Shown: one piece after another, positions 1 through 64,000 of the stretch
Position numbering within the stretch: position 1 is the first letter of the stretch
How the letters are laid out: every line of letters starts with the position of its first letter
Source of the DNA: Lutibacter sp. A64
GTDB lineage: Bacteria > Bacteroidota > Bacteroidia > Flavobacteriales > Flavobacteriaceae
Direction: 5' to 3'
Length of the DNA stretch: 64,000 nucleotides
Assembly: GCF_022429565.1 (NCBI RefSeq)
Contig: NZ_CP092487.1
Span: 1 to 64,000, forward strand
The notes under the pieces: generated by a model
What the model was told of the DNA's origin: nothing
Databases searched by the model: none
What the model saw: only the letters and a program-made list of their open reading frames with translations
Program-made: the position numbers and the translations under genes

Positions 1-1428
1 ATGAGTAAAACTGCAACATCAGTTTGGACGGAATGCTTATCTTTTATACAAGATAACATAAAGCAGCAAGCTTACAAAACTTGGTTTGAGCCAATTAAAC
101 CTATAAAATTATCAGGTGAGGCTTTAACTATTCAAGTGCCAAGTAAATTTTTTTACGAGTGGTTAGAGGAACATTATATCAAATTGTTAAGAGTTGCGTT
201 GGTAAAACAGCTTGGTGAAGATGCTAAATTAATCTATGATGTGCGCATGGAAAATAATTACAGTAGTAATAATCCACATACTGTAAAATTTCCGAGTTCT
301 AATAGAAATCCAATGAATCCGCAGGGAGTTACAGTTCCTATAGATTTTAATAAACGAGAATTAAAAAATCCATTTGTAATTCCAGGAATTCAAAAGGTTA
401 AAATAGAATCTCAATTAAATCCAAATTACAATTTTCAAAGTTTTGTTGAAGGAGATTCTAATCGTTTAGCGCGTTCAGCAAGTATGGCGGTTGCAAATAA
501 ACCAGGAGGGACTTCGTTTAACCCATTGTTGGTTTATGGTGGAGTAGGTTTAGGAAAAACACATATTGCACATGCTATTGGTGTAGAAATAAAAGATAAA
601 TATCCAGATAAAACTGTTCTGTATATTTCTTCTGAAAAATTTACACAACAATATATAGACTCTGTAAAAGGAAATACGAGAAATGATTTTATTCATTTCT
701 ATCAAATGATAGATGTATTAATAATTGATGATGTTCAGTTCTTATCTGGTAAAACAGGAACTCAAGATGTTTTCTTCCATATTTTCAACCATTTACATCA
801 AAACGGAAAACAGGTAATTTTAACGTCAGATAAAGCGCCAGTAGATATGCAAGATATTGAGCAGCGTTTACTTTCTCGATTTAAATGGGGATTGTCTGCA
901 GAATTACAAGCGCCTGATTATGAAACAAGAGTTTCTATTCTAGAAAATAAACTGTATAGAGATGGTGTTGAAATGCCAACTGAAATTGTACAATACATTG
1001 CAAAACATATAAAATCAAATGTAAGAGAATTAGAAGGTGTGTTAATTTCTATGATTGCACAAGCATCATTTAATAGAAAAGAGTTTACACTTTCTTTAAC
1101 AAAACAAATTGTAGATAAATTTGTAAAGAATACCAAGAGAGAAGTTTCTATAGATTATATACAAAAAGTAGTTTCTAATTATTTTGAATTAGATGTTGCT
1201 ACATTACAATCTAAAACTAGAAAACGCCATATTGTTCAAGCGCGTCAATTAGCAATGTATTTTGCAAAAAGAATGACAAAAGCTTCGTTAGCAAGTATTG
1301 GTTCTCAAATTGGTAAAAGAGACCATGCAACTGTACTTCATGCTTGTAAAACTGTTGATAATTTAACAGAAACCGACAAGCAATTTAGAAGATACGTTGA
1401 TGATTTAACAAAAAAACTTACGTTTTAA
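1..1428 (+). CDS. dnaA: Chromosomal replication initiator DnaA
   Basis: DnaA binds DnaA boxes at the origin and opens the duplex in its ATP form. The 475 residues match the usual length. Domain I occupies about residues 1-80, followed by a linker. The AAA+ domain has a Walker A GGVGLGKTH near residue 180 and a Walker B LIIDDVQFL near residue 241. Domain IV ends the protein with the DNA-binding signature DHATVLHACKTV near residue 441. The window begins exactly at the start codon, so the upstream region and any origin cannot be seen. The next gene starts nine bases downstream. Confidence 0.98.
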   Translation: MSKTATSVWTECLSFIQDNIKQQAYKTWFEPIKPIKLSGEALTIQVPSKFFYEWLEEHYIKLLRVALVKQLGEDAKLIYDVRMENNYSSNNPHTVKFPSSNRNPMNPQGVTVPIDFNKRELKNPFVIPGIQKVKIESQLNPNYNFQSFVEGDSNRLARSASMAVANKPGGTSFNPLLVYGGVGLGKTHIAHAIGVEIKDKYPDKTVLYISSEKFTQQYIDSVKGNTRNDFIHFYQMIDVLIIDDVQFLSGKTGTQDVFFHIFNHLHQNGKQVILTSDKAPVDMQDIEQRLLSRFKWGLSAELQAPDYETRVSILENKLYRDGVEMPTEIVQYIAKHIKSNVRELEGVLISMIAQASFNRKEFTLSLTKQIVDKFVKNTKREVSIDYIQKVVSNYFELDVATLQSKTRKRHIVQARQLAMYFAKRMTKASLASIGSQIGKRDHATVLHACKTVDNLTETDKQFRRYVDDLTKKLTF

Positions 1429-1437
1429 ATATATAAA

Positions 1438-1890
1438 ATGACTAAAGTATTAATGGTTTGTTTAGGTAATATTTGCCGCTCTCCATTAGCAGAAGGAATT
1501 TTAAAATCCAAAATTCTTGGTTCTAACGTTTTTGTAGACTCTGCTGGTACGGGTGCATATCATGTTGGTGAACAGCCAGATACAAGATCTATAGCTATAG
1601 CAAATAGTAAAGGTATTGATATTGCCGATCAAAAAGCGAGAAAATTTACTGTTAAAGATTTTGATTTGTTTGATGTTATTTACGTAATGGACAATTCAAA
1701 CTATAAAAATGTGATTTCTTTAGCTAGAAATAACCAAGATGCATCTAAAGTTAAACTAATTTTAAATGAAGTTTTTCCGAATGAAAATTTAGATGTGCCA
1801 GATCCATATTATGGAGGTGAATTTGGTTTTAAAAATGTGTATAACATGCTAAACGAAGCATGTGAAGTTATTGCTAAAAAAATAAATTAG
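1438..1890 (+). CDS. Low-molecular-weight protein tyrosine phosphatase
   Basis: This cytoplasmic enzyme removes phosphate from phosphotyrosine through a cysteinyl-phosphate intermediate. The P-loop CLGNICRS (residues 8-15, CX5R) sits at the N-terminus as the family requires. The general-acid aspartate lies in a late DPYYGG motif near residue 121. The 150 residues are normal. It sits nine bases after dnaA and abuts the next methyltransferase gene, so the three probably form one transcript. The natural substrate cannot be told from the sequence. Confidence 0.93.
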   Translation: MTKVLMVCLGNICRSPLAEGILKSKILGSNVFVDSAGTGAYHVGEQPDTRSIAIANSKGIDIADQKARKFTVKDFDLFDVIYVMDNSNYKNVISLARNNQDASKVKLILNEVFPNENLDVPDPYYGGEFGFKNVYNMLNEACEVIAKKIN

Positions 1891-2607
1891 ATGAGTGATC
1901 AAAAAGGTAAATTGTATTTAATTCCTACTACTTTAGGTGATAATGAGCCTTTAGAAGTGCTTCCGCTTTCAGTAAAAAAAATAATAGAAGCATTAGATAC
2001 TTTTATTGTTGAAAATGAAAAAACAGCACGTAGGTTTATAAAACGAATTACACCTAGAAAATCGCAACCGTCTTTAATAATCTTAAAGTTAGATAAATAT
2101 GCTGATCAGTTAGAGGTTAGAAGTTATTTAGATGTTTGTGAAAAAGGTGTTTCAGTGGGATTGCTTTCTGAAGCTGGAGTACCAGCTATTGCAGATCCAG
2201 GAGCAGAGATAGTAAAGTTGGCTCATGAAAAAAATATAAGAGTTGTTCCATTAGTTGGTCCTTCATCAATTGTGTTGGCAATGATGGCTTCAGGGTTTAA
2301 TGGTCAGAATTTTGCATTTAATGGTTATTTGCCAATTGATACATCAGAAAGAAAAAAAGCAATTAAAAGCTTAGAAAAATTATCAAAAGAAAGAAATCAA
2401 TCGCAAATATTTATTGAAACTCCTTATAGAAATGATAAAATGTTTGCAGATTTAAAGAGTACACTTACACCAGCGGCTAAATTATGTATTGCTTGTAATA
2501 TTACATTAGAAGATGAGTATATAAGAACACTTGAAATTAAAGATTGGAAAAACGAACATCCAGATTTACATAAAAAACCAACTATTTTTATAATTCATAA
2601 AGATTAA
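1891..2607 (+). CDS. SAM-dependent methyltransferase, tetrapyrrole-methylase fold (RsmI-like)
   Basis: The protein resembles the RsmI/tetrapyrrole methylase family, whose RsmI members 2'-O-methylate C1402 of 16S rRNA. Supporting motifs are the N-terminal LYLIPTTLGD, the central LLSEAGVPAIADPGA and the following VPLVGPSSIVLAMMASG, which build the SAM pocket. At 238 residues it is shorter than classical RsmI (about 280). It belongs to the compact Bacteroidota variant, so the exact target is uncertain. The start codon directly follows the stop of the phosphatase gene. Confidence 0.85.
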   Translation: MSDQKGKLYLIPTTLGDNEPLEVLPLSVKKIIEALDTFIVENEKTARRFIKRITPRKSQPSLIILKLDKYADQLEVRSYLDVCEKGVSVGLLSEAGVPAIADPGAEIVKLAHEKNIRVVPLVGPSSIVLAMMASGFNGQNFAFNGYLPIDTSERKKAIKSLEKLSKERNQSQIFIETPYRNDKMFADLKSTLTPAAKLCIACNITLEDEYIRTLEIKDWKNEHPDLHKKPTIFIIHKD

Positions 2608-2797
2608 AAAAAGAGATTGTCTAAAAAGTTTAGGAATCCGTTATTCTGAACTTGTTTCAGAATCTCATCTTGGTGATAATAAATCACTATGAAAACCTGA
2701 ATTCGAAGACTCACGAATTCCATATTATAAAATGTGAAATAGATGAGTAAATAAATTCAGGTTGACGAAAATTTATTTTTTTAAACAGCCACTTTTT
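2608..2797. mobile_element. MITE-like non-coding repeat with imperfect terminal inverted repeats
   Basis: This roughly 190-bp non-coding block starts right after a stop codon. Its left end AAAAAGAGATTGTCTAAAAA is an imperfect inverted copy of its right end (TTTTTAAACAGCCACTTTTT). Inside is a hairpin of TTCTGA and TCAGAA around 2644-2662, in a sequence type I recall as a dispersed flavobacterial repeat. It has no reading frame. The class is inferred from the ends; copy number in the genome cannot be seen here. Confidence 0.5.
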
Positions 2798-2814
2798 AAT
2801 ATTGCCAATATATT

Positions 2815-3447
2815 TTAGACGCTAGGCTTTTTGTTAGCCTCAATAAATGAAGTGTCATACCCTGAAAATTCTCTTAAATAATGTTGAATAGAAGATCCAA
2901 AAGCATCTTTAAAGGTAGTTCTACCATGGCTTCTTAAATATTTCTTTACATTACCAGCTCCAGATAAGTGTGCTGCTGCTAAAATTCCAGATTCTGTAAT
3001 TACAACACCATTAATTTTTTTTCCAACACTTCTTTTAATGTCTTTTCTTAAAATCCATTTATTTAAAGAACACAAAGCTACAAATGCATCTTCTTGTAAT
3101 TCAGGAGTATTTAGAAAGTTATGTGTATTGTAAATTTTAAATCGCTCTAACGTTGTTCTACCAAATTGGTATTTTCCTAGATAACCTAGTGAATTTACGA
3201 TGTGGTATCTACCTTGAGACTCTTTAAAAGCAACTGCTTCTCTAAATCCGTTAAATGAATTCCCTATAAAAGGAATTTTTACACTTAGTTCTAAAGATAA
3301 AAGGGCTTCTTGTTCGGTAGGTACAGAGCTAATCGCTGTTTCTGCTTCTATGGTTCTAGTTTTTTTTGTGTTATTAGTATCTTCTGTAAAGGCTGACGCT
3401 ATAACAATAATACTAATTAAACTTAAAAATACTATTATTTTTCTCAT
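2815..3447 (-). CDS. Secreted transglycosylase/lysozyme-like protein
   Basis: The 210-residue protein begins with a signal peptide (MRKIIVFLSLISIIVIASAF). The region AVAFKESQGRYHIVNSLGYLGKYQFG looks like a lysozyme-superfamily catalytic core, with the glutamate in FKES as candidate acid and G-KYQFG as substrate-cleft motif. The later LAAAHLSGAGNVKKYL repeats the pattern seen in muramidase folds. It would act on peptidoglycan in the periplasm. It is convergent with the methyltransferase operon. The precise family is not certain. Confidence 0.65.
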   Translation of the reverse strand: MRKIIVFLSLISIIVIASAFTEDTNNTKKTRTIEAETAISSVPTEQEALLSLELSVKIPFIGNSFNGFREAVAFKESQGRYHIVNSLGYLGKYQFGRTTLERFKIYNTHNFLNTPELQEDAFVALCSLNKWILRKDIKRSVGKKINGVVITESGILAAAHLSGAGNVKKYLRSHGRTTFKDAFGSSIQHYLREFSGYDTSFIEANKKPSV

Positions 3448-3650
3448 AATTTAAAGGTTTTAGTCCTTGTAAATTTCGGGGTGCAAATGTATAACATATT
3501 TTTAATAACGCAAACAAATACTTGTAAATTATTTTTTTTAATAAAGTTTTAACAATATTTAAAAAATAGAATGAATTATTAAATTTAATGAGTTGATATT
3601 GTGTTTTTATTGAGAAGAATATAATTAACCCTAATAAAACCGCTTGCTAG

Positions 3651-4685
3651 CTATCGATTTACACCTTGCTTATTTAGCCAAAGTTGGTACTTAAATGCAT
3701 TTCTGTTATGTTGAGATAACGTTTTCGCAAATTCATGGCTTCCAATGTTGGTTACACTTGCACACATGTAATAATAGTTGTGTTTTTTTGCATTTAGAAC
3801 AGCTTTAATAGAAGTTATGTCTGGCATACCAATTAGCCCTGGAGGTAAACCGCTATTTTTGTAAGTATTGTAAGGAGAGTTTATCTCTAAATCTTTTTTT
3901 AAAACTCTTTTAATAACAGTTTCTTCACCTAATTTAGCTTTTAAAGCAAATATTATTGTTGGATCCGCTTGAAGAGGCCATTTATCTCTTAACCTGTTTA
4001 AATATAAGCCAGCTACCATTGGGCGTTCACTTACATTAGCAGTTTCTTTTTGAACTATTGAAGCTAGGGTGATTACTTCATTAGGAGTTAAATTTAATTT
4101 TTTAGTTTTTTCTAGTCTGCTGTTATTCCAAAATTTATGGTATTCGTTTAGCATTTTTTTTCTAAATGATTCAGCAGATGTATTCCAATAAAATTCATAA
4201 GTATTAGGTATATACATGCCTAATGCTGTATTTTTAGAAAATCCATTTTTTTTATAGAAACTACTATCTTTAAAACTATTGAGTAGTGAAATTGAGTCTG
4301 CTTCAATTTGTTGAGAAATTCTACCGGCTAATTTTTCAAAAGTATCTTGATTATTAAAAGAGACTTTAACAGGAGTTTGTTTACCGCTTCTTAATAAATT
4401 TACCAATTCATTATTATTCATTCCTTCGGTAATTTTATACTTACCAGGTTTAATAGTATTCGGATAATTTTTTTTTGAAGCAACCCATGTAAAAGGTTTT
4501 ACCCTTTTTAAAAAAGGACGTATTAAATTTTCAACATCATTAAAATTACTATTGGTAGGTATAAATAAATAACCTTCTTTAACGGTGTTAGTATTGTATA
4601 TTTTCGCGTAATAACTATAGGCTAAAAAGCCTCCAATTATAAATAATAATCCGATAATTAATAGGATCCCTTTTTTTAAATTCAT
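3651..4685 (-). CDS. mltG: Endolytic murein transglycosylase MltG
   Basis: MltG is an inner-membrane lytic transglycosylase that cleaves nascent glycan strands and ends their polymerisation. A single N-terminal membrane segment (about residues 5-27) precedes the YceG domain. The catalytic glutamate lies in ASIVQKETAN near residue 214, followed by the family motif LQADPTIIFAL. Length (344) is typical. The gene is one base downstream of an acetyltransferase and follows dapF in an apparent three-gene operon on the minus strand. Confidence 0.95.
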   Translation of the reverse strand: MNLKKGILLIIGLLFIIGGFLAYSYYAKIYNTNTVKEGYLFIPTNSNFNDVENLIRPFLKRVKPFTWVASKKNYPNTIKPGKYKITEGMNNNELVNLLRSGKQTPVKVSFNNQDTFEKLAGRISQQIEADSISLLNSFKDSSFYKKNGFSKNTALGMYIPNTYEFYWNTSAESFRKKMLNEYHKFWNNSRLEKTKKLNLTPNEVITLASIVQKETANVSERPMVAGLYLNRLRDKWPLQADPTIIFALKAKLGEETVIKRVLKKDLEINSPYNTYKNSGLPPGLIGMPDITSIKAVLNAKKHNYYYMCASVTNIGSHEFAKTLSQHNRNAFKYQLWLNKQGVNR

Positions 4686-4686
4686 T

Positions 4687-5208
4687 TTAATTATTTATTA
4701 ATTGGTATAGAATTTCATCTTTAAAACTAGAATTTAAATATAGCCAATCTTTTTTGATGCCAACTTTTTTAAAATTATTTTTTTCGAATAATGCAATACT
4801 TTTTAAATTAGTTGAAATAATGTTTGCATAAATTTGATGTACATTTAAATAATTAAAAGCATATTCGATAACCATTTCAAGAGCTTCAGAAGCATATCCT
4901 TTGTTTTGGTGTTTAGGAAGTATTAGAATTCCAATGCCAACGCGTTTATGTTGTGGATTAAAATCAAATAAATCTATTAAGCCAATTGGAGTATCTTCTT
5001 CATTGCAAATTACAAACCTATATTGTTTGGCTTCGTAAATATCTTGATGCGCATTTTCAATATATTGTAATAGAATATGTTTTGAAAAAGGAAGTTGAGT
5101 TCCGCTAATTTCCCAATTATCTTCGTTGTTTTCAATTGAGAATAAAAAGTCTAAATCAGCAGGCTCTAATGCTCTTAAATTTATATGTTTACCTAGTAAA
5201 GTTGCCAT
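4687..5208 (-). CDS. GNAT family N-acetyltransferase (RimJ/RimL type)
   Basis: The 173-residue protein has the layout of the RimJ/RimL branch of GNAT acetyltransferases. Features are an N-terminal strand INLRALEPADLDFLFSIE, the acetyl-CoA-binding segment RVGIGILILPKHQNKGYASEAL, and a C-terminal LKSIALFEKNNFKKVG. Its substrate is unknown. Its ATG overlaps the stop of dapF (TAATG), so the two are probably translationally coupled. Confidence 0.9.
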   Translation of the reverse strand: MATLLGKHINLRALEPADLDFLFSIENNEDNWEISGTQLPFSKHILLQYIENAHQDIYEAKQYRFVICNEEDTPIGLIDLFDFNPQHKRVGIGILILPKHQNKGYASEALEMVIEYAFNYLNVHQIYANIISTNLKSIALFEKNNFKKVGIKKDWLYLNSSFKDEILYQLINN

Positions 5209-5987
5209 TATAAAGTAATGTTGCCTTCAAAAACAAATTGTGCCGGACCTTTTAAAAACACATTAGTGTAAGTATTTTTAATTTTTTCAAAAGAGACTTC
5301 TAGGTTACCACCTAATACTTCTATTTTAATTGAAGTATCGCTGGTTTTGTTAGAATTATGTGCAGCTATTGCAACTGCAGTAACACCTGTTCCACAAGCC
5401 AAGGTTTCATCTTCAACACCACGTTCGTAGGTTCTTACTTTAAATGAGTCTGTAGCTGTTTTTTCAACAAAATTTACGTTGGTTCCTGTTTCAAAATAAG
5501 GAGCACCATATCTAATTTTTGCGCCAACTTCTTTTACATTTAAATCTGAAATTTCTTCGGTAAAAGAAACATGGTGTGGTGAGCCAGTATTTAAGAATGC
5601 ATGGGTGTCTGAAACTTCAATATCGGTAACGTCAATCATTTTAAGACTTACAATTTCATTTTCTATGCTAGCAAAATGTAACCCGTCAACTGCATTAAAA
5701 GTAGTTTTGTTATTTATAACTGCTAATTGTTTTGCAAAAGCAACAATACATCTACCTCCATTACCGCACATACTACCTTCATTACCATCGGCATTAAAAT
5801 AAACCATTGTAAAGTCTTCATTTTCTGAAGGCTCTAATAGTATCAGCCCGTCTGCTCCAATTCCAAAGCGTCTATCGCACAGTTTATTAATTAATTGTTT
5901 GTTTGTTTTTGGAAAACTTAGGTCTCTATTATCAACCATTATAAAATCGTTTCCCGCTCCTTGATATTTGTAAAAATGTATTTTCAT
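5208..5987 (-). CDS. dapF: Diaminopimelate epimerase
   Basis: DapF converts LL- to meso-diaminopimelate for lysine and peptidoglycan synthesis using two cysteines. Both are visible, in MCGNGGRC and in ACGTGV. I place the start at 5987, where MKIHFYKYQGAGNDF begins, because this matches the family's N-terminus. The longer frame to 6029 adds 14 unrelated residues and would overlap a TACATTTG promoter-like element. dapA, another gene of the same pathway, lies about 9 kb away. Confidence 0.95.
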   Translation of the reverse strand: MKIHFYKYQGAGNDFIMVDNRDLSFPKTNKQLINKLCDRRFGIGADGLILLEPSENEDFTMVYFNADGNEGSMCGNGGRCIVAFAKQLAVINNKTTFNAVDGLHFASIENEIVSLKMIDVTDIEVSDTHAFLNTGSPHHVSFTEEISDLNVKEVGAKIRYGAPYFETGTNVNFVEKTATDSFKVRTYERGVEDETLACGTGVTAVAIAAHNSNKTSDTSIKIEVLGGNLEVSFEKIKNTYTNVFLKGPAQFVFEGNITL

Positions 5988-6150
5988 TGTTGCAAATGTA
6001 GTAAATTCAAAGTAGTTTTTTGTACCCAAAAATGAAGCAATAATAAAAATGTTAAAATTGGTTAAATGAGCGTTAATGAAGCGTTAAAGACGTTTTTCGG
6101 ATATAATAATGTTTTAAATTTGAATGTTAATAAATAAAATTATATAAAAA

Positions 6151-7560
6151 ATGAAAAAAATATTAAGTATTGTGTTGTTTTCGGCTTTAGGAGGTGCATT
6201 GACTCTTGGCACATATAAATTATTTATAGAAAAGCCACAAGTGGTTATTGAAAAATCAATAGATGAAAGTCCAGTTACAGTTGCAACAAATTATAACAGG
6301 TCTATGGGAGATGCTATAGAAGATACAGATTTTACCGTTGCGGCTGAAAAAACATTAAATGCTGTTGTGCATGTTAAAAATACATCATACAAAACAGTTA
6401 GAGATCCGTTTGCAGAATTTTTTTACGGACAAGGAAGTGGAACTAAACAATATTCTCAAGTAGGGACAGGAAGTGGTGTTATTTTTTCATCAGATGGTTA
6501 TATTATTACTAACAATCATGTAATTAAAGACGCTACTGAGATAGAAGTTACCTTAAATAATAAAAAAGTGTATAAAGCAGAATTGATAGGTGCTGATGCC
6601 ACAAATGATATAGCTTTGCTTAAAATTAAAGAAAACGATTTGCCTTACATAACTTTTGCTAATTCAGATGCTGTTAAGGTAGGTGAGTGGGTATTAGCCG
6701 TGGGTAATCCATACAATTTAACTTCTACTGTAACTGCTGGAATTATAAGTGCCAAAGGAAGAGATTTACATGGTAATGGTGTAGTTACAGATTCGTTTCT
6801 ACAAACCGATGCTGCAGTAAATCCAGGTAATAGTGGAGGTGCATTGGTAAATACTAGAGGAGAACTTATTGGTATTAATACTGCAATTTCTTCAAGAACA
6901 GGTTCTTTTGTGGGGTATTCGTTTGCGGTTCCTTCAAACATTGCTAAAAAAGTAATTGAAGATTTAATGGAATTCGGAAATGTGCAAAAAGCAGTTTTAG
7001 GTGTGCAAGGTGGTGAATTAAATGGTAAAGTTGCAGAAAATTTAGATATAGAACTTTCAGAAGGGTTTTATATAGCAAGTGTTGTTGAAGGTTCTGGTGC
7101 AGCAAAAGCTGGTCTTAAAAAAGATGATGTTATTGTAAATGTAGATGGTGTTAAAATTACATCGTTTGCAGATTTAACGGGGTTTTTAAATACAAAAAGA
7201 CCAGATGATGTTATTAATGTAACTTATGTAAGGGATGGAAAAGAATATAAAGCCAATGTAGTTTTAAGTAAAAATGAAATTAGTAAGGTGAATTCTTTAG
7301 GATTAGAGTTGAAAAATTTAGATACAAAAGAGTTAAAAGATTTAAAGATAGATAACGGTGTAAAAGTTACCGATATTACAAACAAAGAATTGTTGTATTA
7401 TGGAGTAAAGTCTGGCTTTGTTATTACAGCAATTAATGGCGAAAAAGTAAACTCTGTTGATGATGTAAATTCAATTATTTCAGCTAAAACTGAAGGAGAA
7501 GTTTTAAGAATAGAAATGTTGAATTTAGATGGAGAAATAGAGCGATATATATTTAAGTAA
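6151..7560 (+). CDS. Periplasmic trypsin-like serine protease with two PDZ domains (HtrA/DegP family)
   Basis: The protein degrades or refolds damaged envelope proteins. An N-terminal hydrophobic signal or anchor covers about residues 4-24. The catalytic triad is His in TNNHVIKD, Asp in TNDIALLKI and Ser in PGNSGGALV. PDZ domains follow at about residues 275-375 and 385-469. Length (469) fits DegP-like proteases. It stands alone, transcribed away from dapF, and is followed by a terminator hairpin. Confidence 0.95.
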   Translation: MKKILSIVLFSALGGALTLGTYKLFIEKPQVVIEKSIDESPVTVATNYNRSMGDAIEDTDFTVAAEKTLNAVVHVKNTSYKTVRDPFAEFFYGQGSGTKQYSQVGTGSGVIFSSDGYIITNNHVIKDATEIEVTLNNKKVYKAELIGADATNDIALLKIKENDLPYITFANSDAVKVGEWVLAVGNPYNLTSTVTAGIISAKGRDLHGNGVVTDSFLQTDAAVNPGNSGGALVNTRGELIGINTAISSRTGSFVGYSFAVPSNIAKKVIEDLMEFGNVQKAVLGVQGGELNGKVAENLDIELSEGFYIASVVEGSGAAKAGLKKDDVIVNVDGVKITSFADLTGFLNTKRPDDVINVTYVRDGKEYKANVVLSKNEISKVNSLGLELKNLDTKELKDLKIDNGVKVTDITNKELLYYGVKSGFVITAINGEKVNSVDDVNSIISAKTEGEVLRIEMLNLDGEIERYIFK

Positions 7561-7579
7561 TTGTTTAGTTGATTTATTT

Positions 7580-7618
7580 AAAGCTGACTGGAAGCTATTG
7601 TTTTCAGTCAGCTTTTTA
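7580..7618 (+). terminator. Rho-independent terminator after the HtrA-type gene
   Basis: An 11-bp stem AAAGCTGACTG paired with CAGTCAGCTTT is followed by a T run, 20 bases after the stop codon. Confidence 0.85.
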
Positions 7619-9905
<2,287 letters not shown>

Positions 9906-9977
9906 TTTTTTTACTTTTAAGTCTTTTTAAGAGGGGATAATCAGATTAAAAAAAAATCGTTTTTTTAAATAAAGGCC

Positions 9978-10631
9978 TTAAATATTGTCTACTATAATTC
10001 TATTGCGTTTAATTTTTATTTTTCCTTCGTTTTCAAGTATTTTTAAGAGTCTAGAAACCACAACTCTTGATGTGTTTAAATCGTCGGCAATTTCTTGATG
10101 GGTTATTTTTAAGATGTTGTTTTTCATTATTTTAACTTTGTCGTTCAAGTATTTTAATAACCTATCATCTAATTTCATAAAAGCTAGGCTATCTATAGAT
10201 TGCACCATTTCAATTAAACGCATATGGTAACTATCTATAATAAAATGTCTCCAGCTTTCATATTTTACAAGCCAATAATCAATTTTATTAACCGGTATAA
10301 AAATACTTTCGGTTTCTTTTTCTGTAATACCTCTAAACATACTTTTAGTTTTATGAATACAGTTTACAAAAGAAATGGCGCAGGTATCTCCTTTTTCTAA
10401 AAAATAAAGAGCTATTTCATCACCATTATCATCTTCTCTAATTATTTTAACGGCTCCACTTAGTATTAGTGGAATATGTGTCATTTTATCACCAATATCA
10501 ATTAGTAATTCATGGCTATCAATTGTTCTTAAAATACCATTATCTATAATTTCATTAATTAGTTCTGCTTCAAAAATAGTAGTATAGTATTCGTTTAATT
10601 TAGCTCTTAATATATCTTTATCAGTAGTCAT
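9978..10631 (-). CDS. Crp/Fnr family transcription regulator
   Basis: The protein has an N-terminal cyclic-nucleotide-binding beta-barrel (about residues 20-120, with IPLILSGAVKIIREDDNGDE) and a C-terminal winged helix (about 165-215, ITHQEIADDLNTSRVVVSRLLKILE). It lacks the Fnr cysteines, so its signal is unknown. I choose the start MTTDKD at 10631: the longer frame to 10679 reads through a TAAATTTG promoter-like element. It is convergent with ligA. Confidence 0.88.
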   Translation of the reverse strand: MTTDKDILRAKLNEYYTTIFEAELINEIIDNGILRTIDSHELLIDIGDKMTHIPLILSGAVKIIREDDNGDEIALYFLEKGDTCAISFVNCIHKTKSMFRGITEKETESIFIPVNKIDYWLVKYESWRHFIIDSYHMRLIEMVQSIDSLAFMKLDDRLLKYLNDKVKIMKNNILKITHQEIADDLNTSRVVVSRLLKILENEGKIKIKRNRIIVDNI

Positions 10632-10885
10632 TTTAATAAATTCAAAATTTACACTCAAATTTACAAAAAAAATAAGCATCTTAAACCACAGATGTTACTT
10701 AGTAATATATTTAAAATAGTATAGCTTAGGAGAAAAGCATTGATTTTACATTTATATTTTAATGCAATTCTAAAAAAGAATACTGTCAATTAAATTTTTT
10801 AAGTTTGCTTGTAAAGTGTATTAAATTAGCTTAGTTAAAAATATATAAAAGTTGTACATTTAGTAGATGTAAAAAAGAAATTAAA

Positions 10886-11536
10886 ATGGTGAGAAAAATA
10901 GCACTTTATGTTTTTTTATTGGTTTCAATATTAGATGTTGTTGGTATTATTTTTAAAATAGATACGTTTGTATTAATTTTTAAACCTTTAATTCTTTTGT
11001 CTCTTTTGTTTTTATACGCGCACTCAGTAGAAGAAAAAAATAAGTGGTATGTTATGGCTTTAATATTTTCATTTTTTGGAGATGTTTTTTTACTTTATGC
11101 GGGTGACACTGTTTTTAAATTTGGGTTGAGCTCATTTTTAATTGCTCACCTTTTATTTATTGCAATTGTAATAAAACAAATAAAAAAAGCATCAATTGTA
11201 AAAGTTCTTGTGGCAATAATTCCCTTTGCAATAATAGTTGTAGGATTGTTATTTTTATTGAAAAATTCTTTAAAAGAATTAATGATTCCTGTAATTATTT
11301 ATGCAATTACTATTGCAACTTTTGGAATAGTTTCTATGTTAAATTATATGAATGTAAAAAGTAAAAAAGCTTTATTAATGTTAATTGGTGCGATAGTTTT
11401 TGTTGCTTCAGATGCAATTTTGGCTATTAACAAATTTTATTATTCTGCATTAGTTTTTCAAATAACTGTAATGGTTACATATATTACTGCACAATATTTT
11501 ATTTATAAATCCATGGTTTTGGTTGAGGATAAATAG
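10886..11536 (+). CDS. YhhN family integral membrane protein (lysoplasmalogenase-like)
   Basis: The 216 residues are almost entirely hydrophobic, with about seven or eight membrane helices. The motif FGDVFLLYAG and the later VASDAILAINKF match the YhhN/TMEM86 family, some members of which hydrolyse lysoplasmalogens. Function in bacteria is unproven. It is monocistronic and ends at a bidirectional terminator shared with guaC. Confidence 0.75.
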   Translation: MVRKIALYVFLLVSILDVVGIIFKIDTFVLIFKPLILLSLLFLYAHSVEEKNKWYVMALIFSFFGDVFLLYAGDTVFKFGLSSFLIAHLLFIAIVIKQIKKASIVKVLVAIIPFAIIVVGLLFLLKNSLKELMIPVIIYAITIATFGIVSMLNYMNVKSKKALLMLIGAIVFVASDAILAINKFYYSALVFQITVMVTYITAQYFIYKSMVLVEDK

Positions 11537-11550
11537 CTTTAATTAATATA

Positions 11551-11590
11551 AAAAAGTCCTATAAAAATATAATTTTTTATAGGACTTTTA
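11551..11590. terminator. Bidirectional terminator between YhhN gene and guaC
   Basis: The stem AAAAGTCCTATAAAAA pairs with TTTTTATAGGACTTTT and has A and T runs on both sides, so it can serve both converging genes. Confidence 0.9.
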
Positions 11591-11629
11591 TTAAAACGTA
11601 TCTCTCAAAAATAGAGAACTTAAAAAGTA

Positions 11630-12670
11630 TTATTTTGAAAAAACTTGGTTATGTTGTTCTTGGACTCTAATAAAAGTAGTTCTTTTTGTTAGCTCTTTTA
11701 ATTTGCTAGCACCAACATAAGTACAGGTTGAGCGTAAACCGCCAAGAAAATCTTGTACGGTATTTTCAACAGGACCTCTATAAGGTATTTCAACAGTTTT
11801 TCCTTCGGAAGCTCTATACTCAGCAACACCACCAACATGTTTGTTCATTGCTGTTTCAGAACTCATTCCGTAAAATTGTTTGTATTTTTCACCGTTAATT
11901 TCAATAGTTTCTCCGCCGCTTTCTGCATGACCAGCTAACATACCGCCTAACATTACAAAATCTGCACCACCACCAAATGCTTTGGCAATATCACCTGGAA
12001 TTTTACAGCCACCATCAGAAACAATTTGTCCGCCCATACCGTGTGCAGCATCTGCACATTCAATAATTGCTGAAAGTTGAGGATAACCAACGCCTGTTTT
12101 TACACGTGTTGTACAAACAGATCCAGGACCAATACCCACTTTTATTATATCTGCACCGGCTAATAATAATTCTTCAACCATTTCACCAGTAACTACATTA
12201 CCAGCCATAATAACTTTGTTTGGATATTTTTTTCGAGTTTGTTGTACAAAATCAACAAAATGTTCTGAATATCCATTAGCTACATCAATACAAATAAATT
12301 TTATTTGAGGGTATTTGTTTAAAATTTTGGCTAATTTTATAGAGTCAGGGTTTCCAGTACCTGTACTAACAGCAAAATAATCTATAGTTTCTGGAGGTAA
12401 AGAAGCTATAAATTCATCCCATTCTTCTAAAGAATAATGTTTATGTATAGCTGTAAATATTTTATGTTTGGCAAGAGTTTTAGCCATTTCAAAAGTACCA
12501 ACAGTATCCATATTTGCAGCCATTATTGGAACGCCTGTCCAGGTATGATTGCTGTGTAGAAAAGTAAATGTTCTATCTAAAGATACTTGTGATCTAGAGC
12601 TTAATGTTGATCTTTTTGGACGAATCATTACATCTTTAAACCCTAATTTTAATCCTGTTTCAATTCTCAT
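11630..12670 (-). CDS. guaC: GMP reductase
   Basis: GMP reductase deaminates GMP to IMP with NADPH in purine salvage. The catalytic cysteine lies in GPGSVCTTR, in the same loop as in IMP dehydrogenase, and the phosphate-binding segment is [20 protein letters not shown]. No CBS domains are present and the length (346) fits GuaC rather than GuaB. Upstream on the same strand are two 5'-nucleotidase-like genes, so a nucleotide-salvage cluster is plausible. Confidence 0.93.
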
Positions 12671-12688
12671 ATTTCTTTTATATACTTT

Positions 12689-13603
12689 TTATACAATTAT
12701 ACTTTTTCCTTTACTAATTTTAGTTGCATCACTATCGAAATAAAAATCGACTCTTCCAACATTTATTCCATAACAACCCACTTGATTTACCAATACATTT
12801 TCTCCAATACTATTTTTAGTAATTGTAGGTTTTGGTAAAAAAGTATGTGTGTGTCCACCAATAATTAAGTCGATATCTTTAGTTTTTGAAGCCAACACCA
12901 AATCGCTTACTTTTTCAGGGTTGCTCTTGTAAAAATAGCCTAAATGTGATAGGCAAATAACCAAATCGCAGTGTTGTTCTTCTTTTAAAATACGACTCAT
13001 ATCTTGAGCAATTTCAATTGGGTCTATGTATTTAGTTTCTTTATACATTCTTGGGTCAACTAACCCCTCTAATTCAACCCCTAAACCAAAAACACCAATT
13101 TTTATTCCATCTTTAATAAATGTTTTATAGGGTTTTACAAAGCCATCTAAAACGGTATTTTTAAAATCGTAATTTGCGGATAAAAAATCGAATTTTGCAT
13201 TTGGTAATTGAGCTAGTAAGCCATCTATACTATTATCAAAATCGTGATTTCCAATAGTTGCTGCATCATATTTAAGCATGCTCATTAGTTTAAATTCCAA
13301 TTCGCCACCATAAAAATTAAAAAATGGTGTTCCTTGAAAAATATCTCCAGCATCTAATAATAAAGTATTCGGATTTTCTTTTCTTATATTTTCTATTAAA
13401 GTAGCGCGTCTTGCAACACCACCTTGGTTTGGAAATTTATGATGATCGCTTTGAAAAGGTTCTATATGGCTGTGCGTATCATTTGTATGTAAAATAGTAA
13501 TATGTTTTTCTGTATTTTTTGAAAATGATTGTAATGATAAGCCGCCTAATGTTAAGAAAGCAGTAGCTGCTGTTGATTGCTGTATAAAATTTCTTCTTTT
13601 CAT
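12689..13603 (-). CDS. Metallophosphatase, N-terminal half of a 5'-nucleotidase
   Basis: This is the metallophosphoesterase domain of UshA-type nucleotidases. Metal-binding motifs are HTNDTHSH, GDIFQG, GNHDFDN and GGHTHTF in the normal order. The N-terminus MKRRNFIQQSTAATAFLTLG looks like a Tat-type signal, so export is likely. The C-terminal nucleotide-binding domain is missing here and is encoded by the gene just upstream (13631-14383), meaning the enzyme is split into two chains. Confidence 0.9.
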   Translation of the reverse strand: MKRRNFIQQSTAATAFLTLGGLSLQSFSKNTEKHITILHTNDTHSHIEPFQSDHHKFPNQGGVARRATLIENIRKENPNTLLLDAGDIFQGTPFFNFYGGELEFKLMSMLKYDAATIGNHDFDNSIDGLLAQLPNAKFDFLSANYDFKNTVLDGFVKPYKTFIKDGIKIGVFGLGVELEGLVDPRMYKETKYIDPIEIAQDMSRILKEEQHCDLVICLSHLGYFYKSNPEKVSDLVLASKTKDIDLIIGGHTHTFLPKPTITKNSIGENVLVNQVGCYGINVGRVDFYFDSDATKISKGKSIIV

Positions 13604-13630
13604 TTTATTGCTAATTTTGAATATTTTAAA

Positions 13631-14383
13631 TTAATTTTCTACTCTAAATCTTCCGTCTAAATTGGTTTTTAGAGTATCGGTTTCTTTAAAATAATCTATA
13701 ATGGCATTTCTAAGTTTATAGTCTATGTTGGTAATAGAAACTGGATTTTTAAAAAAGTTCATACTATCGCCTCCATTTTGAAGATAATCGGATGTTAGAA
13801 CAAAATACGTTTTATCATTTTCTAAAGGTTTGTTATTAATTTTAAGCGAATATCCGTTTTTAGTAATTGCTAAATTAAAGTTTTTAGATACCGGATGTGC
13901 TTTATTTTGTTCAATTAGGTAAGCTACAAGTTCTTTAATTTTAGCAGTTGTAAGTTCAACAACAACCAATCCGTTTTCAAAAGGCATTAAGTTAAATGCG
14001 TTTTCCATTTTAACATCACCCTTAGTAATACCAGCTCTAATTCCTCCAAAATTAAACATAGCAAAATCTATATTTTTAGATGTTCTGTTGTTAAATACAG
14101 GGTTGGCTCTTTGGTAACATAAATCTGCCATTAAATTTCCTAATGTACTTTCTAATGGACTATCTGTTCTAACTAAATCTATTGGAGTATAAGAAAGTAC
14201 TGCATTCATTTCTGAAGCTACTTTTTGCTTGTATGGCTCAATAAAATCAGTAATTTCTTTTACAGATTCAATTTCTTGGTTAATGGGAAGTAATTTTCCT
14301 TCAATTTTAACCAGCTGTTGTGGTTCATTTTTACAACTAATAACTAATAGAATTGTAAATAATGAAATTATAAAATTTTTCAT
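13631..14383 (-). CDS. 5'-nucleotidase C-terminal domain lipoprotein
   Basis: The protein carries the substrate-binding domain of 5'-nucleotidases, shown by DLVRTDSPLESTLGNLMADL, NFGGIRAGITKGDV and the late VLTSDYLQNGGDSM. A lipobox (LVISC near residue 16) suggests it is membrane anchored. It is followed 28 bases later by the partner catalytic-domain gene. Together they would form a two-chain nucleotidase. It is transcribed divergently from the DUF6913-like gene. Confidence 0.85.
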   Translation of the reverse strand: MKNFIISLFTILLVISCKNEPQQLVKIEGKLLPINQEIESVKEITDFIEPYKQKVASEMNAVLSYTPIDLVRTDSPLESTLGNLMADLCYQRANPVFNNRTSKNIDFAMFNFGGIRAGITKGDVKMENAFNLMPFENGLVVVELTTAKIKELVAYLIEQNKAHPVSKNFNLAITKNGYSLKINNKPLENDKTYFVLTSDYLQNGGDSMNFFKNPVSITNIDYKLRNAIIDYFKETDTLKTNLDGRFRVEN

Positions 14384-14435
14384 TGTTGAAATGCTAATGA
14401 TTTTAATTATTTTTGTGATTCAACGGTAAATATAA

Positions 14436-14957
14436 ATGATTTTTACAGGAATTAAACGAAAAAGTAATCAATTATTTTTTAATAAAATAATTAAAGAACC
14501 AACTGATGTTGTTTCAGTAAGTTCAACTAATAAAATAAAAAAAATACTTGTTTTACTAGATGATATAACTTTAAAAGAAGAGGTTGTAGAAAATCTTAAA
14601 ACTAATTTGGGCTTCAAAAAAAATGCTATTGAAATTATAACTTTTCTTCAAAAAAAAACAAAAGATAATGATGATAACACTGTTTTTTCATCTAAAGATT
14701 TTGGCTGGTATGGTAAAGTTAAAAATGAAGAATTAAAAAATATTTTAACAAAAAAATACGATTTGTTAATAAACTATAGCAAAGTTGATAATTTATACAT
14801 AAACTTATTATTATTGCAAATTAAAGCAGCTTTTAAAGTTGGTTTTGCAAAACTAGATAATCGCTTTTATGATTTGTTGATAGATTGTAACACAACCGAG
14901 ATAGCCTTGTTTAATAGGGAGTTAAAAAAATATTTAGAGATTTTAAACAAAGTATAA
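14436..14957 (+). CDS. Conserved flavobacterial protein upstream of dapA (DUF6913-like)
   Basis: I recognise this only as a conserved flavobacterial protein of unknown function. It is 173 residues, lysine rich and without a signal peptide. A segment NEELKNILTKKYDLLINYSK suggests a compact alpha/beta fold. Its stop codon directly abuts the dapA start, so it is co-transcribed and probably translationally coupled with dapA. Confidence 0.7.
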   Translation: MIFTGIKRKSNQLFFNKIIKEPTDVVSVSSTNKIKKILVLLDDITLKEEVVENLKTNLGFKKNAIEIITFLQKKTKDNDDNTVFSSKDFGWYGKVKNEELKNILTKKYDLLINYSKVDNLYINLLLLQIKAAFKVGFAKLDNRFYDLLIDCNTTEIALFNRELKKYLEILNKV

Positions 14958-15833
14958 ATGAAAGAATTGTTAGGAACTGGGGTAGCGTTAGTAACACCTT
15001 TTAATGAAGATCATTCGGTTGATTTTGAAGGGTTAGCTCGTTTGGTAAACTATCAAATAGATAATGGAGTTAATTATTTAGTTGTTTTAGGAACAACAGG
15101 GGAACCAGCTACTTTAACAGCTAAGGAAAAAGCCTTAGTAAAAGAAACAATTATAAAGGAAAATAAGGGAAGATTGCCTTTAGTACTTGGAATTGGGGGT
15201 AACAATACAATGGCTGTTGTTGAAGAAATTAAAACTACAGATTTAACTGAATTTGCTGCAATACTTTCAGTGTCTCCATACTATAATAAACCAACACAAG
15301 AAGGTGTTTATCAGCATTTTAAAGTAATTTCTGAAGCAAGTTCAAAACCAATAATTATTTATAATGTACCAGGAAGAACTGGTAAAAATATGGAACCTTC
15401 AACCGTGTTAAGATTGGCTAACGATTTTAAAAATATTGTTGCTGTTAAAGAAGCAGCAGGTGATATGGTGCAGGCTATGCGAATTATTCAACATAAACCA
15501 GATGATTTTATGGTAATTTCTGGAGATGATATGATTGCTTTGCCAATGGTTTTAGCTGGTGGAGCAGGTGTAATTTCTGTTATTGGACAAGGTTTGCCTA
15601 AAGATTTTTCAGAAATGATTCAATTAGGACTGCAAAAAAATGTTGATGAAGCTTATAAATTACACTATAAAATAATGGATAGCGTAGATTATATTTTTGA
15701 AGAATGCAATCCTTCAGGAATAAAAGCTTTATTGCAAAAACAAAAAATTTGTAATTCTAATGTGCGTTTACCATTGGTAAAGGCTACCGAAAAATTAGAA
15801 CAAAAAATAGCGAAATTTATAGATAATTATTAG
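14958..15833 (+). CDS. dapA: 4-hydroxy-tetrahydrodipicolinate synthase
   Basis: DapA condenses pyruvate with aspartate semialdehyde, the first committed step to diaminopimelate and lysine. The Schiff-base lysine is K164 in VAVKEAAGD, and the proton-relay tyrosine is in YNVPGRTG near residue 135. The TTGEPATLT motif near residue 45 is typical. Length is 291. It directly follows the DUF6913-like gene and precedes a ferritin gene. Confidence 0.97.
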
Positions 15834-15881
15834 TAATTTTACAGTTATTGAAATTGTAAATCACTAATAAAAAAGTTAATT

Positions 15882-16400
15882 ATGTTATCAGAAAACATGC
15901 AAGCTGCTTTAAATAAGCAGATTAAAATTGAAGCAGAATCATCTCAAGTATATTTAGCAATGGCTTCTTGGGCAGAAAATAAAGGATTAGAAGGTATTTC
16001 TCAATTTATGTATGCACAATCCGATGAAGAACGTGAGCATATGCTTAAAATGTTTAAATATGTAAATGAACGTGGAGGACAAGCATTGGTTTCTGAATTA
16101 GCAATGCCAGAACAACAATACGGTTCAATAAAAGAAATGTTTGAAACTTTATTTAAACACGAGGTTTTTGTGTCACAAAGTATTAATGAATTAGTACATA
16201 TTACATTAGAAGAAAAAGATTACGCAACACATAACTTTTTACAATGGTATGTTGCAGAACAAATTGAAGAAGAAGCGCAAGCAAGAACTATTCTAGATAA
16301 AATAAACTTAATTGGAGACGATAAAGGAGGTTTGTATTTATTTGATAATGATATAAAACAGCTTACTGTTGTAAGTTCTGTAGCACCTCCTACAGTTTAA
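15882..16400 (+). CDS. Non-haem ferritin
   Basis: The protein stores iron as ferric mineral in a 24-subunit shell. The four-helix bundle carries the ferroxidase ligands in IEAESSQVYLAMASW, in SDEEREHMLKMFKYVNERGG and in WYVAEQIEEE. The length of 172 is that of bacterial FtnA-type ferritins without haem ligands. It has its own 48-base upstream spacer and may be transcribed independently of dapA. Confidence 0.95.
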   Translation: MLSENMQAALNKQIKIEAESSQVYLAMASWAENKGLEGISQFMYAQSDEEREHMLKMFKYVNERGGQALVSELAMPEQQYGSIKEMFETLFKHEVFVSQSINELVHITLEEKDYATHNFLQWYVAEQIEEEAQARTILDKINLIGDDKGGLYLFDNDIKQLTVVSSVAPPTV

Positions 16401-16567
16401 TAATTAACAAACAATTAAGATTGTTGCATACTATATATTGTAAAAGCAAGTTATTTTTGTGGTTAACTATGAAGTAATAAAATTATTTTCTCATTTCTAA
16501 TGAATTAAAAAAAATTTTAATTATTTCTATTAATAAAAAATCATTTTAATAATCCATAATAAATAAC

Positions 16568-16575
16568 TATTTTTG
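16568..16575 (+). promoter_or_regulatory. -7 promoter element of bamD (TATTTTTG)
   Basis: The element matches the Bacteroidota TAnnTTTG consensus and ends only four bases before the bamD ATG, which would give a leaderless or almost leaderless transcript. No clear -33 element is visible. Confidence 0.5.
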
Positions 16576-16579
16576 CCAA

Positions 16580-17407
16580 ATGCTTAAAAATAAAATATAT
16601 ATTATCATTTTATTAGTTACTGTTGGTTTTTCATCTTGTGGTGAATACCAAAAAGTATTAAATAAAGGTACGGTTGAAGAACAATACGCAATGGCTTCAG
16701 AATTATATGAAGCACAAAAGTATAATAAGGCTATACAATTATTTGAGAAAATTACGCCATCATATAGAGGGAAACCTCAAATGGAGCGTATTCAATTTAT
16801 GATTGCACAATCTCATTACAATACTAAACAGTACACTTTGGCAGCTTACTATTTCGATAAATTTGTAAAAAATTATCCTAAAAGCTCAAAGTTAGAAGAA
16901 TCAGCATATCTTTCTGCGCATAGTTATTTTTTAGATTCACCAGTATTTAGTTTAGACCAAAAAGCTACACAAGAAGCTATTACAGCTTTACAAAGTTTTT
17001 TATATAAATATCCAGAATCTGATAAAGTAGCAGAAGCAAATGAAAATATAAAAACGCTTACAAGAAAATTAGAAAGAAAATCTTTTGAAATTGCAAAACA
17101 ATATTATCATACAGAAGATTATATTGCAGCAATAGCAGCATTTGATAACTTATTAGCAGATTACTTGGGTACTTCATATAAAGAAGAAGCGATGTATCTT
17201 AAATTTAAAGCAGCAAATAATTTAGCTATTAATAGTTATATTTTAAAGAAAGAAGAACGATTAAATAATGCTATAAAAATTCACGAAAGATTTAAAAGAA
17301 GCTTTCCAGAATCAGAGTATTTATCTGAAACCGAAGATTTACTACAAAACTTAAATAACGAGTTAAACTCTTTAATTGCATTAAAAACTGAAGCAAATGG
17401 ACTATAA
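16580..17407 (+). CDS. bamD: Outer-membrane assembly lipoprotein BamD
   Basis: BamD is the essential lipoprotein partner of BamA in outer-membrane protein insertion. The lipobox FSSCG ends the signal peptide near residue 20. The body consists of TPR units, for example SELYEAQKYNKAIQLFEK and QSHYNTKQYTLAAYYFDKF. The length of 275 is typical. It overlaps the omega-subunit gene by 11 bases and heads an operon running through coaBC to recN. Confidence 0.92.
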   Translation: MLKNKIYIIILLVTVGFSSCGEYQKVLNKGTVEEQYAMASELYEAQKYNKAIQLFEKITPSYRGKPQMERIQFMIAQSHYNTKQYTLAAYYFDKFVKNYPKSSKLEESAYLSAHSYFLDSPVFSLDQKATQEAITALQSFLYKYPESDKVAEANENIKTLTRKLERKSFEIAKQYYHTEDYIAAIAAFDNLLADYLGTSYKEEAMYLKFKAANNLAINSYILKKEERLNNAIKIHERFKRSFPESEYLSETEDLLQNLNNELNSLIALKTEANGL

Positions 17408-17729
17408 AAACACAAAAGCAGCATCAACTACAATTACTTACGACAAAGACTTTATTGAGGCTCCAACAAATAATATTTATGAAGCTATAACAATTATAGC
17501 TAAAAGAGCTGAGCAAATTAGTGGTGATTTAAAAAGCGAACTAATTGAAAAATTAGAAGAGTTTGCTACATATACCGATAGTTTAGATGAGGTTTTTGAA
17601 AATAAAGAACAAATTGAAGTTTCTAAATTTTACGAAAAATTACCAAAACCAACTGCTATTGCTGTTGAAGAATGGTTAGAAGGTAAAATTTATCATAGAA
17701 ACCCAGATGTAGATTCTAATAAAGAGTAA
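17397..17729 (+). CDS. rpoZ: RNA polymerase omega-like subunit (Bacteroidota type)
   Basis: The 110-residue protein corresponds to the small omega-like protein found between bamD and coaBC in Bacteroidota. The core NNIYEAITIIAKRAEQIS resembles the conserved helix of RpoZ that latches onto beta-prime. The start overlaps the end of bamD and the stop is one base before coaBC, in line with translational coupling. The assignment leans on synteny as well as the short motif. Confidence 0.8.
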   Translation: MDYKNTKAASTTITYDKDFIEAPTNNIYEAITIIAKRAEQISGDLKSELIEKLEEFATYTDSLDEVFENKEQIEVSKFYEKLPKPTAIAVEEWLEGKIYHRNPDVDSNKE

Positions 17730-17730
17730 G

Positions 17731-18945
17731 ATGTCAATTTTAAGCGGTAAAAACATACTTTTAGGCGTTACCGCAGGTATTGCTGCTTATAAAACAGCAC
17801 ACTTAGTACGACTTTTTATTAAAGCAGGTGCACAGGTAAAAGTTGTAATGACACCTGCTTCTAAAGATTTTGTTACTCCGTTAACACTCTCTACATTATC
17901 TCAAAATCCGGTATATTCTACTTTTTTTGAAAAAGGAAATCAAGAAACAGAAGAATGGAATAGCCATGTAGAGTTAGGGTTATGGGCAGATTATATGGTG
18001 GTGGCTCCTGCTACTGCAAATACCTTATCTAAAATGACCAATGGTGTTTGCGATAACTTATTATTAGCCGTGTACTTATCAGCAAAATGTAAAGTGTATT
18101 TTGCTCCTGCTATGGATTTAGATATGTACAAGCACCCTTCAACAAAAAATAGCATTGAAAAATTACAAGGTTTTGGAAATGTATTTATACCTCCATCAAC
18201 TGGTTTTTTAGCGAGTGGTTTAGAAGGTGAAGGGCGTATGGAAGAGCCAGAAAATATTATTTCTTTTATAGAAAATGATATTGTAAAAGGATTACCATTA
18301 TATAACAAAAAGGTGCTAATTACAGCGGGACCAACTTATGAAGCAATAGATCCTGTTCGTTTTATTGGAAATCATTCTTCAGGAAAAATGGGCTTTGAAA
18401 TTGCAAAAAAAGCGGCTAGTTTAGGTGCAAATGTATATTTAGTTGCAGGTCCTTCGTACCAAACAGTTTCTAATAGTTTAATAAAAAGAATTGATGTTGT
18501 TAGTGCTGAAGAAATGTATAATGAAGTTCATAAACATTTTAATTCAGTAGATATAGCAATCCTTTCTGCGGCTGTTGCAGACTATAAACCTAAAAACGTT
18601 GCTACTGATAAAATTAAAAAATCTTCAAATTCAATGGCTATTGAATTGGTAAAGACACAAGATATATTAGCATCGCTAGGAAATATAAAAAAACAGCAGT
18701 TTTTAGTAGGTTTTGCATTAGAAACTAACAACGAATTGGAGCACGCTAAAACCAAGTTAAAAAATAAAAATTTAGATTTAATTGTTCTAAATTCTTTAAA
18801 TGATAAAGGAGCTGGATTTAAAAAACCTACAAATAAAGTTACAATAATTGATAAATCCGAAAATATTTCCGAATTTGGTCTAAAATCTAAAGCAGCTGTT
18901 GCTGAAGATATATTTAATGTAATTTTGAATAAAATTTATGCGTAA
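17731..18945 (+). CDS. coaBC: Bifunctional phosphopantothenoylcysteine decarboxylase/synthetase
   Basis: CoaBC joins cysteine to phosphopantothenate and decarboxylates the product in coenzyme A synthesis. The N-terminal flavin-dependent CoaC half (about residues 1-185) has the active-site His in SHVELGLWAD and the PATANTLSKM motif. The C-terminal CoaB half begins near residue 190 with GPTYEAIDPVRFIGN. The order and length (404) are standard. It overlaps the following DUF4835 gene by eight bases. Confidence 0.96.
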   Translation: MSILSGKNILLGVTAGIAAYKTAHLVRLFIKAGAQVKVVMTPASKDFVTPLTLSTLSQNPVYSTFFEKGNQETEEWNSHVELGLWADYMVVAPATANTLSKMTNGVCDNLLLAVYLSAKCKVYFAPAMDLDMYKHPSTKNSIEKLQGFGNVFIPPSTGFLASGLEGEGRMEEPENIISFIENDIVKGLPLYNKKVLITAGPTYEAIDPVRFIGNHSSGKMGFEIAKKAASLGANVYLVAGPSYQTVSNSLIKRIDVVSAEEMYNEVHKHFNSVDIAILSAAVADYKPKNVATDKIKKSSNSMAIELVKTQDILASLGNIKKQQFLVGFALETNNELEHAKTKLKNKNLDLIVLNSLNDKGAGFKKPTNKVTIIDKSENISEFGLKSKAAVAEDIFNVILNKIYA

Positions 18946-19825
18946 AATAGTTCAAATAGTTATTGCTTTATTCGTTGTTATTCAGTTAAATGCACAAGAA
19001 TTAAATTGTACCATTACTGTTAATTCAGATAAAATTCCGGGATCTAACAAGCAAATATTTAATACTTTGCAAACCTCGTTAAGTGAGTTTGTTAATCAAA
19101 ATAGATGGACAAATTTTAATTATAAGCCGCAAGAGCTTATTAATTGTAATTTAACGCTTACTATTTTAGAACAATCAGGGTCAGATTTTAAAGGTCATAT
19201 TCAAATTCAATCATCTAGACCAGTTTATAACTCAACTTATTTAACACCTGTTTTTAATTTTAAAGATGATAATTTTTCATTTCAATATACAGAATATGAG
19301 CCTTTACAATTTAATGAAAACTCTTTTGAGTCTAATTTAGTTTCTGTTATTTCTTTTTATGTATATACAATATTAGGAATGGATGCCGATACTTTTTCTT
19401 TAAATGGAGGAACTTCTTATTTTACAAAAGCTCAAGATATTTTAGTGTTAGCACAACAAAGTGGTTATGTAGGATGGAACCAAAACGATGGTGCCAAAAC
19501 ACGTTTTACATTAATAGATAATATGTTGTCTCCAACGTATGATATGTTTAGAGAAGCAATGTATAACTATCATTTAAACGGTTTAGATATGATGAGTAGG
19601 GATACCAAAGAAGCAAAACAAGCTATTTTTAAAGTTGTAGAAAATTTAAAAACTATTTACGATGCTCGTCCAAATGCATTTTTATTACGTGTTTTTATGG
19701 ATTCTAAAGCTGATGAAATTGTAGATGTTTTTTCTGGAGGTCCTAGATTTGACACTAGTAAATTAAAAGATGATTTATTAAGAATTTCTCCTTTAAATGC
19801 TTCTAAATGGGAGGCGATAAAGTAA
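18938..19825 (+). CDS. DUF4835 family exported protein
   Basis: This is a conserved Bacteroidota protein of unknown function that usually follows coaBC. A signal peptide covers about residues 1-19 (ending LNAQE). The body is beta rich at first and ends in a helical region with PNAFLLRVFMDSKADEIV. It overlaps coaBC and lies 24 bases before recN, so it is part of the bamD-recN operon. A periplasmic location is likely. Confidence 0.85.
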   Translation: MRKIVQIVIALFVVIQLNAQELNCTITVNSDKIPGSNKQIFNTLQTSLSEFVNQNRWTNFNYKPQELINCNLTLTILEQSGSDFKGHIQIQSSRPVYNSTYLTPVFNFKDDNFSFQYTEYEPLQFNENSFESNLVSVISFYVYTILGMDADTFSLNGGTSYFTKAQDILVLAQQSGYVGWNQNDGAKTRFTLIDNMLSPTYDMFREAMYNYHLNGLDMMSRDTKEAKQAIFKVVENLKTIYDARPNAFLLRVFMDSKADEIVDVFSGGPRFDTSKLKDDLLRISPLNASKWEAIK

Positions 19826-19849
19826 TTTCTTAATTTTCAAATTCATAGA

Positions 19850-21502
19850 ATGCTTATACAACTTTCCATAAAAAATTACGCTTTAATTGAAAGTTTATCT
19901 GTAAATTTTCAAGATAATTTATCAATAATTACCGGTGAAACAGGAGCTGGTAAATCAATTTTATTAGGTGCTTTAGGGTTGGTTTTGGGTAAAAGAGCAG
20001 ACTCTTCAACTTTAAAAGACAGTTCAAAAAAATGTATAATTGAAGCTAAGTTTTCAATTTTAAATTATCAATTGCAATCTTTTTTTGAAGAAAAAGATTT
20101 AGATTTTGAAGAAGAAACCATTATTAGACGTGAAATTTTACCAAGTGGAAAATCACGGGCTTTTATTAACGATACTCCAACTACAGTTCAAACATTACAG
20201 TTGCTTAGTGAAAAACTAATAGATGTGCATTCGCAACACCAAACTGTACAGTTGGCCGATGGAGATTTTCAGTTTTATATAATTGATGCATTGGCAAATA
20301 ATTCAGAAAAAATTGCATCTTATAAAAGAGGGTTACTTATTTTTAATAAGTTGCAAAGAGAGTTAAAAATACTGAAAAAACAACAAGAAGCAGCTAAAGA
20401 ACAGTATGAATATAATTTGCATTTATTTACAGAATTAGAGAAAGCAAATTTAAAGATAGATGAACAGGAAACTTTAGAGCAACAGTTAGATAAAGAAAAT
20501 AATATTGAAGAGATAAAATTAAATTTAACAGAGGCACAAGCATTAGCTTTAAATGAAGAGATTGGAATGCAGGCTTTGTTGGTTTCGTTTACAACTAATT
20601 TAAATAAAATTCACTCTTTTTCTTCAGAATATAAAGAACTTTATGAAAGGGTTTTAAGTTTAAAAATTGAATTAGATGATGTAATTTCAGAAATTGAAAA
20701 TTTAAACGAAAATGTTGATTTTGATCCCTTAGAATTAGAAAAATTAAATGATAGATTACAACTAATCTATAATTTACAAAAAAAGCATACTGTAAATTCT
20801 ATTGCAGAATTATTAGAAATTAAAGAAGCGCTTTCTGTTAAAGTAGATGCAGTTCAAAATTCTTCTTCGGAAATAGAAGCTAAAGAGGTTGAGATAAAAA
20901 ATGTTGCGGCTAAGATAGATAAATTGGCAACTTCCATTTTTAATGAACGTAAAAAGGCAATTCCAGTTTTAATAAAAAAATTAGAATCTATTCTTTCTAA
21001 TTTAGGAATGGAAAATACCAGATTTCAATTTAAAATTAATCAGACTAAAAATTATTATTCTAACGGAAAAGACGAATTACATTTGTTAATTTCTGCTAAT
21101 AAAGGAGTTAATTTTGGAGAGCTTAAAAAAGTAGCGTCTGGTGGAGAATTATCTAGAATAATGTTAGCTGTAAAAGCAATACTATCGGAATATTCTAAAC
21201 TGCCAACTATAATTTTTGATGAAATAGATACAGGTGTTTCTGGAGATGTTTCTCAAAAAATGGCTGATATTATGCAACAAATGAGTGTTAATATGCAGGT
21301 GATTACCATAACACACTTACCTCAAATAGCAGCAAAAGGGCAACAACATTATAAAGTATTTAAAGAAGATATTAACAATAATATAATTACACAGTTAAAG
21401 CAATTAGATGTAAATGAGCGTATTAAAGAAATTGCAGAAATGTTAAGTGGTAAAAATATTTCAGAAACCGCAATTGAACACGCAAAACAATTGTTAAATT
21501 AA
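19850..21502 (+). CDS. recN: DNA repair protein RecN
   Basis: RecN is an SMC-like ATPase that holds broken DNA ends during recombination repair. Walker A is GETGAGKS near residue 33. A central coiled coil spans about residues 160-360. The C-terminal head has the signature VASGGELSRIMLA and Walker B PTIIFDEIDTGVSG. Length (550) is typical. It is the last gene of the operon starting at bamD; the fabI promoter lies just after its stop. Confidence 0.97.
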   Translation: MLIQLSIKNYALIESLSVNFQDNLSIITGETGAGKSILLGALGLVLGKRADSSTLKDSSKKCIIEAKFSILNYQLQSFFEEKDLDFEEETIIRREILPSGKSRAFINDTPTTVQTLQLLSEKLIDVHSQHQTVQLADGDFQFYIIDALANNSEKIASYKRGLLIFNKLQRELKILKKQQEAAKEQYEYNLHLFTELEKANLKIDEQETLEQQLDKENNIEEIKLNLTEAQALALNEEIGMQALLVSFTTNLNKIHSFSSEYKELYERVLSLKIELDDVISEIENLNENVDFDPLELEKLNDRLQLIYNLQKKHTVNSIAELLEIKEALSVKVDAVQNSSSEIEAKEVEIKNVAAKIDKLATSIFNERKKAIPVLIKKLESILSNLGMENTRFQFKINQTKNYYSNGKDELHLLISANKGVNFGELKKVASGGELSRIMLAVKAILSEYSKLPTIIFDEIDTGVSGDVSQKMADIMQQMSVNMQVITITHLPQIAAKGQQHYKVFKEDINNNIITQLKQLDVNERIKEIAEMLSGKNISETAIEHAKQLLN

Positions 21503-21518
21503 GAATTTACTATATTTG
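21491..21518 (+). promoter_or_regulatory. Promoter of fabI (TTG-N17-TATATTTG)
   Basis: A TTG (21491-21493) and a TATATTTG (21511-21518) have consensus spacing for the Bacteroidota housekeeping sigma factor. It overlaps the recN 3' end and shows that the upstream ATG at 21516 cannot be the fabI start. Confidence 0.75.
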
Positions 21519-21554
21519 CACACAATTAAATTAAATCGAAATAACATTAAAATT

Positions 21555-22388
21555 ATGTATAATTTATTAAAAGGTAAAAAAGGTATTATTTTCGGGGCGT
21601 TAGATTCAAAATCAATTGCTTGGAAAGTTGCGGAAAGAGCACATGAAGAAGGAGCAACATTTGTTTTAACAAATGCACCAGTTGCAATGCGCTTTGGAAC
21701 AATTTCAGAATTGGCTGAAAAAACAGGTTCTCAAGTAATACCAGCCGATGCAACATCTTTAGAAGATTTGGAAAACTTAGTTGAAAAATCTGTTGAAATT
21801 TTAGGTGGTAAAATTGATTTCGTATTGCACTCAATAGGTATGTCTGTTAATGTGCGTAAAGGAAATCATTATACAGAGCAAGATTATAATTATACAAAAA
21901 CAGGTTTTGATGTTTCTGCATTATCTTTTCATAGAGTTATGAGTGTATTGTATAAAAAAGATGCAATGAACGAGTGGGGAAGTATTGTAGCATTATCTTA
22001 TATGGCTGCACAACGTGTTTTTCCAGATTATAACGATATGGCAGATAATAAAGCTTATTTAGAATCTATTGCTCGTAGTTTTGGTTATTTCTTTGGACGC
22101 GATAAAAACGTAAGAGTAAATACAATTTCACAATCACCAACACCAACAACTGCTGGAAATGGTGTAAAAGGTTTTGATGGGTTTATTGCTTACGCAGAAA
22201 AAATGTCGCCTCTTGGAAATGCAACCGCATTAGAATGTGCAGATTATACAATCTCAATGTTTTCAGATTTAACTAAAAAAGTAACACTTCAAAATTTATA
22301 TCACGATGGTGGGTTCTCAAATATGGGAGTAAGTGATGCTATTATGGGTAATTTTATGGAAACTTTCGAGTCTGAAAAAGGAGAATAA
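21555..22388 (+). CDS. fabI: Enoyl-ACP reductase FabI
   Basis: FabI reduces trans-2-enoyl-ACP in the last step of each fatty-acid elongation round. The short-chain-dehydrogenase fold starts with KGIIFGALDSKSIAWKVAE, and the cofactor and catalytic region reads HSIGMS then SYMAAQRVFPDYNDMADNKAYLE. I set the start at 21555 (MYNLLKGKKG) because this is the family N-terminus and because the promoter covers the earlier ATG. A terminator follows. Confidence 0.95.
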   Translation: MYNLLKGKKGIIFGALDSKSIAWKVAERAHEEGATFVLTNAPVAMRFGTISELAEKTGSQVIPADATSLEDLENLVEKSVEILGGKIDFVLHSIGMSVNVRKGNHYTEQDYNYTKTGFDVSALSFHRVMSVLYKKDAMNEWGSIVALSYMAAQRVFPDYNDMADNKAYLESIARSFGYFFGRDKNVRVNTISQSPTPTTAGNGVKGFDGFIAYAEKMSPLGNATALECADYTISMFSDLTKKVTLQNLYHDGGFSNMGVSDAIMGNFMETFESEKGE

Positions 22389-22411
22389 AAATAAACGAAT
22401 ATAGATTTATT

Positions 22412-22447
22412 AAAAAAAGCGAAGATTTAAAAATTTTCGCTTTTTTT
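22412..22447 (+). terminator. Terminator after fabI
   Basis: The stem AAAAAGCGAA pairs with TTCGCTTTTT and runs into a seven-T tract. Confidence 0.85.
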
Positions 22448-22478
22448 ATGAAATAAAATCAGATATTTAAAGCTTTAG

Positions 22479-22511
22479 TTTGAATTAGCTATTTTAAAAT
22501 CTGTAAATTTG
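22479..22511 (+). promoter_or_regulatory. Probable promoter of the glycosyltransferase gene
   Basis: TTTG (22479-22482) and TAAATTTG (22504-22511) are separated by 21 bases, slightly wide for the Bacteroidota consensus, and lie 22 bases before the start codon. Confidence 0.5.
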
Positions 22512-22532
22512 AAATTCTAAAAAAAATAATTT

Positions 22533-23486
22533 GTGGAACTACAATTTTCTATAATTATACCTGTTTATAACCGTCCTCAAGAAATTGATGAATTGTTGCA
22601 GAGTTTAACCAAACAAACTTATCAAAAAAGTTTTGAAATTATTGTTGTTGAAGATGGTTCTAATTTAAAATCTGATGAAATTGTAAAGAAATATTCAGAT
22701 CAACTTAACTTAAACTATTTTTTTAAGCCAAATAGTGGAGCAGGAGCAAGTAGAAATTTTGGAATGCAAAAAGCAACCGGAAACTACTTTGTTATTTTTG
22801 ACTCCGATTGTATTATTCCTGCAAATTATTTAGTTGAAGTTGAAAAAGCTTTAACTAAAAATTATACCGATGCTTTTGGTGGAGCAGATGCAGCTCATGA
22901 ATCTTTTACAGCAATACAAAAAGCTATAAATTATAGTATGACTTCTTTTTTTACCACAGGAGGTATTCGTGGTAGTAAAAAAGCAGTTGATAAATTTCAG
23001 CCAAGAAGTTTTAATTTAGGAATTTCTAAAAATGCTTTTGAAACAACCAAGGGATTTAGTATGATGAAAATTGGTGAAGATATAGATTTAACCTTTAGAC
23101 TTTGGGAGCATAAATTTGAAACACAATTTATTGAAAATGCTTTTGTGTTTCATAAAAGAAGGGCAACATTTAAACAATTTTTTAAACAAACCTTTGCATT
23201 TGGAAAAGGAAGGCCTTTTTTAAATAGAAAATATCCTAAGACAGCAAAAATAACCTATTGGTTTCCTTCGGTATTTATTTTAGCATTTATTTTTTCAATG
23301 CTTTTATTGCTGTTTAACGTAAAAATAGTTGCACTGTTTTTTGGCATTTATTTTACAATACTATTTGTAGATTCTCTTTTGAAAAATAAAAACTTAGGAG
23401 TTGCTTTGTTGAGTATAATTACTACGTTAATACAATTTACTGGTTATGGTTTTGGATTTTTAAAAGGGTTGATTGTAACTGAGTAG
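22533..23486 (+). CDS. Family 2 glycosyltransferase with C-terminal membrane helices
   Basis: The enzyme transfers a sugar from a nucleotide donor, probably at the cytoplasmic face of the membrane. The GT-A domain begins SIIIPVYNRPQEIDELL, has the metal-binding DSDCI (near residue 90) and the acceptor-side GEDIDLTFRLW. Two hydrophobic helices close the protein (about residues 245-300). The start codon is GTG. The acceptor is unknown. It is monocistronic and convergent with clpC. Confidence 0.88.
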   Translation: MELQFSIIIPVYNRPQEIDELLQSLTKQTYQKSFEIIVVEDGSNLKSDEIVKKYSDQLNLNYFFKPNSGAGASRNFGMQKATGNYFVIFDSDCIIPANYLVEVEKALTKNYTDAFGGADAAHESFTAIQKAINYSMTSFFTTGGIRGSKKAVDKFQPRSFNLGISKNAFETTKGFSMMKIGEDIDLTFRLWEHKFETQFIENAFVFHKRRATFKQFFKQTFAFGKGRPFLNRKYPKTAKITYWFPSVFILAFIFSMLLLLFNVKIVALFFGIYFTILFVDSLLKNKNLGVALLSIITTLIQFTGYGFGFLKGLIVTE

Positions 23487-23510
23487 TTTGTTGTTAAATA
23501 GTTATTAGAT

Positions 23511-23548
23511 AAAAAAAATCCAGAAATTTTTACAAAATCTGGATTTTA
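23511..23548. terminator. Terminator between glycosyltransferase and clpC
   Basis: The stem AAAAATCCAGA pairs with TCTGGATTTT and can end transcription from either side. Confidence 0.85.
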
Positions 23549-23570
23549 ATAGTTTTAATAAAGTTGAAAA

Positions 23571-26111
23571 TTATTCTTCAATCTTTTTTGTGCCTTTGCT
23601 AATTTTAATAGTTAGTTCTGATGTTTCTTTGTTTAAATCCATAAAAATAGTATCGCCTTCATTTAGTTTAGAATTTACTATTTCTTCAGCTAAAGCATCT
23701 TCAATATATTTTTGAATAGCACGTTTTAAAGGTCTAGCTCCATATTGTTTGTCAAAACCTTTGTCTGCAATATAATCTTTGGCTTCATCGGTTAGTATTA
23801 ATTTATAACCTAAATCTTCAATACGGTTAACTAATTTTTTAAGTTCTATATCAATTATTGAGTGAATATCTTCACGTTCTAAAGCATTAAATACAATTAC
23901 ATCATCAATTCTATTTAAAAATTCAGGTGCAAAAGATTTTTTAAGCGCACTTTCTATTACTTTTTTAGCATTTTCATCTGCTTGTTGTTTTTTAGAAGCA
24001 GTTCCAAAGCCAACACCAGTTCCAAAGTCTTTTAACTGACGAGAACCAATATTAGAAGTCATTATAATAATAGTATTTCTAAAGTCAACTTTTCTTCCAA
24101 GGCTATCTGTAATATGTCCATCGTCTAAAATTTGTAATAACATATTAAAAACATCTGGATGTGCTTTTTCAATTTCATCTAATAGAACAACAGCGTATGG
24201 TTTGCGTCTTATTTTTTCAGTTAGTTGCCCACCTTCTTCATACCCAACATATCCAGGAGGTGCACCAATTAAACGAGAAATTGCAAATTTTTCCATATAC
24301 TCGCTCATATCAATTCTTACTAAGGCCTCTTCATTGTCGAAGAGCTCAGTTGCCAATACTTTAGCTAACTGTGTTTTACCTACACCTGTTTGACCTAAAA
24401 ATATAAATGAACCGATTGGTTTGTTTGGGTCTTTTAGTCCAACTCTGTTACGTTGAATTGCTTTTACCACTTTAGAAACAGCTTCGTCTTGACCAATAAC
24501 TTTTCCTTTAATTAAGTTAGGAAGGTCGTGTAATCTGTGGCTTTCTGCTTCGGCAACTCTATTTACAGGAATTCCAGTCATCATAGAAACTACTTCAGCA
24601 ACATTATCTTCAGTAACAATTTCACGATTTAATTTAGAGGTTTCTTCCCATTTTTTTTGTTCTTCTTGTAATAGACTTTCAACACGTTTTTCATCATCTC
24701 TTAGTCTTGCTGCTTCTTCATATTTTTGACCGTTAACAGCTTTGGTTTTATCAACTTTAATAGTTTCTAGTTCTTTTTCAAGTTGCAATACTTCTTTTGG
24801 AACTACAATATTTGTAATATGAATACGTGATCCGGCTTCATCCATAGCATCAATAGCTTTATCTGGAAGGAAACGATCGGTCATGTATCTATTTGTTAAT
24901 TTTACACAAGCTTCAATAGCATCAGAAGTAAAATCTACGTTGTGATGGTCTTCGTATTTATCTTTAATATTATTTAATATTTGAATGGTTTCTTCAATAG
25001 ATGTTGGTTCTATTATTACTTTTTGAAATCTTCTTTCTAAAGCTCCATCTTTTTCAATATTTGTTCTAAATTCATCTAAAGTAGTTGCTCCAATACATTG
25101 TATTTCTCCACGTGCCAATGCTGGTTTTAACATGTTTGAAGCGTCTAAAGAACCGGTAGCTCCACCTGCACCAACTATGGTATGAATTTCATCAATAAAT
25201 AAAATAATATCTTCATTTTTTTCTAATTCATTCATTAAAGCTTTCATACGTTCTTCAAACTGACCTCTATATTTTGTGCCAGCAACTAAACTAGCTAAGT
25301 CTAAAGATATAATACGTTTGTTAAATAAAATACGAGAAACTTTGCGTTGAATAATACGTAAAGCCAAACCTTCTGCAATGGCAGATTTACCAACTCCAGG
25401 TTCACCAATTAACATTGGGTTATTCTTTTTTCTACGGCTTAAAATTTGAGAGACACGCTCTATTTCTTTTTTTCTACCAACTACAGGGTCTAAGTTTCCT
25501 TCTTCAGCTAAACGAGTTAAATCACGTCCAAAATTATCTAAAACAGGTGTTTTAGACTTCTTTTGAGGAGTTTGTTCACCTTTAGGATGTTCAAAAGGAT
25601 TTGATCTAGAAGATTCAAAATCATCATCCGATTTGTTTTCGGCTTTAGGTAGCTCTATTTCGTCATTAACAAATAGTTGCTTATAAACCGTTTTTACATC
25701 TTCGTATGTAGCATCAAAATTGTTTAATAATTTTGTTGTAGGATCGTTTTCATTACGTAAAATACAAAGTAGTAAATGTGCGGTATTTACAGATTCACTT
25801 TGGTATAGTTTAGCTTCTAAAAAGGTTGTTTTTAACGCCTTTTCAGCTTGTCTAGTTAGGCGTAAGCTTTTCTTTTCAATAGAAGGATTTTCTAATATTA
25901 AATTTTTAGGGCTTAAGCCTTCGATTTTTTTACGTAAATGATCTAAATTTATAGCTAATGAGTTTAAAATATCTATTGCCTTTCCAGTTCCTTTACGAAT
26001 TAGACCTAACATTAAATGCTCGGTTCCAATAAAATCATGACCCAAGCGTAGTGCCTCTTCTTTGCTGTATGCAATTACATCTTTAACTTTTGGTGAAAAA
26101 TTATCGTCCAT
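23571..26111 (-). CDS. clpC: ATP-dependent Clp protease ATP-binding subunit ClpC
   Basis: ClpC unfolds substrate proteins and feeds them to ClpP. Two Clp-N repeats cover about residues 1-145. AAA module 1 has Walker [10 protein letters not shown] and Walker [11 protein letters not shown], a UVR motif lies in the middle domain ([16 protein letters not shown]), and AAA module 2 has GQTGVGKTQ and [10 protein letters not shown]. Length (846) is as expected. It is monocistronic. Confidence 0.97.
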
Positions 26112-26233
26112 TATATTGTGTTTATATTGTAAAATTAACTGATTTTTTTCTTTTTATAGCGCAAAAACAGCACCACTTTTTAAATATTTATAAAGTATGT
26201 AGTTTTTATGGTCTTTATTTATTTGTTTATCAG

Positions 26234-26262
26234 TTGTTTAAGTGTTGTTTTTGTTAACTTTG
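26234..26262 (+). promoter_or_regulatory. Promoter of gyrA (TTG-N18-TAACTTTG)
   Basis: TTG (26234-26236) and TAACTTTG (26255-26262) match the Bacteroidota consensus. About 100 bases of untranslated leader would follow. Confidence 0.7.
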
Positions 26263-26368
26263 TATTGTTGATAAAAAATCAAAAAACAACCTGACAATTT
26301 GGGTGTTAAAAAATGAAATATCGTATATTGCTTTGTTAAAAAAATACACTAAAATAAATTAAAAACAC

Positions 26369-28882
26369 ATGGCAGAAGGAGAAAAACTGATACCTATTAA
26401 TATAGAAGATGAAATGAAATCTGCGTACATTGATTATTCAATGTCAGTGATTGTTTCAAGAGCATTACCAGATGTGCGAGATGGTTTAAAACCAGTACAT
26501 AGAAGGGTTCTTTATGGAATGCATGAATTAGGTATTAAAGCTACAGGTTCATATAAAAAATCAGCAAGAGTTGTTGGGGAAGTACTTGGTAAGTACCACC
26601 CACATGGTGATACTTCGGTATACGATTCTATGGTGCGTATGGCTCAAGATTGGAGCGTGCGTTATATGATGGTAGATGGTCAAGGTAACTTTGGATCTGT
26701 TGATGGTGATAGCCCAGCAGCAATGCGTTATACTGAGGTGCGTATGCAAAAAATATCTGAAGAAATGCTTTCAGATATAGAAAAAGACACTGTAGATCAT
26801 AAATTAAATTTTGATGATACTTTAAACGAACCAACAGTTTTACCAACTAGAATTCCAAATTTATTGGTAAACGGAGCTTCTGGTATCGCAGTAGGTATGG
26901 CTACAAATATGGCGCCTCATAATTTAACCGAAGTAATAAACGGAACTTTAGCATATATAGATAATCGAGAAATTGAGGTTTCAGAATTAATGCAATATAT
27001 TAAGGCTCCAGATTTTCCTACCGGAGGTATTATTTATGGTTATGAAGGCGTAAAAGAAGCCTTTGAGACTGGAAGAGGACGAATTGTAATACGTGCTAAA
27101 GCTTCTATTGAAGAAGTAAAAGGTAGAGAATGTATTATAGTTACTGAAATTCCATACCAAGTTAACAAAGCAGATATGATTAAAAAAACTGCAGACTTAG
27201 TTAACGAGAAAAAATTAGAAGGTATTGCTAATATTAGAGACGAATCCGATAGAAATGGAATGCGTATTGTTTATGTATTAAAACGAGATGCAATTCCTAA
27301 TATTGTATTAAATAAACTATATAAATATACTGCGTTACAAACTTCTTTTAGTGTTAATAATATTGCATTAGTAAATGGACGCCCAGAACAACTAAACCTA
27401 AAACAACTAATACATTATTTTGTTGAACATAGACATGAAGTAATTGTTAGAAGAACCGAATTTGAGCTTAAAAAAGCAGAGGCTAGAGCACATATTTTAG
27501 AAGGTTTAATTATTGCAAGTGATAATATAGATGAAGTAATTAAAATAATTAGAGCATCTAATAATGCTGATGAAGCTAGAGAAAGTTTAATGACACGTTT
27601 TGAGCTTACAGAAATTCAAGCAAAAGCAATTGTAGAAATGCGTTTGCGTCAATTAACTGGACTAGAGCAAGATAAATTACGTGCAGAATATGATGAAATT
27701 ATTAAAACTATTGAAGATTTAAAAGATATTTTATCAAATGAAATTAGACGTTACAGTATTATTAAAGAAGAATTAGAAGCTATTAGAGATAAATATGGTG
27801 ATGATCGTAGATCTATAATAGAATATGCTGGAGGAGATTTATCTATTGAAGATATGATTCCTAACTCTAAAGTAATTGTAACAATTTCTCACGCAGGTTA
27901 TGTAAAACGTACAAACTTAGACGAATATAAAGTTCAAAATAGAGGAGGACGTGGTCAAAAAGGAGTAGCTACTAGAAATGAAGATTTCTTAGAGCATTTA
28001 TTTTTGGGTACCAACCACCAATACATGTTATTCTTTACTCAAAAAGGAAAAGTATTTTGGATGCGTGTTTACGAAATTCCTGAAGGAAGTAAAACTTCAA
28101 AAGGTAGAGCACTTGTTAATTTAATAAATTTAGAACAAGACGATAAAGTAAAAGCATTCTTGGTTACAGAAGATTTAAAGAATGAAGAATATGTTAATAA
28201 TCATTATGTGATTATGGCAACCAAAAAAGGTCAAGTTAAAAAAACTTCATTAGAACAATATTCAAGACCAAGAACAAATGGAATTAATGCTATTACAATT
28301 AAAGACGATGATGAATTGTTAGAAGCAAAATTAACCAATGGAGATAGCCAAGTAATGATGGCTTTAAAATCTGGTAAATCTATTCGTTTTGAAGAAAGTA
28401 AAACCAGACCAATGGGAAGAAATGCTTCCGGGGTTCGCGGTATAAGACTAGCAGATGAACAAGATGAAGTTGTTGGAATGGTTGCTGTTAACGATTTAGA
28501 AAGTAATATTCTTGTAGTTTCAGAAAACGGTTATGGTAAACGTTCTAGCCTAGAAGATTATAGAATAACAAACCGTGGAGGTAAAGGAGTTAAAACTATA
28601 AATGTAACAGAGAAAACAGGAGGTTTAGTTGCAATTAAAAATGTAACCGACGAAGATGATTTAATGATTATTAATAAATCGGGTATTACAATTAGATTGG
28701 CTGTTGCAGATTTACGTGTTATGGGACGTGCTACGCAGGGTGTTAAATTAATAAATATTAAAGATAACGACTCAATTGCTGCAGTTGCAAAGGTAGTACA
28801 TGAAGAAGAAGTTGATGTTAATGAAGAGGAAAATGGCACGGAAATTGAAAACAATAATGATGAGATTACAAATAAAGAATAA
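26369..28882 (+). CDS. gyrA: DNA gyrase subunit A
   Basis: GyrA cuts and rejoins DNA to introduce negative supercoils. The quinolone-resistance region reads [20 protein letters not shown], with serine at the usual codon-83 position replaced by threonine-serine (DTSVY). The catalytic tyrosine is in AMRYTEVRM near residue 123. The C-terminal beta-pinwheel carries the GyrA box region [10 protein letters not shown] near residue 530. Length is 837. It is followed by a TPR protein gene in the same direction. Confidence 0.98.
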
Positions 28883-28902
28883 TTAAGAATAAATCAATTA
28901 CA

Positions 28903-30177
28903 ATGAAAAAACAATTAATATTTCTGTCTGCTTTTTTAATTAGTATGACAGTATTTGGGCAAAAAAATGAATTAAAAACAGCCGAAAAAGCTATAAAGAA
29001 TAGCGATTTTTCATCTGCAATGGCAGCAATTAATCAAGCAGAGAGTTTAATTGGTAGTGCAGATCAGAAACTAAAAGCTAAATACTATTATTTAAAAGGT
29101 ATGGCTTTATATCAAGCAGGAGCTAATTCTAATGTTGAAGAAGTAGGTGATGCTTTTAATGAATTGTTAACGTACGAACAAGAGTCTAATAAGTTTAAGT
29201 ATTCTAATGAAATAAAAGAATTAATTAACACTTTAGTTCAAAATACAGCAGCAAATGCTTCTAAAAGTTATGAAACTGCTGTTCAAAGTAAATTACCAGA
29301 AGACTATGTAAAAGCAGCTGATGGATTTTCACAAGTATATGCTTTAAGTCCTACAGATACTACTTTTTTAGATAATGCAGCGCTGGTTTATTTTATGGGG
29401 CAAGATTATGAAAAATCTAAAGAAGCTTATCAAAAATTATTAGATTTAAATTACACGGGTATATCAACCGTTTTTATTGCTAATAATAAAGAAAATGGAG
29501 AAGAAGTTGTATATCCAAGTAAAAAAGCAATGGATTTACAAGTTAAATTAGGGATGGCTGAAAACCCAAGAGAAGAGATTAAAGAGTCTAGACGTGAAAT
29601 GATATTTAAAAACTTAGCACAAAATTATGCTATGTTAGAAGATTCAGAAAAAGCGTTGGAAATTATTGCTGCAGGTAGAGAAGAATTTCCTACTAGTTAT
29701 TCATTATTAATTGATGAAGCTAATATGTACTATAAAGCAGGAGATAATGATAAGTTTAAAGAAAAATTAGAAGAAGCTATTAGCTTAAATCCTACAGAAC
29801 CTACTTTATATTATAACGTTGGGGTAATGAATATGAGCCAAGGTAATTTAGATGAAGCTATAAAATCTTTTGAAAAAGCAGTAGAATTAAAACCAGATTA
29901 TGGAGATGCTTATAATAATATAGGAGCTGCAATTATAGAAAAAGCAACACCAATAATTGATGAGATGAATAAAAGTTTATCTGATTTTGATAAATATGAT
30001 AGTTTGCAAAAACAACAATTTGAAATTTATAAAGAAGCACTTCCTTATTATGAGAAAGCTTATGAGATAAATTCAGAGAGTTTAAGTGTTATCCAAACTT
30101 TAATGGGATTATACGAAAACCTTGAAATGACAGATAAATTAAATGAAATTAAGGCAGTTTACGAAAAATTAAACTAG
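28903..30177 (+). CDS. Exported tetratricopeptide-repeat protein
   Basis: A signal peptide (MKKQLIFLSAFLISMTVFGQ) is followed by at least five TPR units, the clearest being LYYNVGVMNMSQGNLDEAIKSFEKA near residue 305. Such proteins act as periplasmic scaffolds; no enzyme motif is present. It lies 20 bases after gyrA and is probably its operon partner. Length is 424. Confidence 0.85.
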   Translation: MKKQLIFLSAFLISMTVFGQKNELKTAEKAIKNSDFSSAMAAINQAESLIGSADQKLKAKYYYLKGMALYQAGANSNVEEVGDAFNELLTYEQESNKFKYSNEIKELINTLVQNTAANASKSYETAVQSKLPEDYVKAADGFSQVYALSPTDTTFLDNAALVYFMGQDYEKSKEAYQKLLDLNYTGISTVFIANNKENGEEVVYPSKKAMDLQVKLGMAENPREEIKESRREMIFKNLAQNYAMLEDSEKALEIIAAGREEFPTSYSLLIDEANMYYKAGDNDKFKEKLEEAISLNPTEPTLYYNVGVMNMSQGNLDEAIKSFEKAVELKPDYGDAYNNIGAAIIEKATPIIDEMNKSLSDFDKYDSLQKQQFEIYKEALPYYEKAYEINSESLSVIQTLMGLYENLEMTDKLNEIKAVYEKLN

Positions 30178-30193
30178 AATTAAGTTTATAGCA

Positions 30194-30229
30194 TAAAAAA
30201 AGCCTCTCGAATTTGAGAGGCTTTTTTTT
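30194..30229. terminator. Terminator after the TPR gene
   Basis: The stem AAAAAGCCTCTC pairs with GAGAGGCTTTTT. It serves the TPR gene and overlaps the end of the convergent NlpC/P60 gene. Confidence 0.9.
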
Positions 30230-30998
30230 ATATAATTTTTTTAATAACTCGAAGTTTATGAGTATGCTTTTGCAGTTCAAGATTAAATATTCCACTATGG
30301 TCTAGCATATCTACTCTAACTTTACCGTGTGCATGTATAATATAATTGTCTTTCATTATTATACCTACATGGGTAATTATTCCTTCACTATCATCAAAAA
30401 AAGCTAAATCGCCTGGTTCACTTTCTTCAATAAAACTAAGTACTTCACCTTGTGTTGCTTGTTGCGAAGCATCTCTTAATAATTTATAACCACATAGTTT
30501 ATAAACCATTTGAGTAAAACCAGAAGAATCTATGCCAAAAGGTGTTTTTCCTCCCCATAAATAAGGCGTATTTAAAAATTTATAGGCAATATCTATAACT
30601 GAATTTTTAGGAGATTGGGAATCTAAAATAGCACCTTCATAATAAAATTGGGTATTATTAACTAGAATATTTTTTGAGTCGTAAAAAGGTAAATTAGAGC
30701 CTAGGCATACGGTTGCAAAATTGTTGTTATTATCAGTAGCAAAATCAATTAAATCAGCAGCTAAAGTAATAGCAGAAGTGTCTAGTGTTTTATATGTTTC
30801 TTCAGAAATTTCTTCGTACTGTTTGTTGTTTATCCAGCCTTCATAATTGTCGAAAGCAATTCTTATTTTGCTCCAATTTTTTCTAGATTCTAGTACTTTA
30901 AAATGTTCACCAAATAATAGTTGAGAAACCATTTCAGAAATGTTGTTAGGTTCAATTCTAACAGGGATAATACTTAAATTACAAATACCGTATTGCAT
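30228..30998 (-). CDS. NlpC/P60-type cell-wall hydrolase with Ser in place of the catalytic Cys
   Basis: The protein has SH3-like domains in the first 130 residues (KVLESRKNWSKIRIAFDNYEGWI) and a C40 peptidase domain from about 155. The family motif GIDCSGF reads GIDSSGF here, so the nucleophile cysteine is a serine (codons TCT TCT). The histidine (ITHVGIIM) and the third polar residue (IIHAHG) are kept. It may be inactive or use serine. No signal peptide is evident. It is followed by the NlpC-distal terminator and preceded by the thiolase gene. Confidence 0.8.
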   Translation of the reverse strand: MQYGICNLSIIPVRIEPNNISEMVSQLLFGEHFKVLESRKNWSKIRIAFDNYEGWINNKQYEEISEETYKTLDTSAITLAADLIDFATDNNNNFATVCLGSNLPFYDSKNILVNNTQFYYEGAILDSQSPKNSVIDIAYKFLNTPYLWGGKTPFGIDSSGFTQMVYKLCGYKLLRDASQQATQGEVLSFIEESEPGDLAFFDDSEGIITHVGIIMKDNYIIHAHGKVRVDMLDHSGIFNLELQKHTHKLRVIKKII

Positions 30999-31006
30999 AA
31001 ATATAA

Positions 31007-32182
31007 TTACATTCTTTCAATTACTATTGCACTTGCACCGCCACCTCCATTGCAGATACCGGCAGCACCAATTTTTGCGTTTTTTTGTTCTAATATTGAG
31101 GTTAAAGCAATTACAATTCTAGCCCCAGACATTCCTAACGGGTGGCCTAAAGAAACTGCACCACCATTAATATTAACTTTATTGGCGTCTAAACCAAGTA
31201 ATTTTATGTTAGCTAAACCTACAATAGAAAAAGCTTCGTTTAGTTCAAAATAATCAACATTATTTAGAGATATTTCAGCTTTAGCTAATGCTTTAGGAAT
31301 TGCTTTTGCAGGTGCTGTTGTAAACCATTTAGGCTCGTTTGCAGCATCTGCATACCCTTTAATTTTAGCTATTGGTTTTAAATTTAGTTCTATAGCTTTC
31401 TCTAAACTCATAATAACCAATGCTGCGGCTCCATCATTTAGAGTAGATGCATTTGCAGCTGTTACAGTACCATCTTTATTAAAAACAGGTCTTAATGTTG
31501 GTACTTTATCTTTATTAATATTTTTATATTCTTCATCTTCAGAAAAAATAATTGGATTGCCTTTTCTTTGTGGAATTTCAACAGGAATAATTTCATTTTT
31601 AAAGTTACCGTTTTCCCAAGCTTTGGCAGATTTATTATAGGATGCTATAGCAAAATTATCTTGATCTTCTCTAGTAAAATTATATTCTGAAGCACATAAA
31701 TCACCACAAGTACCCATATGTTTTTGGTTGTAAACATCGGTTAAACCATCTAATAAAAGACCATCAACTGCATTTATATTACCTAATTTTGTGGCTTTTC
31801 TTCCAGAAATATAATGAGGAATGCTACTCATATTTTCCATACCACCAGCAATTATAATTTCGGCATCACCAGCTTTTATTGCTTGTGTTGCTAGCATAAT
31901 AGACTTCATTCCAGAAGCGCAAACCTTATTTATAGTTGTGCAAGGAACTGTATTTGGAATACCTGCAAAAATTGCGGCTTGTCTTGCAGGAGCTTGACCG
32001 AGACCTGCAGAAATAACATTTCCCATATAAACTTCATCAATTAAAGTTGGGTCTAAGTTTATTTTATTTAAAGCGCCTTTTATTGCAATTGCACCCAATT
32101 TTGGTGCAGAAATTGAGGCTAAACTACCTAAAAAACTACCAATAGGAGTGCGTGCTACAGAAACAATTACAACTTCTTTCAT
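31007..32182 (-). CDS. Acetyl-CoA C-acyltransferase (thiolase)
   Basis: Thiolases form or cleave acetoacetyl-CoA and longer 3-ketoacyl-CoA. The acyl-binding cysteine is in KVCASGMKSIM near residue 88. The catalytic histidine lies in GGAVSLGHPLGMSGAR and the second cysteine in AAGICNGGGGAS. Length (391) is standard. It lies eight bases upstream of the NlpC/P60 gene on the same strand. Direction (degradative or biosynthetic) cannot be told. Confidence 0.95.
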   Translation of the reverse strand: MKEVVIVSVARTPIGSFLGSLASISAPKLGAIAIKGALNKINLDPTLIDEVYMGNVISAGLGQAPARQAAIFAGIPNTVPCTTINKVCASGMKSIMLATQAIKAGDAEIIIAGGMENMSSIPHYISGRKATKLGNINAVDGLLLDGLTDVYNQKHMGTCGDLCASEYNFTREDQDNFAIASYNKSAKAWENGNFKNEIIPVEIPQRKGNPIIFSEDEEYKNINKDKVPTLRPVFNKDGTVTAANASTLNDGAAALVIMSLEKAIELNLKPIAKIKGYADAANEPKWFTTAPAKAIPKALAKAEISLNNVDYFELNEAFSIVGLANIKLLGLDANKVNINGGAVSLGHPLGMSGARIVIALTSILEQKNAKIGAAGICNGGGGASAIVIERM

Positions 32183-32510
32183 AAGTCTATATTTTTATAT
32201 GGTCAAACTTTAATTTAGCTCTGGTACCTAGTAACATAGCTATTTTTTACCGTATTTAGTTAAAATAGAAATGTTAAGTTTATAGTATTTAATTTGTTAT
32301 ATAATTAATATGCATTCAATAAAATTAATAATTGCGAATTTAATGAAAATTAAGTAATCTTTCGATTTTTAACATAGAGTTTAATTTTGAAAATTAATCG
32401 TAATTTACAATCAATGGTTAGCTTTAATAGAAAAAAACTTAGAAAATAAAAATATTTGCAAATGTTATTATAATAATAATTGTTATTTTTGAAATGAAAA
32501 CGGATACTTC
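32183..32510. other. AT-rich divergent promoter region
   Basis: This stretch separates the divergent thiolase and 7TM-HD genes. A TATTTTTG element at 32484-32491 is a candidate -7 element for the 7TM-HD gene. I see no RNA gene or repeat in the rest. Confidence 0.4.
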
Positions 32511-34565
32511 GTGAAAAAAATTATTAATAAATTACTTGTAAACCACTCTTTAATATATAAACTGTTTTTATATATAGCAACTATAACTTTGGTTGTGTAT
32601 TTGTTTCCAAAAGGAGGCCAGTTTAAATATGAATTTCAAAAAGGAAAACCTTGGGAGTACGAAAATTATTATGCTCCGTTTGATTTTGCAATACAAAAAA
32701 CAGAAGATGAAATTGCATTAGAAAAGGAGCAAATTAGAGCATCATCAAAACAATTTTATGAATACAATGAGGATATTGCTTTACAAGTAAAAAACACCAT
32801 TAATTCAAAAGTTGAAGAAGCATTAATTAATGAAGGAATTGATGAAGAAGAAAAGAATAGATTAAGAAATTTAGTTTCTCAAATTATTAATAATGTATAC
32901 GAGTATGGTTATTTAGAAGTTACCACAGATGTTAAAGATGAGTTTCCGGTAATTACCCTTAGAAGAGGAAATAAGAGTCAAGAAATAGCTATAAACAAGT
33001 TATTTAAAACCTCACAAATTTTAAATTTTATTAATTCAAAAATAGGGAATCAACCATTTTCGCAAGAAGAAAACATTATTTTAAATATAATTTATGAAGA
33101 ATTAAAACCCAATGTGAAATTTGACACTGAATTTACTGAAAGAGTACTGCAAGAAAATTTAAATAAAATTTCCTATACAAAAGGGTTAGTTTCTGAAAAT
33201 GAAAGGATTATATTTAAAGGAGATATTGTTCAGGGAGAAAATTTAATAATTTTAAACTCTCTTAAAAGCGAATTTGAATCTCAAGTTTGGAGTAAATCTA
33301 GTTATAATTGGATTGTTTTTGGTTATACCATATTAGTTGCCTTAGCTTTTTCTATGTTATTACTTTTTTTAAGAAAGTATAGATCAGAAATTTTTGAAAA
33401 CAATACCAAAGTAACCTTTATATTTTTTAATGTAGTTTTAATTGTATTGTTAATTACTTTAATTGTAAAATATGACGCTAAATATATTTACATAGCACCA
33501 ATTGTAATTTTACCATTAGTATTAAAAGCATTTTTTGACGCTAGATTAGGTTTATTTACTCACGTATTAACAGTTTTATTATTAGGTTTTATTGTGCCTA
33601 ATAGTTTTGAGTTTATTTTTCTACAAATTATTGCAGGTATTGTAACAATTTTAACAATTTCAGAATTACATAAAAGAGCCAATTTATTTATATCTGTAGC
33701 ACAAATTACATTTGTATATTTTATTGCTTATTTTGCTTTTTCAATTATTCAAGAAGGAAATGCTCATAATCTAGATATAGATAAGTTTCTTTATTTTACA
33801 ATAAACGGAGGTGCTACATTATTTGTCTTACCTTTAATTTATATTTTTGAAAAATTATTTAGTTTAGTTTCAGATGAATCTTTAAAAGAACTTTCTAACA
33901 CAAATTCTAGCTTATTAAGAGAATTGTCTGAAAAAGCACCCGGAACATTTCAACACTCGTTACAAGTTGCAAATTTAGCAGAAGCATGTGCCATTGAAAT
34001 TAATGCAAACTCTATGTTAGTTAGAACAGGAGCATTGTATCACGATATTGGTAAAATGATGAATCCAATGTATTTTACAGAAAACCAATCTACAAATGTA
34101 AATCCACATAACGAGCTAACACCAAGAGATAGTGCTCAAATAATAATAAACCATATTATTAAGGGAGTAGAATTAGCTAAAAAAAATAGAATACCAGATA
34201 GAATTATAGATTTTATAAGAACACATCACGGAACAAGTTTGGTGTATTATTTCTATAAAACAGAAGAAGCTTTAATTGGTGCTGTTCCAGATAAAAAACA
34301 TTTTCAATATCCAGGACCTATTCCTTTTTCAAAAGAAACAGCAATTTTAATGATGTGCGACTCTGTAGAAGCTGCTTCAAAAAGTATAAAAGAGCCAACA
34401 GCACAAGCATTTGATATATTGGTAGAAAAGATTGTAAATAAGCAAATGGAGGAAGGACAATTTATGAATGCAGATATTACTTTTAAAGAGTTACAAATAA
34501 TTAAAAAGGTGTTAAAGAAGAAGTTAAAGAACATTTACCATCTAAGAATTGAATACCCAGAATAA
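32511..34565 (+). CDS. 7TM-HD family phosphohydrolase (PgpH-like)
   Basis: PgpH-type proteins hydrolyse cyclic di-AMP. The order fits: an N-terminal membrane helix, an extracytoplasmic domain (about residues 40-265), seven membrane helices (about 270-450) and a cytoplasmic HD domain. HD motifs are FQHSLQVANLAEACA, LYHDIGKM and THHGTSLVYYFY. Length (684) is typical. The start codon is GTG. In Bacteroidota the substrate is usually assumed to be c-di-AMP by homology. Confidence 0.9.
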   Translation: MKKIINKLLVNHSLIYKLFLYIATITLVVYLFPKGGQFKYEFQKGKPWEYENYYAPFDFAIQKTEDEIALEKEQIRASSKQFYEYNEDIALQVKNTINSKVEEALINEGIDEEEKNRLRNLVSQIINNVYEYGYLEVTTDVKDEFPVITLRRGNKSQEIAINKLFKTSQILNFINSKIGNQPFSQEENIILNIIYEELKPNVKFDTEFTERVLQENLNKISYTKGLVSENERIIFKGDIVQGENLIILNSLKSEFESQVWSKSSYNWIVFGYTILVALAFSMLLLFLRKYRSEIFENNTKVTFIFFNVVLIVLLITLIVKYDAKYIYIAPIVILPLVLKAFFDARLGLFTHVLTVLLLGFIVPNSFEFIFLQIIAGIVTILTISELHKRANLFISVAQITFVYFIAYFAFSIIQEGNAHNLDIDKFLYFTINGGATLFVLPLIYIFEKLFSLVSDESLKELSNTNSSLLRELSEKAPGTFQHSLQVANLAEACAIEINANSMLVRTGALYHDIGKMMNPMYFTENQSTNVNPHNELTPRDSAQIIINHIIKGVELAKKNRIPDRIIDFIRTHHGTSLVYYFYKTEEALIGAVPDKKHFQYPGPIPFSKETAILMMCDSVEAASKSIKEPTAQAFDILVEKIVNKQMEEGQFMNADITFKELQIIKKVLKKKLKNIYHLRIEYPE

Positions 34566-34602
34566 AATTATATAAAAAACCTTAAAAAAAAGTGAAAAAA
34601 GG

Positions 34603-34633
34603 TTGTGTAAATGCTTTTCAAATGCTACATTTG
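34603..34633 (+). promoter_or_regulatory. Promoter of the tRNA cluster (TTG-N20-TACATTTG)
   Basis: TTG (34603-34605) and TACATTTG (34626-34633) stand 36 bases before tRNA-Ser. Confidence 0.75.
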
Positions 34634-34669
34634 CACTCGCAAAAATAGGTTCATATACATATTTTTATT

Positions 34670-34753
34670 GGAGAGGTGCCAGAGTGGTAATGGAGCAGAT
34701 TGCTAATCTGTCGACGGGTAACTGTCGCCAGGGTTCGAATCCCTGTCTCTCCG
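34670..34753 (+). tRNA. tRNA-Ser (anticodon GCT)
   Basis: The acceptor stem GGAGAGG pairs with TCTCTCC, the anticodon loop reads TTGCTAA, the long variable arm of serine tRNAs is present, and the T loop is GTTCGAATC. CCA is not encoded. Confidence 0.95.
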
Positions 34754-34773
34754 CAAAACTAAGATAATCATTT

Positions 34774-34848
34774 CGGGGTGTAGCGTAGCCCGGTTATCGC
34801 GCCACGTTTGGGACGTGGAGGCCGCAGGTTCGAATCCTGCCACCCCGA
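34774..34848 (+). tRNA. tRNA-Pro (anticodon TGG)
   Basis: The acceptor stem CGGGGTG pairs with CACCCCG. The anticodon loop is TTTGGGA and the T loop is GTTCGAATC. A 14-base copy of its 3' end lies inverted at 36374-36387. Confidence 0.95.
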
Positions 34849-34894
34849 CAACAATTGATAAATTTAAATGACTTATCTTATTTTTTGAAATAAT

Positions 34895-34968
34895 GGTCGC
34901 GTAGCTCAGCTGGATAGAGCATCTGCCTTCTAAGCAGACGGTCACAGGTTCGAATCCTGTCGCGATCA
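34895..34968 (+). tRNA. tRNA-Arg (anticodon TCT)
   Basis: The acceptor stem GGTCGCG pairs with CGCGATC. The anticodon loop is CTTCTAA and the T loop is GTTCGAATC. It marks the boundary between core genome and the inserted region. Confidence 0.95.
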
Positions 34969-34992
34969 CTACAACACTTATCAAAAGGTGGT

Positions 34993-35026
34993 AAAACCTT
35001 GTAAATCCAATGATTTACAAGGTTTT
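34993..35026. terminator. Strong hairpin after the tRNA cluster
   Basis: A perfect 15-bp inverted repeat (AAAACCTTGTAAATC and its complement, four-base loop) ends in TTTT and lies 25 bases after tRNA-Arg. Confidence 0.8.
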
Positions 35027-35071
35027 GTAGTTTTAGGTCCATCATATAATTTGATATAAAAGGTTCACAAA

Positions 35072-35206
35072 TCGGTCAACAAAATATAAATTCAAAAATG
35101 TTGACCGAATTTTAGCTAGAAGCATTGAAAGCACTAGGTTTTCTAATTTTTATCTAAAGAAATTAATAACTGAATTAAATCAAATATTTTAACAGATTGG
35201 TCAACA
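35072..35206. repeat. Three copies of a GGTCAACA motif near the integrase gene
   Basis: TCGGTCAACA at 35072-35081 and its inverted copy TGTTGACCGA at 35099-35108 form a perfect 10-bp inverted repeat. A third copy (TGGTCAACA) is at 35198-35206. Their place between tRNA-Arg and a tyrosine recombinase suggests recombinase arm-binding sites, which is inference. Confidence 0.4.
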
Positions 35207-35293
35207 AAAAAGCTAATTTCTAAAAGGTAGTATTTATTATAGTTGATTTGACTTTCGTCTAAATAAAGTTTAACATTTAAAAAGACGATAACT

Positions 35294-36095
35294 ATGAAAA
35301 CTTCAACCACATTTTCAATCCTTATTTGGGTAAACACTTCACGTGTAAAAGATAATCAGGCAAAATTATTTGCTCGAGTAACAGTTAATCAAAAACGTGT
35401 TAGCATTAGTTTAAAAAGAAGTGTAGATATTTCTACCTGGGATAAAAGCAAATCTCAAGTAAAAGGAAACACTCAAAAGGCGAGAATTACAAATAGTTAT
35501 ATTCAACAGGTAAAGGCGAAACTCTTCCAAAGTTATCAATTCTTGAAGTTAGAAGGAAAGCTAATAACTGCTCAGGCGATTAAATCAAATTTTTTAAGTG
35601 AAGATGAGGTGTATAAATCAATGGAAGATTTAATTACTTATCATAATGAAAAAATGGCTTGTAAACTTCATAAAGATACAATGAGGAATTACAAATCAAG
35701 TCAGAATTATTTAAGGAAGTTTATTAAAAAGGAGTACAAAACAAACAATGTTTATTTAAAAGATTTAAACTATTCATTTGTAATAGGATTTGAAGATTTT
35801 TTACGTTCGTACCAGCCAATAGACCACCAAAGAAAAATTGGGAATAATACCGTAATGAAACATATTCAACGGTTAAGAAAAATGGTTACAATGGCATTTA
35901 AAATGGAGTGGATTGTTAGAGATCCTTTTGTAAAGTTCAAATCGTTATTTATTAAAAGTAAAAGAGAATTTTTGTCAGAGGAAGATTTACAGTTGTTAGA
36001 AGAATTTACCAGTTCAATTAATAGATTAGAATTAGTAAGAGATTTATTTGTTTTTAGTTGTTATACAGGTATTGCATATATAGATATTCCAAAAC
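35294..36095 (+). pseudogene. Tyrosine recombinase, truncated within the catalytic domain
   Basis: The frame encodes the N-terminal part of a Bacteroidota phage-type integrase. It has an arm-binding domain at about residues 8-90 and a SAM-like core-binding domain at about 105-210 (MEDLITYHNEKM to RKMVTMAFKMEWI). The catalytic domain starts at ESEEDL-like FLSEEDLQLLEEF. Homology stops at CYTGIAYIDI, before the catalytic Arg-His-Arg-Tyr residues have appeared except the first region. The frame then runs into a transposase remnant. The recombinase cannot be active. Confidence 0.85.
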
Positions 36096-36261
36096 ATCAT
36101 ACATATAAACTACAGATCAATCTTAAACTATTTTATTAATAGAAGTACAAATGCTTCAGCTGAATTCTTTCAATGCGAAGGTTAAAGCTTTTAGAAGTCA
36201 ATTTAGAGGTATCAAAAATGTAGAATTCTTTCTTTTTAGATTAACCAGAATTTTTGTCTAA
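36096..36261 (+). pseudogene. Remnant of an ISAon1-type transposase C-terminus
   Basis: Two adjacent frames give LNYFINRSTNASAE and then SFNAKVKAFRSQFRGIKN plus VEFFLFRLTRIFV and a stop. This is the conserved tail of ISAon1-like transposases. One extra T near 36174 shifts the frame between the two parts. Only the last 50 or so codons remain. The insertion or deletion that left it also cut the integrase gene just upstream. Confidence 0.75.
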
Positions 36262-36317
36262 ACACAACAATTAGGAATGATCCTTTATTTGGCATCAAAT
36301 AAAATGTGTAAAAACAA

Positions 36318-36351
36318 AAAACACTGATAATCATAAGATTAACAGTGTTTT
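36318..36351. terminator. Hairpin AAAACACTG/CAGTGTTTT
   Basis: A 9-bp perfect stem flanked by A and T runs follows the transposase remnant. It may be a terminator or part of the insertion-sequence end. Confidence 0.55.
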
Positions 36352-36373
36352 GGCTTGACCTATTTCTAGGTTC

Positions 36374-36387
36374 GTCGGGGTGGCAGG
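36374..36387 (-). repeat. Inverted 14-base copy of the tRNA-Pro 3' end
   Basis: GTCGGGGTGGCAGG is the exact reverse complement of tRNA-Pro bases 34836-34849 (running one base past the tRNA 3' end). tRNA 3' ends are usual attachment sites, so this may be an attachment-site remnant. Confidence 0.5.
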
Positions 36388-36885
36388 CTCAACCACCTTT
36401 TTGTACTACACTGTTAAACAGTTATTTATATTGTTTCCTGTAATTATGCACACCTAATTGCACACTAAAGTCAAAAAAGAACTATTTAAAAACAAAATTT
36501 GCTTGTCTTTCTTAGTATAAAGATACAAATTATATTAATAGTCTGAAGATTAATATATATGAAAGTTATTTGAATCCTTTCTTATGTAAACAAAAGATTA
36601 TCGAATTGAATGATCTCTAATAAGTTGACCAAATAATTTTCAAGCCTTTCCATTTTGCACACTATTGATTTGCCTCATCGGTCGCTTTAGCTAATGGATT
36701 TCTAATAAAATATGTTAGTGAGATAGAAGATTTTAGGTTATTAATAATTATATAACATTATGCTAAAGTTTTAGTAGCAAAGAATGTGATGATAGAGTTT
36801 ATAAAAATATTAAGTATTAAAAAAAGAGAGTTCTAATAACTATATTAGAAAGAATAAACAGCTTACTATCTTAAATCTAGGTGAA

Positions 36886-36900
36886 TACGGTTTTACCGTA
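36886..36900. promoter_or_regulatory. Palindrome TACGGT-TTT-ACCGTA upstream of the LytTR gene
   Basis: A perfect 15-base palindrome lies 59 bases before the start codon. The same site recurs at 56696 and 59517, with variants at 41134 and 55136. Confidence 0.6.
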
Positions 36901-36959
36901 ATTAATATTCTTTGCATCCATTTAATTTTGAATTATTGAATTAAAAATTAAGTGTAAAG

Positions 36960-37727
36960 GTGCATTATTCTTTAAAGAAATATAAATATGTAATTGTTGA
37001 TTCTCAACCCGATGCAATTGTGGAGTTGCAGAATCATATGAAAGATTATGGACAGTATGTTTGTGTGGGAGTTGCAAAAAACAGCGAGGAAGCTATTCAT
37101 ATAATTATTGATAAAACTCCAAACCTTGTTTTTTTCGACCCAGAAATAATGGTTCAAGGAGTTAAAGAATGTTCCTTTGGTATAATTTCTGAAACATATC
37201 AATTATTAAAAAGATTACCTCATTTTATTGCAATGAGTAATTCTACAGCCCTATCCTATAAAGCTATAAAAAAAGGAGTGTTTGATTATCTTTTGAAACC
37301 ATTCAATTATTATGAATGTAAAAAGGCATTAATTCGTTTTGAAAACACACAGCCAGAAGCGGAGATTATATGCATTAAATCTTTTACGGAATATAGATTT
37401 ATGGAATTAAATGATATTATTTACTTAAAGGCTGACAATAACACTACAGATTTCTTTTTAAAAGATGGTACTATGGTTACTTCCTTTAATACATTAAAAC
37501 ACTTTGAAGTTGAACTCCCTAATACATTTGCTCGTATTCATAAAAGCTATATTATAAATATGATGCATTTAACAAAAATCCATTTTAGCAAATTTCAATG
37601 TTCCTTAAAGCATACCAATATCTTTATCCCTTTTTCAAAATCTTTAAAATCTAAAATGATGGAAATTAAAGATCTTATGATGAATGGGTTTATTGAAAAT
37701 ACCGCACAATCAATAAAATCTGCATAA
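36960..37727 (+). CDS. LytTR-family response regulator
   Basis: An N-terminal receiver domain (about residues 8-125) has the acidic VDSQPD, a phospho-acceptor aspartate in LVFFDPEI and the conserved lysine in LLKPF. The C-terminal LytTR DNA-binding domain (about 140-240) has YLKADNNTTDFFLKDG and FARIHKSYIINMMHL. The start codon is GTG. No histidine kinase adjoins it. Given the palindrome upstream of it and of four other genes nearby, it may be their regulator, but this is inference. Confidence 0.88.
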   Translation: MHYSLKKYKYVIVDSQPDAIVELQNHMKDYGQYVCVGVAKNSEEAIHIIIDKTPNLVFFDPEIMVQGVKECSFGIISETYQLLKRLPHFIAMSNSTALSYKAIKKGVFDYLLKPFNYYECKKALIRFENTQPEAEIICIKSFTEYRFMELNDIIYLKADNNTTDFFLKDGTMVTSFNTLKHFEVELPNTFARIHKSYIINMMHLTKIHFSKFQCSLKHTNIFIPFSKSLKSKMMEIKDLMMNGFIENTAQSIKSA

Positions 37728-38051
37728 TCCATTTACCCCTTTAATTACGCTAATTACTAACCCCATCAATCCACTTACAATTCAATATTTAATTTCTTTT
37801 TATCTTAGATTTCTTTAGCATATTTTTGAAGTGTACTAAAAGATAAATCAATTGTTTTGATTTATTTATAGAAGCTTCAAAAACTTGAAATTAAGAATGT
37901 AAACAAATAAGGGAAAATTAGTTTTCATTTTCTATTTCAACCAATGTCAATGTATTCCCACATTGATTAGTTCACGTCACCCTAAAAATAATATCAACCC
38001 ATTAAAAATGTTGGGAGGGAGACAATTGTCTAATTTTTTAAGAAATAAATA
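37728..38051. other. Intergenic stretch without recognisable genes
   Basis: Only a short hairpin (CCCA/TGGG near 37998-38016, followed by a purine run) is seen just before the small lipoprotein gene. I find no conserved promoter, RNA gene or repeat. Confidence 0.4.
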
Positions 38052-38234
38052 ATGAAAACTATAAAATTTATATCAGTTTTAATGCTATGTAGTACGCTTT
38101 TTATCTCATGTACTAACAACGAATCTGATGAGGAAATGCAATCTCTAATTGATTTACAAAAAATAGCTGAGGATGGTGATGCTGGAGAAGATCCAATAGT
38201 GCTTTCACCTCCACCTCCACCTCCAGCTGAATAA
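38052..38234 (+). CDS. Small lipoprotein with proline-rich tail
   Basis: The 60-residue product starts with a lipoprotein signal (lipobox LFISC at residues 17-21). The body is acidic, and the C-terminus is a run of six prolines followed by AE. A terminator follows directly and its own gene neighbours are regulators. I do not recognise a family; a ligand or surface anchor role is possible. Confidence 0.6.
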   Translation: MKTIKFISVLMLCSTLFISCTNNESDEEMQSLIDLQKIAEDGDAGEDPIVLSPPPPPPAE

Positions 38235-38243
38235 AATAATAAA

Positions 38244-38278
38244 TTTAAAACCTCTTCTATTATTGATGAGGTTTTAAA
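38244..38278 (+). terminator. Terminator after the small lipoprotein gene
   Basis: The 11-bp stem TTTAAAACCTC pairs perfectly with GAGGTTTTAAA. Confidence 0.75.
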
Positions 38279-38300
38279 TCTTTATGAAATACTTTTTGGT

Positions 38301-38308
38301 TATATTTG
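38301..38308 (+). promoter_or_regulatory. Candidate -7 element (TATATTTG) of the histidine-kinase gene
   Basis: It matches TAnnTTTG and lies 27 bases before the ATG at 38335. It falls inside the longer possible reading frame, which supports the later start. No clear -33 element is seen. Confidence 0.45.
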
Positions 38309-38334
38309 AGTTAAATTGTGCTTATTCAACTCAA

Positions 38335-40353
38335 ATGTATTTTCGATTTTTAATTTTTGTAATTATTTTTTTTCTGGTTGGTTGTCGGTTTGATTCTACT
38401 ATTAAAAATAATAATGATTCTACTATCAGAGCATTAGACTCCATTTTCTCAATTTCATTGAATAATGAATTACCAGATTCTGTTAGAATACATTCTTTAA
38501 AAATAGCAAATATTAAAATAAAGAATGTTAGCAATGATTCCTTAAAATTTAAATTATTATTAAAACTTGCTCATAATAATTTAAATTTAGGAAATGTTGA
38601 AAATTTTGGAAAAATAAATCTTAATATTCTTAATGAGCCCTATATGAAATTGGCAACAATGAATGATAAAGCCTTAGTTTTTGAATATTTAGGATATTAT
38701 TATGGATTGAAATTTTCTCCAGACAGCTCATATTATTTTTATGATAATGCACTAAAATCATATAAGAAAGTAAATAATGAATCTTCTGAAGGAAGAGTAT
38801 TCCTAAATTTAGCAACTATATTAAGTAGTATTAGAGACTATACAAGAAGTGAAATATATACTATTAAGGCAATTGAAAAACTTCAATACACTAATGATAA
38901 TAGAAATTTGTATTTGGCTTATAACAATTTGGCTGTAATTTCAAATGAATTAAATAAATTTGATGAATCTATTGAATATCGCAAAAAAGGATTGAGCTAT
39001 TTATCAAAACTTAATAATGTTGAGGAATTAATTTTGTTGGCATTAAATGGGATAGGAATTTCCTATCAAAAAAAAGGAAATTGGCTTAAATCTATTGATT
39101 TTTTCAAAAAAGCAGGTGCCAAATTAGCAACAAGTAAAAAATTGCCAAAAATTTTAGCCGCAATTAATGATAACCTTGCTTACTCTAAATTCAAATTAAA
39201 TCAGACAGATGAATTACCCGAACTTTTTTACAAAGCTTTAAAAATAAGGGATAGCTTAAATATTAAAGATGGACAAGTGGTTAGTAACCTCCATCTATCC
39301 GAATATTATTTATCGCAAAAAGACACTTTAAAAGCAATTAGATATGGTAATAAAGCAAAAGAAATTGCTGAAGAAGCAAATTATAGTGAAGGATTGTTTA
39401 ATTCGATTTCTTTCCTCTCAAAAATTGTATCCCCAGAAAAAGGAGTTAAATATCTTCAGAAATATGTAAAACTTTTAGATAGTCTTCAACAACAAGAACG
39501 AGAAATAAGAGAGAAATTCACTCGGATAGCTTATGAAACAGATGAAATTACTAAAGAAAATAAAGTAATTACAAAGAAAAATTGGTGGTTAACAATTGCA
39601 ATAATTATTGGTTGCGCATTCTTTACAGTAATTTATTTTTATATAAGGCAACGTTCAAAAAATAAAGAGCTACTATTTAATCAAAAGCAAGAAGAAGCCA
39701 ATGTTGAGATTTACAATTTAATGATTTCTGAAAAAACAAAATTTGAGGAAGGAAGTATTAAAGAAAGAAACCGTATATCTGAAGAGTTGCATGATGGTAT
39801 TGTAAATAAATTATTTGCTTTAAGACTCCGGCTATTGTTGTTAAATGAAGGTAAAACGAAAAAAGATATGGATGTACGAGAGAAGCATTTAGAAGAATTA
39901 CAAAATATTGAAGAGGAAATAAGAACGGTTTCTCATGAACTAAAAGTAGAGCTTTTTAATGTGGATAATTCATTTGAAAAAATGGTAAAAGACTTAGTGA
40001 TAAAACGAAGTAATTTAAGTAATTTTGAATGGAATCTTAGTTTCAATATCCATAGAAAATGGGAAAGTGTAGCAAATAAAATTAAAATACATTGCTATAG
40101 AACTATCCAAGAGGCATTGCAAAATATTCATAAATATGCGCAAGCCACTGAAGTTGAGATTAGGTTTATAGAAGATGAGCAGCTATTACTAGTGGAAATT
40201 ATTGATAATGGAATTGGTTTTAACCCTAAAAATAAATCCAATGGAATTGGATTGAAAAACATTGAATCTAGAATTTTAAAGTTAAATGGAACAATTGAAA
40301 TTCTATCAAGTATTGGTGAGGGTACAAAAATAATAATGAATATTCCCTTGTAG
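38335..40353 (+). CDS. TPR-containing sensor histidine kinase (HisKA_3 type)
   Basis: I take the ATG at 38335 because it begins a lipoprotein-like signal (FLIFVIIFFLVGC) and the upstream ATG at 38284 precedes a promoter element. TPR repeats fill about residues 60-390, followed by a membrane helix (WWLTIAIIIGCAFFTVIYFY). The phospho-acceptor histidine lies in RISEELHDGIVNKLF. The ATPase domain has IQEALQNIHKYAQA (N box) and DNGIGF. The response regulator gene follows 59 bases later. Confidence 0.9.
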   Translation: MYFRFLIFVIIFFLVGCRFDSTIKNNNDSTIRALDSIFSISLNNELPDSVRIHSLKIANIKIKNVSNDSLKFKLLLKLAHNNLNLGNVENFGKINLNILNEPYMKLATMNDKALVFEYLGYYYGLKFSPDSSYYFYDNALKSYKKVNNESSEGRVFLNLATILSSIRDYTRSEIYTIKAIEKLQYTNDNRNLYLAYNNLAVISNELNKFDESIEYRKKGLSYLSKLNNVEELILLALNGIGISYQKKGNWLKSIDFFKKAGAKLATSKKLPKILAAINDNLAYSKFKLNQTDELPELFYKALKIRDSLNIKDGQVVSNLHLSEYYLSQKDTLKAIRYGNKAKEIAEEANYSEGLFNSISFLSKIVSPEKGVKYLQKYVKLLDSLQQQEREIREKFTRIAYETDEITKENKVITKKNWWLTIAIIIGCAFFTVIYFYIRQRSKNKELLFNQKQEEANVEIYNLMISEKTKFEEGSIKERNRISEELHDGIVNKLFALRLRLLLLNEGKTKKDMDVREKHLEELQNIEEEIRTVSHELKVELFNVDNSFEKMVKDLVIKRSNLSNFEWNLSFNIHRKWESVANKIKIHCYRTIQEALQNIHKYAQATEVEIRFIEDEQLLLVEIIDNGIGFNPKNKSNGIGLKNIESRILKLNGTIEILSSIGEGTKIIMNIPL

Positions 40354-40412
40354 ATAAATATTTTAAAGAGCAGTTTTATTCTCATCTGTAATAATTATAA
40401 TTTATTTGCAAG

Positions 40413-41075
40413 GTGAAAAAAGAATTAAAAGTTTTAATTATTGAAGACCATCCAATGATTCTGCAGAGTTATAAGGATGTGTTATTAACCATTCCTAATT
40501 ATAAGTTTAGTTTATCAACAGCGGCCAATTGTAGCGAAGCAATTCGTTTAATGAATAAATCTAAATTTGAATCTCCAATTGACTTATTTTTAATAGACAT
40601 CCAAATAGATCCTTCAGAAGATGGAAAAATAACTTCGGGAGAAGATTTGGCACTCTATGCTAGAAAGGAATTTCCTGAATCTAAAATAATCATTTTAACA
40701 GCAATAGATAATACAGAAAGATTAAAAAGTATTATCAAAAACACACCACATAATGCACTAATGATTAAAACAGATATTGTTCCGAAAACCCTCTTTAAAG
40801 CATTTGGCAGTGTTATGAATTCTAAACAATATTATAGTAAAAAAATTCAAACATTAAAAGTTAGAAGTCTGAAAAATGAAGATTTATTGGACGAGGTAGA
40901 TAAAAGAATCCTATTCCATTTGTCAAAAGGAGTTAAAACCAAAGATTTGGTAAACTTTATAGATTTAAAACTTAGTATGATTGAAAAACGTAAAAGTGTT
41001 ATTAAACAAATTTTTAATGTAATCGGAAGTGATGCTGAATTATTAAAGGAAGCAGAAAAAAGAGGATTTATTTAA
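40413..41075 (+). CDS. Response regulator partner of the TPR kinase
   Basis: The receiver domain (about residues 6-130) shows the acidic pair in IIEDHPM, the aspartate in FLIDIQID and a lysine in MIKTDIV. The C-terminal part (about 150-215) is where a LuxR-type helix-turn-helix is expected: KRILFHLSKGVKTKDLVNFIDLKLSMIEKRKSVIK, somewhat divergent. The start codon is GTG. It should control nearby genes, most simply the peptide-secretion operon that starts at 41258. Confidence 0.85.
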   Translation: MKKELKVLIIEDHPMILQSYKDVLLTIPNYKFSLSTAANCSEAIRLMNKSKFESPIDLFLIDIQIDPSEDGKITSGEDLALYARKEFPESKIIILTAIDNTERLKSIIKNTPHNALMIKTDIVPKTLFKAFGSVMNSKQYYSKKIQTLKVRSLKNEDLLDEVDKRILFHLSKGVKTKDLVNFIDLKLSMIEKRKSVIKQIFNVIGSDAELLKEAEKRGFI

Positions 41076-41133
41076 TAACCCTTTATTAAGTTTCTAATTC
41101 ATTCGATAAAGTATTCTATATTTATTTTCATGA

Positions 41134-41150
41134 TTACGGTTAAACCGTAA
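41134..41150. promoter_or_regulatory. Palindrome TTACGGTTAAACCGTAA upstream of the secretion operon
   Basis: The perfect 17-base palindrome has the same outer arms as the sites at 36886, 56696 and 59517 and lies 107 bases before the VKOR-DsbA gene. Confidence 0.6.
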
Positions 41151-41257
41151 TCAAATATTTATTTCAATTTGTAATTTTAATTGAATTATTTGAAGTAACA
41201 ATCAGTTAAGAAATTTTCTGTTGTATCAAATAAGAGAAATATAAAATTATTGAACAA

Positions 41258-42886
41258 ATGGAAAACAACCTCATTTATTTAATCACCAAATTAGCTAATA
41301 AAAACAATATTGTACTTGATAAAATTGAAGCAAAGGTTCAATTATTAAGTCACCCAGACTATCCAAGTTTAAGTAGTATTTCTGGACTTTTTAACCATTT
41401 TAAAATTGATTATTTTGCGTTGAAAGTTGAAACTAATTTTGAAGTATTTGAACAGGTTCCAAAAGTGTTTTTAGCTCAAATAGCTGTTAATGATAAGGGA
41501 AATGAACTCGTTATTGTTTCAAAAAATAAAAATAATGTTGAAATTATATTTAATAAAAATAAATCAGAAATTGAAAGTGTTGAAAGTTTTTTGGAGAAAT
41601 GGACAGGAATCTTATTTGTAATTGAAAAACCTCAAGTAAAGCTTTCAGCAAGTAAGAGTAGAACTAAATATTTTAAAATTGGAATAGGAATTATTACAAT
41701 GGTTATTTTATTTGGTACATTTCTTTACTCAAAACCATCATTGTTTCAGGTTGTTCATTTCGGATTATCTTTAGTTGGAATTTACATTAGTTACCTTATA
41801 GTACAACATGAGCTTGGGGTGCATTCTCAAATATTGGATAAATTTTGTTCAGGTCAAAGAAAAAGAACAAACTGTGATGCTGTTTTAAATTCCAAAGGAG
41901 CTACTATATTTGGTTTATTTAAACTTAGTGATGTTGGTTTTGTTTATTTTACAAGTTTAGCGCTTACTTGGTTAGTTTTTTCCTTTAATAACTTTCAAAC
42001 AACTTCAATATTTTTCCTAATAAGTTCATTAGCAATTCCATTTACATTTATCTCAATTTATTATCAAAAAGTAATTGTTAAAAATTGGTGTCCGCTATGT
42101 ATAACTATTGTAGGTATTTTATGGCTGCAATTTGCATCGCTGTTTATAATTAATTCATTTTGGGAAAGTCAATTTATAATTGATTCCAGTTCAATATTTC
42201 TACTTGCAAGTATTGTGGTTGTTGTTACCAGTTGGCTTTTAATATATCCATTACTTAAAAAAGAACAAAAATTAGAAAAATTTGAAATTGAGTACATTAA
42301 ATTTAAAAGAAATTTTAAACTTTTTAATGCAGCACTCAATTTAAATGAACAATTAGAAACTGAAATATTTAATTACAATGAAATTGTATTTGGAAACACA
42401 AACAAAGCAAACATATTAAATATTATGATTATTACAAATCCAATGTGTGGTTTTTGTAAAGAAAGCCACGCACTTGTAGAGAAAATTTTGGAACAAGAAA
42501 ATCCAGCTATTCAAATTACCATTAGGTTTAATGTTCAGGTAGCTAATAAAGAGGCTATAGGGACTAAAATTGCGGCAAAAATTTTAGAGCTATACCATAA
42601 AACTGATGAAAAAGATTGCTTAATCGCACTTTCAGATATTTATGGAAAAATGGATGCAATTACATGGTTAAAAAAATGGGGCGAAGCTTCTAGTTTAAAG
42701 TACTTAGAAACTCTAAAAGAGGAGAAAGAATGGTGCACTAGCAATAAAATAAACTTTACGCCTGCTGTTTTAATTAATGGAAAGCAATACCCAACTGCAT
42801 ACGATAGAATGGACTTATTATATTTTATAGATGATTTATTAGAAGAACAAACTATTGTAAAAGAAGAACTAATAGAAGTTGAATAA
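41258..42886 (+). CDS. Disulfide-forming VKOR-thioredoxin fusion with inactive C39-like N-terminus
   Basis: The protein combines three parts. Residues 1-130 resemble a C39 peptidase-like fold (LLSHPDYPSLSSISGLFNHF) but lack the catalytic cysteine. Residues 135-345 form a five-helix VKOR domain with the cysteines in CSGQRKRTNC and the active CPLC. The C-terminus is a DsbA-type thioredoxin domain with CGFC. It would oxidise cysteines of exported peptides. It heads the locus of six cysteine-rich peptide genes, matching that role. Confidence 0.88.
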   Translation: MENNLIYLITKLANKNNIVLDKIEAKVQLLSHPDYPSLSSISGLFNHFKIDYFALKVETNFEVFEQVPKVFLAQIAVNDKGNELVIVSKNKNNVEIIFNKNKSEIESVESFLEKWTGILFVIEKPQVKLSASKSRTKYFKIGIGIITMVILFGTFLYSKPSLFQVVHFGLSLVGIYISYLIVQHELGVHSQILDKFCSGQRKRTNCDAVLNSKGATIFGLFKLSDVGFVYFTSLALTWLVFSFNNFQTTSIFFLISSLAIPFTFISIYYQKVIVKNWCPLCITIVGILWLQFASLFIINSFWESQFIIDSSSIFLLASIVVVVTSWLLIYPLLKKEQKLEKFEIEYIKFKRNFKLFNAALNLNEQLETEIFNYNEIVFGNTNKANILNIMIITNPMCGFCKESHALVEKILEQENPAIQITIRFNVQVANKEAIGTKIAAKILELYHKTDEKDCLIALSDIYGKMDAITWLKKWGEASSLKYLETLKEEKEWCTSNKINFTPAVLINGKQYPTAYDRMDLLYFIDDLLEEQTIVKEELIEVE

Positions 42887-42893
42887 ATAAAAA

Positions 42894-42915
42894 ATCCCTA
42901 AAATTAATTAGGGAT
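42894..42915 (+). terminator. Hairpin before the first peptide module
   Basis: ATCCCTAA pairs with TTAGGGAT. The same hairpin recurs at 44428-44449 just before the second module, so it belongs to a duplicated unit. Confidence 0.6.
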
Positions 42916-42924
42916 AATAAACAA

Positions 42925-42976
42925 TATTCTCTCGCGAAGAATAGACACACTCTTGAGTGTCTCAAAATGTTCAGGG
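42925..42976 (+). promoter_or_regulatory. Pseudoknot repeat 1, upstream of peptide gene 1
   Basis: Order: an ATTCT/AGAAT hairpin, then stem AGACAC/GTGTCT whose loop bases CTTGA pair with TCAGG downstream (42971-42975). This is an H-type pseudoknot ending 27 bases before the peptide start. Confidence 0.65.
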
Positions 42977-43002
42977 CAAATATAATTATATTATTATTTA
43001 TT

Positions 43003-43254
43003 ATGAAAAAACAATTTTTAAATTTAGGAAAAGCTTTAAATAGAGCTGAACAAAAACAAATTTTTGGAGGAGCTGATACTGGTATGACTGATCCAACTGG
43101 TTGTTCACAATTAGAAGGTTTATACTGTGATTGTCCAGCTGAGTCCCACGGTAATGCCGAGGGATGCGGTTGTCTTGATGATAGTTGGTGTGTAATGGGG
43201 AATTGTCACAGAGGTTATAATAATAGTGGAATGTTTGGTCATTGTCAGGCATAA
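43003..43254 (+). CDS. GG-leader cysteine-rich secreted peptide 1
   Basis: The start is the ATG at 43003: the earlier ATG at 42967 lies in the pseudoknot repeat and only the later one begins the shared leader MKKQFLNLGKALN. The leader ends at the double glycine IFGG. The mature part has eight cysteines, with motifs YCDC, GCGC and WCVMGNC. Export by the C39 ABC transporter with leader removal is expected. Oxidation of the cysteines by the VKOR fusion is inferred. Confidence 0.85.
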   Translation: MKKQFLNLGKALNRAEQKQIFGGADTGMTDPTGCSQLEGLYCDCPAESHGNAEGCGCLDDSWCVMGNCHRGYNNSGMFGHCQA

Positions 43255-43270
43255 TAGCTAAACAACCTTA

Positions 43271-43320
43271 ATGAGTTATATTTTTAAAGAATAGACAATT
43301 TCACCGAAAATATAACTCAT
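43271..43320 (+). terminator. Hairpin after peptide gene 1
   Basis: Perfect 14-bp arms (ATGAGTTATATTTT and complement) separated by 22 bases. Confidence 0.7.
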
Positions 43321-43342
43321 TTCTAAATCCGTACTTAAAGAC

Positions 43343-44413
43343 ATGAAAAAAATAACAATTATTCTACTAATATTAATTACAGGCTGTAATTCTACAACAA
43401 AAAAAGTTTCACCTATTTATAATTATTCTATTGATGCCACTATTAAAGGTTTTAAAGAAAATACGATGGTATATTTGTATAAAGCAGATATAAAAATTAC
43501 CAATCCTAAACCTTTGGACTCGGCAAATATTATTGATGGGAAATTTAAATTTCAAGGAAATATTGAAGAGCCATTTTTAGCAATGCTATATTTTAGGGAC
43601 GATGTAAATTCAAGAACACCTAGTCTAACATTTTGGATGGATTTTAGTGATATGGTAATAAATGCAAATCTTAACAGTTTTAACAGTGATTTTGTAAGAT
43701 TAAATAATGAGCAATTAAAAGGGTCATATTTAAGTGAACTTAATAATGAAATTAAAAGTAGAAGAGATTCTTTGAATAAAGCAGGGCAAAGAAGCAAAAT
43801 TTATGATGAATCTATAAATTTTATATTTAAAAACCCAAACAATTATTATTCAGTTTGGGAAGCTTATAATTTTAGAACTTCACTTCTGCAAAGAAATCTA
43901 CTTCAAAAATATTATGATACCATAGATGAAAAATTTAAAAACTCTATTAACGGCAAGCTTATTAAAGAGTTACTTGATTCAAAAAAAATAGTGGTTGGAG
44001 AACATTTTACAGATATTATTGCTAAGGATTTGGACAATAAACCTATAAAACTCTCAGATTTTAAAGGTAAAGTGATTTTACTTGATTTTTGGAGTACCAA
44101 TTGTCAGCCGTGCCGTAAACAAATACGGGATGAATTTCCAATTTTAAAAGAAAAATATAATAAAGAAGACTTTGTAATTGTAAATTACTCTTTAGATACC
44201 GATTATAATACTTGGAGAAAAACAAGCATTTCTGATGGTATAGACTGGATAAATATAGCTGATTTAAAAGGTTATAAAAGTACAAATGTTTTAAACTATC
44301 AAGTTAGATCAATTCCAAAATCAATAATTATTGATAAAGAAGGAATTATACAACATATTAAATTAGGTTATAAGGCAGGTACGCTGGAAAAAGAGTTAGA
44401 TAAGTTACTATAA
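43343..44413 (+). CDS. TlpA-like thioredoxin-fold lipoprotein 1
   Basis: The lipoprotein signal ends at ITGC. An N-terminal beta-rich region (DUF4369-like, about residues 25-130) precedes a helical linker. The thioredoxin domain (about 215-356) has WSTNCQPC as active site. It would reduce or shuffle disulfides of peptides in the periplasm. It is the first of five such genes, each after a peptide gene and hairpin. Confidence 0.85.
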   Translation: MKKITIILLILITGCNSTTKKVSPIYNYSIDATIKGFKENTMVYLYKADIKITNPKPLDSANIIDGKFKFQGNIEEPFLAMLYFRDDVNSRTPSLTFWMDFSDMVINANLNSFNSDFVRLNNEQLKGSYLSELNNEIKSRRDSLNKAGQRSKIYDESINFIFKNPNNYYSVWEAYNFRTSLLQRNLLQKYYDTIDEKFKNSINGKLIKELLDSKKIVVGEHFTDIIAKDLDNKPIKLSDFKGKVILLDFWSTNCQPCRKQIRDEFPILKEKYNKEDFVIVNYSLDTDYNTWRKTSISDGIDWINIADLKGYKSTNVLNYQVRSIPKSIIIDKEGIIQHIKLGYKAGTLEKELDKLL

Positions 44414-44427
44414 AACTAAACGAAAAA

Positions 44428-44449
44428 ATCCCTAAAATAAATTAGGGAT
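44428..44449 (+). terminator. Hairpin before the second peptide module
   Basis: ATCCCTAA pairs with TTAGGGAT, duplicated from 42894-42915. Confidence 0.6.
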
Positions 44450-44458
44450 AATAAACAA

Positions 44459-44511
44459 TATTCTCTCGCGAAGAATAGACACAAACCTTGAGTGTCTTTA
44501 AATGTTCAAGG
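44459..44511 (+). promoter_or_regulatory. Pseudoknot repeat 2
   Basis: Stem AGACAC/GTGTCT with loop CCTTGA (44486-44491) pairing with TCAAGG (44506-44511). It ends 27 bases before the peptide start. Confidence 0.7.
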
Positions 44512-44538
44512 CAAATATAATTATAAAAATTATTTATT

Positions 44539-44754
44539 ATGAAAAAACAATTTTTAAATTTAGGAAAAGCTTTAAATAAAACAGAGCAAAGAAGTGTTAA
44601 TGGGGGCATTAGTAGTGTTCATGAAATGTGCAAAGGTGATATGGGTGATTATAATTACGGAAGTGGTTGTATATGTGTAAATGACAACGATTGTGTTATG
44701 GGTAGTTGTCAGAAACCTTTTGACAGAGGTGCAACATGGGGTCTTTGTGCATAA
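44539..44754 (+). CDS. GG-leader cysteine-rich secreted peptide 2
   Basis: The leader MKKQFLNLGKALNK is followed by a double glycine (NGG; residues 22-24). The mature part has six cysteines and the motif DCVMGSC, close to DSWCVMGNC in peptide 1. The leader coding bases are almost identical to those of the other peptide genes. A strong hairpin follows eight bases after the stop. Confidence 0.85.
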   Translation: MKKQFLNLGKALNKTEQRSVNGGISSVHEMCKGDMGDYNYGSGCICVNDNDCVMGSCQKPFDRGATWGLCA

Positions 44755-44761
44755 ATTATTT

Positions 44762-44796
44762 AACTGCAGGGAAGTTTATTAAACTTCCCTGCAGTT
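44762..44796 (+). terminator. Strong hairpin after peptide gene 2
   Basis: Sixteen perfectly paired bases (AACTGCAGGGAAGTTT) with a three-base loop. Confidence 0.85.
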
Positions 44797-44849
44797 ATTA
44801 AAATGTATTTTGTGTTATAATAAAAAAACAGATTAAGGTATAGTAATAA

Positions 44850-45956
44850 ATGATTAAAAGTATGGAAAAAATAATTGTATTTATATGTTTAATAGTAGTC
44901 AACTATAGTTATAGTCAAGATGGTAAATCAAATTATCAGAAAAATAATTCATTTAAACTAACAGCGAGTATTCAAAACCTAAAAGATAGTTTATGGGTTG
45001 GTTTAACTAAAATGGATAGACGAAATTTCTACTCAGAAATTATAGATTCAACGATGTCAATAAACGGCTCATTCAAATTTCAAGGTAAGTTAATTAGTCC
45101 TAGTGAGTATATGATTGACATAATCGATTATGAGAAAAGAGAAATAAAAAGACTTTATTTATGGTTAGAAAATAGCGAAATTACAATTATAGGGAATTAT
45201 AATGATTTTGAAAATGCTCAAGTTCATGGTTCAAGATTAACAACTTTATCAAAAGATTACGAGAATATTGCAGAGTTATATAGGAATCAAATCAAAAGAG
45301 GTGAAATTAATAGCAACAATTATAAGAAAAAACTAAATAAAAAAAGAGTTGATTTTTTATTCAAAAACCTTAATAATTCAGTTTCATTAGCCTACTTCTT
45401 ATATTTTACAGACAATGTATCAAAAGACAGTTTACAATTATTTTATTCGAAACTTGATAAAAAATTCAAAAATTCAAAAAACGGGATTACTTTAAAAAAT
45501 AGTTTTGAAATAGAAAAAATAAAAATTGGCAATCCATTTATTGATATTGAAGCTAAAGATTTAGAAGGAAATATTGTAAAACTTTCAGATTTTAAAGGCA
45601 AAATAATTGTTTTAGATTTCTGGGCATATTGGTGTCATTACTGTCACGAACAGAATCAAGAAGAATTTCCAAAACTTAAGGAGAAATACAAGAATGAAGA
45701 TTTTGTGATTATAAGTTATTCAGTTGATGTAAATAAACAAGATTGGGAAAAATCTAGTAAATCTGATAATATTGACTGGGTTAATATTTCTAATTTAGAA
45801 GGTGTAACTGATAAATATGTAACTCAATATGGAGTCCAAGGATATCCAACAAGTTTTATTATTGATAAAGATGGAACTGTTCTCAAACAAATTAGCGGCT
45901 ATGTCTATAATGCTCTTGAATCTGAATTAGATAAAATATTCTCTCGCGAAGAATAG
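44850..45956 (+). CDS. TlpA-like thioredoxin-fold protein 2
   Basis: A signal peptide (MEKIIVFICLIVVNYSYSQ, possibly starting at 44862) precedes a beta-rich and a helical region. The thioredoxin domain near residues 230-368 has WAYWCHYC as active site. The last codons (IFSREE and stop) are read from pseudoknot repeat 3, so the gene and the repeat overlap. It is the second gene of its module. Confidence 0.85.
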   Translation: MIKSMEKIIVFICLIVVNYSYSQDGKSNYQKNNSFKLTASIQNLKDSLWVGLTKMDRRNFYSEIIDSTMSINGSFKFQGKLISPSEYMIDIIDYEKREIKRLYLWLENSEITIIGNYNDFENAQVHGSRLTTLSKDYENIAELYRNQIKRGEINSNNYKKKLNKKRVDFLFKNLNNSVSLAYFLYFTDNVSKDSLQLFYSKLDKKFKNSKNGITLKNSFEIEKIKIGNPFIDIEAKDLEGNIVKLSDFKGKIIVLDFWAYWCHYCHEQNQEEFPKLKEKYKNEDFVIISYSVDVNKQDWEKSSKSDNIDWVNISNLEGVTDKYVTQYGVQGYPTSFIIDKDGTVLKQISGYVYNALESELDKIFSREE

Positions 45957-45988
45957 ACACACTCTTGAGTGTCTTTAAATGTTCGGGG
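45937..45988 (+). promoter_or_regulatory. Pseudoknot repeat 3
   Basis: Stem AGACAC/GTGTCT with loop CTTGA pairing with TCGGG through two G-U pairs. An extra segment of about 50 bases with a small hairpin (ATGTTTAGTAAACAT) separates it from the peptide start. Confidence 0.6.
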
Positions 45989-46066
45989 CAGGGCAGAACG
46001 TGAAAAAAATGTTTAGTAAACATTTTTAGTGAATGAGCCAGAAGGCGCGAAGGCATTAAATTTATT

Positions 46067-46297
46067 ATGAAAAAACAATTTTTAAATTTAGGAAAAGCTT
46101 TAAATAAAGCTGAACAAAAACAAATTTTTGGAGGAGTTTCAGACGGTTGTCGTATTGCAGTCAGAAACTCAGATGGTTCTTTTGCTCACTGGTCAACTCC
46201 TGTATATTTTTATGAAGAAGTAGAAGGGGATTATGCCTCTGGAACAGTATATTCAGATGGAAGTTATGCTTCTGGTTATAGCTGTGCAAGTTGTTAA
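46067..46297 (+). CDS. GG-leader secreted peptide 3 (Tyr/Gly/Ser-rich)
   Basis: The leader MKKQFLNLGKALNKAEQKQ ends in IFGG. The mature part differs from the others: only three cysteines (one in SDGC, two in the terminal CASC) and many Tyr, Gly and Ser residues, with the repeat-like SDGSYASGYS. Its fold and modification may therefore differ. Confidence 0.8.
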   Translation: MKKQFLNLGKALNKAEQKQIFGGVSDGCRIAVRNSDGSFAHWSTPVYFYEEVEGDYASGTVYSDGSYASGYSCASC

Positions 46298-46315
46298 TAA
46301 AAGTTAATTAATTAT

Positions 46316-46342
46316 AAGGTGCTAGTTTAAAACTAGCACCTT
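46316..46342 (+). terminator. Hairpin after peptide gene 3
   Basis: AAGGTGCTAGTTT pairs with AAACTAGCACCTT (13 bp, single-base loop). Confidence 0.85.
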
Positions 46343-46357
46343 ATTTATCTATAAATT

Positions 46358-47878
46358 ATGAAAATAAGTTATATAATATTTTTTTTTATTTTATTATTTA
46401 CATCCTGTAATAATAATGTACAGATTAAAAAAAATGAAGAAAAAAATAAAAATGAAGCAGTTTTTGTTATAAAAAATCAAATGGAAGGGGTAAATGTTTC
46501 TTTATATAAAGATATTAATTTTAAAACGTTTGAAAAACCTCATTTATATACTAAAAAAATAATTGATACAATAAATTTAAATATTAATCCATATGATATT
46601 GTTTATATTTCTTCAAAATACAGCGCAAAAGAGAAGATTTATGTAAAAGTTGGTGATACAATTTATATTGAGTTAAAAGATAGCATACTTAATTTTTATT
46701 CTAACAGCAATTTAAATTAATTCATAAAATCATTTAAAGGGGATTTACCAAAAAATTTCATCTTAGATTCTATAAAAAAAACATTTTATCATATAGATTC
46801 AACAAAAGCTATGAATTTAATGGCAAATCAATTTGAAAAACCAAACCCAGTTTATAGATACAAAATAAATAGGAAAAAATTTGTTGATGACACCTTAGGA
46901 GTAAATTGGCTTTTAAATGAAGTAATTTCGGAAAATAATAAACAACTTTTAATGATTGATGAGGTATTTAACAAAAATAAAATTGATAAGAGTTTAATGA
47001 TTTTTTTAAAAAATGAGTCAAATAAAAATCTATTTTCAACTTTGCTTTTAAACTATAATTTTTCTAAACTCAAAATATTTCTAAATAATCTGAAATCTGA
47101 AAAATTTATAAGTGAAAGTAGTTTATTAAATAATAGATATAAATATGAAATTTTAATAACATATATTAATCTAGTAGTACTAAAAGGTAAAGTTGAAAAA
47201 TCAAGATCGAAATTATTTATTGATTATGTTGAAGCATATAAGATCTTGCCAAATTTTTTATCAGGAAATTTATTAAAAGATGCAAGGAAAATTTGTTTGC
47301 ATAATTCTTTTCAACAAGGTGAGGAGGTTTCAAAAATTTATTCTATTTATAATGATTTCAAACTAAATTATAAAGACTCGATTTTCATAAATTTTTTAGA
47401 TGAAAAATATTTAATCAAACTTAAAAAAATAGAAGATAGTTTAAATATTAATGATGTTTTTCTCATAAATGGAAACAAACAAAAGATTAATTTAAAGGAA
47501 ATCATAAATCAAAATAAAGGCAAGCTTATTTATATAGATTTTTGGGCTAGTTGGTGTGCTCCTTGTAAAGAAGCTATGCCAAGTTCACAGGAGCTGGTTA
47601 ATGATTATAAAAGTAAAGAAGTTATTTTTATATATGTTTCAATAGACAGCGATTTTGATAAGTGGGAAAGAGCATCTAAGGAAGAAGATTTATCTATATA
47701 TAAATATAATGTACTAGCAATTAATTACCCAAAAGCAAATTTTTATAAAGAATTGAATTTAAAAACAATACCTCGTTATATTTTATATGATAAAAATGGA
47801 AAGTTAGTCCATAAAAATGCTCCAGGACCTGATGGTATAGAAATAAGGAAATTATTAAATGAATATTTGAATAAATAG
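46358..47878 (+). pseudogene. TlpA-like protein 3, interrupted by an in-frame stop
   Basis: The frame from 46358 (lipobox FTSCN) reads to a TAA at 46718-46720. The same frame continues open without shift to 47878, with a stretch (FIKSFKGDLPKNF) and then the thioredoxin domain with WASWCAPC. The 90 bases between the stop and the next ATG (46811) are open in the same frame, so one gene was split by a nonsense mutation. A product from 46811 would lack a signal peptide. The gene is followed by the ABC transporter. Confidence 0.75.
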
Positions 47879-47880
47879 TT

Positions 47881-50067
47881 TTGAGAAAATTCCCCAATTA
47901 CAAACAAACCGAAGCCAAAGATTGTGGTCCTACGTGTATTAAAATTATTGCCAAATACTATGGTAAAATTATTAATACACAGCAACTACGTACTTTAAGT
48001 GAAACCACAAGAGAAGGCAGTAGTTTATTGGGTTTAAGTGAAGCCGTAGAAAGTATGGGGTTTCGTTCTTTGGGTGTTAAACTTTCTTTTACCAAATTAT
48101 TAGAAGCTCCGTTACCTTGCATTGTACATTGGAATAAAAACCATTATGTAGTTGTTTATAAAATTAAAAAAGGAATAATTTATATTTCAGATCCTGCTCA
48201 TGGTTTAATAACATATACTAAAGATGAATTTATAAAACATTGGATTGGTAATAATGCTGATAAAAATACAGAAGAAGGAATAGCGCTTCTGGTAGAGCCA
48301 ACACCTTTATTTTATCAAGAGGAATTTGATAAAGAAGAGCCTTTTGGATTCAATTTTATATTTAAATACTTATTCAAATATAAAAAATTTATTGTACAGT
48401 TAATTATTGGTTTATTAGCGGGTAGTTTATTACAACTAATTTTTCCTTTTTTAACACAAAGTGTAGTAGATGTTGGTATAAAAAATCAGGATGTTAATTT
48501 TATATATTTAATTCTTTTTGCACAATTATTTTTATATATAGGAAAAGCAAGTCTTGAAATTATTAGAAGTTGGATTTTATTACACCTTAGTACACGTATT
48601 AATATTTCATTAATTTCAGATTTCTTTATAAAATTAATGAAGTTGCCAATTTCATATTTTGATGTTAGAATGACTGGTGATTTATTACAGCGTATCAATG
48701 ATCATAAACGAATAGAACGAATTTTAACAACCTCATCTTTAACAATTTTATTTTCGTTTTTTAATTTAATTATTTTCAGTTTTGTTTTAGGATATTATAG
48801 TTTTCAAATTTTAGGAGTTTTTGTTTTAGGGAGTGTATTTTATATTGCTTGGGTATTATTTTTCTTTGAAAAACGAAAAGAACTAGATTACAAACGTTTC
48901 TCTCAAGTAAGTCAGGAACAAAGTAAAGTTATTGAGCTTATCAACGGAATGCAGGAAATTAAATTACATAATGCTGAACGCCGTATGCGATGGAATTGGG
49001 AGTATGTTCAGGCTCGTTTATTTAAAATTTCTACAAAAAGTTTAGCATTAGAGCAAACCCAAAGTGTGGGTTCAAACTTTATAAATGAACTTAAAAACAT
49101 GTTCATTACAATTTTATCCGCTAAATTAGTTATTGATGGGGAAATTACGTTGGGTATGATGATGGCAATTAGTTACATAGTTGGGCAATTGAATGCTCCA
49201 GTTATCCAATTAATTGGCTTTATGAGAGACGTTCAGGATGCTAAAATATCTTTAGATAGGCTTGGAGAAATTCACAACAAAGAAAATGAGGAAAACGAAG
49301 GTGATGAGAAAGTTACTAATATCCCTTTAAATGCTGCCATAACATTAAAGAATATCTCTTTTAGATATACTGGCGGACTAGAACCTGTATTAAAAGATGT
49401 ATCATTTACGATACCGACCAATAAAACAACAGCTATTGTTGGTGTTAGTGGTAGTGGTAAAACTACTTTAATGAAATTACTACTCCGTTTTTATGAGCTT
49501 GATAAAGGTGAAATTTTAGTTAGTAATTTTAATTTAAAAAATATTTCTCAAAAAGTTTGGAGAGCGCATTGTGGGGTTGTTATGCAAGAAGGCTATATTT
49601 TTAATGATACTATTGCTAAAAACATAGCTGTTGGAGAAGATTATGTAGATACAAAAAAATTAATTCATGCAGTAGATGTAGCAAACATTTCAGATTATAT
49701 AGATGGACTTCCTCTGGGTTATAATACGAAGATTGGAAACGAAGGTTCTGGGTTAAGTACAGGGCAAAAACAGCGATTGTTAATTGCTAGAGCAGTTTAT
49801 AAAAACCCTAAATATCTATTTTTTGATGAAGCAACTTCTGCCTTAGACGCAAATAATGAAATGGTAATTATGGAGAAGTTAAATACATTTTTTACTGATA
49901 AAACAGCTGTGGTTATTGCGCATAGATTAAGTACTGTTAAAAATGCATATCAAATAGTGGTTTTAGATAATGGTAAAATTGTAGAAGTAGGAAATCATGA
50001 AGAATTGATAAAACAAAAAGGTAATTATTACAATCTAGTAAAAAACCAACTAGAATTGGGTGGTTAA
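47881..50067 (+). CDS. C39-peptidase ABC exporter for GG-leader peptides
   Basis: An N-terminal C39 peptidase (about residues 1-145) has the catalytic Cys in AKDCGPTC, His in WNKNHYVVVY and Asp in SDPAHG. Six membrane helices follow (about 165-440). The ATPase has Walker A GVSGSGKTT, signature LSTGQKQRL and Walker B YLFFDEAT. It cleaves leaders after the double glycine and exports the peptides. The start codon is TTG, two bases after the third TlpA gene. Confidence 0.95.
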   Translation: MRKFPNYKQTEAKDCGPTCIKIIAKYYGKIINTQQLRTLSETTREGSSLLGLSEAVESMGFRSLGVKLSFTKLLEAPLPCIVHWNKNHYVVVYKIKKGIIYISDPAHGLITYTKDEFIKHWIGNNADKNTEEGIALLVEPTPLFYQEEFDKEEPFGFNFIFKYLFKYKKFIVQLIIGLLAGSLLQLIFPFLTQSVVDVGIKNQDVNFIYLILFAQLFLYIGKASLEIIRSWILLHLSTRINISLISDFFIKLMKLPISYFDVRMTGDLLQRINDHKRIERILTTSSLTILFSFFNLIIFSFVLGYYSFQILGVFVLGSVFYIAWVLFFFEKRKELDYKRFSQVSQEQSKVIELINGMQEIKLHNAERRMRWNWEYVQARLFKISTKSLALEQTQSVGSNFINELKNMFITILSAKLVIDGEITLGMMMAISYIVGQLNAPVIQLIGFMRDVQDAKISLDRLGEIHNKENEENEGDEKVTNIPLNAAITLKNISFRYTGGLEPVLKDVSFTIPTNKTTAIVGVSGSGKTTLMKLLLRFYELDKGEILVSNFNLKNISQKVWRAHCGVVMQEGYIFNDTIAKNIAVGEDYVDTKKLIHAVDVANISDYIDGLPLGYNTKIGNEGSGLSTGQKQRLLIARAVYKNPKYLFFDEATSALDANNEMVIMEKLNTFFTDKTAVVIAHRLSTVKNAYQIVVLDNGKIVEVGNHEELIKQKGNYYNLVKNQLELGG

Positions 50068-50070
50068 AGA

Positions 50071-50124
50071 TATTCTCTCGCGAGGAATAGACATAAACTG
50101 TGAGTGTCTTTAAATGATCACAGC
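50071..50124 (+). promoter_or_regulatory. Pseudoknot repeat 4 (compensatory base changes)
   Basis: The loop is CTGTGA (50098-50103) and the downstream partner TCACAG (50118-50123). Both differ from the other copies but still pair, which supports the pseudoknot. Stem 1 is AGACAT/GTGTCT with one G-U pair. Confidence 0.75.
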
Positions 50125-50150
50125 TTTAATAAATATTAATTTTTTTAATT

Positions 50151-50366
50151 ATGAAAAAACAATTTTTAAATTTAGGAAAAGCTTTGAGCAAAACAGAACA
50201 AAAAGAAATTTTTGGAGGTCTACACGAATTAACATATAGTGATGGTGGAAACGATTGTAATAGTGGTTCAATGTCTTCAGGTTGTCCATGTCTTTATTCT
50301 AAACCTCAACAGTGTTCTTCAGGTGTTTGTTCTCATGATAGTCATATAATGGGAAAATGTCAATAA
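50151..50366 (+). CDS. GG-leader cysteine-rich secreted peptide 4
   Basis: The leader MKKQFLNLGKALSKTEQKE ends in IFGG and is followed by LHELTYSDGG. Six cysteines follow, with GCPC and CSSGVC motifs. Peptide 5 begins with the same LHELT after its double glycine. It is the first peptide gene after the exporter gene. Confidence 0.85.
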   Translation: MKKQFLNLGKALSKTEQKEIFGGLHELTYSDGGNDCNSGSMSSGCPCLYSKPQQCSSGVCSHDSHIMGKCQ

Positions 50367-50373
50367 TTTTAAT

Positions 50374-50401
50374 AAGCCTAGGAATTATAATTCCTAGGCT
50401 T
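50374..50401 (+). terminator. Hairpin after peptide gene 4
   Basis: AAGCCTAGGAATT pairs with AATTCCTAGGCTT (13 bp). Confidence 0.85.
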
Positions 50402-50416
50402 CAAATAACTTTTTAA

Positions 50417-51547
50417 ATGAAATATATCTTATTTTTTTTAATTATATCATTAGTAGTAAATTGTAGTGACGAAAAAGAACTACCAAAACAAAATTATTCA
50501 ATAGCTGTAAATATTAATGGTATTAAAGATAGTGTAAAAGCTGTCTTCTATAACATGGAAACTCTCCAACCTATTGACTCAACTTATGTTATCGATAATA
50601 AATTTAAATTTAGAGGTTTTATAGATGAACCATCATCAGGATTAATTTATTTTACGAATAGTACTATTGAAAAATACCCAACAATACTATTTTGGATTGA
50701 TACTACAAATATAAATATAGTTGCAAATCTCAAAAGTTTAAATGTTAAGGATAATGCTACTTGTTTTCTGAGAAAGAGTCAAATTAGTGGGTCTAAATTG
50801 AACCATTTAGTCATTGATTATAAAGAGCAGGTAGATTCATTAATATTAAACAGAAAAATCGCAATAAATAATTCTAAGACTGAACAGGAAAAGGAACTAA
50901 TTTCAAAAAAATATAAATTACTTCAAGAAAAAAACGATTCTCTTTTTGTTTTTAATAATTATAATAATTATTTCAGCATAAAGAAAATTTATGATGAAAG
51001 GAACTTTAGACCAAAACCTTTTATTAATAGATATTATCACTTATTAAATGATTTTTATAAAAAATCATCTAAAGGAAGATTAATATTCAATTTTTTACAA
51101 TCAAATATAATTAAAGAAGGTGATTCTCTGAAAGATTTTTCAGGAATGACCTTAAATAATAAAAAAATAAGCTTGTCAAATTTTAAAAACAAAGTTGTGT
51201 TATTAGATTTTTGGACAAGTAATTGCCCTCCTTGTAGAAAGCAAATAAGAGAAGAGTTTCCAATTTTATTAGAAAAATTTAAAAAAGAAGAATTTGAAAT
51301 TGTAAGTTTTTCTTTGGATTCAAACTATGAGCTTTGGAAAAAAGCGAGTTATGAAGATAAAATAAATTGGATAAATATTTCAGACCTTAAAGGGTTTTAT
51401 AGTAGCATTGTAATTGATTATGGTATACAATTAATACCAAGAACCTTTATTATTGATAAAAGTGGGATTGTGAATAAATCATTTACGGGCTATAATAAAG
51501 GACTTATAGAAAAAGAATTAACTAACATATTCTCTCGCGAAGAATAG
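50417..51547 (+). CDS. TlpA-like thioredoxin-fold lipoprotein 4
   Basis: The lipoprotein signal ends at VVNC. The DUF4369-like N-terminal region and helical linker (about 25-225) lead to a thioredoxin domain with WTSNCPPC. The final codons IFSREE lie in pseudoknot repeat 5. It resembles TlpA 1 most (shared FPIL-EKF and TGYNKG tail). Confidence 0.85.
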   Translation: MKYILFFLIISLVVNCSDEKELPKQNYSIAVNINGIKDSVKAVFYNMETLQPIDSTYVIDNKFKFRGFIDEPSSGLIYFTNSTIEKYPTILFWIDTTNINIVANLKSLNVKDNATCFLRKSQISGSKLNHLVIDYKEQVDSLILNRKIAINNSKTEQEKELISKKYKLLQEKNDSLFVFNNYNNYFSIKKIYDERNFRPKPFINRYYHLLNDFYKKSSKGRLIFNFLQSNIIKEGDSLKDFSGMTLNNKKISLSNFKNKVVLLDFWTSNCPPCRKQIREEFPILLEKFKKEEFEIVSFSLDSNYELWKKASYEDKINWINISDLKGFYSSIVIDYGIQLIPRTFIIDKSGIVNKSFTGYNKGLIEKELTNIFSREE

Positions 51548-51580
51548 ACACAACCCTTGAGTGTCTTTAAATGATCAAGG
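51528..51580 (+). promoter_or_regulatory. Pseudoknot repeat 5
   Basis: Loop CCTTGA (51555-51560) pairs with TCAAGG (51575-51580); stem AGACAC/GTGTCT. It overlaps the 3' end of TlpA 4 and ends 28 bases before the peptide start. Confidence 0.7.
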
Positions 51581-51608
51581 CTTTATTAAATAATTAAATT
51601 TTTATATT

Positions 51609-51818
51609 ATGAAAAAACAATTTTTAAATTTAGGAAAAGCTTTAAATAAAGCTGAACAAAAACAAGTTTTTGGTGGCTTACATGAATTGACACAAGAAGA
51701 AGATGGTTGGTGTAGTGATGTTTGTACTTTAGAAACTAATGCTGGTTGTCCAGCAGGTCAGGAATGCTTTGTGGGGTATTGTGATAATGCGCAGACAAAA
51801 ATGTGCAGATACATATAG
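51609..51818 (+). CDS. GG-leader cysteine-rich secreted peptide 5
   Basis: The leader MKKQFLNLGKALNKAEQKQ ends in VFGG. The mature part begins LHELTQEEDG and has six cysteines, including CPAGQEC and YC. The leader DNA is nearly identical to its paralogues. Confidence 0.85.
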   Translation: MKKQFLNLGKALNKAEQKQVFGGLHELTQEEDGWCSDVCTLETNAGCPAGQECFVGYCDNAQTKMCRYI

Positions 51819-51826
51819 AATAACAA

Positions 51827-51854
51827 TTAGCCTTAATAGATATATTGAGGCTAA
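51827..51854 (+). terminator. Hairpin after peptide gene 5
   Basis: TTAGCCTTAATA pairs with TATTGAGGCTAA, including one G-U pair. Confidence 0.65.
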
Positions 51855-51878
51855 CTTTACGATTAAACAACTAATAGG

Positions 51879-53234
51879 ATGAATTTCAAAAAACACATAG
51901 TAATTATACTAATATTTGGATTGTTGGTTAATTGCTTTAAAACCAACAAGAGAACAGAAAATAAGAATATTTCTATAAATCTTTATTTGTCAGATCAAAA
52001 CGATATTGCTTTTGATAATTCATATACTAACATTGGTGCCTATTCTTATATTGAAAAATATCCTAAATATTATTCAGAATTAATAAAAAAGTATAGCTTA
52101 AGTAATAATGATTCAGTTGTTATTGCAACTTTGTTTACAGATTTTGACAAATTTAATTATGATTTATACAAGAAAGGGATAATTGAAAAAAGCACCATTA
52201 TCAATAAGAAAATTGATACAATAAAGGAGTCAAAAAAAATAAATTATGACCAATTTTCAATTGCTGTATATTTTAACAATAAGATGAGAAAAATCATATA
52301 TGATCAAAATAATAATAATACCTTTTTAGATGATAGTATTCTTAAGTTTAGTCAAGAGTTTAATAAAAATGGAGAGTCATTTAAATTAGTAAACAAAGAT
52401 CTTATCTTAAATTATAATGAAATCAACACCATAAATTTAAATAGAAAAATTAAAATATTTCCAGCATTAAATGAAGCAATGTTTAGACCATCTAAAAATA
52501 TAAAAACAATAAACTCTAGATTGACGGTCGAATTTTGCGATTATTGGAAAGGAAACTTAATAATTAAAAAGAAGAAATATGATGTTGCTGTACAAGGAAT
52601 ATTCAATTCTTTTTTGCAAATACTTATAAAACCTTCTTCTGAAAAATTTAGCAACAAAGATTATATTTATAATAATAATTTTGCTTATAAAATTAAGGAT
52701 ACTATTAAATTAGAAAAAGATTATTTTTTAATTGATAGTTTAGCTAATAATATGAGTAGTTTATATATTTCTAGAACAGATTTCAAAGGTGAAAATCTAG
52801 GTCATAGAAAAGGTCAAAAAATGAAAAATTTTAAACTCAATGATTTGCTAGGTAAGCAATTTACGATTAATGAAATTAGTAAGGACAAGCAATTTACATT
52901 ATTAGATTTTTGGGGAACTTGGTGTAGCCCTTGTAAAGAATTAACGCCAAAATTGGTGAAACTCGAGAAGAAATATTCAAAAGTAATTTCAATTGTCGGG
53001 ATTGCTTATGATGATTCAAATGAGAAGGTAATAAATTATACAGAGGAGCATAAAATGAAGTGGACACAAGCTTTTGTTAAGAGAGAAAGGATCTCATCTC
53101 AAATTCTTAAAGAATTAGGTATAAAACAATATCCTACATTTATTTTATTAGATAACAATCAAAAAATTATATATAGGAGTTCAGGTAAAGATGCACTTAT
53201 AGAAATAGAAAAAAAATTCTCTCGCGAGGAATAG
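51879..53234 (+). CDS. TlpA-like thioredoxin-fold lipoprotein 5 (long form)
   Basis: The lipobox is LLVNC. At 451 residues it is longer than its paralogues. Its N-terminal 310 residues are unlike the DUF4369 type and I do not recognise them. The thioredoxin domain (about 318-451) has WGTWCSPC. The last codons FSREE come from pseudoknot repeat 6. Confidence 0.8.
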   Translation: MNFKKHIVIILIFGLLVNCFKTNKRTENKNISINLYLSDQNDIAFDNSYTNIGAYSYIEKYPKYYSELIKKYSLSNNDSVVIATLFTDFDKFNYDLYKKGIIEKSTIINKKIDTIKESKKINYDQFSIAVYFNNKMRKIIYDQNNNNTFLDDSILKFSQEFNKNGESFKLVNKDLILNYNEINTINLNRKIKIFPALNEAMFRPSKNIKTINSRLTVEFCDYWKGNLIIKKKKYDVAVQGIFNSFLQILIKPSSEKFSNKDYIYNNNFAYKIKDTIKLEKDYFLIDSLANNMSSLYISRTDFKGENLGHRKGQKMKNFKLNDLLGKQFTINEISKDKQFTLLDFWGTWCSPCKELTPKLVKLEKKYSKVISIVGIAYDDSNEKVINYTEEHKMKWTQAFVKRERISSQILKELGIKQYPTFILLDNNQKIIYRSSGKDALIEIEKKFSREE

Positions 53235-53268
53235 ACACAAACCTTGAGTGTCTTTAAATGATTAAGGG
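53215..53268 (+). promoter_or_regulatory. Pseudoknot repeat 6
   Basis: Loop CCTTGA (53242-53247) pairs with TTAAGG (53262-53267) through one G-U pair. It ends 27 bases before the peptide start. Confidence 0.65.
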
Positions 53269-53295
53269 ATTAATAAATATTCAAATTTTTATAAA

Positions 53296-53532
53296 ATGAA
53301 AAAACAATTTTTAAACTTAGGAAAAGCTTTAAATAAAGCTGAACAAAAAAGTGTTAATGGAGGTCAGATACCTAGTTATTGTTTTGATAATGAGCCTGGA
53401 TATCGAGAAGAATGTAGAGAAATAGCATTAGGTGAGTTTGCAGATGGTGGTTGTCCTACTTGGAATCCTTGTTTTAGTTCGGGACCAATGGGTTGTACTG
53501 ATATGTGTATGAGCGATCCAGGAAGCCGATAA
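53296..53532 (+). CDS. GG-leader cysteine-rich secreted peptide 6
   Basis: The leader MKKQFLNLGKALNKAEQKS ends in a double glycine (VNGG, as in peptide 2). Six cysteines follow, with GCPTWNPC and the last two in MGCTDMC. The last peptide of the series, followed by the HlyD gene rather than a TlpA gene. Confidence 0.82.
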   Translation: MKKQFLNLGKALNKAEQKSVNGGQIPSYCFDNEPGYREECREIALGEFADGGCPTWNPCFSSGPMGCTDMCMSDPGSR

Positions 53533-53548
53533 GCTTTGTAATATTATA

Positions 53549-53581
53549 TTAAAGGGGGGTAATTAATTGCCCCCCTTTTAA
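53549..53581 (+). terminator. GC-rich hairpin after peptide gene 6
   Basis: AAAGGGGGG pairs with CCCCCCTTTT and ends in a T run. Confidence 0.85.
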
Positions 53582-53618
53582 TAATTTACTGTAATTAAGT
53601 TATTTAAAGATTTGAATA

Positions 53619-54911
53619 ATGTCCATAGAAAATAAAGATATACAAATACGTAGCGAAGAAGTACAAGAAATTTTAACCTATGTGCCTAATTGGATGATTC
53701 GTTGGGGAATAACGTTGATATTTGTCATAATTCTTATACTTTTAATTATTTCCTGGTTTGTTAAATATCCAGATGTAATTACTGCAGAGGTTGTGGTTAC
53801 TACAAAAATTCCACCGGAAAAAATATTTGCCAAAACAACAGGGCAAATAGAAACAATTTTGGTTGAGAATAGTGGTAAAGTTTCTGAAAATACCATAATT
53901 GGAGTAATTGAGAATTCAGCAAATTATAAAGATGTTTTATTGCTTAAAAGTATTTTAGATACAATTACAATAAATAAAAATAATTTTGTTTTTCCAATGG
54001 ATGAATTACCTTTTTTATTATTGGGAGATATTACACCTAACTTTTCAAATTTTGAAACTAATTACTCAGAATATGTTTTAAATAAAAAGTTAAAACCTTA
54101 TTCAAGTGAATTTTTAGCAAATAATTTAACATTGTCTGAAATTAGAAACAGATTAGATATTCTAAAATCACAAAAAAAATTAAATGAAAGCGAACTAGAA
54201 TTTAAGCAAAAAGATTTAAATAGAAGTAAAATATTATTTGAAAAAGGAGTTATTTCAGCACATGATTATGAGAACAAACAATTAGAGTTTACTCAGTATA
54301 AAAGAGCTCTTGAAAATATGAGCACTTCTATTTCTCAGCTAAATGAAGCAATTGGTAATTCTAAAAACACTATTAAAAGTTCTGAAATTCGTAAAACTCA
54401 AGAAGAAACCAGATTACTAAAAAAAGTGATTCAGTCACTGTATCAATTAAAAAAATCTGTTAAAGATTGGGAACAGCTTTATGCTTTAAAATCTTCTATT
54501 ACTGGAAAAGTTTCTTATTTATCATTTTGAAATGAAAATCAAACAGTAAATATTGGAGATTTTGTATTTACAATTATCCCTTCTGAAAATTCTGATTATA
54601 TTGGTAAAATTAAGGCTCCTGTTCAAAATTCAGGTAAAATTAAAGTTGGTCAAAGTGTAAATGTAAGATTGTCAAATTATCCTGATACGGAGTTTGGAAC
54701 TCTTACTGGTTTAGTAGAAAATATTTCTCTATTTCCAGATAAAGAAGGGTATTATTTGATAGATGTGTCGCTTGATAAAGAGTTGATTACTTCATATAAT
54801 AAGAAAATTGAATTTCAACATGAAATGAGTGGCTCGGCAGAAATAATAACTGAAGACCTTAGGTTAATTGAACGATTCTTTTATCAAATGAACGGTATAT
54901 TTAAAAGATAG
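53619..54911 (+). pseudogene. HlyD-family secretion adaptor with an in-frame TGA
   Basis: The adaptor would link the ABC exporter to the outer membrane. A membrane helix lies at about residues 30-52, then a lipoyl-like segment (PPEKIFAKTTGQIETILVE) and a coiled coil. At 54528-54530 the frame reads SF-stop-NENQTVNIGDFVF, where the family normally has tryptophan (TGG to TGA). The frame stays open to 54911. Function is doubtful unless the stop is a sequencing error or read through. Confidence 0.8.
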
Positions 54912-55009
54912 AATATTCCTAAAAATAATACGGATTTTCAGTATCAAAAATATACTGTCTTACATTTACGCTAGTAAGGTTATTGACAATCTTTTTTACA
55001 TCAATTTAA

Positions 55010-55034
55010 CCACCCCTATTTGGGGTGGGCTTTT
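55010..55034 (+). terminator. Rho-independent terminator at the end of the secretion locus
   Basis: CCACCCC pairs with GGGGTGG, followed by four T. Confidence 0.85.
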
Positions 55035-55135
55035 ATGCTAAATAGTAAAATTAAATTTCATAGCTTTCCTCAAAATCTTTTTAAACAACTTTCCTAAAAA
55101 CTTCGGTAAAGAAATAAACTTTTTAGAATTTCAAA

Positions 55136-55152
55136 TTACGGTTTTCCCGTAA
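55136..55152. promoter_or_regulatory. Palindrome TTACGG-TTTTC-CCGTAA upstream of the 55.3 kb gene
   Basis: It keeps the outer arms of the shared palindrome but differs in the centre. It lies 146 bases before the start codon. Confidence 0.5.
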
Positions 55153-55298
55153 TCCTAATTATTAAAAAGAATCAATATTTGTAGTCCTAAATAATCAAAA
55201 GAAATGAATTTAAAATTAAAGTAAAATCATAATTTCAATATAAAAATCGATTGTCTTGTGCTTTATTTTAATCCTTATAATTTAACCAAATTCTTTAT

Positions 55299-56330
55299 AT
55301 GAAACTTAACTTAAAAGTATTCTTCAAAATTATTCTAATTTTGATAAGTCAACTGGTAATAGCGCAAACTAAACAAATAAATTTAACTAGTGGAACGGTT
55401 AAAGTTCCTGCTATGCAATACAAACAATTTACTTTTTCATTTGCTGAAGGAGATAAAATCGTTTTTAATTTTAAAGAACAACAAAATAAAATTATTAATA
55501 AAGTAGAAATTTTTGAATTACCTTCAAATCTAAAGTTTTCAGATTTTAAAACAAAAAATATCACTAATAAAGTAATCACTGTGAATCAAGAAGGAATATA
55601 CCTTTTTAGAATAACCAATGCTTCATTAGGCAAACGAATTTGCAATATATCAGTTGACAGGGTCCCTAAAGATATTTCTACAATTAATTTTAATTCCACG
55701 GTAGCTAAAAGAATAATTTCAGATACAACTTATACCACAAGAATTGATAGGAGATTAATAAAAAGTAAGTACCATACCAAAACTGTAATTAACAAACAAA
55801 AACACTTTATAAACAGCGGTACAAATTCAACATTTTTAGGAGGTAAATCTCGTATTGCAATTCCAGTTAACCTACCGCCAAATACAGTAGAATGGTATTA
55901 TACATTTTCTGCATCTCGAAATGAAACAGATATTGATAATGTTTCAAGTGGAATGCAATTGGCATCTGAAATAACAAATTTAATTGATCAAACAGGGTTA
56001 TTAAACTTTGGGATAAATCAGTTAAGTAAGCCCCCTGGGGCTAATTATTGCGATCTTTATTTAATTGACTATAGTAATTATAATAATTTCATTAATAAGC
56101 AGGAATTTTCGTATTATACATCTGGAACTAGAGAAAATTTAATTTCAGGTACCGTAAAAGTTGAAAATAACTCAAATCAACTATATCTTGGGTTAAAAAA
56201 CCCTGATTCAGCACATGGGATTCATGTAGTTATAGGAATAGTAGCAATAACAAAAGAAGATATTTATGAAAGTTTCGAAGTAAAAATTCCACGTGTTACA
56301 ACCAAAGAAGAGCTATATATTCAAGATTAA
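55299..56330 (+). CDS. Exported protein of unknown function
   Basis: A signal peptide (about residues 1-22, ending IAQT) is followed by a mostly beta-rich body. I do not recognise a family. Near residue 195 it has LPPNTVEWYYTFSASR, which looks like a structural beta-sandwich rather than an enzyme. It carries the shared palindrome upstream, which links it to the same regulator as the peptide and nucleotide operons. Confidence 0.65.
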   Translation: MKLNLKVFFKIILILISQLVIAQTKQINLTSGTVKVPAMQYKQFTFSFAEGDKIVFNFKEQQNKIINKVEIFELPSNLKFSDFKTKNITNKVITVNQEGIYLFRITNASLGKRICNISVDRVPKDISTINFNSTVAKRIISDTTYTTRIDRRLIKSKYHTKTVINKQKHFINSGTNSTFLGGKSRIAIPVNLPPNTVEWYYTFSASRNETDIDNVSSGMQLASEITNLIDQTGLLNFGINQLSKPPGANYCDLYLIDYSNYNNFINKQEFSYYTSGTRENLISGTVKVENNSNQLYLGLKNPDSAHGIHVVIGIVAITKEDIYESFEVKIPRVTTKEELYIQD

Positions 56331-56767
56331 ATCATGGTTTTTATTAATTTGAAAAAATATTGCCTTTTTAAATCAGATCAAGCTCGTGATTTTGAAAAGT
56401 TAAGAGACTTATGTAATCATATGGAGAAAATGATGGCAATTTAAGAGGTATTAGTTTTTTAGAAATTCAGTTGAAAGAAGCGTAAAACATTTTTGTTGAA
56501 AATTTTAAAAATGTAGAATAATTAGTGAAACTACAATAAAGAATAGTGGAGCTGAAATCGAGATTGTATTTGGGGAATATTCTGAAAGGTTATAAAAAAT
56601 ATTTTAGTGAAAAGAATGCATAAATGGTACATTTCAAGTCAAAAACATAGTTTAAATCTATACAATTCAAAGCTCTTTAAATAATCTTCAGAAAGTACGG
56701 TAAAACCGTAATTATACAAAATTGATTTACTTTAATTTTAAGCTACTATAAATTAAACAATATTAAT
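56331..56767. other. Decayed coding remnants, no gene called
   Basis: Short open stretches occur, such as a 36-codon frame from 56335 with KYCLFKSDQARDFEKL, broken by stops and frame changes. It may be an old gene. The palindrome at 56696-56710 lies at the right end. Confidence 0.4.
56696..56710. promoter_or_regulatory. Palindrome TACGGT-AAA-ACCGTA upstream of the nucleotide operon
   Basis: A perfect palindrome identical in arms to the site at 36886, 57 bases before the operon start. Confidence 0.6.
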
Positions 56768-57082
56768 ATGAGTGGTGGAAATAATTATGGATACGTACCA
56801 ACATCAAAATCTAAATTTGAATGTGAACATGGGATTATTATAACAATCCTTTCGACTATTGATGTTGCAGTACTATCTCAACATTTGAAGGGTGATATTT
56901 TAATTGTTAAGTTGTATAATAAGTCTGTTGTTTTAGAGAACGGAAATGGAGAAATATTAGGAAGTGTTATACATGTTAATGTAAACGAATTACGTGAATG
57001 TATTGAAAGTGGAAATAATTATTCTGCTGAGATAGTTTCAATTATAGGAATTGCTTGTAAAGTGAAAATTTCAAGAGATTAG
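56768..57082 (+). CDS. Small protein of unknown function, first gene of a nucleotide operon
   Basis: The 104-residue protein has no signal or membrane segment. The middle (KGDILIVKLYNKSVVLENGNGEILGSV) is beta rich and could be a small HIRAN-like or OB-like fold, but I cannot assign it. It lies two bases before the PfkB-transferase fusion, so they are surely co-transcribed. Confidence 0.6.
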   Translation: MSGGNNYGYVPTSKSKFECEHGIIITILSTIDVAVLSQHLKGDILIVKLYNKSVVLENGNGEILGSVIHVNVNELRECIESGNNYSAEIVSIIGIACKVKISRD

Positions 57083-57084
57083 GG

Positions 57085-58287
57085 ATGATAAATATTATTG
57101 GAGGCACTTATAAAGAAATTAATATTGATGCAAATACATATTATATATTTGGTTCTGGATTAAGGTCCGTTGCTTTTATTCTGGAAAATTCGGAAGAAGA
57201 AATAGTATTCTATACAATTGCGAATAAGGAGGCTGAATGCCATTTGAATAATTATAAAAAAGTTTATAATAAATTTAATTTCGAAATTAAACATTCAAAT
57301 GATTTATTAACATTTAAATATTTTTACTCGTTAGATAATCCAGAGATTTATCCAAATCCAAATTTATTGAAAAATAAACCAACTATTAATGTTTCAAAAG
57401 ATAACTTGATTTGTTTTGGAATGTTAGATGGTAATTTTCAAATTGATGCAAAAAAAGTTGTATATGACCCACAAACTTCTTTAAATCCTATTAGATTTAA
57501 TGTTAACAGTAAAGCAACAGAATTAATTTATATTGTCAATTCAAATGAAGCCAAATCAATTTCAAATTGCTCAGAAATGAATGATATAGTTAACTTTTTC
57601 TTTGATGTAGAAAAGGTTAAAGCTTTAATAATTAAGAATGGACCAAGTGGGGCAAATCTGTATTTAAATAAAGAAGAATTTCATAGGATACCTGCGTATA
57701 AAACTGAGAATGTTTCTAAAATTGGTTCAGGAGATGTCTTTACTACGTCATTCGCGTATTATTGGTTTAAAAAAAATGATTTGAGTCTTAAAGAATGTGC
57801 TAAAATGGCTTCAAAAGCTACATCAATTTTTTGTAATACTGAATCATTAAAAACTTTTACCTCGGAAACTAATCCTTCTAAATTTGATGAGTTTAAATCA
57901 GAAGCTTTAGATAGTAAACAAGTATATCTTGCCGCACCAATTTTTTCACTTTCAGATGTTATACTAATTGATAAAATTAGGAGTTCATTTTTGGGTTTTG
58001 GGCTTAAAGTTTTTTCCCCCTATCATGATGTGGGTTATGGAGATGAGCAAACAATAGCTGAAAAGGATATTAAAGGTCTTGATGATTCTGATATTGTTTT
58101 TTCTGTTTTGGATGGTTTGGATTCAGGAACTTTAGTTGAATTAGGCTATGCTATGTCAAAAGGTAAAAAAATTATTGGTTATCACAGAACGGTAAATATA
58201 GATTCACTTCTTATGTTGAAATTAGCGAATATTAAATATTATAATGATTTAACAACATCTATATATCAGACAGTATGGAGTCTATAA
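57085..58287 (+). CDS. PfkB-type kinase fused to nucleoside 2-deoxyribosyltransferase
   Basis: Residues 1-265 resemble PfkB/ribokinase enzymes, which phosphorylate sugars or nucleosides. The catalytic motif is SKIGSGDVFTTSF near residue 211. The domain is short. Residues 273-400 resemble nucleoside 2-deoxyribosyltransferases: YLAAPIFSLSD, DIVFSVLDGLDSGT and the catalytic glutamate in LVELGYAMSKG. The fusion suggests modification of a nucleoside or its sugar. It overlaps the QueC-like gene by 13 bases. Confidence 0.82.
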   Translation: MINIIGGTYKEINIDANTYYIFGSGLRSVAFILENSEEEIVFYTIANKEAECHLNNYKKVYNKFNFEIKHSNDLLTFKYFYSLDNPEIYPNPNLLKNKPTINVSKDNLICFGMLDGNFQIDAKKVVYDPQTSLNPIRFNVNSKATELIYIVNSNEAKSISNCSEMNDIVNFFFDVEKVKALIIKNGPSGANLYLNKEEFHRIPAYKTENVSKIGSGDVFTTSFAYYWFKKNDLSLKECAKMASKATSIFCNTESLKTFTSETNPSKFDEFKSEALDSKQVYLAAPIFSLSDVILIDKIRSSFLGFGLKVFSPYHDVGYGDEQTIAEKDIKGLDDSDIVFSVLDGLDSGTLVELGYAMSKGKKIIGYHRTVNIDSLLMLKLANIKYYNDLTTSIYQTVWSL

Positions 58288-58874
58288 AAAAAAGTATTCT
58301 ATTATCTGGAGGAATAGACTCAATATGTTTAGCATATCACTTAAAACCAGAAGTAGCATATACAATTGATTATGGTCAAAATTCGGCAGAAAGAGAAATT
58401 TACGTTTCGAAATTGATATGTCATATTTTGAAAATCAGACATGAAGTTATTAGAGTAAATTGTAAATCTTTAGGTTCTGGAAATTTAATAAATGAAAATT
58501 CGATTGAAGAATCTCCCTCTGAAGAGTGGTGGCCATATAGAAATCAGTTACTGATAACGTTATGTTTAATGAAAGCTATAAATGATAAGGTTGGAGAAAT
58601 TCATTTGGCTTCTGTAAAAAGTGACTCATTTCACAAGGACGGAACTGAGGAATTCTACAAAATGTGCAATGATTTGTCTATGTATCAGGAAGGTGGAATA
58701 AAAATAATTTCCAATACAGTAAAATATTTTAGTCATGAGTTAGCAGTACAATATAACGTTCCTAAAGAATTAATTCTATTAGCTCATTCATGTCATATGT
58801 CAAATATTGCCTGTGGTAAATGTTCTGGATGCCTGAAACAAATGAGAGTAAGGCAAGAATTAAATATTGAATAA
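58275..58874 (+). CDS. QueC-like PP-loop synthetase
   Basis: QueC makes 7-cyano-7-deazaguanine in an ATP-dependent reaction. The PP-loop motif LLSGGIDS is at residues 8-15, and the C-terminal zinc cysteines appear in HSCHMSNIACGKCSGC. At 199 residues it is shorter than housekeeping QueC, and it sits with a nucleoside-modifying fusion gene, not with other queuosine genes. Such paralogues occur in defence-related operons. Function here is inferred. Confidence 0.82.
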   Translation: MESIKKSILLSGGIDSICLAYHLKPEVAYTIDYGQNSAEREIYVSKLICHILKIRHEVIRVNCKSLGSGNLINENSIEESPSEEWWPYRNQLLITLCLMKAINDKVGEIHLASVKSDSFHKDGTEEFYKMCNDLSMYQEGGIKIISNTVKYFSHELAVQYNVPKELILLAHSCHMSNIACGKCSGCLKQMRVRQELNIE

Positions 58875-58899
58875 TTACTTGAAAATAATAAAAAATCTA

Positions 58900-59237
58900 A
58901 AGCATCTATTTTTTAGTCTAACAATTTACATTAGTTTTAATTTAAAGCTCAAACAGTTTGTATAACCAAAACAGGATAAAAATATCACACAACAAGTTGT
59001 AGATATTTGAAATATTCAAAAAAAGAAATTACATTAGAAAAAGCAAAATTATTAAAATACCAAACTTGTTCTGTTTGTACGCCTACTTCCTCAAAAATTA
59101 ATTCCTTAACTAAAACCACCAAATCAACAAATACAAGAAAAAATACTACAACTTCAAAGAGAGCTGTTGCTGTGCTGTATTCTGGTAAAACAAAATTAGG
59201 AGCGAGAAGTAAAAGAAATCGAAATAACAAGTGGTAG
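58900..59237 (+). pseudogene. Remnant of a DUF5763-like exported protein
   Basis: The frames together read a signal-like KHLFFSLTIYISFNLK, then ITKTG, KYHTTSCRYLKYSKKEI, and TCSVCTP, ending SGKTKLGARSKRN. The family normally reads SGKTKAGARCKR with a final cysteine-rich tail. Here the start codon is lost, one base is missing near 58950, a TAA lies at about 58978 and the C-terminal cysteines are changed. It is non-functional. Confidence 0.6.
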
Positions 59238-59314
59238 ATACTATCAGCATTAAATAATAATTGTATTTTTTAATGAAGGCTGTTTTTAAATAATTTTTAG
59301 GAGTAAAAATCTAT

Positions 59315-59467
59315 TTATACCTTTTCACGACTTTCAATAAATAAATCACAATAATCATGAACTAACAAACCAATATGAACTGTGTTAGGTTTTTGCCCTT
59401 GCTCGTTTTTAAATTCAGCTAAGTAATTATTAATTTCCTCAGACAGTTTGTAAATATCTTTTTTCAT
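59315..59467 (-). CDS. Small conserved-looking protein, 50 residues
   Basis: The frame runs from ATG at 59467 to TAA at 59315 and encodes a soluble, helical and charged protein beginning MKKDIYKLSEEINNYLAEF. No family is recognised. It is supported by the palindrome at 59517-59531, 50 bases upstream on its strand. Confidence 0.45.
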   Translation of the reverse strand: MKKDIYKLSEEINNYLAEFKNEQGQKPNTVHIGLLVHDYCDLFIESREKV

Positions 59468-59516
59468 TTTGTGAGTTTTAGTTAGTTAAAGTTAAAACAG
59501 TTTTTGGAGATAAAAT

Positions 59517-59531
59517 TACGGTTTTACCGTA
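59517..59531. promoter_or_regulatory. Palindrome TACGGT-TTT-ACCGTA upstream of the 50-residue gene
   Basis: It is identical in sequence to the site at 36886-36900 and supports the small minus-strand gene as real. Confidence 0.6.
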
Positions 59532-59823
59532 CTTACAATGTCTTTATTTTTAGCATTATTTTATTTGTACTCAATTACATAAAACTTTAATTTTATTGTA
59601 GTAAGAGCATTAAAAAAAGCACTTACTATTTGCCTTTGTTCTTTCTGAAATTCGTTAACTATACTAACAACAACCAACATAGCAAGTAGCTTAATGTTTG
59701 GTCACAGTTAACAATTATGGAGAGTTTTCCCTCGATATAAAGTTACTCATTACAAGTACTTACTATCATAAAAAATTCTCTATATAAGCGTGATTGCTAA
59801 ACTAAGGGGGGAAAAGCAAGAGG

Positions 59824-59845
59824 GTAACACGCTGCGCGATGTTAC
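59824..59845. repeat. Inverted repeat GTAACA/TGTTAC near a mobilisation gene
   Basis: The 6-bp arms enclose a GC-rich centre, preceded by a G-run (59808 region), 126 bases before the BfmA-like gene. It is a candidate for an origin of transfer, which is speculative. Confidence 0.3.
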
Positions 59846-59971
59846 TTATTTATAGTTCTATGATTTTCAGTAAATTAAACTGTTTTTAAATTTGATTAAT
59901 TCCTGAATTTGCACTAAATTTAACATTAAGGTCAGTAAAATCAAGGTTTCATTGTAACAATATCATAAAAT

Positions 59972-60511
59972 ATGGATAGTTTTAATACAATTCGGTTAAA
60001 GAAAAAAACTATAAAAAAATTCAAGGAATATTCTAAAAAATTAAGTTCAAGTTATTCGGAAACATTGGACTTTATGATTGCTTTTTTTGAAGATAATAAT
60101 ATATCACCTTATGATACTTTAAAGATGAGTAATGAAGCTTTTTTAAATCAAATTAATAAACGTATGGATGCCGTAGTTTCGATATTTAGAAATATTGAAG
60201 AGGCACAGCTCAAGCCAACGAAAAAAATATTGGAATCTCTATTTGAAGAAATTGAAGAAAAAAAACCTTTGTTAGTTGAAAAAACAAAGTTTATAGAACC
60301 TGTTTTAACAACCGAAAATGAGGAATTGACCTATTACAGAAATGAATACTATAAAAAGCAAACTGAAGTCAATGACCTTAAGTATAAACTCAAAGAGACT
60401 TTTGGGGAATTTAAACTTGTTAAGAATACTTTTAGTGCTAATCATTATTTATTAAAATTAACTAAAGATGAGCATACGTTATTAAAGGATATATTAGAGA
60501 GTAGTTCATAA
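59972..60511 (+). CDS. BfmA/BtgA-type mobilisation protein
   Basis: The 179-residue protein has an N-terminal DNA-binding region (NTIRLKKKTIKKFKEYSKKL, ribbon-helix-helix like), then a coiled coil and the tail SANHYLLKLTKDEHTLLKDIL typical of this family. BtgA/BfmA proteins help the relaxase of mobilisable Bacteroidota elements bind oriT. No relaxase gene follows, so the module is likely a remnant. Confidence 0.75.
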   Translation: MDSFNTIRLKKKTIKKFKEYSKKLSSSYSETLDFMIAFFEDNNISPYDTLKMSNEAFLNQINKRMDAVVSIFRNIEEAQLKPTKKILESLFEEIEEKKPLLVEKTKFIEPVLTTENEELTYYRNEYYKKQTEVNDLKYKLKETFGEFKLVKNTFSANHYLLKLTKDEHTLLKDILESSS

Positions 60512-60535
60512 TGGGGAATCTTTTCAAACTACCGC

Positions 60536-60620
60536 ACTCGCTTTTGGCGAGTTTGGTTCATTTTTAAACTTTTGGATTCTCATCCGCAAATACCAGCCTC
60601 TAAATCCAAAAGTTTAAAAA
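60536..60620. repeat. Two inverted repeats after the mobilisation gene
   Basis: A hairpin ACTCGC/GCGAGT (60536-60552) is followed by a perfect 18-bp inverted repeat (TTTTTAAACTTTTGGATT at 60561-60578 and its complement at 60603-60620). It may be a terminator or a part of the transfer origin. Confidence 0.5.
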
Positions 60621-60728
60621 CGGATAATTTTGAGTGATTTAGTTGATTGTTTATTTTCAAATAAGGATGCCAAAAATCAATGCTATATCCCTTTATTTAT
60701 AAGGGTAGTTTCTAATAATTTTGTTCTC

Positions 60729-61073
60729 TTACTTATTCTTTCTTCTTTTTCTCTTCCTTTTCTCCTCCTCTTTTACCTCCAAGAATTCAAAAATTTCATT
60801 TTTTTCTTTACTCAAAACTCTTTTAAAGAAATCTATAGTTGATATCTCAAAATAATCACAGAGGTATAGTAGCTTCGTCATATGAAAGTTAGGCTTAGAC
60901 TCCATTCGTCCCATATTAATTGAGACTTCGTATTTCTGAGCAAATTCTATATTCACGTCAGATTGAGACAAACCACTAATTTTTCCTTGATTCATACCTT
61001 TCTCTTTCCTTAATTCTTTGAGAACCATCTCAATGGAAGTAGTATAATATAATATATCTTTTTCATCAATCAT
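60729..61073 (-). CDS. XRE-type helix-turn-helix regulator
   Basis: I set the start at 61073 (MIDEKD) because the longer frame to 61115 overlaps the palindrome at 61102-61131. The helix-turn-helix lies in ELRKEKGMNQGKISGLSQSDVN with a later RMESKPNFHMTKLLYLCDYFEIS, typical of XRE proteins. The C-terminus is a lysine-arginine tail. It is divergent from the sigma-dCas12f operon and is probably its repressor or activator through the palindrome. Confidence 0.75.
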   Translation of the reverse strand: MIDEKDILYYTTSIEMVLKELRKEKGMNQGKISGLSQSDVNIEFAQKYEVSINMGRMESKPNFHMTKLLYLCDYFEISTIDFFKRVLSKEKNEIFEFLEVKEEEKRKRKRRKNK

Positions 61074-61101
61074 ATATCCAAATGACGGTAATAAAATAAG
61101 A

Positions 61102-61131
61102 TTTTTCAACGACATTTGTGTCGTTGAAAAA
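61102..61131. promoter_or_regulatory. Perfect palindrome with 13-bp arms between XRE gene and sigma operon
   Basis: TTTTTCAACGACA and TGTCGTTGAAAAA flank the spacer TTTG. The spacer TTTG also serves as the -33 element of the sigma-operon promoter, so a protein bound here would control it. Confidence 0.7.
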
Positions 61132-61145
61132 AATATCTATATTTG
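61115..61145 (+). promoter_or_regulatory. Promoter of the sigma-dCas12f operon (TTTG-N19-TATATTTG)
   Basis: TTTG (61115-61118) and TATATTTG (61138-61145) fit the Bacteroidota consensus. Transcription would start near 61152 and give a leader of about 300 bases before the sigma start. Confidence 0.7.
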
Positions 61146-61239
61146 ATTAATCTTTCTTTTAGAAGGGTTAATTTTGCGATACTTCTTTAAATAAAATATT
61201 AGAAGCATTCGCTTTGAATCTCGCATTAGAAAACTGGTA

Positions 61240-61366
61240 ATTTTTATGTGTACGAGAGAATAAGCAAGGATGTTCACGACCCGGGGCGTGGACTCTCTTA
61301 TTTGTACACAGGGTATACCAGTACCTCTAATGCAGTAAGTTGAGTATCCACGCCTTTTTGTTTGTA
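61240..61366 (+). ncRNA. Candidate guide-RNA-like or attenuator element in the sigma leader
   Basis: It shares, in the same order, TGTAC, GCAAGG, ATGTTCAC and the 18-base block GCGTGGACTCTCTTATTT (61286-61303) with the region downstream of the dCas12f gene. GGCGTGGA pairs with TCCACGCC (61347-61354), followed by five T, so it may also terminate. Its role (guide RNA or attenuator) is open. Confidence 0.45.
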
Positions 61367-61456
61367 GAAAAAGGGAATTCTTCTCAACCTTTTTCAAAGC
61401 TAGCTTTTCTTTATAAACTGTAAGAACTCGTATCATCAATTTAAACGCGATTTCTT

Positions 61457-62242
61457 ATGTTACAAAGTAATTTTGAATTATTAAAAAAAGGAGACCCTTC
61501 TGCTTTGGTACACATTCATGCCAGGTATAGCAGAAGTATCTTTTGGGTGGGTAAGCAACTAATTAATGATCATTTTGTAATAGAATCCTTGGTTCAAGAT
61601 ACTTTTTTAAAATTATGGGTTCATAAGGACAGAATAGAATCACCTAGGCATATTTTCTATTTCTTAAGATTTGTAATGAAAAGAGAATGTATTTCATATT
61701 ATAGCAAACCTAAAAATAAGTTTTCTAGGAATATACATTCGTTAGAAAATTACGACAATTACCAAGACTATATGGTGGGGTACGACCCCGTAAATGCATC
61801 TGAAAATCTGAAAGACCAGGAATCACAGCAAAAAGCCTTCAACCGAATCAAAAGTGTATTACCCCTGTTGAGTGTTGAAAGAAGGCATTTGATTGAGCTC
61901 TGTTTGAAATACGGTTTTCAATATAAAGCTATTGCCAAGGTTATGGGAAAGGGTATTACCGAAACCAGTAATGAAGTGAGACGAGCTATTGACGATGTTA
62001 AAACGATTATTAATCAAGGAAGAGCGCTTGAAACTGAACAAAAGCCCGCTGTCGAAATTAAGGTTCAAGGTATTATGACTAAGGAACAATCAGAAGTATT
62101 AAAACTCCGATGTGAAAAGAAATATTCCTTTGCTTTGATTGCCCAAACACTTAACATATCCCAAAAGGAAGTCCACAATGAGTTTATGATAGCGTATAAA
62201 CTCATGCAGCAGAAACATGAGCAGCAATTAGAATCCGCTTGA
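61457..62242 (+). CDS. ECF-type sigma factor with two sigma4-like domains
   Basis: The 261-residue protein has a sigma2 domain at about residues 13-83 ([18 protein letters not shown] matches the core-binding helix). A first sigma4-like helix-turn-helix lies at about 132-186 ([18 protein letters not shown]). A second sigma4-like one is at about 206-252 ([17 protein letters not shown], then [19 protein letters not shown]). Normal ECF factors have one sigma4 and about 180 residues. It is separated from the dCas12f gene by one base. The pair implies delivery of RNA polymerase to a site chosen by the dead nuclease. Confidence 0.85.
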
Positions 62243-62243
62243 T

Positions 62244-63341
62244 ATGGAAGAGTCAACACTCAAACTCACACGAAAGGTTCAACTATTAGTCGACCTCCCT
62301 ACCCAAGAAGAAAGAAAGGAGGCATTGGATACCCTTTATAGGTGGCAAAACCGATGTTTTAGAGCTGCTAATCTAATTGTTTCCCATTTGTATGTACAGG
62401 AAAATATCAAGGAATTCTTTTACCTGTCAGAGGGCATAAAATATAAATTGGCTGATGAAAAAAAAGATGAATACGGAATCTTGCAACGCTCACGAATGAA
62501 TACAACTTACCGCGTGGTATCAGATCGTTTTAAAGGTGAAATCCCTACAAACATATTATCTAATCTGAACAACACTTTAATCACTTCTTTTAATAAAAAT
62601 CGACCTGAATACTGGAAAGGCGAACGCTCCCTTAAAAACTTTAGGAGGGATATGGCTTTTCCATTTGGTTTGGAGGGCATCAGCAGATTATCTTATAATG
62701 ACGAGAAAAGAGCTTTTTGCTTCCGTTTATTTCAAATACCCTTTAAGACCTACTTAGGAAAGGATTATACCGACAAAAGAGTACTATTGGAACGCGTACT
62801 AAAAGGAGAAACCAAGCTTTGTACTTCTCACATTAAATTAAAAGATGGTAAAATTTTCTGGCTAGCGGTTTTTGAAATTAAAAAAGAAAAGCAATCCTTA
62901 AGACCAGAAGTGATAGCAGAGGCATCCTTGTCTCTTGAATATCCCATTGTAGTGAAAACCGTTAATACCCGACTTACCATTGGCACTAGGGAAGAGTTTC
63001 TATATAGAAGGTTAGCAATACAAGCAGCCGTTAAAAGGGCACAGATAGGGGCTACTTACTCTAAATCAGGCAAAGGAGTTAAAAGAAAATTAAAAGCAAT
63101 GGACAGGCTTCGTAAAACGGAAAGTAATTATGTATCCCATCGTATTCACCTATACAGCAGAAAGCTAATCGATTTTTGTATAAAACAACAAGCAGGAACA
63201 TTAATTCTATTAAATCAAAAAGACAAGATGGGGATTGTTAAGCAAGAGGAGTTTGTATTAAGAAACTGGAGCTATTATGAGTTAATGACCAAAATAAAAT
63301 ACAAGGCTGAGAAAGCAGGCATTGAAATTATTATAGATTAA
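62244..63341 (+). CDS. Nuclease-dead Cas12f/TnpB-like RNA-guided DNA-binding protein
   Basis: The 365 residues resemble small Cas12f proteins: an N-terminal WED/REC region (about 1-220, ending KLCTSHIKLKDGKIFWLAVF as in Cas12f), then RuvC-like and bridge segments. The first RuvC motif, normally GIDLG with catalytic Asp, reads LSLEYPIVV (residues 228-236), so Asp is lost. The second, normally with Glu, reads LILLNQ. The protein ends at EKAGIEIIID with no zinc finger and no third RuvC motif. It should bind DNA without cutting. The sigma gene precedes it, and a structured RNA region follows. Confidence 0.85.
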   Translation: MEESTLKLTRKVQLLVDLPTQEERKEALDTLYRWQNRCFRAANLIVSHLYVQENIKEFFYLSEGIKYKLADEKKDEYGILQRSRMNTTYRVVSDRFKGEIPTNILSNLNNTLITSFNKNRPEYWKGERSLKNFRRDMAFPFGLEGISRLSYNDEKRAFCFRLFQIPFKTYLGKDYTDKRVLLERVLKGETKLCTSHIKLKDGKIFWLAVFEIKKEKQSLRPEVIAEASLSLEYPIVVKTVNTRLTIGTREEFLYRRLAIQAAVKRAQIGATYSKSGKGVKRKLKAMDRLRKTESNYVSHRIHLYSRKLIDFCIKQQAGTLILLNQKDKMGIVKQEEFVLRNWSYYELMTKIKYKAEKAGIEIIID

Positions 63342-63470
63342 CCGATTCGGTTATGAGGGTGCTTGTACACCCGCAAGGTGAGGTGGATATTCACACTCAC
63401 TAAATGTGAACAGCATATACAACGCGTGGGCTCTCTTATTTTTGTCGCTGAAAAAATACCAAAGTCTTCA
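63342..63470 (+). ncRNA. Candidate guide RNA encoded directly after the dCas12f gene
   Basis: Successive stems are AACCG/CGGTT (63340-63352), GGGTG/CACCC (63357-63372) and GTGAGGTG with CACaCTCAC (63378-63400). The shared 18-base block GCGTGGGCTCTCTTATTT (63424-63441) follows, then a unique sequence starting TTGTCGCTGAAAAAATACC at 63442, which would be the guide. Placement after the gene is as for TnpB/TldR-type guide RNAs. The exact ends are not known. Confidence 0.55.
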
Positions 63471-63483
63471 TTTATGGCAATTC

Positions 63484-63540
63484 CCTTTCAATACACTTCC
63501 GTAACTTTTTGAGAAGCATATTGAAAGGAAATTCTTTTTT
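63484..63540. terminator. Terminator hairpin after the guide-RNA region
   Basis: CCTTTCAATA with CTTC pairs with GAAG and TATTGAAAGG, leaving an internal mismatch, followed by a T run (63534 on). It also serves the convergent recombinase gene. Confidence 0.75.
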
Positions 63541-63561
63541 TAAGGCTAAAAACAATTTGTT

Positions 63562-64000
63562 TTATGCACTCTTACTTTTTTCTTTTTGTTTAAAGCGTTC
63601 TAATAGATTACTTATATCCTCACTAATTTTTGTTTCTACAACCCTAGCATATATTTGAGTTGTGGATAATTTAGTATGTCCTAATAGTTTAGATACTGTT
63701 TCTATGGGTACACCATTAGATAACATAACTGTTGTTGCAAAAGTGTGTCTAGCTACGTGAAATGAAATATTTTTATGAATACCACAATCTTTTATAATTT
63801 CCTTCAAATAAGCATTGGTCTTTTGATTGGAACTTATGGGTAACAAATTTGTTTTAACATCCAGTTCCTCCTTAGCTTTATACTTTTCTAATATAGCCCA
63901 AGCTTTTGGGAGTATGGGTATTTTTACTTGTTCGTCTGTTTTTTCTCGTTTGGTGTAAATCCAATTAGTATTATCTAACCCTTTTACAATATTATTTTCT
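63562..64000 (-). CDS. Tyrosine recombinase, C-terminal part (runs off the window)
   Basis: The minus frame is open to the right edge. The visible part holds the catalytic domain: a segment KGLDNTNWIYTKREKTDEQ, then HVARHTFATTVMLSNG with the His and Arg, LLGHTKLSTTQIYARV with the active-site Tyr. The first catalytic Arg is outside the window. It is a Bacteroidota integrase like the left one. It is convergent with the guide-RNA region. Whether it is complete cannot be seen. Confidence 0.9.
   Translation of the reverse strand, partial: ENNIVKGLDNTNWIYTKREKTDEQVKIPILPKAWAILEKYKAKEELDVKTNLLPISSNQKTNAYLKEIIKDCGIHKNISFHVARHTFATTVMLSNGVPIETVSKLLGHTKLSTTQIYARVVETKISEDISNLLERFKQKEKSKSA

Follow-up and report, generated by a model that had tools for sequence, protein, structure and literature searches.

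Near the right end of the window, by which we mean the whole stretch of 64,000 nucleotides of Lutibacter sp. A64 that was analysed, a gene for a sigmaE-type sigma factor is followed by one for a nuclease-dead Cas12f (dCas12f), a guide-RNA unit and a tyrosine recombinase gene, and is preceded by a structured leader RNA (Table 1). The open reading frames, strands, lengths and one-base gap (base 62243) given for the two central genes in the initial annotation were all correct. Its assignment of the first product to the ECF-type sigma factors also held, as the protein matched TIGR02937 (sigma70-ECF) above that model's cut-off (E = 1.6e-18). Among PDB chains, the sigma protein matched 9n9q_C, "RpoE", over residues 1–261 (E = 5.8e-117). 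The Cas12f-like protein matched "Nuclease-deactivated Cas12f" of 9n9c, 9n9m, 9n9o and 9n9q over its whole length (E = 3.3e-198), and NF040570 (guided_TnpB) at E = 8e-14, under that model's cut-off. Homologues of the two proteins thus occur together in a single solved entry, 9n9q, as separate chains, and homology predicts a physical link between sigma and dCas12f.

Table 1. Positions of the features discussed, in window coordinates
Feature	Position	Strand	Basis or remark
Left copy of 106-bp direct repeat, probable att site	36282–36387		
BfmA/BtgA-family mobilization protein of the segment	59972–60511	+	NF041200, E = 3e-25
Divergent small gene, HTH/XRE-like by eye	60729–61115	−	Many leader copies have such a gene in this place
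Structured leader RNA	61183–61359	+	5' end inferred from TAnnTTTG box at 61169–61176
Terminator-like hairpin: GGGCGTGG ... CCACGCC, then TTTTT	61284–61359	+	Folding energy, covariation
Predicted guide target: 5'-G (TAM position) and 18-nt protospacer, one mismatch	61285–61303	+	
SigmaE-type (ECF-like) sigma factor, 261 aa	61457–62242	+	Region 2 and region-4-like matches, best at residues 207–242
Nuclease-dead Cas12f, 365 aa	62244–63341	+	Profile and PDB matches, lost RuvC residues
Guide-RNA scaffold, ends CATATACAAC	63353–63423	+	Model R1, alignment of relatives' 3' regions
Guide GCGTGGGCTCTCTTATTT	63424–63441 (3' end approximate)	+	Sequence comparison with relatives
Tyrosine recombinase of the segment	63562–64000, continues to genome 64806	−	Profile matches

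The dCas12f–sigmaE pair and the segment that carries it

The loss of catalytic residues claimed for the Cas12f-like protein was confirmed by a HMMER alignment to the 508-aa Cas12f nuclease 9nzr, in which the RuvC triad was not intact. At the positions of 9nzr that we take to be catalytic, the RuvC-I Asp was replaced by Ser228 and the RuvC-II Glu by Leu323; the C-terminal part was missing, the protein ending opposite residue 416 of 508. Ser228 was invariant and Leu323 nearly invariant in ten aligned sequences, the window's included. Structure prediction of dCas12f from a ten-sequence alignment was poor (mean pLDDT 37.6). With the RuvC not intact, identity as a CRISPR-Cas12f nuclease was ruled out. 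The Cas12f/Cas14 CRISPR nucleases are sequence relatives (9nzr and 9nzo, E about 3e-39), and the A64 protein is nearer to Cas12f than to the TnpB chains in the PDB; unlike these nucleases, it lacks the catalytic triad, is truncated at the C-terminus, and has a guide unit that consists of one scaffold with its guide.

The closest known systems are the dCas12f–sigmaE systems represented by the four PDB entries above, which share with the A64 locus homologous proteins of equal lengths (365 and 261 aa), the RuvC loss, a guide RNA and, as a trait of the family, a 5'-G next to the target. Their proteins differ in sequence from the A64 pair. RNA-guided transcription by dCas12f–sigmaE was reportedly described in preprints of 2025, and because such systems have already been described experimentally, the pair itself is not a discovery; by homology, it is a new member of the dCas12f–sigmaE family and not a new system. 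The proposal in the initial annotation of an RNA-guided transcription system was supported by the homologues in one structure, the conserved scaffold and guide, and the candidate targets; its further idea, that the guide takes the place of promoter motifs, is a hypothesis. What the A64 locus adds to the known systems is an assigned guide with candidate genomic targets, and a predicted target within a conserved, switch-like leader.

We sampled 397 genomes of the family; a dCas12f match at E ≤ 1e-20 was present in 19, was full-length in 17 and came in two or three copies in some. The window's dCas12f was 88–93% identical to those of six relatives. Named relatives include Lutibacter, Wocania, Maribacter, Flavivirga, Sinomicrobium, Psychroflexus and Gillisia, which suggests the Flavobacteriales. 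A full sigma ORF ended 1–25 bases before dcas12f at 27 of the 29 loci examined; the exceptions were L002, where a contig end cuts the locus, and L035, where the script found no sigma ORF. One dCas12f (G266) was broken by two in-frame stops, and partial matches occurred in G144, G162 and G378, that of G378 near a contig end. No dCas12f relative was present among 148 pattern stretches in viral contigs. Three plasmid records matched, all below 30% identity and none with 80% coverage; their annotations were TnpB or transposase.

A 106-bp direct repeat with four mismatches bounds a 28.7-kb segment (genome 36282–65044) that contains the unit; its right copy (genome 64939–65044) overlaps a tRNA-Pro gene. 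Judged from the repeats, the recombinase and the mobilization protein, the segment is a probable mobile element. The sigma–dCas12f–guide unit adjoins the tyrosine recombinase gene, and at this position loci L002–L006 can be aligned with the window. The segment also carries a C39-peptidase ABC transporter (47881–50067), several thioredoxin-like proteins, a VKOR protein and a histidine kinase/response regulator pair. At 57085–58874, a PfkB/nucleoside deoxyribosyltransferase fusion stands beside a QueC-like protein, possibly a nucleotide-modification or defence pair. A further copy of the 78-nt tRNA-Pro sequence (34772–34849, +) precedes the left repeat by about 1.4 kb.

The guide RNA and its genomic matches

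Relatives carry an element of about 70 nt directly 3' of dcas12f that ends in the same sequence as the A64 scaffold. The sequence after it was alike for about 14–19 nt in close relatives and then diverged; in other relatives it was quite different. A covariance model of the scaffold (R1), built from 27 sequences, many of them out of the same genomes, matched 22 of the 397 genomes, comprising all 19 with dCas12f and three of the 378 others (G021, G364 and G376). The folding energy of the scaffold alone was no better than that of shuffles (z = −0.95). At the sequence level, a putative conserved guide RNA made up of scaffold and guide is present. Tandem scaffold–guide units follow dcas12f in two other loci, four in L027 (2616–3136) and three in L024 (2608–3003), and possibly represent natural multiplexing.

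Searching the whole 4.03-Mb genome with the 18-nt guide at up to three mismatches gave three sites, namely the guide itself, 61286 and 463398, the latter two with one mismatch each; the reversed control gave none. A G directly precedes both target sites, and targets in the dCas12f–sigmaE family adjoin such a 5'-G (TAM). The first site is upstream of the sigma gene. The second, at about 463 kb and outside the 28.7-kb segment, is upstream of an operon encoding SusC (1006 aa), SusD (476 aa) and an S9 peptidase of the prolyl-oligopeptidase family (946 aa). Both fall within copies of one leader of about 175 nt, the upstream regions being alike over about 200 bp, with the protospacer on the strand of the downstream genes. 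An Eco57I-type methyltransferase gene (L039:1311–3726), preceded by that of a small protein that is HNH-like by eye, lies upstream of the targeted SusCD cassette.

The predicted target is inside the leader and downstream of the inferred promoter box, and dCas12f bound there would form a roadblock. The complex might therefore mainly repress, with dCas12f blocking polymerase from the leader's own promoter and the sigma factor having another role. TldR acts in such a way, repressing its target promoter with no known sigma partner. In TldR, as proposed for the A64 protein, a dead relative of an RNA-guided nuclease serves as an RNA-guided transcription factor, and the TldR repressors are dead relatives of TnpB (PMC13418256). 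The A64 dCas12f, however, has a sigma partner: the sigma gene is directly upstream of dcas12f at 27 of 29 loci and the homologues are chains of one structure. Protospacer and downstream genes are, moreover, on one strand, as activation requires. We regard a mainly repressive role as unlikely.

When a 16-nt pattern was scanned with two mismatches allowed, the 19 dCas12f genomes gave 41 sites (12 guides beside a scaffold, 27 leaders and two elsewhere), against seven for the reversed control. A leader outside the dCas12f operon itself was present in 14 of these 19 genomes and in 48 of the 378 others (Fisher p = 8e-9, uncorrected for genome relatedness). Over the 16 nt, the guide fitted a leader elsewhere better than that of its own operon in four genomes (mismatches for own operon vs best elsewhere: 1 vs 0 in G000 and G094, 3 vs 1 in G254 and G370), equally well in G125 (1 vs 1) and less well in G322 (0 vs 1). 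Autoregulation as the main function was downgraded on these grounds, and autoactivation is the weaker half of the explanation.

We compared 13 guides with 78 leaders. Fit to the leaders of their own genome was poor for both G309 guides (best 8/16), the G031 guide (10/16), three of four tandem G144 guides (9–10/16) and a fifth G144 guide (9/16). The second guides of G257 and G380 each matched a leader of their own genome at 14/16. One divergent G144 guide, starting GCGTGACAT, found its best 12-nt match (10/12) in one of the leaders of its genome; when 16 nt were compared, the leader of its own operon came first (12/16, a tie) and the 12-nt winner third. None of the other non-standard guides, namely those of G329, G100 and G301, the first of G257 and G380 and the third of G094, reached three mismatches in a comparison confined to their own loci, in which the script did not catch L025 of G301. 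The guide–target match spans only about 16–18 nt. Because the G309, other G144 and G031 guides fit no leader of their own well, predicted guide–leader pairing is clear in the case of the main guide type and unproven in that of other guides. The genome with the broken dCas12f, G266, retains a leader-matching guide beside it, and G063 retains the guide, although no leader was hit at the operon of its own.

These several ill-fitting guides, together with the broken and partial dCas12f copies, are what would be expected if the unit were a relic whose guide resembles the leader by descent only and has no working targets. Both reading frames of the window are intact, however; its dCas12f is closely similar to those of the six relatives, and the genome-wide scan with the guide gave no site other than its own and the two leaders. 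A relic is thus very unlikely.

A conserved leader RNA with two folds

A covariance model of the leader's hairpin part (R2) was built from 19 leaders of dCas12f operons and the SusC copy of the A64 genome. At E ≤ 0.001, it found 113 leader copies in 66 of the 397 family genomes, 48 of which had no dCas12f. Conservation of the leader is thus independent of the dCas12f system, and its existence only as a dCas12f target was ruled out. In an order-wide sample, R2 at E ≤ 1e-6 matched 31 of 196 genomes, 19 of them from a second family, where a genome has up to eight copies. That leader-only genomes hide another guide of the same sequence received no support: the scan, whose figures cover 35 of the 48 leader genomes without dCas12f, gave 62 sites, with 52 in leaders and 10 elsewhere, and 11 in the reversed control.

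We also surveyed what lies downstream of 71 copies (leader loci were numbered L041–L070 and L101–L148). Seventy were scored, as L137 escaped the script's pattern; a SusC homologue followed within about 1.6 kb in 39, a sigma homologue in 14 and something else in 17. Ten of the 14 sigma-preceding leaders belonged to dCas12f operons (L118 counted). Behind the sigma genes of L130 and L134, the next ORF looks by eye like a FecR-type anti-sigma factor. At 24 of 30 loci, the two largest upstream ORFs included a small divergent gene, HTH-like by eye, that ended 58–204 bases from the leader; its counterpart in the window had no Pfam hit and a best NCBIfam E of 0.041. In two genomes of one genus (G019 and G248), the leader is followed by proteins of about 110 aa that are alike by eye (L045, L061, L102, L105–L107, L111, L112, L120, L122, L125 and L127), with a short sigma ORF behind the protein in L107. 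A second leader type is present upstream of sigma in L024, L025 and L032, with the hairpin arms GCCTTCCC/GGGAAGGC. All or part of AAAGCCTTCCC is common to this second type and the L024 guides; the L025 and L032 guides do not show it.

The leader RNA can adopt either of two folds that exclude one another, and compensatory changes support both. In the terminator form, GGGCGTGG and CTTATT pair with 3' strands that end in the consensus CCACGCC before the T-run; in the window, the 5' arm occupies 61284–61303, the 3' arm about 61334–61354 and the T-run 61355–61359. The helices of the other form are TCTCG/CGAGA, ACTGGTA/TACCAGT, GATAAG/CTTATC and GCTCACG/CGTGGGC. In the A5 alignment of 70 copies, on which the helices were also chosen and in which kinship can raise values above those of shuffles, 97.9% of cells were paired in the terminator form, with double changes at 10 of 20 pairs and none of 500 shuffles as high by any of five measures; for the other form, the values were 98.5%, 10 of 25 pairs, and none of 500 shuffles by four measures and one of 500 by the fifth. 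Slid controls of both forms were 27–58% paired. In addition, two flanking stretches were hypervariable, yet complementarity was kept inside each copy: the longest match averaged 6.96 against 3.45, and 6.84 against 4.46, when partners were permuted, and none of 2000 permutations was as high. The predicted RNA can take an anti-terminator-like form or a terminator-like hairpin.

Positions 61284–61370 folded well below shuffles (z = −4.4, 0/200), and the longer stretch 61255–61385 gave z = −2.1 (5/200). A pattern-based terminator scanner with a loop limit of 8 did not call the long hairpin; it called a single site elsewhere, compared with 1.5 in shuffles.

In sequence, the guide corresponds to the strand that both folds use, which is the 5' arm of the terminator-like hairpin. 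Its complement in the leader RNA is hence the 3' arm, and by pairing there the guide RNA could act as an anti-terminator or a sponge, with no DNA target needed. Any guide against that DNA site would show equal complementarity, however, and a dead Cas12f beside a sigma factor points to DNA as the partner. We consider action on the leader RNA highly improbable.

Rfam had three matches in window positions 60500–63999, the best at E = 0.56 and all far below gathering thresholds, and no match at E ≤ 0.05 in six leader loci, for example to the Flavo-1 and FopS models. Among the literature matches listed, with subscription papers and most preprints outside the scope of the search, there was nothing on the leader or on dCas12f–sigma pairs. 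In Flavobacterium psychrophilum, 64 structured 5' regions and Flavo-1 hits have been described (PMC9723704). FopS of Bacteroides comprises paralogous, multicopy, structured sRNAs tied to SusC regulation, with a single-stranded 5' part and a terminator, which act on translation of SusC mRNA (PMC11697453). The A64 leader resembles FopS as a multicopy structured RNA linked to SusC, and differs from it in its two alternative folds and its location 5' of the operon. With newness judged against Rfam, the leader would form a new class of regulatory RNA with two states, spread over at least two of the order's families.

A proposed route past the terminator

In the dCas12f–sigmaE family, dCas12f, guide, sigma factor and polymerase form a complex whose transcription start is set by the distance from the R-loop, about 40–50 bp downstream of the TAM. 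From the genes, the lost catalytic residues, the scaffold and guide, the target sites and the leader folds, all read in the DNA, we infer expression, binding and activation, with a start near 61331 between the terminator arms. The dCas12f protein would bind the guide RNA encoded directly downstream of dcas12f and, so loaded, pair with DNA that has a 5'-G beside the protospacer; sigmaE would bring RNA polymerase, which would initiate at a fixed distance downstream. The targets would be the leader before the SusC–SusD–S9 peptidase operon and the leader before the sigma–dCas12f operon. A start near 61331 would have the 5' arm behind it and the 3' arm, from about 61334, directly ahead. A transcript begun between the arms could not form the terminator and would escape termination, and SusCD uptake would then be switched on regardless of the leader's own signal. 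Expression of the unit's own operon would perhaps be reinforced by feedback.

We think it probable that the dCas12f–sigmaE unit activates the leader-bearing SusCD operon, and perhaps its own, by starting transcription past the 5' arm of the terminator. The fuller reading, to which we would give slightly less than an even chance, is that an RNA-guided sigma factor of a mobile element overrides a conserved attenuator from inside, turning on SusCD and its own operon, and that the leader is a new two-state RNA class of at least two families.

The kind of system is already known; what is new is the assigned guide, the candidate targets and the predicted conserved leader absent from Rfam. A natural RNA-guided activator thereby gains a specific guide, two candidate targets and a physiological output, namely SusCD–peptidase uptake. 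If the start indeed lies between the terminator arms, an RNA switch is bypassed by the choice of start site. If this is true, a single guide would turn on leader-bearing SusCD operons by being directed at a strand which the switch is unable to alter. The leader, found in 66 of 397 genomes of the family and in a second family, would be a new class of regulatory RNA for nutrient uptake.
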